A program made the translations under genes and the position numbers. Shown piece by piece: positions 1-64,000 of a stretch of 64,000 bases of DNA. The first letter of the stretch is position 1, and each line of letters starts with the position of its first letter. The notes below the pieces were generated by a model. That model worked only from the letters and a program-made list of their open reading frames with translations. It was not told the origin of the DNA and did no database searches. This DNA is from Chrysoperla carnea (Eukaryota; Arthropoda; Insecta; Neuroptera; Chrysopidae). Location: NCBI RefSeq assembly GCF_905475395.1, contig NC_058337.1, positions 11,458,983 to 11,522,982 on the forward strand, written 5' to 3'.

Positions 1-647
1 TACACATTGCTTGTGGGATGCACAAGCTATTTGCTTGTTGAATATAAAATCACCGTGGTGTTGGGATCATCAGTTCTAAAAGTAAAATTAATGTTATAAT
101 GTCACAAACATAGGTTTTTTCCACAAAATTTTTACTCAATTTTCTTTCATTTGGATAATCTCAATTTTCTAAGGTTGGCCTCTGTAAATTGAGTTTACTT
201 TAGAAAAATATTTTAGGAACATTTTGTATGGTAAATTAATTTGTATTATTATTTCGTATATTGGGAGATATTGATGCAAAATTTCATATCATTTGTTACA
301 AGTATGACTTGAACGAATTACATGATTATTGAGAACTAAATAATGGAACTAAATGAATTTGTAACAGGCTAATTTTTTTAAGTAATTTTTGAAGAGAGAA
401 GCCATATTTTTTCGATATTTCCAAATTGCCACCAAAATATCACAAGGTAACGCCATGGCGGGCGGTCCGATAAGCGTGGCATGATAATTTGTGATTGGTC
501 GAAAATGATTGGTTGTTAAATTCTTTTAATAATCTTGCGATTTCGTCTGGACGGTCAACTCTGTAACCATGGTACTTATAAGATGTCAGTAGTGTTCCTT
601 TTGCATCAGAATAATGGAAGGAGTATAAGGCGCGAATTGTATTTTAA
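1..647. other. intergenic, no feature recognised
   Basis: AT-rich sequence with only short ORFs in every frame. The stretch around 450-640 is less AT-rich than its surroundings and could be an old repeat or a promoter fragment, but nothing identifies it. Confidence 0.4.
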
Positions 648-798
648 AAAATAAATAAAATTCAATTCATTTATTAAACTTGAAAATTCTCCACAATATG
701 GTTGACTGCCCATTTTATTAATGGTTAATATACAATTAAGTACCACTAAAAAAATTTTCAAGTTTAATAAATGAATTGAATCTTATTTATTTATTGTA
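648..798. repeat. inverted repeat, ~40-bp arms
   Basis: The arm at about 651-690 (contains TTCAATTCATTTATTAAACT) reappears inverted at about 754-793 with few mismatches. The spacer is about 60 bp. It resembles a small foldback element; no coding content. Confidence 0.7.
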
Positions 799-1683
799 CA
801 TACATTAGGGCTGATTGACCAGCTTTGTTGTAACATTTAACTGACTGACTGACATAACTGTTATTTATGCAATATACAATCTGTATAACAATTTTCTTAA
901 GTAAATTCATTTAAATATCACGGAAATCTTAATTGTTTCGATAGTATATATCTGACCACTGTTCTATCGTTCGCTTGACTGACCATAGTATGTGTGTGTA
1001 CACAACTACTATAACCAATCCTCAAAGGGTCAGCTTTAGTAAATTTTAATAATTTATTTGGCCAGACCCCCCCCCCCCCATTATCTGTTTTCCTTTCAAT
1101 AATTAGGTAATTCGATTTATGAACGGTCGCCGTAATTTTAACAAGTGATTTGAAATTTAGTACGAGTCTCGTCTCTCAAATTTAAGTTTTATATATTTAT
1201 TCTTAATTAATAATATTTTAATATTTATTTTATTTAAATAATATATTATAGTAAATAAAAGACTGTTAGTAATAAAAATGTTTATTTATAGTTTTACACA
1301 TTTTGATAACTTGTTTTCATCTATTTAAGATTTAATGAAATTGAAACTATAATATTTGTTTATATTACGTTCAAATAAAATTAAAAATATTTTATTTACA
1401 ATAGTATTTCATTCATTTTGCTTTGATCCTTACATCGAATTTGGAATGTAAATTATTTCTTGAATATGATCAAAACACAATTTAATCAATTCAGTTCAAA
1501 TTATTTTGTTGATCAAAACTTCATGGAATAATAGGCAAGATGCGTTATTTGTTTTATATCAAAGGTTAATAATCTAAGAAATGAAGTCGGATAAAGACTA
1601 AAAGGTTGAAATTCTAGGCAACAATATGATTTTTTATCGAATTCGCCTCAAAATGTTCGTGTGTGAGCGCTCGCTCAGAAATT
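799..1683. other. intergenic, low complexity
   Basis: No gene seen. It contains a poly-C run near 1068-1079 and long A/T-only stretches at 1180-1400. The GAGCGCTCGCTC palindrome-like string near 1659 belongs to the edge of the foldback element that follows. Confidence 0.4.
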
Positions 1684-2416
1684 CACCGTTTTTGAGATAC
1701 AAGTGATTGAAAAAACAAAATCTAATTTTGATGAAAATTTGATTTTGTAGAAATTAACGTTTATTGTGTGGTTTCTATTAAATATTTGATTTTAAACTTA
1801 TTGCATCTCATTTTTGGACGATTTTAAACAATTTTTATCTCTTGACTTTTTCCCCTCACTTCCCCCCTTTTGAGGTATTACCTTTATGAAAAAATTCGCA
1901 TTTTTAAAATAAAATTTTTTCATCAACAAAATAGACGATTAGGTATTGCATGATTGGGATCAAATTTTTATTTAAAAACTATGAAACTTTATATTTGGGA
2001 CTTTTCTAAGCACTTTTTGCGTCTTGTCATTTTTCACCATACGTCACCAAGAGTTAAAAAAAAGCGTAAAGCGCTTAAATCTCGAAAATGTTGATATAAG
2101 ACGAAAAATGGCAATTCACTAAAAGTGCTTAGAATAGTAGAAATTTCAATCGTTTTTAAATAATCGTCAATTTTGTTGATGAACAAATTTTAGCTTAAAA
2201 ATGCGAAATTTTATTTATAGTATAACGCAATTATATCTCAAAAACGGTGAGGGCAAAAAGTCAAGAGACAAAAATTGTTTAAAATGGTCCAAAATATGAG
2301 ATCCAATAAGTTTCAAAACAAATATGTGATAGAAACCACACAATAATCATTAATTTGGATAATACCAAATTTTCATCAAAATTAGGTTTTTTTCAATAAC
2401 TTGTATCTCAAAAACA
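1684..2416. repeat. foldback element, family A (full copy)
   Basis: A long imperfect palindrome centred near 2050. The left arm (CACCGTTTTTGAGATACAAG at the start) and right arm (ending CTTGTATCTCAAAAACATGA) match inversely through several blocks, including the CTTGACTTTTT/AAAAAGTCAAG and TTTGTTGATGA/TCATCAACAAA pairs. No ORF of note. A second, half copy lies at 22440-22890. Confidence 0.7.
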
Positions 2417-3289
2417 TGACTTTTAGGAAAAAATGTCCCGAGACAACAAATTCTTAGAATAGCTCGAAATATAAGATCCAATGTTTGTTTTCTTAAATTT
2501 CATGATTTTTCAATAAAATTAGCTTGGGCGAACTTCTAAGCGAGCCCATGGTAGAAACACACTTTCTATTCAATATGACTTTGTTCTACACATTCATGTA
2601 ATAATTAAATGCTTAATGCTGCCTTAAATGCTTCCATATCTTACTGTATAAGGACTATACGATAACTAAAGAATCTGTATATATCGCTCTGCCGTTCTTA
2701 TGCGGCAGTTTTTTGACACCCCATATCTAAAAATGATTAGGTTAATAGTAAAATTACGTGTACTCTTCACAAAATACAAATTAAACTGAATTGATATTAT
2801 TGAATTTGGATTTTATAACAAATTGTTTAATTTTATTATCATTTTAAAATTTAAAGATAAAATTTTAAGCAAGTTTATTTTTTTTATCATTTATATTTAT
2901 TTTTTACTGAAGATCAAAATATATTTCACTATTCGCATATGTGCAGAAACCAGGAGGACGTTACGTTGCTTATTGAACACATTTTTGTGGAAGGTAATAA
3001 TTTCTCAAAATATAGATAAAAAGCCTAGTAATTTATTTATTGGTTGGAGTGTAATTTCATATAGTACAGGTAAAGTAAGACTAAATATGAAAGTTTGACG
3101 GCAAAATATATGTACCACAATGAAACATTCTTTTGTATCAATTTTCTCCAAAACTGTAATAGATAGAGAGTTGAAAATTTTCAGATAACTTTAACTAGTG
3201 GACTTTTGAAACATTCTCGACGATAGCAAAATTCTAGAAAATACTATATAAAATTTCGAAATTTTTGAAAGTCTAATAAATATTTTCGA
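2417..3289. other. intergenic, no gene recognised
   Basis: AT-rich. The largest ORF (2823-3098) has a low-complexity Phe/Ile/Lys-rich start and no recognisable domain, so it is treated as chance. Confidence 0.35.
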
Positions 3290-3790
3290 GACCCCTCACA
3301 GGTCAACAGTATAATGTTTACGAAAAAGTTGTTTAATTTTTTTATAATAAATAACTTTTACATTTAAAGTTTTGTTCTATCTTTAACGGTTTACAAGATG
3401 GATTTTTTTTTTCATTTTATTGAACGAGCAAAAAAATTTAGAAAATACTTTCAAAAAATTTCGAAATTTTCAAAAGTATTTTCTAGAATTTTTTATCGAA
3501 TATTTCTAGAATATTTTACAAGATCACTAGTTGAAGCGTACGTACAAATTTTCAACTCCCTATCTTTTAATATGGATACCAAAATTTGGCCCTAAGTTGC
3601 TCCTTCACGGGTAAGCAATAATGTTTACGAAAGAATGATCAAACAAAAGTTGTTAATTTTTTTATAAGGAATAACTTTTACGTTTAAAATTTTGTTCTAT
3701 CTCTAAAAGTTTACAAGATGGATCATTTTTCATTCGATTGAATGAACAAAAAAAAAATTCATTTTAAAATTAGCATATTTCGGTCAATTT
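3290..3790 (+). repeat. two tandem fragments of an interspersed repeat
   Basis: The block TGTTTACGAAAAA ... AAATAACTTTTACATTTAAA ... CTAACGGTTTACAAGATGGA occurs twice here, near 3315-3400 and 3615-3725. The same text occurs at 41570-42200 and forms the middle of the Rep-1 copies (for example 60640-60740). This is therefore a satellite-like or rearranged derivative of Rep-1. Confidence 0.6.
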
Positions 3791-4967
3791 TGTAGATAGA
3801 AAATCGAAAATGTGCACAATTAAATTAGATTGAACTTTTGAACCCTGAGAGGGGGTAGGACGCCTAAATTTTGGTAGAACTCAACAGATTGTTATTTCTT
3901 GTACCAATATAAATTTAATTAACAAAGTTTCACTGTGGTACATATTTTTCCGTTAAAATATGCTATATTTCCCTGTACTAATAGTTAATAAAACAATTTT
4001 TATTCTGCTGTTCCACTCCTTATTGGTTTTTTTCCCTTGTGCAAGAGATGGCATTACGTATTTAGTAATGTCATTTGGTTAACATTTAACTATTACCAAA
4101 AAAATCTACGAGATGACACTCGCATATGATTATCGCATAAAATTAAAATCTTGATGGAAATTTTTCGGGTAAGTACCCGCCATTTAATTTTCCCGAAGTA
4201 AAATCATAGTATTACTGGATCACAATAAAGTTTTATTAATTGAGTTGTTTAAGTATTAAATGTCCGATAATGGAGTGTTATTTCAAATTCAAAGTATGTA
4301 TGAATTACTACTGAATTATGAACACAAAAGTTTGATATGTGTTTAATTTCTGACTTAAAGCCGCCAATTTGGCGATACTCATCGAATGCACTTCTGTACT
4401 TACGTGAACTTACGATCACTAGAAATTGAATTTATTATGATGAACTTATAAATGTAAATTAAATTAAAAAAAAAAAAAACTTTGATGTAAATAAAAATCG
4501 ATATTTACAGTTAATTTTTATTAAATGAATTTGATTATCGAAAAATGGTTCCAACAAAAAGTATTACCTTTTATTATAAAAATGTAAAAGTGTTTTTTCA
4601 ATTAATTTAATAGTTTTGAAATAAAATCTTTTCATCAATCCACTTTTAAACTCAATAATTTTTATTTGAAATATTTTTCTCGATAAAGAAAACAAAATTC
4701 ATATTTAATCGGAAAATATATTTTGATCTCAATTTTCATTCACTACTTTCATTTGTCTAATAACAAAATTGCTACGTTTTCAATACGTAATTTTCGTGTT
4801 GATTATAAAATAAAAAAATTAAAAATAAAGTGCAATGATTTTCTAAAAAAATCGATTTTTTTAATGAATATGTTTTTTAATAAACCTAGAATTTACTAAT
4901 TAATAGATTAAATTAATTTTTGTTTACAATATATTATTATTTGAAAATTAAATGCGTTTTATTAAAG
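3791..4967. other. intergenic, very AT-rich
   Basis: No gene, RNA or clear repeat boundary recognised. Long A/T tracts dominate 4440-4930. Confidence 0.4.
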
Positions 4968-4980
4968 TAGAACAATTTTG
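4968..4980. repeat. 13-bp direct repeat, left copy (candidate target-site duplication)
   Basis: TAGAACAATTTTG ends exactly where the left arm of the palindrome begins. The same 13 bases occur at 7017-7029, just outside the right side. Confidence 0.55.
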
Positions 4981-5045
4981 CATTTTGTTAAAATATATCC
5001 CCTTAAGGACCCACAATAAAAATATTTAGCTAGATTATAAAATTA

Positions 5046-5100
5046 TTAATTAGCTAGACCGGTTTCGATTGCTTTGGCAATCCTCTTCAGTAGCATTAAA
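5046..5100 (-). ncRNA. hammerhead-ribozyme-like motif (type I), left arm
   Basis: Mirror copy of the motif at 6859-6913, read on the minus strand: CTGAAGA, a stem II hairpin, GAAACCGGTC, and flanking GCTA/TAGC that can form stem I. Predicted cleavage lies between 5057 and 5056. The same caveat applies: one extra G in stem II. Confidence 0.5.
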
Positions 5101-5642
5101 CCTCTTAAAATTAAAAAGTCTTAAAATTAAAAAATATTTACAAATCCGAAAAAAGAACCGCATCAATCTGAAACAAATAATAATAAAATATTACCCTTAA
5201 AATTAAAATAAAATTATTTACCCGATTATAATAATAATAAATCTTTATGTTACACCCTCTAAAATAATGTAACTGCCTGCTTTCACCTAAAACACAATAA
5301 AATATTAAGTTTTAATCCTAAGATAGGATTATCGTTATAAAAATATCAGAAAACTAAGGGATTAAACCTGAAGATAAAATGTAAGATAAGAAACGTTGTA
5401 AATATAAAATAAAAAACACAGAAATAAAAATAAAAATAAAGAGAAAATTAGATTACCAACAAATTAAAAATTTTTATCCTCGGTATACCTAAAACAGAAT
5501 AAATAATTAGAATTTAGAAAAACCTGCAACAAACCAAAATAAAATTAAATGAAAATAAGCAAATTAAAAACAAAAATAAAAAATAAAAATAAAATTAATT
5601 AAAGAACAATAGAATAAGTATTACCAAATGAAGTAAAATGGT

Positions 5643-5782
5643 GTACCTAAAACAGAAGAAATTATTAATTAGCGTACCTAAAACAGAAGAAATTATTAAT
5701 TAGTGTACCTAAAACAGAAGAAATTATTAGTTAGTGTATCTAAAACAGAAGAAGTTATTAGTTAGTGTACCTAAAACAGAAT
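5643..5782. repeat. 31-bp tandem repeat, about 4.5 units
   Basis: Units beginning GTACCTAAAACAGAAGAAAT start at 5643, 5674, 5705, 5736 and 5767 with a few substitutions. The array recurs in inverted form in the right arm (6177-6316). Related single units lie near 5482 and 6465. Confidence 0.85.
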
Positions 5783-6176
5783 AAAATATAAAATAAATAA
5801 AAAAATGAAAGTGAGCAAATTATAAAAATACAAGAAAATAAGTTGAAAAAATAAAAAATTTTACCAAATGACAAACTGAAACAAACAAAAAATCAAATTA
5901 AGTAAAAATGTTAAGCAAAAATAAAAAATAAAAATTAAATCAAAAAATAATAATAGGAAAGATAAATAAAAAAGATGAAAAATAGCATAAAATATCGATT
6001 CTCGAGACAACACAAATGAAACAGGTAACTAAAAGAAACCCTGCCCAAATTGTGTTGTTTTTCGATCACCATTCAAATAAAACAGGTAAAAAGTGTACAC
6101 CACAAGTATAATTAAGCAATAAACTTAATCGTCACATGTACTCTAGTTACAACTATATTTATTTATTTTATATTTT

Positions 6177-6316
6177 ATTCTGTTTTAGGTACACTAACTA
6201 ATAACTTCTTCTGTTTTAGGTACACTAACTAATAATTTCTTCTGTTTTAGGTACACTAATTAATAATTTCTTCTGTTTTAGGTACGCTAATTAATAATTT
6301 CTTCTGTTTTAGGTAC
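6177..6316. repeat. 31-bp tandem repeat, inverted copy
   Basis: Exact mirror of the array at 5643-5782. Substitutions within units are mirrored too, so the array predates the formation of the palindrome. Confidence 0.85.
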
Positions 6317-6858
6317 ACCATTTTACTTCATTTGGTAATACTTATTCTATTGTTCTTTAATTAATTTTATTTTTATTTTTTATTTTTGTTTTTAATTTGC
6401 TTATTTTCATTTAATTTTATTTTGGTTTGTTGCAGGTTTTTCTAAATTCTAATTATTTATTCTGTTTTAGGTATACCGAGGATAAAAATTTTTAATTTGT
6501 TGGTAATCTAATTTTCTCTTTATTTTTATTTTTATTTCTGTGTTTTTTATTTTATATTTACAACGTTTCTTATCTTACATTTTATCTTCAGGTTTAATCC
6601 CTTAGTTTTCTGATATTTTTATAACGATAATCCTATCTTAGGATTAAAACTTAATATTTTATTGTGTTTTAGGTGAAAGCAGGCAGTTACATTATTTTAG
6701 AGGGTGTAACATAAAGATTTATTATTATTATAATCGGGTAAATAATTTTATTTTAATTTTAAGGGTAATATTTTATTATTATTTGTTTCAGATTGATGCG
6801 GTTCTTTTTTCGGATTTGTAAATATTTTTTAATTTTAAGACTTTTTAATTTTAAGAGG

Positions 6859-6913
6859 TTTAATGCTACTGAAGAGGATTGCCAAAGCAATCGAAACCGG
6901 TCTAGCTAATTAA
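6859..6913 (+). ncRNA. hammerhead-ribozyme-like motif (type I), right arm
   Basis: Order in the sequence: TTTAATGCTA, CTGAAGA (6869-6875, fits CUGANGA), a hairpin with GATTGC/GCAATC stem and CAAA loop, GAA, ACCGGT (3+3 bp stem III without loop), C (6902), TAGCTAATTAA. GCTA/TAGC pairs as stem I, extended by TTAAT/ATTAA across a 2-nt bulge. This is the layout of minimal type I hammerheads with a very short stem III, as in Schistosoma and Penelope-like elements. Deviation: one extra G between CTGAAGA and the stem II helix, which would have to bulge. Activity is therefore uncertain. Confidence 0.55.
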
Positions 6914-7016
6914 TAATTTTATAATCTAGCTAAATATTTTTATTGTGGGTCCTTAAGGGGATATATTTTAACAAAATGCATAATACAGCCCACAGAAATG
7001 CTCATCTTAATTTGAA

Positions 7017-7029
7017 TAGAACAATTTTG
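7017..7029. repeat. 13-bp direct repeat, right copy
   Basis: TAGAACAATTTTG, identical to 4968-4980. With that copy it brackets the palindrome plus its one-sided extension. Confidence 0.55.
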
Positions 7030-8500
7030 TTTACAGCTAACAAATTTTAAATAAAAATTTATTAAAATTAAAAGTTTATGTACATCAATTTTAATGCAAT
7101 AACTGGAAATAATTAGCGATTAGTTAGCGATTTTAATATCACAACTGCATTTTACTTATTTATATACAAGATTAGGTTAAATATTTTTACTAAAAATAAG
7201 CATAAATCATTTTCTATTCATACACTGAGTGAGTGTTTATTTTAATCGTCGCGTCGGACACAATAATTCATATCTCCTACCAAAACGCTGGTACATAACT
7301 AGAGAAACCAACGTGATACGTAAACGTAATGGGTTAAGGTGATATTCTATCTCTTATCACTTGCAAAACCGAGTCAGAGGGTCGAAAACAAATCCAAGGT
7401 CAATAAATTATCCTAAACATTTCTCATTAACAGGCCACTAAGAACTTACAGGACATACTGTTTTCAAAACAGTACAACAATCACTTCCTGCGCAGGTACA
7501 AAATTTGATAACATGCTTATTTAGCGTTGTGTATCACACTCGTTTGGTCCTAGAGGCGATAGCAAATTTTCCAGGATATTTGTTAAAAGAATGAAAATTA
7601 TCAGGAATGGTAGTACTCATTTTAGTAAAGAACATCCGCCATGATTGCCTACATTCAATAGGGGAGAGGAGGAAAAATTAACCCTACAATCATCATTGAT
7701 ATTGATATCATTGTACTGCTATACTATTTACTATATTAACGATCGCGATTGCAATAAATTCAAAGCCGTCTTTACCCGGGGGCGAGGTTTTTTTTTTTTG
7801 GGGGGGGGGGGGGGCGGTGTTGCTAGCTGATCGAAAAATACTAAACAAACATTCACTATAATAAAATTATTATTTTAAAACAAAAAAGAGGGCAAAATGT
7901 AAATTAGATCGTCTGATTTTTGTACTCCAGCGCTCAATATGGCTAGACGACCCTTTTAAAATTTATGTATGTCTCACGTGACTGTCTAAACTTGAGGCAC
8001 GATTTATCTAGGTCCTCATGCTTTTCATCTTTGTAACAAATACCCTGGAAATTTTGCAGTAAAATAATTTTTATTTAAAAAAAAAAAAAAAAAACTGGAA
8101 TAAAAACCTCTGTATATTAAGTCCGAAGCTATTCGGCATAACCTTGCTCGAATCTCATCATATTCTTAAATATTATATATTTTTCTATAAGGATAGAGAG
8201 TTTCAAACACTTCATAATTTTTTCGTTTATTTTATGATTTATTGGTGCATTGTAAATCAAATCAACCTTTCTGTGAGTTGGCAAGTTATTCAAGTATAAC
8301 TGCGCCCATAATCGTTACATGAACGAATTTTGGACCGTAATCAACCAGATCACGAAATTAAAAATTGTATGTTCCAATATTTTCATAAATCTTGTTTCGT
8401 TTGTCATAAAAAATTTTTTTTTTTATATATATAAAAATAAACACAAAATACAAGCAACATGATAGTTTCCAATTATGGTTGCATGATAGTTTCCATGGTG
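7030..8500. other. intergenic, no gene recognised
   Basis: Contains a T10/G14 homopolymer junction at about 7789-7814, an A18 run near 8079, and otherwise AT-rich unique-looking sequence. The ORF at 7645-7830 runs into the homopolymer and is not credible. Confidence 0.4.
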
Positions 8501-8533
8501 CTTACTTTATGATATGGAATATCATAAAGTAAG
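8501..8533. repeat. 13-bp perfect hairpin
   Basis: CTTACTTTATGAT and ATCATAAAGTAAG are perfect inverted copies around a 7-nt loop. Just upstream CATGATAGTTTCCA occurs twice (near 8457 and 8482). Confidence 0.7.
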
Positions 8534-8810
8534 AGAATAAAAGTATCAAATCAAAGAGAAGTCATCTAGCTGCACTACCAAACATTTTTTGGGTAATTTT
8601 AAAGGTTATCAGATTTCAAACATCAATGCCACACTAAATATTTATTGCATAAAATTGCGGAAAAAAACAAAATATTTATATAAGTTCTAATGTTTATCTT
8701 TTTTTTAGGTATACTGGATGATCTTCTATTTCATAATATAATTTTCCATTTAAATCTCCATCTTTTGTTCCAGAATCAAAAAGAGCGATAAATTTATAGT
8801 ACAGGACACG

Positions 8811-9230
8811 GTATACGGTCGACCTTCATCCATTTGATAACCAGATGAAGCATATTTTTTATGAAATTTTATTGATTGAAAAACACGCCTTTCATAGCTT
8901 GTCCTTCGAAAAGCCTTCATGTCTATTTTTAACTAAATTAATTTTTTTTCATAACAGTTTTTTTGCAGACAAACCTATATCATTATTTTCTTAATTAAAT
9001 TATCTTTCTTCTGTTAATTAACCAGTTCATAAGTTATGAATAGATTTACACCGATCATCCGTTAAGCAATTGAAATTGGTATAAAAAAATCATCAAGATA
9101 ATTTAATTACGAAAATAATGAACACTTTTCGATAGACAAGCTATCATCATAGGCGTGTTTATCAATCAATGAAATTTCATAAAAAATATATCTCATCTGG
9201 TTATCAAATGGGTGAAGGTCGACCTTATAC
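8811..9230. repeat. foldback element, ~95-bp arms
   Basis: The left arm from GTATACGGTCGACCTTCATC (8811) to CATAGCTTGTC (about 8905) matches inversely the right arm from GACAAGCTATCATCATAGG (about 9133) to GGTCGACCTTATAC (9230). No ORF. Terminal sequence resembles a MITE; superfamily unknown. Confidence 0.75.
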
Positions 9231-10521
9231 TATCTCTTAGACTATTATGTTCAGATGTGTGTTAAGGTCGTATGTTAGCGTGATCTCTACGGATCAAATG
9301 GAAAAAATGCATACTAGTATAGAAACCCCTAAAAATATTTAACACATATAAAAATGATTCCATGTAAAATTTCTTGCTTTTTCGAATTCCAAAATAACCT
9401 TAAGGGGTTATATCCAGTTAGAATTTTCAAAGAACAGATTTTTGCATTTCCGGAATATACATATATTTAAGTATAAGGTTGATCCAATAAATATTCACGA
9501 AGGTAAACGTGTAAAAATAAACTTTAACTGAGTGTAAACGTCTTTTGAAACTTTAAACGTGTTTTTCTCGAAACAAAATTTTCAAAGACGGTGAGCACCG
9601 AATTTTCACCGAAAGGGCTCAACCGATCGGTTTCGAATTACGATATTTTGACCAACTTTGAGATTAGAAATTTTTTGAACAGTTTTAAATTATTTTTTTT
9701 TGGAAGCCTTCATTTTGTCAAAAAATAATCAATTTTGACTGTTCCTTCGATTAAAACCTATATTCATCTATCGACTAAAGAAATTTTTTAGATTTTTTCA
9801 TTTTGGATAATCCAAAAGAGATATGGTGCTCACCGCCAGACATCTTTTTGAAACACCTCCAGGAGATCGCCTACAGGAGCAGTATCATATCAAATTTTTG
9901 AAATGGGACAACGGTATCTTAAAATTAAAGAAATGTCCTATATGTATACGTTTTTTATATTTAATCCAAAAAAAAAACTCAAAAAAACGAAGTTATTTTT
10001 TGCTCTATCACCCTTTAAAGGTGAAATTCAAAGTAAGATCTAAGGTCACCGTTCAATTCCTTGTTGGAAATTAAGTTTTTACTAAATTTTGAGCTTGGTA
10101 ATTTTTTTATCCGATCTACGCGAGATCTTTTGGGGTTTCCATACTTTTTGCTCATTTTGTATAAACGGTACCAATTAAGCGCGTTATTCGTTGGTAACAG
10201 TTATGCAACAGATTTTTGAAACATTTAACAACTTTATATTCGTAAGCATAATAAGGTATTTGTAATTTTGGTACGTTTCTAAACTTCACATAATATTTAG
10301 GGATAACATTTCTTACCATTTCAATTCTTCGTGCGAAGCGACAAAGGGTGATAATTTTTTTTAATAGATTCCAAAATTAGAAATTACAAGTTTTCAAACG
10401 AGCAATTGCGGTTTCAAATTCGATGGTTTTTCGCAGAGATACAGCTGTTTGAAATTTTGGTAAAAATGTTCTTTTAATATTTACATAATGTACTTTGGTT
10501 GTTGAGTATACAGCGTATCTA
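9231..10521. other. intergenic, repeat-like, no gene
   Basis: A 10-bp inverted pair GGTGAGCACC (9590-9599) and GGTGCTCACC (9825-9834) brackets sequence that reads like an old transposon internal region. The 83-codon ORF at 9823-10074 lies in it and has no recognisable domain. Confidence 0.35.
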
Positions 10522-10943
10522 TTTAAGTTGGTTACATGCTTTCGAAAATATTAACATTCAGCTATTCACTTTTGACATCAAATGTACAGGGTGCCACAGT
10601 TGTCAAAGTTCGATAGGAATGATGGTCATTTAGAAGTGTACACCATTTTGAACAGAAGGGAAACGGTTCAAGAAATCACTTCCGAGATATGTAGTGTTGT
10701 ATTTAAACAATTTTGTAAAAGAACAATTACAAGTATGGAACACGAAGATGGATACGTTGACGCAAAAACGAACTGAAGATTAACATTCCCATCGTACTCT
10801 CTCAATTTGTGGGGACACCCTGTACATTCGATGTCAAAAGTGAATAGGTGAATGTTAATATTTTCGAAAACAGAGATTTAATAACTTTTTTTATTATAAG
10901 AAAACCTTATAATAAAAAGTTTTCCATATGTAGCCAACTTAGG
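10522..10943 (+). mobile_element. foldback element carrying a transposase C-terminus (family B)
   Basis: Terminal inverted arms: TTAAGTTGGTTACAT plus TTTCGAAAATATTAACATTC at the left, and GAATGTTAATATTTTCGAAA plus TATGTAGCCAACTTA at the right. Between them, an ORF at 10582-10776 ends in a peptide (ETVQEITSEI ... EHEDGYVDAK) that looks like the C-terminus of Tc1/mariner-type transposases (E-I-T-P-E ... V-N-G-G-H-F). No DDE catalytic part remains. A larger inverted pair of the same unit lies at 31457-32282. Confidence 0.65.
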
Positions 10944-11018
10944 TATATTGCTTGAATTGAGATTTTCTGGAGTGTCATTGGTTCGGAACTGAACTTTTAA
11001 CGATAGCGTGAATGCACT

Positions 11019-11055
11019 CATTATTATTATTATTATTTTTTTTTTTTTTTTTTTG
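11019..11055. repeat. (ATT)n / poly-T microsatellite
   Basis: Five or six ATT repeats followed by a run of about 17 T. Confidence 0.85.
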
Positions 11056-11283
11056 TATATATTTCTAACGCACAATGTTTTAGCAGACAGTTAAAAATGG
11101 CATTATTTAGTAATTACTATAGTGTTGTGAGTAGACTGTTAATTTATAAAAATAAAAATGTTGATTACTCGTAAAAAATAATTAAATGCTTTTATAAAAG
11201 AATAGATGCACAAAATATACAATGAATAAGCAGGAAAAAAGTGGAGAAACAGCACCACCGATTTATGATGCCTAAATAAGCAT

Positions 11284-11453
11284 TTAAAAAAAATTTAGAC
11301 TACATAGACCATCCCCCCCCCGCCCTTATGACTAGGTTAAGTTGGCTGAAGATTCCTTTTGATCCTATAAACACGTTACAGAAAGTTTCATTAAAATCGG
11401 TGCTATTGTCCAACTTTTCCTATGCATTCCGGCTTATAGTTGTACTAAAAAAT
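11284..11453. repeat. fragment of foldback family C
   Basis: Matches 28505-28675 (shared GACTAGGTTAAG, CTATAAACACGTTACA and TAAAATCGGTGCT-type text) and, inversely, 27750-27900. It is a solo arm of the large foldback at 27715-28685, lying just 3' of the golgin-97 stop codon. Confidence 0.65.
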
Positions 11454-11614
11454 AAAATGGTTATAAATAAAAGTTGAGCTCTGCATCAACATCTACTACG
11501 TTTATATACAGGTCAGGTGTCCAAATTGACTTGATCAATGAATCATTTTGTATTGAAATTTTTAAAAACAAGCATTGAATAAATGCAATAAAACAAATGC
11601 AATTAAAATAAATA

Positions 11615-14600
11615 TCAGCTAGGTGGTATTGCTTTAGCCAATTGACCATTGCCAACTTTTGGCCGTGAACCAAACCATGACATTTTCCATTCTAGGGTTT
11701 CATGTAACAAACGTTCTTCTTCCGGTGAGAACTTTAAAAGTGTTGCAACAGCACGTGTTAAATGTTTAGCTTCGTATTCACGACTAGTTAAAAATTTAAT
11801 AATAACATGCTTTAAATATTTAAAATTAATATCATCCTCATCAGTATTGGTGTTTTGTTTTGATGCTGATGCTGCTGATGTTCCTGAATCATTTGTACCA
11901 ACGTATTTAGTTGTTTGTGATGTAGGTTGTAACACTGCTGCTGGTGTATTTGATGATGTATTACTATTATTTATTGATTGTAAATTAATGGTGTTATCAT
12001 TTAAATTATCTACTTGTGTATCTGAATCATTCGATCTTAATTCACGTTGTAATGTTTTCTTCATGATAGCTAATCGTTGTTGTAGTACTTTTATATTCTG
12101 AAACCAAAAGATTACCAACTGAGTTAACTGTCTAAATACCTTGGAATGACTATGTTGAGGATCCGGGATTGTATTATTGATTTAGCTTCAACCCTTCAGC
12201 ACTCGCGTTATGAGTATTTTGCTCAAGCTCGATTTAAAACATACTATAAATAACTTTTATTTTTCAAATGGTATATATGTTTTGAAATATGTTCAACAGT
12301 TTTTTAAAGTGCGAAAATTTCTCTCATCACGGGAGTGAAGGTGTAAATAAAAAAATATTCACTTCGGAAATTTTCGGGCCTGTTTCTGTACTTTCGTTAA
12401 ACTTTGTACAACCTATATTACTCAGTAAATTTTAAAAACTTTTAATAGAAATATGGTGATATTAGTTAAAATGAAGGGTATTAAAAAATAAATTTATATA
12501 AAATTATATAGAGTTTATGATTTGAGCAAGAACGGTTTACGCGAGTGCTGACGGGTTAAAAAAGAAAAAATAATAATAAAGAGACGTAGTGAGCCTCATC
12601 TCCATAAGCTCAGGGTAGAACTTAATACTTTACTATGCAAACATGTTCTCTGTAGTTTGATAAATAGCTAGTCGTGCAATTTTTTCGCACCTTGTACCTT
12701 GTGTTGTACGCTCTGTACCAATGGAACTGAGAAAAGAAAGTTTTTACAGGGTGTACTAAAGTAAGTTTAAATTTTATTGACTTGCTGCGCAATAGTAAGA
12801 AATCTGACAGACACAAGGTGCACGACTATCGATTCGTCTTTGAGAATTTAAAAACCTTGAACTATGTCTTCTTACAGTGTATTGTGTGTAAACAAACTTT
12901 AAACAATATTGTAAAATACAAAAAAAATTACTTCTTTCTCGTTTTAAAATGATAATTATTACCAAATGTTATTTTTCCATTTAAATTTTCTACCTATCTT
13001 AATTTTGATCTTCAATGTTACGGCAAAAAGTTTTGAATGAAATTTATAGGAAATTTCATGTTCTACAAATTTGGTTATCACCATTTTTAATATATCAAGG
13101 GTCGTTAAATATATATTTAGCAATAGCCATATTGAATAAGTTTGGAGGGCTATAAATAAAAACCTATGCATTATTCAGGAAAAAGTTTTAAGTAAAGATA
13201 TAGAAAATGTTATTATCTACAAAAATAATCCCTACGCTAATCCAAATTTGAAATCATAAAACATCAAAAATCAATAAGGCGACTAGAAAATGTGAAAAAA
13301 ATTTGAAAGTTTAGTAAAAAAACCGCAGATTTTCGGCTGAGATGCTACTCTTGAAAATTGCGAGTTCGTAAAGAATATCACACAGTCTGGTAATATGATT
13401 TTTTGTGTGATATTCTTTATGAGCTCGCAGGTCGCAAAAATGCTATCACTGAAGATGAAAAATAAATTTAAGATTCAGGGTGGAATGTTTGTGCTCTATA
13501 ATGGAACTAATAGAAATGAATAATTACATTGGGCATACCAAACGTAAAATTGTTTAAGAAGAAAAAACGAATTAATAAGAAGTAAACACCGCATTGTAGC
13601 ATAATTATTGTTATATAAAATAATATAATAATTAAAATATATCCATACATACCTTATCTCGTTCTAAAACATCTTCTTCTAATTTATTAACATTCGATTT
13701 TAAACTTGTAATTTCTGATTCTGTTTTTGATAATTGCGAATCTTTATCTAAGACTACTCTTTCTAAATCAGCTAATCGGTTTGATAACTCAGCCAATTCA
13801 GTATCTTGATTTGCAATTCGTTGACGTGCAATTTCAACTTCTTGTGATACTTGTGCATTTCGTAATAATGTTGCATCTTTATCATTACGTTCTCTATAAA
13901 ATTTCAAAAAATATATTATAAATAGCAAGTTACAAATAATATTACAGTAATTCTAGCCGAAATGCTATATAGTAAATCGCATTTTTGGGGGGAAGCTCGA
14001 ATTTTTGGTTACGGTTAGGATGGTCAAAGATAAATTTGAAAAGCCGGGATGCTACCTTTTGGGGGAACACTCTCTAAATATAGGTCCCATGCATTTTTTG
14101 CGTAAGTCACATACTAAACAATCTACTAAAAAGTTAGTGCAAAATTTGAGACAAATAATTTTCCTCTTTGCGATTTAAGCAAGCGAAAGGGATGGAAAAA
14201 AAGTCTCAATGAAAATTATAGACAGCATAACGGGCAATAACATTTATATAAATAATTGTTTACTATGATTCGTTATTCTCGAATTTGGCCAGAGGTCGCC
14301 AAAGTTGCGCACTCTCGAACAAACCGCATATAAAGTTATTTAAAAGCAGCTTATGCGCCTCTAAAACATTAATAACGCTATTTGAAAGTAAAAAACTCAT
14401 ATATATGTTGCTGTTATGGAATTATTGCAATATGAGCATCGTAAAATTTCAAAATATTTTGTTTCAAATTTTGCAGTAACTTTCCAGTAGATTGTTTAAT
14501 ATGTGACTTACGCAAAAAATACATACCACCATTTTTGTAGAGAATTTTATTATCTTTTTTATATTTCTCTCCTCTTTGTTATTTATAAAAAAACAACTTT

Positions 14601-17600
14601 CTAATTTAAAGCGTTCATCGAATATGTTTGTCAGTTATGAATCAGAGAAAAGTGAAATTATGAATAAAAGAAAAGAGGTCGAATTCGATGCCGGTATAAA
14701 CATGTGTCTCTGAAACTAATATTTTTCGTTCGAAGCATTTTCCTCGATTAAATTTATTTATCGAGTTTCAATCATATGTCAACTTAAAAAAGCACCCTGT
14801 ACATTATATGTATAAATTTCTAGTCTTGGTTGCTTATTTATGTTCAATATTTAAGTGAATGTGTTTTAAATTAGAGTGTTTCGATTCCGATACACTTGTA
14901 TAATATAAATAATAAAAAAAGATCGTACTTATCATATGACGAACATATCTCTTTACATTTATCTTGCTCAGTTTTCAAATCAATTCTCAATTGTTCAATT
15001 TCACTGTGTAATTGTTTATTTGTTGTTTTTTCCAATTCAGCTGTAGCTAAAGCACGTGCATAATCTGCTTGAACGGTCTCTGCACGTAATTCAACATTTG
15101 CTAGTCGTTCACGTAATTCGCGTACTTCATCATCAGTGTTTTCCTAAAAATTTAAGTTTTATCTAATTATTTGATAATCTTCAAATTGTTGCCAACACCA
15201 TCATATTGTCAATTATATTTATACAAATCTAAATCTAAAATTGGGCTGATGATAAATTATAATAAACAATTTTTTCTACAACTTTGCTTATTATAAAAAC
15301 CTTAAATTTTTCATAATACAAATCGAGAAATTAAAATTAAACTCGATAATTAAACAAGCTTTAATCGTTAACTGTATCTCAGATCGAAAAAAGGCCAAAG
15401 AATTTTTCGTCTTGAAATTTCGCAAGGAATTCATGATTTCTGGTTGGCCCAATTATTTACGAATAACTTGTATACATATAGTATGTGTGAGAAAATAATC
15501 CAAAAACGTGCAAGGGGGAAATTATTTGTATTTAAATCTGCAGAAATTTTGATGTTTCAAATGTATTGATTTCATTATACGTTATTATCATTTTACGTTA
15601 CAAGGACGGGGGGAGGATGTGTCAATTGTTTGTTTTCACTTGTTTTTTTGGAATGTTTTGGCATCAATGTTGTGAATTTACGGAATTCCATTTGTTAATA
15701 TGAAAATTTACGTAACTGAGGAGAGGGGGAAAGGAGCAATCTGAATTTTTACATGCTATTACTTATTTAAAAACGTTACGAGAGTTATGGACAATCCCAT
15801 ATATGAGTAAAACTTAATTTGCTGGGAGAAGCAACGATTAGTTTTAAGGTTCGGAAATTATTAAAAAGTTCAAAATTAGTTTAGACTCTTACATTGTGAT
15901 CGTTTTGTGTTTTTCAGCTGAGGTGTAATGGATTTTTATAACCTTAATTTTTGGACTCTGGTCCAAAATAAGAGTTTTAAGCATTAAAAAATTGGACGGA
16001 GATTAGATAGAAGAGAAGAGCTTATTTGCCTTTTATAAGACGAAACAAAAAGATTGAGATCACTATCACACTATATTGGTTTACATACTGCCTGTGTAAA
16101 TTAGGATTTTTTTTATTTATGCATACACAATCTCCAGGTGCGAAAATCGTTATGCATTACGTATCGTTGATTGTTTACATATAAATTGTAAATATAAACG
16201 TCTCTGTGGTGCTGGTTTCACTTTTAGATTAGACACCGCTTCTAGGTATAATTGTGGCCATGCCAACCGTCTAAATCCGGATTGTTTACTTATAAGGAGT
16301 AGTTTTATAAAGACGTTATAGCGGCATTATTTATCAGACTGTTTGTCTCAGATTTTACAAGTGGGTATATTTTTTTTATTAGACACTTTTTTCAACTACG
16401 AGTTGTGTCGCTTGTTACAACCTTGATTGTTTACTTGTAAGTATGGCATGACGACATCCGCGTCTATTCAAAAATATGCCAACTATCCGTACCCAATCGG
16501 ATCATAAATACCAACATCATTATAAATTACCCTTTAAAAGTAAGCTAATCCGGGTTTGCACGGGCAACATTACTACCGGGAACCATGTCTAATAAAAAAT
16601 AGGTTCACATGCAAAATTTGATGCCAACGAGCACATAAATAAAAATGCCATAGTCATAAGGGCTTCTATAAAACAACCCTTTATAAGACAATCCGTGTTG
16701 ATTTTATTAAATTAGCCCTAAATATAGGAGGACGCGCCTAAGGCAGACGATCAGATTAGTAAAAAAGAAATTACGATAGGTGAATTAACTCGAGCGCGTC
16801 AGATTAAGATATAGTGGGTTAATTACATGCTAAAAATTTACATTTCAATAATCTGAAAATATTTGATCGCGCGCGAGTTACTACGGCTAAGGCAACTTTG
16901 CAAGCCTCCCATTTCCTTGCGTCTCGCTCAAATCATCAGATTATTGAAATGTACATTTTTTAGCATGTAATTAACTCCACATATCTGAATCTGACGCGCT
17001 TGACTTAATTCCCCTATCGCATTTTTTTTTACTAATGGATCATCTGCCCTACGCGCGTCCCCCCACATTTAGTGCTAAAACTTGAAGGAGTTACTAAGGA
17101 AGATCCAAAGAACCCCTCATATGTTAATATGACTCGCTCGAGTTACTACACAAATCCCCTCTTGGGCCCCCTTATTATTACAACTTTCATACACAAAAAT
17201 GATTGTTTGGTAAGTCGTGACATCATTCAAGACGCCATGACGGTGCAGAGTATTTTCGAAGTAAATTTGAATTTTTTTTTTTTTTATAATTATTATTTGT
17301 TAAATATTAGCTTTACTATTATCTGTGTAAGGCTTCCGAGAGAGTGGAGGGGTTAAAAACCTCTACATGACCTTATCTTGAGGGGGGGGGGTAATGCTTG
17401 CAACAATTTTTACAGGACTGATAGTTTTGGAGATACAGCCTTTCAAAATTTGGCCAATTTTTCAAATTAATCGATCTCTCATCCATAAATGACATGCCAG
17501 ATGAAGTAAACAAAAAATTATTGGTGCCGTTTGAATATTCTTGAAAACTCTCTTGATAACTCAAAAGACGACGTTTTTTACCAACCATGTCCATCAAAGA

Positions 17601-20600
17601 TGGAAAGTTTGATTAAAATAAATACATCCTCAAAACTGATGTCAGACTTTCAAGACAATCTTTTGACTTGTCAAGATATTGCCTGGCATATCATCTGTGG
17701 ATAAGGAATCGTGTAACTTGATAAATTGGCCAAATTTTGAAAAGTTGTATCTCCGAAATTATCGGTCCTATAAAAACTGTTCCGGCCTTTTTTAGACTAC
17801 TTTAAAATTAAATCCACAATCTTTGATGAAAAACCAGTCCTTCCGGGTCAAAATCGACAAAAACTGGAATAATGTTCTTACTTTATTATTTTTGACAATG
17901 ACCCGGTTGTCTGCCGAGGTCGAAAACTTGGATTTTACATCACAAACAACATACAACGTTCAATGCTTAATTTGACTGACTAAACTTTTTTAAATACAAA
18001 ATTAAAATGATTATATCTAGAATACAAGATTGTACATATAAAATGCTTTATCCTGAATGACTTGACTGACATGACGGATCAACACACAGCTGTGTGTTGA
18101 TCACAGCCTAAACAGCTGATCATAGAGACCTGAAACTTGGTCGATGTGTTTGGCGTAAGCATTCGATAAGAAAGGTTTTCTAAAATTCTACCTATAAGAG
18201 AGTGAAAAAGGAGGACAAAATTTGTATGGGACAACATGATTCCTTGGTCCAATTTACTTAATTTGCATAAACAAATCGTCCAGCGGAGCGGGCTGATAGC
18301 AACTACCATAATATATAATATATTGTTATAATATTATTAAAAAATTTGGTTTTTCGACAGTATGATGAGTAAAACAGGAATATTATCACAAATTAATTAT
18401 GGCTAGTAAATTTATAATTTAAATAGTGAAAAAATTACACCGTGGCCAGAATTCGAACCTAGGTCTTTAGATATCCGGTATAAACGCTCTATCCATCTTA
18501 GTTCATTATAATGTGTGAATTCAAGACTCCAAGAAATTATAGATGGTACTTTAATGGCGGTTGAAAAGGGTTAAAATCTATCTCCATGGTTATGTTCTAA
18601 AGTAATGTTTGCACCCTTCTCTCCATTTCATATTTAAATTAGTAGAGGTCAGCGCAGTATTTTGGAGTCACGAATAGTAGATATAGCGCTTATATTTAAA
18701 ATTCAAGTTCTTCCTAAAAAAATAAAGGAATTTTCTCTTTTTGAGATCCATCTTACATAATCCAATGAAGGTGTTTCCAGGGCTTGTAATTTTATACAAA
18801 AATGAAAATATTTAAAAAAATTTGTTTTGTTATTTTCTTACTAAATTTCTAAACTGGGATTTTTGACCATTGATTTTCTGAATTTATTACTTTTGCAAAA
18901 TTAAAAAATTTACCAAAATTTTCTGTACACTCCTAGTTAACCTAACATTTTGTAGGGTCTATTATTATTATTATTGAACTGCTCGTACCTTTCTATTGTT
19001 AATTTGTAACATTTTTGACGAAATTACGCCTGACTAGGTAACCGATCCAATTTCAAGATATTTAAATTGTCAGTAATTAACGAAAGCTTGATGTTTAACA
19101 TTAATATTTTGAAGAATATTAGAAAAGAAGGAGATTAACTCTGGGTCCCCGGCAATACATTCCCAGGCCCATATACGTCCATCACTTGTAAGTTCGCCTA
19201 TCTGAATTTGGTGGCGCTTTTTGTATCACACGACCATGAGTATTAATTCCTAAAGGGAGTTCAGAATGAAGCTTTCAGGATAGTTTATGAAGTTAATAAT
19301 ATCGGTTCATTTTTATCCCTGTAAGCTCATTTAGAGAGATTCGATGCTGATTTTATTCCACTTAAAACTTTTCTTTATCTGTTATTATTAACGAACATGA
19401 TTTAAATTTTTAGATTTTGTGCCTAATATCCAGAATGGACACAGGGTCTTTTAGCTTCATTCATTATAACTAATGTACTAATGGAAAACATTAGTTTATA
19501 TGACAATCGAAAGTTCTATTAGCTGCCAGTCTATAAACCTTTATTTAAACTATCATTTATGGATCCCAACTACCCTGAAAATTTCATCTTGTGCTCTTCG
19601 GTTCCTAACTAAAATTACAGAAAGTAATTTTGTAAATCTCTTTAATTTATTTATGCAATGCCACTTTTAAAATAAAATAATAAAATAAAATAAATAAAAA
19701 AAATAAAATAAATTCGAAAATAAAATAAACACAAAAGAACCTTAAAAATTAAAATTTATTTAGCAAAATAAAACTAGAATACAACAAAAATATAAATGAA
19801 ATATTTAAGAAGTCCCCAAAACATAACAATTATATTACTAATTGAAAGTACAGAACTGCACACTTAATTTATAATATTATAACGAATCCATCACCAGAAA
19901 ATATTTTATCAACAGTGGTAGTTCATTCAAACCATCTGAGAGCCCGTTACATCAAATGTTTCGTGCTGTTTAGCCAAAGAGCAATAAGTAAAAAAAAAAA
20001 TTAAATCGAATACAAACATGTATGTACAAACCGTTAATCATAAACAGTAAGTTTTGAGCTATACTATGAGAATCAAAAGATATAGAGTACCTTTTTCTGG
20101 TGTTTGTCACTCCACTACCCAGAGGGTACAATCTATTTTTTTTTCCACATTCTTCCCCACTTTCGTCCCACTGTGCTAAAATTAGTTGCCGTTTTCCGAC
20201 TCCGTCGAGCAGAAAAATAGTATACACAACATCTTTTTGTACAGAAAAGTTTAAAATAAAATGGATAATTCTCGACATAATAGAGAAAAACTCCTTTTAA
20301 AGAGTCGTATCGCGGCAACCAAGGCTAAGAGGATCATCAAAAAGGAAGCAACAAATCCATAATTTAAACCAAAAAAGGCTTTCATATAGATTTTGGAAAG
20401 TGTAACGACCTGCTGATTCTTATTTCTTTTTGATCTTTTACAAGATCAATGAGATCCATGGTTACCTAGTATATATTGCTTTGGTTACGCTAATAACCAA
20501 TTACCCTCAGAAACTAGACTTCAATACATCAATCAAGTTGTTTTCATTTTTTATTCACCATTCATCATCATATGTAGGAACATGATTTTACATTTTTGAT

Positions 20601-23600
20601 TCTGATACCGGAAATCGAATCCGAGCCTCCTGGGTGAATTGTTGATCTTTTTTGGACATCATTTATCTTACTGGTTTCCAACCCACCATGACATAAAAGC
20701 TTAAACGTTGTGGGTGTGGCCTTTTGTATAATGTTTCAAACATAAGTTGTTTATTTTTTAAATTTAAATTTTTGTTTTATCTCTAACGGTTTACAAGATG
20801 GTTTCTACGAGCTCAACCTCACTTTTTACGTCCTGGGTACGCTATAAAAATTTCAGCTTGGAATCTCTTTTCGTTTTTGAGTTATCGTTTCCACAGACGG
20901 ACGGGCAGACAACCGAAAATGGACTTATTAGGTGATTTTATGAACACCTTTACCAAAATTTTGTTCGTAGCATCAAATCTTATAAGCGTTACAAACTTGG
21001 GACTAAACTCAATATATCTTGATATATTTCATATATGGATATGCCTTGATATATTTTCACATGGAATAAATAAATAATTTTTAAATATAAATAATTTGAG
21101 TTGGCATGAGTCTATATGGTTTGAGTTGAGATAGACAGATTGAATTATTCTGACCCTGTTGATAAACCCTAAGTGATAAGACCAATGAATTACGACTTAA
21201 ATTTTTCTCCTTAAAAAATTAAAAGTAATCATTTACTTGATGCCATATCGGTATGGAATATCGGTTAATCCATTTAGGAGCTACGATGGCTCAGACAGAC
21301 AGACAAACACATACACATAGGCAAATTTATAAAAAGTCTTTTTTAACGTCGGGAGTTAAAAAATGACTTTTTTTAGTTTATATCGACAAAAAAATTTTTT
21401 TATGTGGATAATTTGAAACGAATTATGGCATGTATCAACTTTGGTCAATACCGAAATTGGACAAAAAAATTCCGAAATTGTAGTTGGTCGAAAAAAACGA
21501 AAAAATATTTATTTTCACATACATAAATTTAATATTGTTCAAAAGAAAATGCAAAATAGGGATAGAAGTTTGTACGGAATCGTTTGTAGTGTTTTATTTA
21601 AAGGTATAATATTTAAATCTAAATTAAACACCTCAAAATAATATCAATCGCTAATAATGCATACATCAAGTTACACAAATGGCGGAAATAAATTCGGGAC
21701 TTTTGGTAATTAGTTTGGATTTTTGGAAATTAACAAATTTAGTGTTATTTGACTAGGCTAAAATATGTTTTCGGATCTAACGATACCATGGCTGGCTTCG
21801 ATCTATTTATCGATCATATATGGGCCTATATAAATATTATCTTAGTCAATGTTGGATTCCCAATAATCTTATGTCTATAGTTAACGAAAAGTATTTTCTG
21901 AGGAAAATTTCAAGATGATGTATTAACCCAAACTAATTTGACTCATGCTAACTCAACAAATATTCACCGTTCGTTGTTTTTCAACTTTAATGAAAGCGTA
22001 AATAAATAATTTGTTACCAAAAAGTTAATTTATCGCTGGTTGTATCGAATGAAATCGTCTATTATGTGCAGTTCTGTTTAGGAAAAATATTATTTACATG
22101 TAATGGAACTATTGGAAGCATTAAACATTTTTTATTTTCCCCTTTTCTCGACCATTTAGAGATGTTAGAATGAAAATAATATATTTTATGTCTTATATTC
22201 ATTGCATTCCAAAATTTGTCGTAAAGGCGGATAGACTAAGAAAGTGTGTGATCATAGACTAAAATAATTATTTACTATCAGACCAAGACATAGTGACGCA
22301 TTAATTTGAAAAATCTACCGAAGACATTTTTTATATTCTTAATGCATTCGAGATAATCAAAGTAATAAAACCGAAAAATGACCAAAAGGTCAGAATTTAC
22401 AAGTACACTTCCGATTTCTGCGGTACCTGGCGCCCGGTCTCGTAAAAATAATCAAAAATATAAAATCAGTGGATTTTCTAATCAATTATTTGTCGATTAT
22501 CATCAAATTTGTTGATAAGAAAATTTTAACCTAAAAACGTTTTTTTTTTTAAACAACTACATCTCGCGAACGGCGAGAAAGTGAAAAAAGTCATACGATG
22601 AAAACTGTTTAGAAATGTCCAAAACATGAGATCGAATTGGTTTTGAATCAAATATTTAATCAAAACCGCACAATAATCGTTAATTTTATCAATATAAAAT
22701 TTTCACCAAAATAACGATTTTTGTTTTTGAACGCTTGTATTTAAAAAAAGATGAGGTGCAAGAACAAAAGGATAATTCTTAGAATAGTTCAGAATATTAT
22801 AGATTTAATAGTTTTTTTTTTCTATTTTCATGATTTGTTAGCACGATTTGTTATTATGAATTTGTAAGCGCGCTCGTGCGCGTAAATTTACCTTTCTTAC
22901 CAAATTGACTTTTTCCTACACCCTCATGCGAACAGTTTGGGTTCGATCCCGTGGAAACTGGAGGTGTACTTTTAAATTTCGATCTCAAAATGCCTTATTT
23001 CCTCAACTAAGATTATGAAAATAATGTACTAAAAGTTAAATTTCGCTCCTTAAAAACTTTTATGTTGTAGCTTATTTCATAACGAACAATTCGAACTTTA
23101 TTTGAGTACTCCATGAAAATTTGAATAAAAAAGTGTATTTTTTTAAAATTTTTTATTTAAACATATGAAGCCGATGTTTTTGATCGAAGCAAAATTGTTT
23201 TGCATAAAATAAAATGTTCCTAGATTTTTCCAACTTTGCCGGACATAATTTTCCTTGGATACCGGATTATACAGTTTTAAATATGACGTATTTAATGAAA
23301 ACCATCACTAATTCGACAGACAATTTTAAGAACATTGTCGTTCAGGTCCCAACAATACCAATAAATTATTTTGGCACGACCTAATTGGAATGCTATGAAT
23401 ATGGGAAAAAATTATAATAGATTTGAACAAAATATTCTAAAGAAATTGAAACATAAGTAAAATAAGCATTAATCAAATTTCAAAGTGTGTATTATCATCA
23501 CTCACAATTTGTTTTCGTAAAAATGTGACTTCTTCATCAGACTCCGTTCGTAAATCTCGTAACTCAGCTGATAATTCATCTACTTCAGTTACTAATCGGT

Positions 23601-26600
23601 TAATTTTCGTTTCACGTGTTTCAATTTCATGTTTACTTTTTTCAACTTCAAATTCTAATTGTTTCACTTTCTCCTTAAGTATGTCACGTTCATTTAACGC
23701 TCTACGACGTTCTGTACCTTCCTCAGCAGCTTGTCGACTTAATCGACCCACTTGTGTTTCTAACGACGTAATCTTTTCACTCCATGAACTTTTTATATCA
23801 GCTAAATGAAAATGTGCTTCTTCCAAACGTTGTTCTAAAAGATTACGTTCGGATAGTAAAGCTTTCATTTTATCATCTGGTTCAGTATTATCTGCTTCAA
23901 CATTATTAACACGTTTTTCTAGTAACTCAACACGATCACGTAAATGGCGTGTTTCTTCTTCACTTTGTGCCAATTGTGAAGCTAATGCCGCTTTTTCACG
24001 AGCAGATGCATGACGCAAGGTTTCCAATTCGTCCTAAGCACATTATATATTGTATTTAATTAATTATATTACTATTTTTTATATATTTTTATATAAAACC
24101 CAATTTGTTTTTTCAAAATAAGTATCAACTTTTCATAAAATATGTAATTTTAATTCATAGTTAGTCAATTTAATATTAATACATCGCATAAATATTTATA
24201 ACACAAATAATAATATAATTAGTGTAATCATTTTGTTGCTATTTTGACCTGTATTTCCACCTCCTACTTATTTTATTAGAATAATAATAATTTTTAATAT
24301 TGGTGGATAAATATTTACACAAAAGAATAAGATTGAAATTATTTGTAGCATGTAATTAAGGTCCCATAAATTGATACTTATTTCAAAAACAAATTCCAAA
24401 AAATAAAGTTTAAAATTAAACAATTTCTGTACAAACGTGATATTTTGTGCTCAAAATTAAAACTTTATTTTATAAGAGTATTTGACTGTATTTACCCCTT
24501 TTAACGAAACTCTTTTGGGCAGATGGCTAAAAAATTTGCAAATTCTAAGTTTAGTATGTTTTCTTTTGCATCAATCATTTCAAGGAAATTAACTTACAAT
24601 TTAAATACAGGTTGGGCCATTTTAATCTATTATTGCTAATAGCTCATTTTATAGTTAACCAATAAAAAAATAACTTAAACAAAAGTTACGAAGATTGATG
24701 GGGGGCATCATATTCATATATCAGATTGGACCTAGTTCTCCGGGTTCTTTAATAGTAAATTTAGATCCTAAAAGGTAAAGATAGAATAATAGTTTAAATT
24801 AGAAAATCCAAATTTTCAACATAACAAATGAAAATTTCACTTGGAAATTTTCAATTGTTATACCTTTTAGTAATGCAGGTTGCAGGATTTTTCCGATTTT
24901 TTTTTACAGTGTTTCGGCTTATAGTCAGGTTTTGAAAAAAAATCGTTCGCACTATCCGAAAGTACCTAAAAATACCAGTAATTAAAAAAAAAAGTCCGAT
25001 TTGCCTAAATTGTATGAACTATTGAAATTTTTTAGAAAAATTAGTTTTTCTCAAAATTGAGGTTATGTATCAGGCTAAAATTCACCCTTTTTTGTGATAA
25101 GTTACATCTTTTTTCAGAATTACAACTTAATTCCTTCATTTTTCGAATAGTTATCAGGGAAAGTTGTAACAGCGATTTCTTGAGATTTTGAGGTCATTTT
25201 ACAATGTTCAGATAGCAGGCAAGGTCGATGCAGAAATTCTTAATAAACAATTTTTTTTTATTTTCCCAATCCGATCAATAGAAGCAAAGTTATTCAAGAA
25301 AACGTCACCAAAGAAAACAGTGTTGAGATAAAACCGCATGCAAAAGTTGGCGCGAATTATTCCGGAACCGGAAAACTCAATTTCTGTATTTTTTACAACA
25401 AAAGAAAATTATTAAAAAATAAAAAATTAGCCATTTGCAAAAATTTATCGAATTCTTTATCAAAATCCGGTAGATTTATTCAACTATTAATTGAATAACA
25501 AGATTAATTTGAAACCTAATATTAATTAGTTAAAAGCATGGCAAATATTTTCCTACAAAGAAAATTATAACAAGCGGCACTCGTTTTTCCATAAAATACA
25601 TTTAATTTGATGAAATGAATGGCATTTATGTGTTATTTCTTCTATAAGTAAAATTTACGCTTAATTTTACCAAATTCTAACAGAATCCATCCTCAGTTAA
25701 GCAAACACCTGAGACCGCACAAAATTACGCATTCTGTTTTTAGAACTATCTCTATTTTGATTATTCAAAAGAACAGACTGTATTCTGCCATTCCATTTTC
25801 TCCGTTAAAATCGCCCGATCGGATAGAGATATAGAATGTTGAATGGTATTGTAACAGTCAAATACCCCTTAGTGTACCATAAAACCATATGTATGTATAA
25901 ACATAAAAAAAATATATACCTACTAGTGTATAAAGCTGGGATAAGAAGATGATCATTTATAAAGCATCACAAAGAATAATTATAATAAAAATAAAACTGT
26001 AAAAGCACTTAAACTTAAAAATATATGAAACTGTGCAGAGCGTTGGATGGGAATGTGCAGGATTTACAAAAAAAAAAGGATTGTATTGAGGTCAAATGCA
26101 TTAAGCAAATATTTTAATATCGTAACATTGTCGAAAAAACGACTAGGTTTGCGATTAACTTCGGTGAAATTTTAATTGTAAGTAGGAGGTACCACGGGAA
26201 CATTTTCCTTTAATTTTCCTTCCATAGGTTCTGTAAAAATACAGTATGCGCGGCAATATCTCAGTAATAATAAAAATTAACCCATCCGGTTTTTCAAAGC
26301 AATATTTAAGAGAAAAATAGTATTTAAAAAAAAAATCGGAATTTAGAAAGTTATTTTAAAACAAGTAAAAACAAACAATTGACTGGGTGAATTGTTGAAA
26401 TACCATGTATAGACCAGTGTTGATTACCAAATCCTTTGAAACGAAAAAAATTTTCAAATAAAAGTTTTTTTTTTTTAAGGAACATTTTTTACATTTAAAC
26501 TTTTGTTCTATCTAACAGTTTACAAGGGTCCTACTGAACTATCAAGGGTCCTACTGAACTATGTTGCTCATTTGCATCCTTAGCACGCTATAAAAATTTC

Positions 26601-29600
26601 AGCTTGATATTTCTTTTCGTTTTTGATTTATCGTTATCTCAGACGGACAGACAAACGGACAACCGGAAATGGACTGATTAGGTAATTTTATGAACACCTA
26701 TATCAAAATTTTGTTCGAAGCATCAATATTTTTAAACGTTACAAACTTGGGACTAAACTTAGTATACCTTGATATATTTCATATATACATGGTATAAAAA
26801 TTGCTAAAGTGGGGAAAACCGATTTTTTGCACAAAAAAAAAGACAGAAAATTTGATTTTTAAAAAAGGGGTCGTGGTTAAACAATGAGTTGCCCTAAAAC
26901 CAAAGAAAACGGGAATTTACAAACTATAATGCATACGTTATATATACAGTGCCCACTGATGTTTTGATCAACTGATCAAAATAGTTGGTAAATTTCACTC
27001 TTTCTTTGCTTTTTCGCGGATTCATCATGCATATACAAAAATAATAATTGCGCAGATGTTTTAGGGAATAAAATGCTTCTTTTCTTATTTTAAATTATCT
27101 TAAAATGTTATGTTACCGATCGCAAACGATCATTTTTTTCGTTTTTGTAGTACTACAATCCCCCTTTTTGTTTTATTGTTAAAATACTTTTTCCTTTTTT
27201 TTTGTGCAAAAAACCGGTTTTTCGCGCTTTTCCGTTTATTTTTAAATAACTCCCTACAATCCGATTTTTTCTAAAGTATTTTTTCTTAATAACAGCTAAT
27301 TAATTTTTATAGGAAAAGGTCAATTATCAAATATTGCAGTATGAAAAATGATTAAAACAAAATTTATTGGAAATATTATTCTCAATAATTTTTATTATAT
27401 GAATTTTCACATAAAATTAATTTTTACCGAGATTTACACCTTGGTGGACACCAACAATCTGGTGGCCACTCTTTACAGAAACTTAGGTCGAGAAACTTAG
27501 ATGAAGATTTCCCGTGGAACTACTTCGTACTTCTTTTGAAATTTCGCTCTTTTTCTTAACTCAAATCTCGATGATTACTGGATTATATTTTATTCCGAAT
27601 TTTTATTCAATTTTTTGCCATAAAATTTTTATGGTTATTTGTTTGTATCTATATATGTATATAAATTAGCAAAACATTTTTCCTTAAAACGAATTTTTAA
27701 TCCATTTATAAAGAGTACGGTAGCCATAAATATCTAATCCAGTCAATAAGCCGGTAAAAAGTGTCGATACTGAAAAAGCTGGGAAACAGTACCGATCTAC
27801 CGATTTTAATCAAACTTTTAATTAAGTGTTTATAGGACCCCAAGAAACAGCAAACTTAACCTAGTCTTAGAGGGCATAGGACCTCAGCGGGGAGCATATG
27901 TAGTCCAAAATTTTTTTGAAATACTTATTTTGGCTTAAAATTGTCATGTAGTAGGTATTTAAGGTCGTTGAATACGAATCCGATGTCAGATTACACTGAT
28001 TCTGTCACCTTTTCCGAAAGTCGCGCAGTTTTGGCGTGAAATTTCACTTTTTTGGCACAAAAAGCGCAAACCAAGTAATTATCGTACAAACTGTGCTCTG
28101 CAGGGGTGTTTTTGGTCGCTGATTACGAATTTGATGTCAGATTATCGGATTCTATCACATCTTCTGAAAATCGTGCCATTTTTGGCACAAAAAAATATTA
28201 AATATTGTTGTTGGAAATACTAAATTTTATATTTACACAATTATATCAATGTATTAGTAGGTTTCTAGAGGCTATGTTAGGTTAGGTTAGGTTAGAGTGG
28301 CTGTCCTGGGGTGGGACACACTTAGACCATAGGGTCCGTTTAAAGGCTATGTTAGAAAAAAATATTTAATTTTTAGTTACTGGCAAAAACTACACATTTT
28401 CGAAAGGCGTGGCAGAATCCGTGTAATCTGATATCGGATTCATACTCAGCTACAAAAAATACCATTCAGATGACAATTTTAAACTAAAATAAGCATTTCA
28501 AAAAAAATTTGCGCTACATAGGCCCCCCGAGGTGGAGTTTTATGACCTCTATGACTAGGTTAAGATTACTCAATGTTCCTCGGGATTCTATAAACACGTT
28601 ACAAAAAGTTTTATCATAATCGGTGCTGTTTCCCAACTTTCCCGTACATCCCAGCTTATTGACTGTACTATTCTAGAAAAAAATTGTGCAGTAGATGGTT
28701 GAAGATCAAACATAGGCACAATTGTATTTCGAAGAAATATATGTACCGTACGAAATTTTGCGATTATATAGATGGTGTCCATAGTTTTGGAATTTATTCT
28801 TGATATCAAAACATTACAAAAACTTAATATAAAGATAAACATGAGTCCGAAAACGGTATCCTTTGGAACTACAGTCATCAGAAATTTCGTGCACTTTTTC
28901 TAATTTTTGGAGAATCCATTGGGGTTTTGAGAAAATATTCTGAATAAAGGTTATTTTTATAAAAAATATTTTTGTTATTTTAAGTTGTTAAAATTAATGC
29001 TTTTTCGAAAACTATTATATAGATAGAGCAAAAAAGTTTGCACGTGCAGACGCTCACCAAATTAGCAACGAGTAATATACACTATAAGAGTATAATTACG
29101 ATTATCTAATTCATACTGATGATGACTACATGGTAGTCGAAATAAGTATATTTTAAAGACAAAACGAGAACTACTCTATAATGATTTGGATTCAGAAAAG
29201 TTGAATAATACTAGAAAAAATCTAAAATAGAGCTAATTAAACCGTGGGTATTTGTACTATTCAAATCTTCTCCAGAACGTAAAAAGAAATTAATATTGAC
29301 ATACCGAAATATTCCAATTACTTGTAGATGTTGGTGGCGAGATTAAAACTAACCAAGTAAGTTGCCAGCCCTGGCCCAAACCTTGTTCGAGGCTAATAAA
29401 TCGAGCGTGGTTTATCAAATCTTCCTCAATCCCTGGTCAAGGTTAATAAATAAAGGCTTGGTCTGTCAGTCATTGTCTAAGTTTGGGCTTTCTTTGATTT
29501 ACCAAGTCTTGGTATGCTAAGCCTTATCCGAGGCTAACGGGCAACGTGCCCTGGTCGATAACTTATCCTATTCATCCTATTTATTTTTTGAAAATTGTAA

Positions 29601-32600
29601 GGGAATGGGCCTTTTCATCGATTTGAATTTAAGAACTACGTATAGTAATTTTTATTAGTTCTTTTAAACTTTTCCGTGTACACTTATGAATAAAGGTTTT
29701 GCCTTTCTTATTTGTTTTTATTAGTTGATAGACCGTATCCTTGCAAAAAATCAACTTATACTATCTCAAGACAGTGAAAGTATACTTAACCTAGCTATAG
29801 TTAACTCTGACTAGTACATGTTGATCAAATGTCAACACTTTTCGGTTTTCATCAACTTTCACTGAAAAGCCCAGTAACAATCGACTTTACCTAGGAAGAG
29901 TCGACTCTTACTGGAGGATCAACTTTTCCTGTAACATATATGTACAATATTCACTTCATTTCAGTCATATAAGTGCCCCTTTTGTACTCATACAAAATAC
30001 CTTCACTAGCATTTCATGTTATCCAGTAGTCAGGTTACCCGACCGCTGGCACCGATTTGAACATGGCATTAGAGTTTTATGTATCACTTCCCTGGTTAAC
30101 TTTTACATGTTATAAAATTATAAGAATCAAAATTTTGATTCTAATGTTTAATTAGAGAAAATATATATAAATATAGAATCAAAGCTTGAATTTAGTATCT
30201 ACGGATAGCGTTCTTAAACCCTATTTGTACGAATCCTACATTTAATTGGCGACTTTTTTAATCCAATTCAATTATGTTACCAAAATATAAAAGAATCCAT
30301 TTTTTGCGGATAGGGACACCTATGTCGTTCAACCACCTTTGATATTTTCACACAATTAAAATTCGTTGTTTCATTTTTCCATTCAATAAAACCATCACCA
30401 ATGTTTTGCAAATTAAATGCGAGTTTTGGCATTAACCAGATTATACAAAATAAAAACAAGTTCTTATTTAATTTTAACGAGGTATAAAACGCTCAGCCAG
30501 CTGTATTCGAGCAATGCTACGAATGAATACCTACCTATAATCCCATCAAATAAGGTAAAATTGACTAAAATTTTGGAGGCAGCAATGCCACCCATGCCAT
30601 GTTTTAGCTTTTTGCCTGTAGAATAAAAATTTTCGTATGCATAGAAACAAAAAGGGTGATAAAATTAACGATTTTTAACGTTTTGTCACATATTTTTGCA
30701 ATTTACTCGAAAACTATGCCTTTTTGGAGAAAAAATAGTTATCGGGCGTAAAATTTACATCAATGTACAATTTTACCGTGTTTTTTATACCTTTTTTAGG
30801 AAAAAAATATTTTTGATAAAATTTTTTGAGCATATAATTTCCAAATAAACTGTATATTTTGATTATCCCCAATCTTTGGGATTTTTAGAAAAATCGATAT
30901 TTATTAAAAATTTTCCGCAACTTTTAAAATTTATTCAAAAACTATACATTTTAGGGAAAACACACTCTTGCCCAAAGTTGTAGAACGTTAAATTTTAAAT
31001 CGATATGTTTTTTCCGCCTTATAATTTTCACCACTAGAGAGAAGAAAAAAAAATGTATGCTTCGAATATTTTATTTAAATATCGACTTTTTTCTAAAATG
31101 AGGAAGATAGGGAAAAATCAAAATATACAGATCGGTAGGCAATTTTATTCTTAACAATTTTTATCAAAAGTATTTTTTCTCTGAAATGCATAGTTTTTAA
31201 GAAAATTAAAAAAAAAACACCAAAAACATGGAAGATTGAACATTGATGGAAATTTTTCAGAAAATATTTAACAGTTTATTATAAAACTCGGAAATCGTTG
31301 ATTTTTTCCAAAATCTTTTTTTTTTCTGCACATATGAAAATTTTTCTTATACAGGGTTAAAAGCTAAAACTTGATATAGGCGGCCTTACTGCCTTCAAAA
31401 CTTCAGTAAATCATGAAATTTCATCTAATTTGATGGGAGTACTAACTAAAACCAAACAGGGTGTCTACTTAAGTTGGCTACATATGGAAAGCTTTTTTAT
31501 TATGATTACGAAAAAAAGTTACCCTTTATCAAAATCTCTGTTTTGAAATGCTAGGTATCACCTATTCACTTTTGACATACAGAGTGCACAAATTGAGAAA
31601 GTTCGATAGGAATGGTAATGGTCGTTTAGAAATGCAGACCATTTTGAACAGGTTATAAGGGAAACGGTTCAAGAAATCACTCCCGAGATATGTAAGAGTA
31701 TATTTAAAGAATTTTGTAAAGGAACAATTACATATCTGGAACACGTTCGTGGATACGTTGAGGCAAAAACGAACTGAAGATAAACGTTTAAGAATAAATT
31801 GTTAACGTTGGGAATGTTTTGACCACTTCAATTTTAAATTAAATTTTATAAATCCTACGTTTCTTTATTTGAAACATTTATAAATAAATTATTACCATTT
31901 ATTTTTCATACATTACGTTACATTTATTATTGTTGACGTAAGTAAAAACAGTTATTTTCACTTCGTTTTTGCCTCAACGTACCCACCTTCACGTTCCATA
32001 CATGTAATTGTTATTTTAAAAAAATTCTTTAAATACGCTCCCATATCTCAGGAGTGATTTCTTGAACCGTTTCTCTAATTATATACATTTCAAAACGACC
32101 ATTAACATTCCTATCAAACTTTCCCAATTTGTGGTGCACCCTATACATTATATGTCAAGAGTGAATAGCTGAATGTTAATATTTTCGAAAGCAAAGATTT
32201 TTATAAAGAATAACTTTTTTTCGTAAACCTTACAATAAAAAAGTTTTCCATATGTAGCCAAGTAGTAGTAGTCACCCTGTAGCTAGTAGTTAATCATTTG
32301 TAGTAACTTTGTATTCCCCACATTTAAAATAAAATTCAGAATCAGCGTAGTATCCACGTGGATACGTATTATAAAATAAAACTGTTCATCGAGTCCACTA
32401 ATTATATGATAATTAAAATATCGACTATTAGGTAGATAATTATTATCTACAACTAAATTTTAATATTTAATAGTTTAGTTAATACCAAAATTCGCCCATA
32501 TACAACTATATTATAAGGTAAAATTAAAAAGAATATTAAAATATAAATACCTGAACACAACTTAGCTCCTGTTCACTATGTCGCAATCGTGATATTTGAC

Positions 32601-34367
32601 CACGAAGAGACTCAACTAAATCACTATTTTCTTTTAACGATGAAGTTTTTTCTGCCAATTCTTTCTCTCGTTGCAGTAATAATTGTTTAACTTTTCCTAT
32701 TTCCTGTGCTTGTAGACTTTCCAACTGTTCTTTATCTTCACGGTAAGCGGCCAGTTTACGTTTCTGTTCTATAAAACAAATTTTATACATTCATTTAGAC
32801 TTTTTGAACGTTAAACAAATAATAGATGTGGATGAGAAACGAATTATTATCTTTATCTCAGTTGTTCGCAAAAAATATTTATTCGACAAAATAATAGGCC
32901 ACAGTTGACTACCCTTTTCCATAAGCGATTATTAACAAGCTGGATATTAGTATGCGATTTCATTTTGCTTTCAGCTGCGTTGGCTGAGCGAATTCCCTCA
33001 AAAATTGAAAAAAAAAAAAACATTTTGCTTAAAATCGAATATTGTATTTTTAGTTTTTCAAGAATTTTTATTTCAAAAACTAAGCGTCTAGATAAAAATT
33101 TACAAGAGTACTTTTTTGCTTAAAACTGATTACAAAATACACAACTTTTTTTTTTTAATTCAAAATTTGGTGTTTTGAGTCCCGAACGAATTTCCTACGA
33201 GTCATACGAGGCGATAAAATAAATAAGGAAGTTTTCATCGGATTTGACTTCAGTCAATCTAAATTTGTTCGTTTTTTAGCGCTACAATCCTCTGTTTTTT
33301 GTTTTTATACCATGCATATATGAAATATATCAAGGTATACTAAGTTTGGTCCCAAGTTTGTTACGTTTAAAAATATCGAAGAGAGATATTAAGCTGAAGT
33401 GCTTAGGACGTAAATGTGCAACAATTGGGATTTGCTTATTAAATAAATGACTTCAAATTTTAGATGGATCATTAAAAATTGTTACATTCTACCTAAAATA
33501 CTAGGTAGGCTGGGGAGCAAAATCATTAAAATTTAAGAAGCGAGATATACTCTATGTCAAAAAAAATGCTCGTTTTAAAACATTCTAAGTGTTACTATTA
33601 TAACATAACATATGATGAGTACGCTTAGAATGTTTTAACTATGGCAGTTTTTTTGGAATTAAGTATATATTTTCAAATGTTTCAAAATTTAGAAGTCGAA
33701 AAAAATGTATCCATTTTATTTGTCTTATGCATGCACCATTAGGTCATATGTGGAATTTTAAATATCTTCAAATTTTCAAAAAGTATTTTGGTTGCATTTT
33801 TAATTCTTAAATGTTTTTACTGATTAAAAATTTACAACTTATAAGTATAATCCACGTAATATGTTACATAATACCAAAAATACGTATTTCAAATTGCGAG
33901 GGCTTAAATTAATTTTTGTTCAAAATTGATTCCATTTTTGAGACTTAGATTACTAATTTAAATTTTTAAGGAATACCTTCTGTAATCTTTAATAATTCTT
34001 CAAGTTCCAAAATTCTTTTATCAAGATCCTCCTTTTCTTTTAAAGCCGAAATTTTATCATTTTCTCGTTCTTCTAGTTGTTTATTCCATTCCAATTCCTT
34101 ATCTTTTAAAATTTTCTCAAATTCCGCGTCTTTTTTCGCTAAAATCTTTTGCAATTCTTCTTCATCAAATTTACTGGAAATTGGACTTACATTTTGATCA
34201 TCTCGAACACCATCAGTTGACATTATTGAATTTAAACTGGTTGTGGATCCTGTTCGAGAATGTCGACCCCGAGATGAGGGGGCACGTTTCCCGAATGGTG
34301 GATTAACCTTAATAACAACATCACTGCCTGTTTCCTCTCGAATTTTATTTTTTAAACTTGCAAACAT
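11615..34367 (-). CDS. GOLGA1: golgin-97 homologue (GRIP-domain trans-Golgi tether)
   Basis: A long coiled-coil golgin of the trans-Golgi network that would capture endosome-derived carriers and bind ARL1-GTP through its C-terminal GRIP domain. Six coding exons: 33977-34367 (residues 1-130), 32551-32768 (131-203), 23506-24033 (204-379), 14929-15143 (380-450), 13653-13893 (451-531) and 11615-12097 (532-691). All junctions are GT-AG with matching phases, giving 2076 nt and 691 aa; human golgin-97 has 767. The start [13 protein letters not shown] matches the conserved golgin-97 N-terminus, which supports the ATG at 34365-34367 over an in-frame upstream Met. Residues about 85-550 are heptad-rich coiled coil. 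A Ser/Thr/Asn-rich linker (about 555-615) precedes the GRIP domain (about 619-677: [10 protein letters not shown] ... [11 protein letters not shown]), which keeps the GRIP tyrosine (Y625). An extra exon inside the two 8-kb introns cannot be excluded. Confidence 0.93.
13330..13456. repeat. inverted repeat in golgin-97 intron 5 neighbourhood
   Basis: AAAGAATATCACACA (13370 area) and TGTGTGATATTCTTT form the inner arms. GAGATGCTACTC and the AATGCTATCAC region extend them imperfectly. It lies in the intron between exons 12097 and 13653. Confidence 0.65.
14091..14527. repeat. foldback element in golgin-97 intron 4
   Basis: The left arm (ATTTTTTGCGTAAGTCACAT, then ACAATCTACT and GCAAAATTTGAGAC) matches inversely the right arm (CAAATTTTGCAGT, AGTAGATTGT, ATGTGACTTACGCAAAAAAT). 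Arms are about 65 bp and the total about 435 bp. Non-coding. Confidence 0.75.
16711..17079. repeat. foldback element, ~150-bp arms, in golgin-97 intron 3
   Basis: The arms run from TTAGCCCTAAATATAGGAGG (left) and end in ACATTTAGTGCTAAAA (right). Inner parts match closely, for example TTACATTTCAATAATCTGA against TCAGATTATTGAAATGTACA, and GACGCGCC against ACGCGCGTC. The spacer contains GCGCGCGAG and is GC-richer than the surroundings. Confidence 0.75.
17402..17781. repeat. foldback element in golgin-97 intron 3
   Basis: Arms of about 60 bp: TTTTGGAGATACAGCCTTTC / AAAATTTGGCCAATTTTTCA at the left, and AAATTGGCCAAATTTTGAAA / GTTGTATCTCCGAAATTATC at the right. A short ORF across it (17373-17597) is not considered coding. 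Confidence 0.7.
18077..18102. repeat. 26-bp perfect palindrome
   Basis: GATCAACACACAG followed immediately by its exact reverse complement, with no loop. It sits in repeat-like sequence in golgin-97 intron 3. Confidence 0.85.
18340..18515 (-). mobile_element. tRNA-derived SINE candidate
   Basis: On the minus strand the segment 18510-18440 reads like a tRNA head: an A-box-like AAGATGGATAGAGCG, then 30-40 nt later a B-box-like GGTTCGAATTC with TGGCCACGG following. Spacing fits a tRNA-derived RNA polymerase III promoter. The remainder toward 18340 is an AT-rich body and tail. No complete cloverleaf or discriminator is evident, so this is a SINE head rather than a tRNA gene. Confidence 0.55.
19665..19735. 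repeat. (AAAAT)n-type low-complexity tract
   Basis: Repeated AAATAAAATAA units, in golgin-97 intron 3. Confidence 0.8.
20560..20705 (-). mobile_element. second SINE-like candidate (weak)
   Basis: On the minus strand GGCTCGGATTCGATTTCCGG resembles a degenerate B-box and is followed by an ATGATGATGAATGG-type tail. The A-box is poorly defined (near GGTGGGTTGGAAACCAG). Lower confidence than the element at 18340-18515. Confidence 0.3.
20745..21065 (+). mobile_element. interspersed repeat Rep-1, partial copy
   Basis: Contains the Rep-1 landmarks in order: CTAACGGTTTACAAGATGG, TACGTCCTGGGTACGCTATA, GAGTTATCG, ACGGACGGGCAGACAACCG, TTAGGTGATTTTATGAACAC and TTACAAACTTGGGACTAAAC, ending near ATTTCATATATGG. 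Lies in golgin-97 intron 3. Confidence 0.75.
22440..22890. repeat. foldback family A, half copy
   Basis: Shares with 2160-2545 the order TTTGTTGATAAGAAAATTTT, CTACATCTCGCGAACGGCGAG, CAAAACATGAGATCGAAT, CACAATAATCGTTAATTTT and TTCTTAGAATAGTTC. Ends next to GCGCGCTCGTGCGCG. Lies in golgin-97 intron 3. Confidence 0.65.
24605..24870 (+). repeat. foldback family D, partial copy
   Basis: Begins ATACAGGTTGGGCCATTTTA and continues with AACTTAAACAAAAGTTACG and TTTAGATCCTAAAAGGTAAA, as in the fuller copy at 56440-57085. Lies in golgin-97 intron 2. Confidence 0.65.
26368..26800 (+). mobile_element. interspersed repeat Rep-1, copy with both ends
   Basis: Starts ACAAGTAAAAACAAACAATT, then ATACCATGTATAGACCAGTG, and ends CATATATACATGGTATAAAA. 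The middle is shortened and contains a duplicated GGGTCCTACTGAACTAT. Lies in golgin-97 intron 2. Confidence 0.75.
27715..28685. mobile_element. large foldback element, family C, with central nested insertion
   Basis: The left arm from about 27740 (AATAAGCCGGT ... AAAGCTGGGA ... CGATTTTAATCAAA ... TTAACCTAGTC ... GTAGTCCAAAATTTTT ... GACAATTT-type text) is mirrored at 28350-28680 (TTTCAAAAAAAATTTGCGCT ... GACTAGGTTAAG ... CCCAACTTTCCCGTACAT ... CAGCTTATTGACTG). Paired sentences such as CGAATCCGATGTCAGATTAC / GTAATCTGATATCGGATTC confirm the symmetry. A retrotransposon 3' end (28267-28342) sits near the centre. Lies in golgin-97 intron 2. Confidence 0.7.
28267..28342 (-). mobile_element. severely truncated non-LTR retrotransposon 3' end
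   Basis: About 75 bp nearly identical to the 3' terminus of the element at 47676-48103 (GGCTGTCCTGGGGTGGGACA, then CTTAGACCATAGGGTCCG), ending on the lower-coordinate side in repeated TTAGG. On the element's strand this is a (CCTAA)n 3' tail. Confidence 0.75.
29330..29930. repeat. degenerate minisatellite-like region
   Basis: Related phrases recur: CTTGTTCGAGGCTAATAAAT, CTGGTCAAGGTTAATAAAT and CTTATCCGAGGCTAACGGG, and further on AGTCGACTCTTACTGG-type units. The repeats are imperfect and no unit length is fixed. Lies in golgin-97 intron 2. Confidence 0.4.
31457..32282. mobile_element. foldback element, family B (two inverted transposase C-terminus units)
   Basis: Ends CAGGGTGTCTACTTAAGTTG at the left and TAGTAGTCACCCTGTAG at the right. 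The outer arms (CTACATATGGAAAGCTTTTT / AAAAGTTTTCCATATGTAGC) and inner arms (CTATTCACTTTTGACAT / ATGTCAAGAGTGAATAG) pair. Each half also holds the transposase-C-terminus-like segment (AAACGGTTCAAGAAATCACT ... GTTGAGGCAAAAACGAACTG), in opposite orientation. The arms therefore reach about 330 bp around a short AT-rich centre. Lies in golgin-97 intron 2. Confidence 0.75.
32990..33140 (+). repeat. short interspersed repeat shared with 37937-38115
   Basis: Both copies share GCTNAGC-AATTCCCTCA, AGAATTTTTATTTC(A/G)AAAA, A-GAGTACTTTTTTGCTTAAAA and AATTCAAAATTT in the same order. No ORF of interest. Lies in golgin-97 intron 1. Confidence 0.6.
33305..33420 (-). mobile_element. Rep-1 end fragment
   Basis: TTTATACCATGCATATATGA, ATATATCAAGGTATACTAAG and TTTGGTCCCAAGTTTGTTAC are the inverse of the Rep-1 3' end. 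Lies in golgin-97 intron 1. Confidence 0.7.
33555..33656. repeat. inverted repeat, ~38-bp arms
   Basis: AAAACATTCTAAGTGT and ACGCTTAGAATGTTTT are the inner arms. The outer AAAAAAAATGCTCG and the CAGTTTTTTT side extend the pairing. Lies in golgin-97 intron 1. Confidence 0.65.
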
Positions 34368-34818
34368 GGTCACTGTAGTTTTTCTGTTTAAATAACTAAT
34401 ATACAAACCTCTAGATAACAAACCCTTATCAATAATAGGTGTTTAGCATATGCATATTGTTAACAACACTTCATTGTTACGTCAACTCAACTCAATATTC
34501 ACAACAATAATTAAATAAAACTTCGAATTAAATAAATCAAAATTTAAAACTAAAATCAATAATTAAATTTAAATTTATATTATAAAATCACATAACATAA
34601 TCAGACAAATTACAATTGACATATTTAAGTCAAAGTGACGTTTAACAGTCCATTTTATACTAATAGTTGTCAAATTTGATAACTAGTGTGAAATGTCCCA
34701 TAGACTTAAATAGTAACAAATCATTTTTACTATAAAGTTTCGATTCTAAAGTTCAATTTTGCCAATTTGTCATATTCAATTAATTTATTGTTTATTTTAT
34801 ATTGTTGAAACATTTGAA
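34368..34818. promoter_or_regulatory. shared divergent promoter region
   Basis: About 450 bp separate the start codons of golgin-97 (minus) and the UPF0598 gene (plus), so both promoters must lie here or overlap. On the minus strand TTTAAACAG just before 34383 could be a splice acceptor for a 5' non-coding exon of golgin-97. No TATA-type element stands out in the AT-rich background. Confidence 0.55.
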
Positions 34819-37375
34819 ATGTTTATTTTAACATCCAAATGGAATATTTACAAAAGGCATTTAACAGTGACGACCAAAATGTTCATATCATATGTGCAGG
34901 GTCAATCTCCCAAACCTAAAATTCGAGAATATTTTTATTTTATCGATCATCAAGGAATGGTAACTATAAAATTAATGCAAAATTTTTTACTAACATTTAA
35001 AAAGATTAATTTATTTAACTAAAAATTTATAAATCATTAATTATCATTTGTAAGTCCAAAATAAATTTTGTACCATTTTGTACAGATTCATACAAAACTA
35101 AATAACATAATCAAAAATAAAATTCGTAATTACTATAGATATGAATAAAAATATAGTCTAGTAAATCACAGACATATATACAATAGACCACTAATCAGTA
35201 CCATGCACTAAGATAATATAAAGACAAGTATTCTAATCCTGCAATGCTGAATATTTCTTGTTAAAAGCTCATGAACATTCTACAGATGCTATAATGATTT
35301 TTCATAGCTAGTGAAAACTTCTTCGGCTTTTTTCAGAAGTTGATATACTGCCTCACTAGGATGGTTAAAGTGGCCAGAATTTATTGCATCTGTGTGATCA
35401 GAGCTTGCATTTGTTAAAGGTACTGGATAATTAATTGCTCTTTCACATACTTCGCAATCAAGGAGGATGAAACAAATACTGCTCAACCACAAATGATAAT
35501 AGAGTCCGTATTTTTGAATTTCTGTTAATTCACAATTATCAGATATTTCGATGATATATTGTGTTTCATCAACTAAACAATAAAGGAAGCTCTTTAATTT
35601 TTTGACGCAGAAATTCGTCTTCTCTCTCGCTTTGCATATCGCATCCACTTACAAGCTAGCGTTCTCTAAATTAATTTCTTAAAGATATGGTATGACGTCA
35701 TATGGGTCAAATGTATGTAATTAAGATTTATAATTTTATGGTTATGAATTCTTATCTATATCTTTATTTTGTTAATTGTTGCAGTTATTGTTACTTCTTA
35801 GTCTCCAGTATTAGGAGAATATAAAAACTGTTTCATTCGAAAATTCGCCTGTTCATAATTATAACTAATTTTGTTACTCTTGGTTGGTTATTTATTATAG
35901 TGGATTTGAGATTTTAAATTTCAATTATTCAGGGAAGGGCTATTACACCTCCCCTACTACCCCCTCTGCATCCGTTATTTTCCCTTCTGTATTTTTATAA
36001 TACCTGGATTAATTTAATATAATTTTTAGTAATTTTTATACTATCTATATATATGAAGTATATCAAGGTATACTAACTCTGGTGTAAAAAATTTTTGTAG
36101 AAAGAAGAATTCTGAAAGTCTTAGGAACTCTGAATTTCTCAACGTTTTCGGACTGTCAGAGTTATTCAAACTTAAGAGTCTGAATTAGGCAGTCCAAAAA
36201 CGTCGAGAAATCCAAAGTTATTCAGAGTTCCTAAGACTTTTCCACTTTTTCAGTTTTTAAGACTTTTCTTTCTTCAAATATTTTTTCCACCAGAGAAGTT
36301 TAGTCTCAAGTTTATAACGCTTAAAAATATGATGCTACGAACAATTAACTTTTGGTATAGGTGAGGTGTTCATAAAATCCATTTCCGGTTTTCCGTCATT
36401 TTCCATTGATGATTTGCTGTTATAGCTATATTGTTTGGGTTAGCAATTTTTTCTACTTCAAAATGACTACGAACTAGTTTCTGTGTAGAACAAGTCGATC
36501 CTCATCAATATCGGATCCAAAAAACTCCAATACTTCTTTTTGAAATTCGTCATGCCTATAAAGAAAACTCTTTGTATAAGAACTCATCGATTAATCACTT
36601 TTGATACTTTTTGATTATGTTATTTTAGCTTGTTTGTTTACGTAGAGCACTATAAACTAGGGATGAGAAAGATATCAATAATCTATGAGATCGGTGTATT
36701 TCCACCCCTTTTATCTGTATAAATGTATGTTTGACAGGCGGGTAAATTCAAATTATTCGAACCCCAAAATTATAGTAAATTAGTTAAGAAGTATGAAAGA
36801 TTACGGAGCTTATTTCGTACAGGATTCTCTAATAATTTTGTACAGGATTATATTACAAATAATCAATTAATTTTCAGTTATTTTTAGATGATGCAAGAAT
36901 TAAAAACTTCACATCATGCTTCAAAGACAAAAAATTCTTAGAGTTCTTCTTCAAACGTTTGCGAATAAATGATACTGGGAGATATATGGAAGATTTTCCT
37001 TATCTATCAATTTGTGGTCGCGAAAGAAATTTTATTCGATGTGATGATCTACCAATAGTCTACACACATGTAATCAAAAAAGGAAACGAAAATCATCTGT
37101 CGTATGCATATGCAGGAGATTTATTAAGTGTTAAATTTCAACCTGAAACAATTTATATGAAACCAGAAAATGGACGAATTTATCATCCAGCTCCTGATAA
37201 ATATAGTGGAATTGGATTAATTCGATCGAAGTTAGCAATTGAATTTAGTAAATATTTTGAATTTAGTAATAAAAATAGTGAAATACCTGAATATTTTACG
37301 TGGGATAATGAAAAGTATAAATTAAATCATGATTGGTACCAACAATTAAGTCAACAGAAAAAACAAATTAGCTAA
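34819..37375 (+). CDS. UPF0598 family protein (C8orf82 homologue)
   Basis: Two exons, 34819-34959 (residues 1-47) and 36878-37375 (48-212). The donor is ATG|GTAACT, the acceptor TTTTCAG|TTATTT, and the join is in phase 0. The 212-aa product matches the length of the human family member C8orf82 (about 216). Visible family signatures in order: YVQGQSPKPKIREYFYFIDH (about 25-44), LFLDDARIKNF (48-58), the strongly conserved ICGRERNFIRCDD (about 92-104), and NGRIYHPAP with GIGLIRS further on. The N-terminus is basic and hydroxylated (SKWNIYKRHLTVTTK), compatible with mitochondrial import. No catalytic residues are known for the family and the biochemical role is unknown. The gene is divergent from golgin-97. 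The 1.9-kb intron holds a nested minus-strand ORF and an interrupted Rep-1 copy. Confidence 0.92.
35289..35648 (-). pseudogene. unrecognised nested ORF, no ATG (exon or decayed gene)
   Basis: An open frame of 119 codons inside the intron of the UPF0598 gene, on the opposite strand. Composition is protein-like rather than low-complexity (YGLYYHLWLSSICFILLDCE ... EAVYQLLKKAEEVFTSYEKS), but I do not recognise a family. There is no Met anywhere in the frame; it opens at a GTG straight after a TAA. In an overlapping frame an ATG at 35635-35637 opens 22 codons (MQSEREDEFLRQKIKELPLL...) that also look like real protein and stop at 35569-35571. The two could be one protein broken by a frameshift, or the ORF could be a terminal exon. 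A perfect TATGACGTCATA palindrome (35691-35702) lies 43 bp upstream. Confidence 0.4.
35691..35702. promoter_or_regulatory. CRE-like palindrome TATGACGTCATA
   Basis: A perfect 12-bp palindrome containing the TGACGTCA CREB/ATF consensus, just upstream of the nested minus-strand ORF and inside the UPF0598 intron. Function is inferred only from the consensus. Confidence 0.4.
36030..36400 (-). mobile_element. Rep-1 copy interrupted by a MITE
   Basis: Rep-1 3'-end text (TATATCAAGGTATACTAA, inverse orientation) stops at about 36079 and resumes at about 36298 with TTTAGTCTCAAGTTTATAAC, followed by GTGTTCATAAAATCCATTTC. The missing junction is occupied by the foldback element at 36079-36298. Lies in the UPF0598 intron. 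Confidence 0.75.
36079..36298. mobile_element. MITE family E, copy 1 (nested in Rep-1)
   Basis: Ends ACTCTGGTGTAAAAAATTTT and AATATTTTTTCCACCAGAG. Inner inverted segments TCTTAGGAACTCTGAATTTC / CAGAGTTCCTAAGACTTTT make most of the 220 bp palindromic. The second copy is at 38550-38729. Confidence 0.8.
36474..36587 (-). other. 37-codon ORF in the UPF0598 intron, unrecognised
   Basis: ATG at 36585-36587 opens MSSYTKSFLYRHDEFQKEVL and continues with an acidic EFFGSDIDED stretch to a TAG at 36474-36476. The composition is protein-like. It may be a first exon belonging with the ORF at 35289-35648, but no convincing donor/acceptor pair was found and a Rep-1/MITE block lies between them. Confidence 0.25.
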
Positions 37376-37936
37376 TTTATTATTTACAAATCGCCATGCT
37401 TGCGAACCTTCGTAGTCTTATTGATAGCGAATTTTCTGAAATGAAGCAAGTGTACATTTTATTTAAAAAAATGATTATTTTTTATTTCGAACATATTTCA
37501 AAAAACTGTTCAAGTAAAGACACGCTAAAGTAAAAGCGCTGTTTGATAAAGGTAAAATATATTTATTTTCTTTACTTGAATAGTTTTTGGACAACTGTCC
37601 GAAACAATAGCAAATCGTTAAAAAGGCCTACCATTTTCTGTATTTGATATGATGTTTATAATAAAGAACAGAGAACTTCTAGGTACTAGAAAATTTTTTT
37701 TCGAAAAGCTCCCTAAATCCCGTAGAAGACTTGCAAAAAAAATTTGTATGCAGTTTCTGAAAAAATGTTACCTTTTTAATGGAAGAAACAACTTCCTAAT
37801 TTAAGTGTACTCCTGGATTAACTAAAAAATTTAAGTGTCCTCCTGGACTAACCTGGCTTTTAACCCAAGACTGCTTGCTTCCAATGTATTTTGAGTTTTC
37901 TTGCCTTTATAAATTTAAAAAAAAAACATAACACAG

Positions 37937-38115
37937 GAGCTGTGTTAGCTAAGCAAATTCCCTCAGAGATTCCCTTTTTATTTTTCGAAGAATTTTTATT
38001 TCGAAAAATAAGTGCCAAGAGAAAAAATTATACGAGTACTTTTTTGCTTAAAAAAACTGATCAAAAAATACAAAAATATTTTTTATTTTGAAAAAATTCA
38101 AAATTTTGTATTTGC
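37937..38115 (+). repeat. short interspersed repeat shared with 32990-33140
   Basis: Second copy of the repeat: GCTAAGCAAATTCCCTCAG, AGAATTTTTATTTCGAAAAA, CGAGTACTTTTTTGCTTAAA, ATTCAAAATTTTG. Confidence 0.6.
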
Positions 38116-38289
38116 ACACACCCTCCCCCCTTGTTTATCTGTCGATTTTTCTTATTAACAAACTTGACAATTCAAATACTAAAACTCTTCTTAATGCCAA
38201 ATTTTATTCAAATCGGACTAAAATTGCGACCGCGAGAGAGTTTACAGACACATAAAACGTATTTGACACATAGAACATCGAATTTTCTT

Positions 38290-38405
38290 GATATGTGTAT
38301 AAAAGAAAGTTATGACCCTTTTAGTGTAATAGTTGTTTGCTACGTTGTTTTTGTACTCCGCAAACACTGTTACACACATTACTTTCTTTTATACACATTA
38401 CTAAT
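38290..38405. repeat. inverted repeat, ~40-bp arms
   Basis: GTGTATAAAAGAAAGTTATG / CATTACTTTCTTTTATACAC and GTTTGC / GCAAAC pair around a short spacer. Probably a small MITE. Confidence 0.7.
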
Positions 38406-38549
38406 TTCGAAAAACATGGTGTTTTTAATACAAATTCTATCCATGCAAGTAAAAAAAAAAATAAAAAAGCATACTTAAAAGGTCCGCTGGAGCTTATAAA
38501 CAAACAGAATTAGGTAAATCGACACAATTTTCCCTCTTTTCTTCAACTG

Positions 38550-38729
38550 CCCTGGTGGAAAAAATATTTGAAGAAAAAATAAGTCTTAAAAACTCTAAAG
38601 TCTTAGAAACGCTGAAAAAGTCTTAGGAACTCTGAATTAGACAGTCCAAAAACGTTGAGAAATTCAGAGTTCCTAAGACTTTTTCAGAGTTTTTAAGACT
38701 TGACTTCAAAAATTTTTTCAGCCAGAGTG
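38550..38729. mobile_element. MITE family E, copy 2
   Basis: Ends CCCTGGTGGAAAAAATATTT and AAAATTTTTTCAGCCAGAG. Inner arms AAGTCTTAGGAACTCTGAAT / ATTCAGAGTTCCTAAGACTT. About 180 bp, almost entirely palindromic. Confidence 0.8.
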
Positions 38730-40019
38730 GTTCGTAATTGAATAATCAATATCTTTTTTTTATAAAAATTTGCTATAAATCGTTTATGCTCTATGACTTT
38801 TGGGCATTCCTTTATCAAAATTCGGAATCTGTGTAGTATTACATTTTTCAACCATTTTGACAGTTGCAAAATTCCTTTCATTTTTTCCACGCATTCTGTT
38901 CTCCACTTCCTTTTAACTTATATGACAAACAGAACTGTCGGAAAACATGAAAATCGAAAAAGTTGATTTCCATACATTCGATACTTGAGCCACAAAACTT
39001 ACCATTATCAATTCTCAAAATGTCAGACAAAAAGAATCGTGGAAATTTCGCTTCATTATGGGCATTATTTTAAATTATATTAAAAAATTTTGTTTCAATA
39101 TACAATTTATTTATAGTATTGTGGTATTTATTTCCTCTCGGAACAATTATGTCTATACTCAAAGTTAACAAAAATGTATTATACTAATTGTCATTAAAAA
39201 ATCATTTGTGCTTAATACGAGAAAATTCGTACAAATATAATAGAAAAAGTACAAAAAGTCATATTTAAACATCTGTTTTTTTTTTTTACATAAGTTCTCA
39301 CTTTGTTTATAATACCAACTCCACTTTCATTATTGAATGCGTTTCAAAAATGCGTTATGAATTTTCAAGGTATCTTTCAAAAATATTCTCTGATTCCAAA
39401 AATATCAAACCATGTAAAACTCACTATACTCTCAGCTAGTTTTTACGATATTAAAAAATTATCTCGACAGAATTTAAAAAAACAGTAGGAGAGTTGAGAC
39501 ATTGCTCTGTATGGATTTTAAATGTTGAATATTTGTGATCAATGATCAAAACCTAAATTAATATCTTAGTTATTTTAAATAAATTTTATGTTAACAGAAT
39601 GTCTTGTAAAATCATTAATCATATGTATCCACAAATGTATTTTAAAATACAGGAACCGCATTTTGTCAATTGATTCAAAAAAGCTTATAGATTAATGTCC
39701 CGGATGTTACCAGAAACACTATTGTTTCAATTTTTGTACATTTCCCCTTGTCCCCAGAAACAGTTAAATATCAATTTTTGAACCAGATAAAGCTATCCAA
39801 GATTTTTTGGATCATTTTACGTCATTAAGGCCTCTTTTTAAATAATTTTGGAAATATATTTTTAAATAAACACTACATGTTAAAAAAGTATCATAAAATG
39901 TACATTAATATTATGGATATAAAATCAATCTAATACTAGTTCATATCCCCCAATATTAGTTCATATTTTTATTCTTTTGAGGAAACTGATCTTGTAAGCC
40001 TTGATCTCTCGCGTTGAAT

Positions 40020-40340
40020 AAAAATAAAATAATTGAATCAGCAATTTTGAAAAGGGCACATGTCTGAATACTTAAACTTTTCCGGAAAAAAACAATTATT
40101 TTCTAATTAAGTATAATATTTAATAAAAATATTTTTGAGTTACATTTTGGGACATCATCTCTTAGAGTTGTGACCTTTTCAAAATTATTTCTGTACACGC
40201 CATGACGTTGACAATAGCAAAGCAATACCAAAGACATGCATTTTACAAACACAATTGGTACAGGGAAGCATTCAAAACATATTGTCATGAAAAAAACGAG
40301 ATGTGCCCTTTTCAAAATTGCTGATTCAATTTATTTTAAA
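40020..40340. repeat. foldback element, ~36-bp terminal arms
   Basis: ATTGAATCAGCAATTTTGAA plus AAGGGCACATGTC at the left, and GATGTGCCCTT plus TTCAAAATTGCTGATTCAAT at the right. The unpaired centre is about 240 bp. Confidence 0.75.
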
Positions 40341-40892
40341 GGGAAATTAATATTTGTTTTTATTCTAATTTCCATTATTACCCCAACAGAAAGTGATTCG
40401 ACTTAAAAAAAATCTTATGTAGATACCACATAACTCTCTTTTACATTTATAAACTGGTCAAAAAAGGTGCAGAACTAGAGGTTACATAATATTGCTAAAT
40501 TCTAAATTTCAACATTAGACGGCTAATGGTTTTTGAATTATGAAAATGTCCAAAATATTTGATATCGCTACCTTTCAAGGAAGTATAAAAGAGGGGTAAA
40601 ATTCAATTAAATTAATAAAATAAAATAATATAAAAATTTTGATGGACAGGCTAAGGCTCATGTAAAATATAAACAAACTTGTAATTATAGTAAAAGAATT
40701 AGCTATGAACTTTATTAACAACATTCCTAACAAGATCGTATTAGGAACCAAATATATCTTTAAAGCTTAAAAAACTAGTTTAAAAAAATAATATTAAAAT
40801 TGCACAATTTAAAAACAAATGTCTATAATATTATTTGTATGTACAATGTATTTTTAGTCTAAGAGCCTATCTATAGCGAAAAAAAAAAAATA

Positions 40893-41118
40893 GTTGAATT
40901 CCAACCTGCAGTCATTTCAGCAATTTTTCTTTACGTGGTAATATCACAAATATTTTAAGTGCCACAAAAAAAATTTAGGTCAACTTCAGAAAGGTGATTC
41001 ATGGCTGAACTGTTTCCACGCTAATACAACTCGCACTCGATCGATTTTTTTCGTATGTTAGGAAATAAACACCGACATCAGTATATTTGGACAAATGATT
41101 GCAAGTTGGAATACAACT
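40893..41118. repeat. short terminal inverted repeat element
   Basis: TTGAATTCCAACCTGCAGTC / GATTGCAAGTTGGAATACAA, ends about 225 bp apart. Includes GTTCCA-like text and a central CACTCGATCGATTTTT. Confidence 0.5.
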
Positions 41119-41529
41119 TTTTTTTTTTTCGATACACTGGCTCTTATAATAATTAGTGGAGCTCCTGGAGCATTAAACAAACAAAAAGCTCGGATTTCCG
41201 AGATAGTGATTGAAAATTAAAAAACATACATAGAATGTTTAGCTAATAATATATATGAAAAAGTTTACCTATTAAAAAATTGTGATCTCCATTTTTAACC
41301 CCCGAAGAGGCGTGTTATAAGTTTGTTTGACCGCTTTGCGTGCCTGTCTGTGGCATTTAATTTTTTTTTTCTTTGTTTGAGAGGTAATTTAACGAAGAGC
41401 GTTCTTAGTTAAGTTTAAATGCAAGTTTAAAATTTAAAAAAAAAAAGAAAACAAACAAACAGACAAATTAAAAATAGAATATTAAAAATTAGAAAAGTTT
41501 ATATAATCAACACAATTATGGCCTCCGCC

Positions 41530-42200
41530 TTTTAATTGGTTTTCGAAAATTTTTTTTTTTTCGACTTTCTAGCTTCAAAATTGACCGGCTGCCCATTCAA
41601 TCAAATGAAAAAGGAACTATCTTGTAAGTCGTTAAAGATAGAACAAAATTTTAAAAAGTTATTTCTTATAAAAAAATAAACAACTTTTGTTTGAAATATT
41701 TGTTTGTAAACATTACTGTTTACTCGTGAAGGCGTCTAGAAAATACCTTCAAAAATTTTTAATCATTCAATCAAATGAAAAAGGATCTATCTTATAAGCC
41801 GTTAGAGATAGAACAAAAATTTAAATGTAAAAGTTATTCCTTATAAAAAAATTAACAACTTTTATTTAAATCAGTTTTTGTAAAAAATGTTTCTTATAAA
41901 AAAATAAACAACTTTTGTTTGAAATATTTTTTCGTAAACATCACTTTCAAAAAGTACTCAGAAGATACTTTCAAAAATGACGAAATTGTCGAAAGTATTT
42001 TCTAGATTTTTTTTTTTCGTTTTTCGAGAATGTTTCACAAAACTACTAATTGACGCTACCTGGAAATTTTCAACTCCCTGCCTTGTATAGTTTTGTAGAA
42101 AATGAACACCAAAGTTTTGTCCTAATTTTCGCAGTCACGGGTAAACAGTGGTATATTTTTTTAAAGAAACATTTTTAACATTCAAACTTTTATTATATCT
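41530..42200 (+). repeat. Rep-1-related tandem block
   Basis: CATTCAATCAAATGAAAAAG plus ATCTATCTT(G/A)TAAGC plus AGATAGAACAAAA ... AAAAAATAAACAACTTTTGT repeats two to three times with drift. Similar to 3290-3790. Confidence 0.6.
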
Positions 42201-42350
42201 CTAACGGTTTAAGAGATCCCCATATAAGATTGACTGATGCTTCCCATTTACGAACTCAAACTCACTTTGTACGTCCTGAGTACGCTATAAAAACTTCCCG
42301 CTTGATATTTCTTACCTTGCTATATATTTCATATATACTATACTATTTTA
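42140..42350 (+). mobile_element. Rep-1 partial copy
   Basis: TCTCTAACGGTTTAAGAGAT, TACGTCCTGAGTACGCTATA, CTTGATATTTCTTACC and a truncated end ATATTTCATATATACTATAC. Its right end lies about 190 bp beyond the AKTIP stop codon. Confidence 0.65.
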
Positions 42351-42543
42351 AATATAATTATATGCTCAAATATATAATTTTTTTTTTAATAGAAAAATTA
42401 GGAGCACAAAAAAAGAGGTAAACTTCGCAATTTATGCTATTAAACACACAATCCCACTTCGACCATACAAATTCATTCACTATTACGGAAATCCGAGGTC
42501 AAAACTTCCAGGTACTCACTCCACCAAATTGTATATAAAAATG

Positions 42544-45500
42544 TTATGAATCTTGATCTTGGCTTGATTGATTGCACGTTTTACTTAATGGTTTAAAAGT
42601 ACCAGGTTCAACCCAAGAGTAACCAGTTGATCGATTATTTTCAGCTGGTGTCGGTTCTAATATAGCTAATCGTACAGGATCATGTTTGACATGATCATAT
42701 TGACTAAATTGTATATAATGTTTATCGGGTAAAGGTGGTACATCGTATACTTGTTTTACACTCGCATCAATATTGTCTTTAACTCTTTGTACAAATTCAT
42801 CTCGATTATTTAAGTACATGTCTTTTGCTTCAATGTTTATACAATGTTTTACAGAATGATCTAAATTCAAGAATATATACACTATGTATTGTAATAATTG
42901 CCATATATGTTCTTCACCTTTACGCCATTCTGGGAAACCACCACAAATATTCAATTCACCCGTTTCATTATTTATTAGTGGATGGAATACTTTGCTTTGG
43001 AAATCGACACGCTAAAAAATAAATAAAGTTCAGTTAAGGTTATTAATTAACTAATGGTAATTAGTCTAATAAAATTATGGTAATAAATAAAATCGTAATA
43101 AACATCATGGTATGGTAATAAATAAAAAATTTATGCATCTTTGAAATTTTCCACAGTTGTTTATTAGGTTGTAAAAACTTTGTAAACAAAAGAAGGAAGT
43201 ATTTTCGTTTTTTTTCGACTTTTTAGCTGTATGTGTAAGATGTGCGCCTACATTTTTCGTTTGAAGCATTTTTGATCGAGTTTCAAGTTATTTTTCGAGT
43301 TTCAAGCACATGTCAAAAAGCCACCCTTTTTTATTAATGGAAAGCTTATGAGCTATTTGAGGAAACGCAAGTAGTACTTTAAGTATTTGAGAAAACTTAA
43401 AAATTTATTTAGCTCGAGAGCAGTGCATTTTTTATCAGTAGTTTAATAATTGTTAAACTTGTTGCAGAAGAGCGCAAGTTAAAGTAAGCTCCTTTTAGAT
43501 TATCACCGAATTAGCAAACACCGTATACAAATAATGGAATTTTAACGCTTAGTTCTTAGCGCTTTTAGGCCGCGGACATTTTTATCTTGATACTTAGTAG
43601 AATCAATATTCAAATTTTTAGAAAGGTTGAGTTTACTTCAAAAATGATACCGTGCTCCAGTGCTTTTGCACTTTTCAAAGGACCTAGTGTCTTGATGTGA
43701 ACATCACGAAAATGTGTTTCAAAATTGTATAACACCCCAAATTTTCAAGTTATAGTGGAAAAACCGTTTTTCGTGTACTCCGCGAACTTAAACAATTGTA
43801 ACTCTGTCAACTTTTCCGTCTACCGAACTTCGATTAATTAACGGTTTTGAAAACTAAAAATATTGAGCTTTCGGAATATATATTTATCTATACTTTCTAC
43901 AAAAAAATTAGGACATGTTATAAAAGTTATCTAGTATTTACCCATTTTTTCATGTTTTTTACGGTTTGACGTCTTTTTTATGTAATAAATCCTCAAGAAT
44001 AATTACTTTCTTACAGTTATTATCAAAGAACCTACCTTGAATCAAAAATGCTAGGAATTATCCAAATCGGTTGTAAAATTTTCAAGTACGATTTTTGTAA
44101 ATAAGAAAATTTGATTCTCATCATATCTTATTTTCTTATTTTTCGATGTCTGATTTGTATCGATATCAGTGGTCATTTAGACATTTGATCAGCATTTAAT
44201 AAATATTTTCGAATCAACGAAGTTTAATTCGAATGCATTCAAAAGGTTGTTCAGGGATCTTTACTAAAGAATTAATTTGTTACTTACTGGAAATCCACTG
44301 TCAGGAAAAGTATCAGGTAATGTAATAGTAAATCGAAAAATGCCATCTTCATATATACCGCTTCTTACAAAAATAACTCCAAACCATACTATAAATAGAA
44401 GAAAAGATTTATTTTAGGCGGATCTTGGTTTAGGAATATTACCAGTGTGTGTTTCTGAACATAAGGTGGTTCAGAAACACACACTTCGATTCATTTTTAT
44501 AAGTTTAGCAAAATTTTAAAGTCCAAAAGAAATTAAATTTTGAAAAAGCACTTAAAAATGTAGGTTTTTAATTTTTAAAAAAGGTTTTTCGGAACCCATA
44601 TTCTCAGAGCACTTATATTATATATATATATATATATATACGGGGTTCCCGTTATGCGACCCGAAAGATTAAGGCTTAACTGCTTGATTTTAAGAAATTT
44701 TTTTTCTGGTATAGATGGTGACTTATTACATTTTAAAATTATTTTCGTAATGAATATTATGTCCGAAAAACATGAAAAGCATCAAAGTTGTGTTTTTTAA
44801 AAACGAACACCTTGTATATTATTTTATTTTCAGGTTCTACGAAATATTATCAAAATCATAAAAAAAATCAACGACGTATAGGGTGCACCATCTTTTATGT
44901 CGGTATGTAAACATTGAATAACATTTAACAAGCAACCGATTTTTGTATATGAGGTATTTTTATTCAATAGATCTTTTTCACATTTTTTTTTTCTTTTTTT
45001 TTTTAAATGAAAGTAAAAGTCTTGATAAATGGGCTAATTTTTTTCCCCGATTTTTTGGAGCCATATGACCGAGAAAACAGAATGAAAATCATTAAAATTC
45101 AAATTGGCGAAAACACACGAAGTTACACGAAGGTCGGTTTGACGTCATTTAAAGTTGATAATAATGATATATATTAATACGACTGTTGACACTGTTTTAT
45201 TGTCATTGCTTGTCGGATTGACATCACAGATCACGTGTGCAGTGGAGCCAAAAAAAATGTTTTAAATTATTTCAAATATTGTCACTTTTTAACAAGTTTT
45301 TTTGATAGTTTTTTCATTGTTAAAAATTCGTAATTTTTGAGTTCCAGGCTCTACTCGACCTATATTTTCATAAAAAATTAACAAAAAGCATTTCTGTTTT
45401 TCATGAAAAAGGTCTATTTGGTCCTTTGCAATTTATTTGGACTAGATTTTCAATACAAAATCAATCAAATGACCACCTCTACAGTCACTTTTTGGGCATG

Positions 45501-46281
45501 CAATGACGTTTAATAGATCTTGTATGAATTCTCTGTTCTCCAAATGTAACAATTTTGCTTATTAACGCCGCCAGAGAGTGTGAACTGGTTCTCCAACGAG
45601 TAGGAAACCCAAAACTGAACGGAAAAGAGCCACGAAGATTTGTGGTTCTTTATTTAGCTATCCCATTGTTTAAAAATCTTTAGGTATAAAACCCTTTGTT
45701 TAAAAATATTTAGGCATAAAATTTTCGTTATACTTACAAAAGGAACTTTTATAGGACGGAATAACATAAATGCCTTGTATATTTTCAGTTTGCAGCATTT
45801 TACTAAAATAAAAATAAGGAATTAATCTTTGAACTTAAGTTTTCGAAATTTTAATTAGGAGTGAGGCTATTCGTACACATACGGATCTCTAGCGTGAATA
45901 GAATATTTGCGTTTTCCAGTGTCCCATTTTTGAACGCAAGGGCTAAAAACAGAACCCAATCAACTCCACTATTGTCGATAAACTCAACCCAACTAACTTG
46001 TAATGATAATAACCAGCTTTTCAGATAATTTATCTTAAAAAGTATTTACGCTAAAGGTCCGCTAGAGACCCGCTTATGTACAAATAGCCTTATCGTTTAA
46101 TTATAATTTGTACGTACTATTCGGCTAATATAATATATTCCTGTTGGAATATTTTACATAGTTTATCAGTTTCAATGTCATGTACTAACATATTAGGCTC
46201 AACATTAGGTTCTGGTGGTAAAACACGTCGTAGTGAACCTTGTCGACGAAATTCTCCACTACTACTACTGCTTGTGTCAGC
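42544..46281 (-). CDS. AKTIP: AKT-interacting protein homologue (AKTIP/FTS, UEV fold)
   Basis: A member of the FTS family, an inactive E2-like protein that in animals joins Hook and FHIP proteins to link endosomes to dynein. Secure exons: 46118-46281, 45738-45802, 44288-44388 and 42544-43011. All are GT-AG and phase-consistent (0, 2, 1, 0). The product contains [83 protein letters not shown] and [11 protein letters not shown], which line up along human AKTIP. The first secure exon starts in phase 0 without an ATG, so an upstream exon exists; the best candidate is 46635-46661, giving 274 aa in total (human 292). A cysteine (C142 in that model) stands close to where E2 enzymes have their catalytic cysteine, which human AKTIP lacks. 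Confidence 0.92.
43170..43330. repeat. dispersed repeat fragment shared with 14690-14800
   Basis: Both regions contain TTTTTCGTT(C/T)GAAGCATTTT, a GATC/GATTAAA stretch, TCGAGTTTCAA and CA(T/C)ATGTCAA followed by AGCCACCCT or AGCACCCTG. It lies in the AKTIP intron between 43011 and 44288. Confidence 0.45.
44445..44484. repeat. perfect 16-bp hairpin in an AKTIP intron
   Basis: GTGTGTGTTTCTGAAC and GTTCAGAAACACACAC flank an 8-nt loop. The stem begins 57 bp from the acceptor side of the 44288-44388 exon (in the upstream intron on the minus strand). Confidence 0.8.
44612..44641. repeat. (TA)n microsatellite
   Basis: About 13 TA repeats, in an AKTIP intron. Confidence 0.9.
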
Positions 46282-46634
46282 CTAAAATTAAAAAAAAAGA
46301 AAACTTGATTAAATATTTATAATTTTCAGCTGTGTAATTAAATGTTTAATAGTATTTTTTCATTTGTTCACGGATACTCATTTTTTGTTAAATTTTTGTA
46401 GTTTTGTCCAATGGATTTAAATTTCAAACGGAAAATTACATGCATTAAATTATTTCATATCTTACTAGCAGAAAATTCAATTGATAATTAATAGATTGAA
46501 AAGAAATTAAAACAAATAATGCATAAATTAAAAATGATTAATTGCATTAAATACCAAATAATACAAATAATAATAAAGGTAAGTCATGGAAACGTTGTTA
46601 GATATATAATAAAAATAAATAAATAAAAGTTAAC

Positions 46635-46661
46635 CTTGGATAAATTTAATGTAGCATGCAT
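46635..46661 (-). CDS. AKTIP: candidate first coding exon of the AKTIP homologue
   Basis: The minus strand reads ATG then nine codons (MHATLNLSK) to AAG|GTTAAC. It ends in phase 0, as the next exon requires. Two upstream ATGs in another frame hit a stop immediately (ATGTCTATGTGA). The donor is weak, so another exon further upstream is possible. Confidence 0.4.
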
Positions 46662-47019
46662 TTCACATAGACATTAATTTTAATAATCGAATAAAATAGA
46701 TAACAAAAACATTTATAATAAATAAAAATAATAAATAGATTAGAAATATATTAAGAAATTACATTCAAACGAACATAAGATATTTTTGTTGTGAAAAAAA
46801 TTATGACACCTGATCACAATTTACAATTACTCCTTCCTTTCTATTCTCTACCAGATAATTCACAGGTGGATAATAAATAATTGATCTACAGTAAAACCTC
46901 TGTCAATCGTAAACGTTACTTCATTTTTGACATTTCGTCATTTGATAATGTTATCACACGAAAAACCTGATATCATTATTTTTCGGTAATACAAATTTAG
47001 ATATTACATAAAAAATAAC

Positions 47020-47440
47020 AATTTATACCCAATATATGAAATATATCAGTATTATAATTTAGTCCTAAGTTTATATAACGCTTAAAAATATTGATGCTGC
47101 AAACAAAATTTTAGTCCATTTTCGTTTGCCCGTCTATCCGTCCGTCATCTCGATAACTCAAAAACGAAAATCTCGAGCTGAAATTTTTACAGCATACTCA
47201 GGAACTCAGGACGTAACAATTACGTTTGAGTTCATAAATGAGCAAGCAAAGGTCAATTGGACTTTGGGTCCCTATTACCCATCTTATAAACCGTAACAGG
47301 CAGGAGTATAAAGGTAAAAAATGTTTCTGATAAAAAAATTAAGAACTTTTTTTGTAACATTTTTTCGTAAATATATTTGTTTTCTCATTAAGGTTCAAAT
47401 TAGGGCAAACTATAAAAAATAAAGAGTTGAAAATTTGTAA
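47020..47440 (-). mobile_element. Rep-1 copy, diverged
   Basis: Inverse Rep-1 order: TATATGAAATATATCAG, TTTAGTCCTAAGTTTATA, ACGCTTAAAAATATTGATGC, CGTCTATCCGTCCGTCATCT, CGATAACTCAAAAACGAAAA, GAGCTGAAATTTTTACAGC, and AAACCGTAACAG near 47287. Confidence 0.75.
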
Positions 47441-47675
47441 GTATAGCTTTAATAGTGAGTATAATGATTTTAATTTATATTAAATCCATCGGATAATATA
47501 TTTTTGGTTAAAAAAATCGTGTGATAGCATATGAAGATTTCAGAAAATTAAATTAAAATCTTAGAAATTTTTGGAAAAAAATTGCCATTTTATTCAACAT
47601 GAAACTTTTTTATTTTTTAACTTGTCTTACTTATAAAAATAATACAAGCAGTATTATTCAATAGTGACTACATAT

Positions 47676-48103
47676 AGGTTAGGTTAGGTTAGAGTGGCTG
47701 TCCTGGGGTGGGACACATTTAGACCATAGGGTCCGTTGTGATACCGTAAATGGGTAGGCCTATCCCCGGCCACTACTCCACGAACCATTTGGAGCTGTTT
47801 AAGAACAGCAGGGGGGCTTTAACGTCGACTGACTTTAGGTCGGAGAGGTCGTCAAAGAGAGGCTGGCTCAAGTAAGTCCATCTCCTGATGAGAAGAGCTG
47901 GACAGTGACAGAGAGGATGAGACATTGTGTCCTCCTTCTCACCACTGTGACAGCTCCTGCAGTAGTTGTGATACACTTCCAGGCCCAAGCGTTCAGCATG
48001 CTTGCCGCCCAACCAGTGTCCTGTAATAGCCGTAACAACTTTGCGAACAGAGGCCCTTGGAAGTGATATAAGATCTTCGGAACGCCTGCGATTGTACTCA
48101 GAC
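47676..48103 (-). mobile_element. 5'-truncated non-LTR retrotransposon (RNase H C-terminus and 3' UTR)
   Basis: On the minus strand, from 48103 to 47773, the frame reads RRRSEDLISLPRASVRKVVT, then AITGHWLGGKHAERLGL, a Cys/His motif (CRSCHSGEKEDTMSHPLCHC) and DDLSDLKSVDVKAPLLFL. This is the region after the reverse transcriptase/RNase H in I/R1-type insect retroelements. The 3' UTR contains GTGTCCCACCCCAGGACAGC and ends in (CCTAA)n. Only about 430 bp remain, so it is a dead-on-arrival copy. A shorter copy sits at 28267-28342. Confidence 0.8.
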
Positions 48104-49769
48104 TATATATAGGTATTTCAATAATTAATACAGTCAATTGTGTATTTTTACATGTTTTTAATAATTTTATCTTATCATAAATTAATAATACTCGAATAAT
48201 TTTAGATAACAGAGGAATAATCAAAAATCGATTGTGTTATTTACACTATACTTAGGTAAAAAGTAGTCCATATTCTTAGGTACATACCGATAGAGTAGTC
48301 AGTAAACACATCAAATTAAATGTCCGCAAATGGTGGCTTTTATGCCATCTTTCTTTTAATCAAAATTCGATTTTTTCAAGAATAGGACGTCTACAAAGTA
48401 AAATCGATTATTATGTTTCCGGATGTTTCCTGAATTGTAAAAATTCTTATGTGTGAATAGCCTTACAGACCAATTTTGTAAGAAATGATTTCAACTAGTT
48501 AACTTCTTAAAACAATTTATCTGCATGCGGATCAAAGCAATTAGGTGACGAGTAAGATATAACAGAATAGAGCGAACAAATTTCAAATGATTAATAAAAA
48601 AATGTTAGTCTAAGAAGTTTTGCTAGCATTCCTTGTCTTTGGTATCACCCTCAAGTTATTAAAAATGTTGTTTGAATTCCAAAACATTTTCAATTTTTAC
48701 TTCTAAGATGTATCTAAATTCAAATGCAAGGAAAGGAATGGCAGGAAACAAATGAATTATCCGGAAACACGATTTTATAGTCGATTATCGTTTATCGTTT
48801 AGTGTAGGTAAGCAAAAATTAAAAAGAGTTAAATATTCTTTGACTTATTACATTACTTAAGTAGGTACCAAACATTGTTTCTAAGCTTTTATGTGATATT
48901 TATTAATTTTACATGGTTACAAGGTTTATAAGGAATTTTGTTACGATAATTTTACTTTTTATGTTTTCGATACGACCACTAGAAACCGAGATATGTCCAA
49001 AAAAGTCTAAGTCATGAAAAAGGTCGCTATTTTGGAAAATTGTTTTCTTGGACTATTATTTATTCATGGGTGATTTTTTATTTTCGATTCCATCAAGAAC
49101 ATAATTATAACCATATTTGAGATTTTTTCATGATACCTATTCTTAACGACTTTGAAATAATTTAATCCTATAAAATTTGTCCGTAAATTCCTTATTTTGT
49201 CATACTTAATGATGTCTCCTCTTTCGAATATAAAATAAAAATGATAAAATTTCTGAAAAAATTCCATTTTTGACGCCATTTTGTTGGTTAGACATGTTGC
49301 ACCACTCCGGGAAAGTAAAAAATTTTAAAAAATACTTATTTTGATGTGAAAAGAAAAACCCCAAAGTTTCGCTGCCCGAACTTTTAATCCATATAACAGC
49401 CTTTTTTTTGCTTAGTTTTTTTCCAGTATAATGGTTTTTGTTTTTGGAGTTTTTATTTACCTCATAAAAATGTATTGAACTATTGAATTGATGTGAAATT
49501 AGCAACTGTTACGATTTCATCCAAGTATCTATCTGTCAAAGTTGGATGTTTACACCATGTTTACTCTTTATAACCTTCATGTTTACACTATCAAAGTTCT
49601 AGTAACCATGCAAACAGAATTCACGTTTTTTGGTAACATCAAAGAACTTTGACCAATTTCTTTGAGTGTTAATAGTTCTTAATTAAATGCTATTTAAAGT
49701 ATTTTGAAGACGCCAGATATTCTTGAAAAGGTTAGATTTTGGTTATATGAAAGTAGCATAATATAATAT

Positions 49770-50146
49770 ACAATGGAATCTTGTTAAGTCGTAATCCTCA
49801 AGTAAGTCGAAAAATAATCCCATTCCCTTCCACTGAACCCCAAAATACATGGTACCTCGAATTATTAAGACTTTGTAACTTGAACAAAATATTATTCCCT
49901 CATTCCCTACGAGGTATTGATATATTTATACTTTGTAACTCGAATTTCAAAAGCAGACTCTCTAAGTCGTAGTTAGTAAAATATGATGACGTCGTAGATA
50001 GTAAAATATAATCGCGCCTTTCTAAGTCGAAAATTTAGCAATTAAGTCCTCTGTATCTCAACTACTTGTCAAAAACTCACTCAAGTCTTCTCAACTCGAA
50101 ATTTTTTGCATTTCCCTTGAGATTCGAGTTAACGAAGTTCCACTTC
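49770..50146. mobile_element. pogo/Tigger-like MITE, degenerate
   Basis: Ends CAATGGAATCTTGTTAAGTC and GATTCGAGTTAACGAAGTTC plus CACTTC form inverted termini resembling the CAGTGGAACCTCGTTAA type of pogo-like elements. Internal AAGTCG/CGAATT sub-repeats occur throughout. Non-coding. Confidence 0.55.
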
Positions 50147-50884
50147 GTTCGCGTGGCATAATAATAATAGTGTAGACTAACTATTGGTATATTTAAGTAA
50201 ACTCCGAGCTATGGTATATTTAAGTAAATATATTTTTTTTAACAATAATTTATTATATCACCGATCGAAAATTTTTTATGAAGATATGAAGAATTTTTTA
50301 TTTTTTGAAGATGTTACAAGTTACTTTATAAAATAAAAAATATACAAAAATAATTCATTATTATTAAAAAAAAAAAGTGCAGAATTAGTTCTTTTCTTCT
50401 ACTTTTAAAAGTTTTAAAAACTATTGGGTTAGCGGAATAAAAGTATTTTTTAAAAAGGTAGAAAAAGTATATTTTGTTTTGAAAGAATTTTATTAGCGAG
50501 TTTGTTTTCCATAATTTATGTATTTCTTTTACACTAATCCCAAAACATTTAACAGAAATTTGCATAAAGAAATATTTCTTTATTAGAAACACCGACTTCT
50601 AGTTGTGACTTTTGAACTTTTTACTCTTTTGTTTGTATCATATAAACATTAACTTTTTATATCTAGCTTTTAAGATTTTCATTCAAAATTGTTTACCGTT
50701 TACAGAAATTTGCATAAAGAAATATTTGTGCCGTTAGATTGGGAACTTAGGACTCAAAAATTTCAACTCATCGATATCAAAATATCATATATCAAAAGGC
50801 TTAACAACGTCAAAATATGAATTTCTGTCGGTATATTTTGTGCAGACAGATGAAATTACTTTCATACCTAATGGAACAATCAAC

Positions 50885-51498
50885 AGAAATATTTTGTACA
50901 TTGGAGTGATGTTAATCCACGAGATGTGAAAGAAACCAGACATCAATACACCGATGGCCAGAATTAATATCTGGCCAGGTGTTGTAGATGATGAGTTGGT
51001 AATATTTTTTTTTAAATAATTTTTCTGTTTAATTTTAACATCTAATTTTTTTTTTTACTATTATAATTTACTGATTGGGCCATTTGAATTTCTTCACAGA
51101 TTAAACGGACAAATTTATTTAAATTTTTTACAAAATGATCTTACAGTCATAATACAAAAATTTATGCGCAGAAATAAGACAACGAATTATTGGAGCACCA
51201 GCCCCTTTTTTAAGGGTTGCCAGAAATCACTTCAATACAGTGTATGGAGAAAATTGGATTGGAAGACGTGGTCCCATTGTAATGCCGCGAGATCTCCAGA
51301 TCTCAATCCATGCGCTTTTTTTTGTGATATAATAAAAATTTGGTGTATAAAAGAGATAGTCACAGTAGAGTCGAAGTAAGACGACGAATTTTTGATTCTT
51401 TTAGAACAATAACTCCGGAAATAATAAGCAGAGCAACCACAAACATCTTAAGAAGGGCTCAAGCATGCGTAGATGTAAATGGGTTACAGTACGAATAA
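50885..51498 (+). pseudogene. Tc1/mariner-type transposase remnant
   Basis: Decayed DDE transposase readable in changing frames. An HQYTDG-like block near 50940 is followed by GPFEF-LHRLNGQIYLNF near 51080. NHFNTVYGENWIGRRGPIV (51220-51285) shifts frame into ARSPDLNPCAFF (51288-51325). The C-terminus RRAQACVDVNGLQYE ends at TAA 51496-51498. At least two frameshifts and missing N-terminal parts make it non-functional. Confidence 0.75.
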
Positions 51499-52601
51499 CA
51501 TTTACATTAAAATTAATTATTTGTTTTATATATTAATTATTTATTTATTTAATAAAAATTTGTTCAAAATTAAATATTTTTTTATAAACTTTTATTTAAA
51601 AATTCTATAAAATAAAATTGTTCAAAACAAAATCGAAATTGTTAACTCTACATTCCAACAACTTTTGTTTGAAATTTTTTTTATAAAATCAATTAGTATC
51701 AAGATTAATTTAATTTTACCATATAAATAAATATATATAATTGGTCTTTTTTCCCGAATTTTGGGAAAATGGCTGAAAATATTCAAATTTTTTTTTAGGG
51801 AACAAAATTCCCGAAAATTTTTGTTAATTATGGGGAAATGTTCATAAACGTATTCTCTATAATAGTGCTCTGACCTAATTTTATGATAAAATGACAAGAA
51901 AAAAAGTTATTAAACAAAAAAATTTTTGACAAAATTTTGTCACTTTTTTGCTCATAACTTTTTAAATTTTAAGTTTATTGCAAAAAATTACATAGACAAA
52001 ATTGTAGCCACGACAATTTGCTACAAATTATGCCTTTACAAATTTTTGGAGAAATCAATAGTTTACAAGATACAGCTAAAAATATGTTTCCACCCCTTTT
52101 TTCAAGATGGCGGGCGGGGGACAAGGGTGCCAACCCCACAAACTTGGGGTTAAGGTTGTATTGACCCCCCCTACATGTTCCATAAATAAAATCGCGTCCT
52201 CCCAAAAATGTTCAGTCAATGTAACATTTCAATGGACTATATGTCTAATCAACCAAGTAACTAATAATTATTTTCTATACTGTCCATTAAACTAGAATGT
52301 ATTTCGGAACGCCATGCATAGTCATTTAGTCAATCTCAATAGCCAGCATGGTGTTTACATATATGTGACAATATCACTAATATTATTAAATTAAAAAAAT
52401 TTGTTTAAACTTCAATTAATTTAATAAAAAATGAAAATTAAACATTTTATTTAAATATAACATTATTTTTTCATTAATTTAATATAATGATCCTAGTTTT
52501 TTAATGCTACATTCATTATTACTTAAATATTTTAAGGTTATATTTTGTTAAATAGAGTTGTTAACATTCGAATTATTAAACTTTTAAAGTTAACTTTAAA
52601 A

Positions 52602-53060
52602 ATGTCTCGCGGTGAATTAAAGACTTCTTTATCCAAAGGTTTACTAAGCATGCGATTCATGCAAAAAAGTAAACAAAAACTCGAAAAAGAAAAAGAGGTT
52701 CAAGAAAGTCAAAGTTTATATGCATCAGAAATTACCGATGAAATGAAAAAAGAAGTGACTTTTATAACTGAATTAAGTCGAGGTGCATGTGAAGATGTTA
52801 TTAAAGGTAGATTATCATTTGGTGGTATCAATCCGGAGATCGAACGAATAATGGCTGAAGAAGCAGCAGCATTAGCTGCAGAGCATGATAAACGTCTTGA
52901 AACAAGTATATCAGACGAAAGCATGGCTGAACATTATGTTGGAGTTTCAAGAACTTTTAATAAAAAATTTCAAAAGTATGCAAAACGACATAGACAGGAT
53001 GAAAATTCAGATTCTTCAAAAAAGAAAAAAAAATTCTTAAAGCCAGTGGATGATGATTGA
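52602..53060 (+). CDS. MPHOSPH6: M-phase phosphoprotein 6 homologue
   Basis: A nuclear-exosome cofactor that in animals binds MTR4 and EXOSC10 and helps mature the 3' end of 5.8S rRNA. A single exon of 152 aa (human 160). The ATG at 52602 is chosen because MSRGELKTSLSKGLLSMRFM matches the family N-terminus (RLSKNLLRMKFMQR in human); the frame is open for 19 codons upstream but without family similarity. Other matches: ACEDVIKGRLSFGGINPEIE (about 75-95), a DESMAEHY block, and the basic tail KKKKKFLKPVDD. It lies 1.6 kb upstream of DIMT1 on the same strand, another rRNA-maturation gene. A polyadenylation signal lies 30 bp after the stop. Confidence 0.93.
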   Translation: MSRGELKTSLSKGLLSMRFMQKSKQKLEKEKEVQESQSLYASEITDEMKKEVTFITELSRGACEDVIKGRLSFGGINPEIERIMAEEAAALAAEHDKRLETSISDESMAEHYVGVSRTFNKKFQKYAKRHRQDENSDSSKKKKKFLKPVDDD

Positions 53061-53089
53061 ACTTAATGAATTTAATATTTATATGTATT

Positions 53090-53095
53090 AATAAA
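53090..53095 (+). terminator. polyadenylation signal of MPHOSPH6
   Basis: AATAAA, 30 bp after the MPHOSPH6 stop codon. Confidence 0.6.
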
Positions 53096-53439
53096 CTGTA
53101 TATATTATTGTATTTGTATATTGGTTGACTTAATTTGTTAAGTTAATAAAACATTTTCAAAAATTCAATTCTAATTTTTATATTTAGCTAACTTACATAA
53201 TATCTCACATTGGGAGAAAATTGATTGTAAAACAAATTTTGTAGGCGAATTATATATTCCATTTGAAAATAAAAACTATTCTGGAAGAATAAAATCAGTT
53301 TTGAAATAAATAATAATATTGGTATTAGTAAATAAATTGATATTTAAAAATAAATTCAGAGACGTATTCTCATATTGCCAAATTAGGCCACATGATGGCA
53401 GCAGACATTTGCAAAACTTTTCAAATAAGTGTTTACATT

Positions 53440-53745
53440 TTTATACCCGGTATATATGAAATATATATCAAGGTATATTAAATTTAGTCTCAAGTATGTA
53501 TTCCTTCGAAATATTGATGATGAGAACAAAACTTTGATCATAAGATCACCTAATTAGTTCATTTCCGTATGACCATCTGTCTGCCTGGAAACACAAAAAC
53601 AAAAAGAGATATCGAGATATAAAAATAAATTTTTATAGCGTGCTCAGGAAGTAAAAAATGAATTTGAGTTCGTTTGGGTATTGTGTTCGTAGAATCCATC
53701 TTGTAAACCGTTAGAGTTTACAAGAGAGCAATCTTTTTAAATAAC
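53440..53745 (-). mobile_element. Rep-1 partial copy
   Basis: TTTATACCCGGTATATATGA, ATATCAAGGTATATTAAATT, TCACCTAATTAGTTCATTTC, ATAGCGTGCTCAGGAAGTAA and TTGTAAACCGTTAGAG, all in inverse orientation. Intergenic between MPHOSPH6 and DIMT1. Confidence 0.75.
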
Positions 53746-53973
53746 GAAAGGAATCAGCTGTCAAAAGCACGCTTTAAACACAATAAAACAAAATTTCTAC
53801 AAAATAAATAAATATATCAACGCATTCTATAATCGTTCTATAATTTTTTATTCAATGAAAATGATCAGTTCGGTGACCTGATAAAAGGTTTAGTTTTTTA
53901 CTATCGCGGCACTGAGATCTTAAAAATATTCATGGGATGGGGTTCCTCTATCCAGTTATAATGTAGATTAGTG

Positions 53974-54585
53974 GTATTTTTATACCATGTATATATGAAA
54001 TATACATAGTATATATTAAGTTTAGTCCCAAGTTTGTAACGCCTAAAAATATTGATACAGCGAAAAAAATTTTGGTATAGGTATTCATAGAATCACCTAA
54101 TTAGTCCATTTCCGGTTATCTGTCCGTCTGTCTGTCAACACGATAACTCAAAAACGAAAAAAATATCAAGCTGAAATTTTTATAGCGTACTCAGGACGTA
54201 AAAAGTAAGGTCGAGTTCGTAAATGAGCAACATAGGTCAATTGGGTCTTGGATCCGTACGATCCATTTTGTAAACCGTTAGAGATAGAACAAAAGTTTAA
54301 ATGTAAAAAATATTCCTCATAAAAAAATGAACAACTTTTGTTTTATACATTTTTTTGTAAACATCACTGTTTACACACGAGGGCGCTAATTAGGTTCAAA
54401 TTTTATAGTATGTATTAATATTGGAATATCAGTTATGTGTGTGTGGCTATTTAAATGTGGATATCTTTTTTTATTTACGTGACGTCAAAAAACAAACGAT
54501 TGGGCCATTAACACTGTCTATATATGGTATTTCAACAATTAACTCAGTCAATTGTTTGTTTTCACTTGTTGTAATGACAGATCTG
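53974..54585 (-). mobile_element. Rep-1 full-length copy in the DIMT1 promoter region
   Basis: Runs from TTTTTATACCATGTATATAT to TCAATTGTTTGTTTTCACTT, the mirror of the copy at 60385-61048, with all landmarks in order. It ends about 105 bp before the DIMT1 start codon and contains TGACGTCA at 54480-54487. Confidence 0.85.
54480..54487. promoter_or_regulatory. CRE palindrome TGACGTCA inside Rep-1
   Basis: A perfect CREB/ATF consensus about 205 bp upstream of the DIMT1 ATG, brought in by the Rep-1 copy. The same octamer is conserved in the intronic copy (60540-60547). Confidence 0.4.
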
Positions 54586-54691
54586 TTGGGTAATCCTAAC
54601 CTATCATCCAAATAGTAAATACGTCAAACACGTGTTTTGAAATATTTTCATTAAAAGTGAGGATAAATGTGTATATTTGAATATACCAAAA

Positions 54692-61144
<6,453 letters not shown>

Positions 61145-61190
61145 TGTGCTTCATTTATTTAAATAATTTTGTTATATTTTAAATTAAATT

Positions 61191-61196
61191 AATAAA
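61191..61196 (+). terminator. polyadenylation signal of DIMT1
   Basis: AATAAA, 47 bp after the DIMT1 stop codon. Confidence 0.6.
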
Positions 61197-61260
61197 TAAA
61201 AACTAAAAACATATTTTTGTTTGTGTAAATAAAACCCAAATACTAATTATACCTCTTTCT

Positions 61261-61391
61261 ACAATGTCATCCGATTGCGCCTAAATTATACCCCAGTACT
61301 CCACCCGCAAAATCATTCAAATTTAATTATTTTTAATGATTTTGCGAGCGGAATACTGGGGTGTAATTTAGTCGAAGTCGGATTGCATTGT
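61261..61391. repeat. foldback element, ~57-bp arms, downstream of DIMT1
   Basis: ACAATGTCATCCGATTGCGC / GACTTCGAC-type mirror, with ATACCCCAGTACTCC / GGAATACTGGGGTGT and CGCAAAATCATT / AATGATTTTGCG. The loop is about 20 bp. It is the whole of a small MITE between the two plus-strand genes. Confidence 0.8.
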
Positions 61392-62018
61392 AACACATTA
61401 CTTTTGAATACTTTAATCAGGAAACCGCCGCTGGTATTATTGCACTGACGCTCTTATATTGCCATCACAATATCAGTAAATAAAGTTAATATCGGCATAT
61501 TCTTGGTTTGTAAACGTATTTCGCTTTCAACTAATGATAATCCAGGATCAAATGAAACTTGTTTGAAATAACCAATATTCGCTTGGTATATGTTTTTGTT
61601 GTTAAATATTATATAATTTTATGTTAGGCTATAATTTCTTGTTTCAACAAGTTTCTTTTTTCTTATCAAGTCGTTCAAACCAAAGTGGCGCTCAAGAGAG
61701 AGTGTAGATTTTAGTGGACATCTTTGCATAGTAGTATAATAAACGAACCTTTTTCCTTCAAAAAAATTGTTTGCTGCCTGTAACGAGTTGCGGTTTTATG
61801 CATTGACTTCAGAAAATAATCCTAAAAAAACTATATGGTTTAAATCGAAACCTTTTAGTTTTAACCCCCGCGCCATTTTGGTGAAGGGTGTTTAAGCCGT
61901 AAAGTAAATCAGGTAGAATAACTTTTAAAACATTTTAAAAAGGTCAAATATCCCAAAATCTATAAAATAACTTTAGTTTGTGAACTTAAAATGTTTTTAA
62001 AAGTTTTTATCAGAGAAC
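61392..62018. other. intergenic, no feature recognised
   Basis: Upstream of the zinc-finger gene. No ORF or repeat boundary is recognised. GC-richer islands near 61690 and 61870. Confidence 0.4.
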
Positions 62019-62214
62019 ATATCAGTAAACAGATGAATAAGTTAAGATTTTTATTTCTAACTGACGATGATAGATGGTGTAACAAGCTAGTAAATTATAA
62101 ATAAAAATATTAATATTATAATTTACTAGCTTGTTATACCATCTATCATCGTCAGTTAGAAATAAAAATCGCCTTAAACTTGTGCATTTAACTTATTCAT
62201 CTGTTTATTGATAT
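62019..62214. repeat. foldback element 80 bp upstream of the zinc-finger gene
   Basis: The left arm 62019-62098 (ATATCAGTAAACAGATGAAT ... CTGACGATGATAGATGGTGT ... ACAAGCTAGTAAATTATA) is mirrored at about 62117-62214. The right arm has one extra block of about 17 nt (GCCTTAAACTTGTGCAT). The loop is AT-only. Confidence 0.85.
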
Positions 62215-62293
62215 AGTCTGCTAATGTGCTCAACTGTTTGTTTTTTATACTACTAATTTACGACTGTCAACTATCACTGGAAAAGAAAAAATA

Positions 62294-63676
62294 ATGGCAG
62301 ATAAAAATACGGATTTTTTAAACAGCGAAAAACATATTAAAATTGAAAACGATTTAAATAATACAGAATTTATTATTGTTAAAAATGAAATATTCAATAA
62401 AAGTGAGACAACGGAATATCAACAAATTAAAAAAGAAACACCTGAAGATTTTATTACGACAGAGCTAGAAGAAGGAGGAATCCTTTTAAACAATCAGTTG
62501 TTTAAGGATAAATATGAACATATTAAACTTGAACAGCAAATAAAAACTGAATTAGTCATTAGGGATGAAATATTTGGTGAAAATGAAGGTGAAGTTGGAG
62601 ATGGAGAGTTTATTATGAAACAGCAATTAAATGAACAAGAACGAATTTTTACCGGAGAAAAATGTTTTTTATGCAAAATTTGTGGTAAAACATTTAATCG
62701 ACAAAGTAGCTTAAGTCGACACAATCAAACTCATACCGATAAAAAACATTTTCCATGTGAAGTATGTGACAAAATATTTACTGTACAAAGTAAGTTAATT
62801 AATCACTTACGAACTCATACTGGAGAAAAACCTTTTGCTTGTGATAATTGTGATAAAACATTTAGTGTGAAGAATAATTTAATTTTACATATTAAACGAA
62901 TTCATACCGGTGAAAAACCTTTTTCTTGTGAAATTTGTGATAAAGCATTTACTTCGAAATATAATATGAACCAACATAAACGAACCCACACAGGAGAAAA
63001 ACCTTTTTCATGTGACGCTTGTGATAAAACATTTGCTCAGTGGGTCAGTTTAATTCAACATAAACGAACTCACACTGGAGAAAAACCTTTTTCATGTGAA
63101 TTTTGTGATAAAATATTTACTCTACAAGGTAGTTTAATCAAGCATACACGAACTCATACTGGGGAAAAACCTTTTTCTTGTGATAATTGTGATAAAACAT
63201 TTGCTGTGAAGGGTAATTTAATTTCACATATTAAATATATTCATACCGGAGAAAAATCTTTTTCTTGTGAAGTTTGTTATAAAACATTTACTTCGAAACA
63301 GAAGATGAATGAACACAAACGAACTCACAGCGGAGAAAAACCTTTTTCATGTGATGCTTGTGATAAAACATTTGCCGTGAGGGGTAATTTAATTTCACAT
63401 ATGAAACGAATTCATACCGGAGAAAAGCCTTTTACTTGTGAAGTTTGTTATAAAACATTTATTTCCAAATATAGTATGAATCTACATAAACGAACTCATA
63501 CTGGGGAAAAACCATTCTCATGTGAGGTGTGTGAAAAAAAATTTCCTCGACAAAGCAGTTTAGATTTACATAAACGACTTCATACAGGTGAAAAACCTTT
63601 TTCTTGTGAATATTGTGATAAAACATTTACTTTAAAACATTATTTAACACTGCATAAACGCACTCACAAACTATAA
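62294..63676 (+). CDS. C2H2 zinc-finger protein with 12 fingers
   Basis: A single exon of 460 aa, probably a nuclear DNA-binding regulator. Residues 1-120 are acidic with no ZAD, KRAB or BTB domain. Five psi-K-x-E SUMO-type motifs lie there: IKIE 15-18, VKNE 29-32, IKKE 45-48, IKLE 77-80 and IKTE 83-86. From C127 to H458 there are 12 consecutive C2H2 fingers joined by TGEKPF-type linkers; the first linker (TDKKHF) and the eighth (SGEKPF) are variant. Fingers 3, 7 and 9 have the longer H-x4-H spacing and each is followed by a finger with a (T/I)SK core, so pairs 3-4, 7-8 and 9-10 are duplicated modules. The start has the context AAAAAATAATGG. The family is too large for an orthologue call. Confidence 0.93.
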   Translation: MADKNTDFLNSEKHIKIENDLNNTEFIIVKNEIFNKSETTEYQQIKKETPEDFITTELEEGGILLNNQLFKDKYEHIKLEQQIKTELVIRDEIFGENEGEVGDGEFIMKQQLNEQERIFTGEKCFLCKICGKTFNRQSSLSRHNQTHTDKKHFPCEVCDKIFTVQSKLINHLRTHTGEKPFACDNCDKTFSVKNNLILHIKRIHTGEKPFSCEICDKAFTSKYNMNQHKRTHTGEKPFSCDACDKTFAQWVSLIQHKRTHTGEKPFSCEFCDKIFTLQGSLIKHTRTHTGEKPFSCDNCDKTFAVKGNLISHIKYIHTGEKSFSCEVCYKTFTSKQKMNEHKRTHSGEKPFSCDACDKTFAVRGNLISHMKRIHTGEKPFTCEVCYKTFISKYSMNLHKRTHTGEKPFSCEVCEKKFPRQSSLDLHKRLHTGEKPFSCEYCDKTFTLKHYLTLHKRTHKL

Positions 63677-64000
63677 TTAAACAAAGTAGCTGTTTGTGTG
63701 ATATGTGATAACTTGATTTGTTTGACTCGAAATGTAAATAAAGAGTGATATAATTTGTAAAATAAATAAAATATGATTTGTAATTTATTATAGTTTTAGT
63801 AATAAACCAGGACGATTTTGTTTAATTTGTTTTTTCCGTGCTTTGCTTTACCTGAAACTTCTGACACTACACATTGTCTTCTTTATTAATCGGAAAATCT
63901 GAATCTACATTTTATCGTTGTACGAAAAATTTGAAACAATGGTTAGAAACCCATAAGTATAAAGTTCGAACAGGCAGAAAAAGTTAAGAACAAAACATTG
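63677..64000. other. 3' flank of the zinc-finger gene
   Basis: 3' UTR and intergenic sequence. No further gene seen before the window ends. Confidence 0.5.
63737..63742 (+). terminator. polyadenylation signal of the zinc-finger gene
   Basis: AATAAA about 60 bp after the stop; another lies near 63762. Confidence 0.5.

Follow-up and report, generated by a model that had tools for sequence, protein, structure and literature searches.

A variant hammerhead motif in a Penelope-like element of Chrysoperla carnea, with genomic cDNA ends at its predicted cleavage site

Hammerhead motifs of Penelope-like retroelements (PLEs) were reportedly described by Cervera and de la Pena in 2014 and by Lunse, Weinberg and Breaker in 2017. 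Such PLE hammerheads are an established class, and the accessible portions of two papers attribute to them a poor stem III and possible action as dimers (PMC6155905, PMC7761336). In Poseidon of Anolis carolinensis (PAc), the enzyme cleaves each of the two target strands and extends it, and two adjacent reverse transcription start sites explain the tail; mutants of the hammerhead were without effect on insertion in vitro, and RNA-seq yielded no ends at the hammerhead site (Frangieh et al. 2024, PMC11167929). For the Penelope families of Adineta vaga, the part of the source that was available describes an optional tail of 31 bp on one of the inverted pseudo-LTRs (pLTRs) (PMC3846280).

The DNA analysed here, referred to as the window, is a stretch of 64,000 nt from Chrysoperla carnea NC_058337.1, which carries a minimal type I hammerhead at 6859-6913 on the forward strand, mirrored at 5046-5100 on the reverse strand. 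The presence of the motif on both strands is explained by the palindrome in which it lies. In common with the PLE hammerheads, as far as the accessible portions of PMC6155905 and PMC7761336 describe them, it combines a minimal type I form, a pLTR adjoining the start of an ORF, a weak stem III and expected action as a dimer, and as in PAc (PMC11167929) it occupies the pLTR-ORF junction. It differs from the former, as described in the same portions, by an extra nucleotide before stem II, which is found in two families, and by cDNA ends located at the scissile bond. The reading that we prefer, with a probability of roughly 0.8, is that the motif is the hammerhead of an EN-containing PLE whose RNA self-cleaves at 6902/6903 and that the cut RNA sometimes templates target-primed insertion on both strands.

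Re-reading of both strands bore out the letters and coordinates of the original prediction. Stem I consists of 5 + 4 pairs, TTAAT/ATTAA (6860-6864/6909-6913) and GCTA/TAGC (6865-6868/6903-6906), and encloses the core CTGAAGA (6869-6875), a 6-bp stem II with the loop CAAA (6877-6882/6887-6892), GAA (6893-6895), the self-complementary stem III sequence ACCGGT (6896-6901) and C17 (6902). The forward motif was recovered by sequence, co-folding, a strict descriptor and a covariance model built from a second PLE family (family 2), and cleavage is predicted at 6902/6903. That the inverted second copy would carry the motif on the opposite strand was likewise confirmed by its sequence and by the family-2 covariance model; here cleavage is predicted at 5057/5056, with C17 opposite 5057. 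Both the type I core, CUGANGA ... GAAA ... UH, and three helices in type I order are present.

One departure from the consensus, the extra G claimed at stem II, was verified at 6876. It follows A9 and precedes the first pair of stem II (10.1-11.1), a position at which the consensus has no residue and family 2 has U. The extra nucleotide was not treated as excluding a type I hammerhead because known hammerheads show single insertions at this place, as the available part of PMC3705267 indicates. The plus hammerhead of chrysanthemum chlorotic mottle viroid described there also has a single additional residue separating A9 from G10.1, but that residue is A, in contrast to the G or U found here, and no common descent is claimed. 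In the viroid hammerhead, according to the same part of the source, G at the extra position is strongly detrimental and U is favourable (PMC3705267). The window motif is a genuine hammerhead ribozyme, a variant of a kind already known.

A stem III of 3 bp, as originally proposed, is impossible in the monomer, given that ACCGGT has no loop. Within one molecule this sequence can form a single A-U pair with a CCGG cap, and between two molecules it forms a duplex of 6 bp; stem III therefore requires two molecules, and in co-folding helix III of the window hammerhead formed solely between them. In the two-copy co-fold, the 6-bp stem III duplex was accompanied by the stem II hairpin of each molecule and by a GCUA/UAGC stem I formed between the molecules. 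In the minimum-energy fold of the monomer, the core letters were paired and the structure was not a hammerhead, and its folding energy barely surpassed that of shuffled sequences (z -1.84; 8 of 200 shuffles equal or better). The original suggestion that a dimer might be needed agrees with the self-complementary stem III, with the co-fold and with the published PLE hammerheads. Amphibian and axolotl hammerheads are similar in having a one-pair helix III with a palindromic tetraloop cap and are active as dimers, but they occur in short tandem retrozymes, as opposed to the PLE coding unit found here, in so far as the available part of that source covers them (PMC7229834).

The strict descriptor (0 or 1 extra nucleotide, stem II of at least 4 bp, stem I of 4 bp) found two sites in the window, the motif and its mirror, as against two hits in total over 200 dinucleotide shuffles. 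The original prediction had named a background-level covariance score as grounds for rejection, and on this point the outcome was divided. With Rfam models there were no matches at gathering scores across the whole window and none at E <= 10 in 4400-7600, so the motif did not reach the Rfam gathering threshold. The covariance model based solely on two family-2 sequences, on the other hand, detected both window sites at 23.0 bits (E 0.0066). They ranked directly after the model's own seed at 29114, and the next match scored 17.9 bits (E 0.1). The seed site (29114-29143, forward strand) is a decayed family-2 PLE hammerhead with core and stem II intact. A genome-wide search with RF00163 gave two weak places below the cut-off, neither being the motif, and was dropped, as 11 of 14 control genomes gave equal signals below the cut-off.

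The motif sits in the pLTR of a PLE, upstream of an ORF of 866 aa in which reverse transcriptase (RVT_1, 53.6 bits; Pfam cut-off 29.6) is followed by a GIY-YIG endonuclease domain scoring 21.9 bits, slightly below the cut-off of 22.6 (E 2.1e-4). This order within a single ORF, with GIY-YIG narrowly sub-cut-off, is that of EN-containing PLEs, as are the tandem and inverted pLTRs, the tail and the short target duplication. PLE units occur in tandem with a spacing of 3794 bp, and the first ATG of the reading frame (6976-6978, forward strand) lies 74 nt downstream of the cleavage site. In the 559-Mb genome the motif of this family (family 1) was found at 261 places with up to 3 mismatches, the reversed-pattern control giving 0. 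An initial DNA search had returned 42 matches with 40 of 784 candidates scored. Different loci were 90.7-100% identical, with a median of 96.8%. Tandem repeats of 31 bp, at 5636-5790 (reverse strand) in the left arm and 6170-6324 (forward strand) in the right arm, lie in the non-coding part of the element, and their number varies among loci.

The original prediction had not recognised the palindrome as a PLE insertion. BLAST against the unit resolved it into two 5'-truncated PLE copies with their 3' ends outward, a left cDNA arm at 4981-6149 on the reverse strand with a tail-minus 3' end and a right arm at 6158-7016 on the forward strand with a tail-plus 3' end, the junction lying near 6150-6157. 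The tail, an extension of 38 nt (6979-7016, forward strand), is present at the right end alone, and the whole is flanked by a 13-bp target duplication, TAGAACAATTTTG, at 4968-4980 and 7017-7029. The arms reach unit positions ~2679 and ~3026, which implies that two cDNAs stopped at different places. On these features of its sequence the palindrome is a single insertion, apparently the product of target-primed reverse transcription that used both strands. Inverted arms that are long and nearly 100% identical could also stem from a hairpin formed in assembly or sequencing, but such an artefact would not account for unequal cDNA lengths, a 13-bp target duplication and like anatomy at many unrelated places in the genome, and its probability is negligible.

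Exactly one tail-bearing end was found in each of the 42 head-to-head insertions scored, comprising 34 complete insertions that were measured (16 of family 1 and 18 of family 2) and 8 more (L084-L090, L097/L098). The 34 were every complete pair among the loci retrieved, 18 of them picked for close spacing, and tails were scored by local alignment. The count leaves aside L033, L034, L045 and L049, in which one end was seen, the diverged L091 and loci read at one end only, as well as L041 and L042, which agree with the one-tail rule by BLAST against the unit. Target duplications measured 11-14 bp in 33 of the 34; L068 gave none. Within a locus, the arms differed by at most one mismatch over the compared stretch in 13 of 15 loci, the exceptions being L048, whose arms differ owing to unequal arm length, and L038, with 6 mismatches and 41 gap columns. 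At L097 and L098, a palindrome bluntly joined at the cleavage end is seemingly split by a later insertion of ~0.9 kb, which has an 8-bp duplication, TATAGCTA, and appears hAT-like by eye.

Head-to-head inverted pLTRs and short target duplications are shared with the Adineta vaga families, for which the available part of PMC3846280 favours self-priming on an antisense template. Self-priming is not favoured here, since the window cDNAs stop at unequal points and every insertion carries a target duplication and a single tail; these features fit better with priming on both target strands. No difference in start site between the strands was reported for PAc (PMC11167929), whereas here both kinds of start are represented once in every insertion. 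The strict rule of exactly one tail in every scored case is an addition of the present analysis and a concrete constraint on the mechanism of PLE insertion.

Cleavage of the RNA by the ribozyme ahead of copying should leave some cDNAs ending at TAGCTAAT, directly after C17. The ends of family-1 cDNAs were read with a 42-nt probe starting 8 nt past the bond, for which 100 of 281 perfect matches were listed; these contain no mismatch and follow genome order as far as C4, and they constitute a non-random sample. Among the 100, 57 had the perfect motif upstream and 43 did not. All 43 were read and sorted by eye: 13 had an altered motif, 3 ended in the core, 19 ended exactly at the bond, 7 ended between bond and probe, and one rearranged case (L092) was set aside. 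A scripted tally wrongly assigns copies that carry a 3-nt insertion and adds an arm of L096 from outside the 43. Exact ends at the bond thus made up 19 of the 29 family-1 cDNA ends in the motif region among the 100 matches listed, and represented 13 loci, compared with an expectation of about 1 in 41 per end. The enrichment corresponds to p ~4e-24 by arms if the 41 positions are assumed to be equally likely; p-values by loci were computed with 22 and 16 loci, for which a recount gives 21 and 15.

These ends are read as the footprint of cleavage in vivo, which the genomic sequence suggests. Together with the match to the family-2 model, the ends of other copies at the bond equivalent to 6902/6903 support the original hammerhead reading. 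Most templates would nevertheless have been uncleaved at the bond, since 70 of the 100 family-1 arms among the 281 matches run through the motif. The presence of genomic cDNA ends at the site differs from PAc, for which RNA-seq ends there were lacking (PMC11167929). In the openly licensed literature, no earlier report of the extra nucleotide or of insertion ends at the bond was recognised beyond PMC11167929 and PMC3846280. What appears to be new, alongside the one-tail rule, is genomic evidence pointing to cutting in vivo and to the cut RNA as a template. Insertion ends at the scissile bond allow this question to be tested with genome sequence by itself, wherever a species carries young PLE copies.

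The same ends might arise if 6903 were a transcription start site and the cDNAs had run to the 5' ends of capped RNAs. That cDNAs do reach RNA 5' ends is indicated by several short family-2 palindromes, the longest arms of which begin at a recurrent (T)GCAGTCC resembling a start site. However, the family-1 ends fall on the one bond specified beforehand by the hammerhead model, about 1 of 41 places, and 70 of the 100 listed arms derive from RNAs that start farther upstream. The sequence TC|TAGC at 6902/6903 is, we presume, unlike an insect initiator, which also counts against a start site, and this explanation is considered unlikely.

Trimming of the cDNAs and their joining at the self-complementary TAGCTA would place ends at 6903 without any action of a ribozyme. 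In 6 of the 13 exact loci (L084-L087, L101, L111) the arms overlap by 2 or 6 nt within this sequence, so microhomology joining could contribute. The other 7 (L088, L089, L093, L096, L097/L098, L100, L104) share the same end, with C17 absent, but adjoin filler or target DNA or have a blunt join; being without a TAGCTA overlap, they cannot be explained by its self-complementarity, and trimming as the general cause is very unlikely. Where the partner arm was readable, it too ended at the bond in 10 of 11 exact loci; it was shorter in L089 and extended past the bond in 0 of 11. This agreement between partners, combined with identical arms and one tail, suggests that the template was either a single RNA or two sister RNAs that were paired and shared the same fate.

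Further PLE ORFs in the genome are 47-51% identical to that of family 1. At two checked family-2 loci (L054, L055; ORFs 47% and 48% identical), a motif occupies the equivalent position and consists of CTGATGA, an extra T (U), the hairpin GACTAC-TTG-GTAGTC, GAA and a self-complementary AATACGTATT. Between families 1 and 2, two pairs of stem II are altered on both sides with pairing retained, a covariation observed across these two families, the sole independent ones. With up to 3 mismatches the family-2 motif was found at 668 places (reversed control, 0); this total and another of 289 rest on different mismatch limits and are not comparable. Nine family-2 arms had no perfect motif, 5 with an altered motif and 4 ending inside the motif region, and among these 4, drawn from candidates chosen by eye, none ended at the predicted bond. 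The footprint is present in the family with the extra G but absent from that with the extra U (0 of 4 ends), which is opposite to the preference of the viroid hammerhead for U over G.

It may be asked whether the hammerhead is a dead relic, a non-cleaving passenger that is identical among copies solely through recent spread of the family. The extra G and the broken monomer fold are compatible with this, and identical copies offer no test of selection. Both the footprint at the bond and the retention of core, stem II pairing, extra position and stem III self-complementarity in families whose proteins are 47-48% identical argue otherwise, and make a relic quite unlikely.

In the preferred reading, that of a cleaving PLE hammerhead, the RNA would self-cleave at 6902/6903, probably through two hammerheads joined via the self-complementary stem III, leaving an RNA that starts with UAGCUAAU. 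The PLE enzyme would make a staggered cut of ~12 bp, and each target strand would prime reverse transcription, which would begin at two sites close to the start of the ORF, one tail-minus and one tail-plus. Both cDNAs would reach the RNA 5' end or stop short of it, and their head-to-head joining would produce the palindrome. Some family-1 insertions would have used a ribozyme-cleaved template, with the cDNA terminating at the scissile bond; others, among them the window copy, would have been made from a template still intact at that point. The motif, the element, the target duplications, the tail rule and the cDNA ends at the bond may be regarded as established at the level of sequence; from them we infer the ribozyme as maker of the RNA ends, its dimeric action and the sequence of events.

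As a tentative and rather doubtful extension, the hammerhead might act as a pairing device for template RNAs, sisters being joined via stem III and cleaved or spared together. With similar reserve, one such RNA pair might serve both target strands and give one cDNA with a tail and one without. If true, this would explain the common source of the arms, their shared cleavage state and the presence of exactly one tail.

Several other candidates were considered. Strings of the form CTGANGAAGTCA...TGACGAAAC (L059-L063) were dropped as hammerheads, the descriptor showing no other hammerhead parts. A pattern for hammerheads without the extra nucleotide, restricted to stem II GA...TC, matched at 3 places, all of which can be read as family-2 copies with additional letters. 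For a distant PLE (33% identity; L056, L057), no motif was present in the stretches examined, which may not contain its pLTR. Elsewhere in the window, at 11615-12118 on the reverse strand, lies an exon-like ORF in which a GRIP domain, as in golgins, matches Pfam PF01465 at 59.9 bits. In several of the short family-2 palindromes L072-L081, the longest arm starts at a recurrent (T)GCAGTCCGCC, which lies upstream of the family-2 hammerhead and is probably the 5' end, or start site, of the RNA. Among the short family-2 palindromes L064-L071, centre lengths recur, with 34 nt seen in five cases and 17 nt in three, as would be the case if cDNA synthesis had favoured stopping points.
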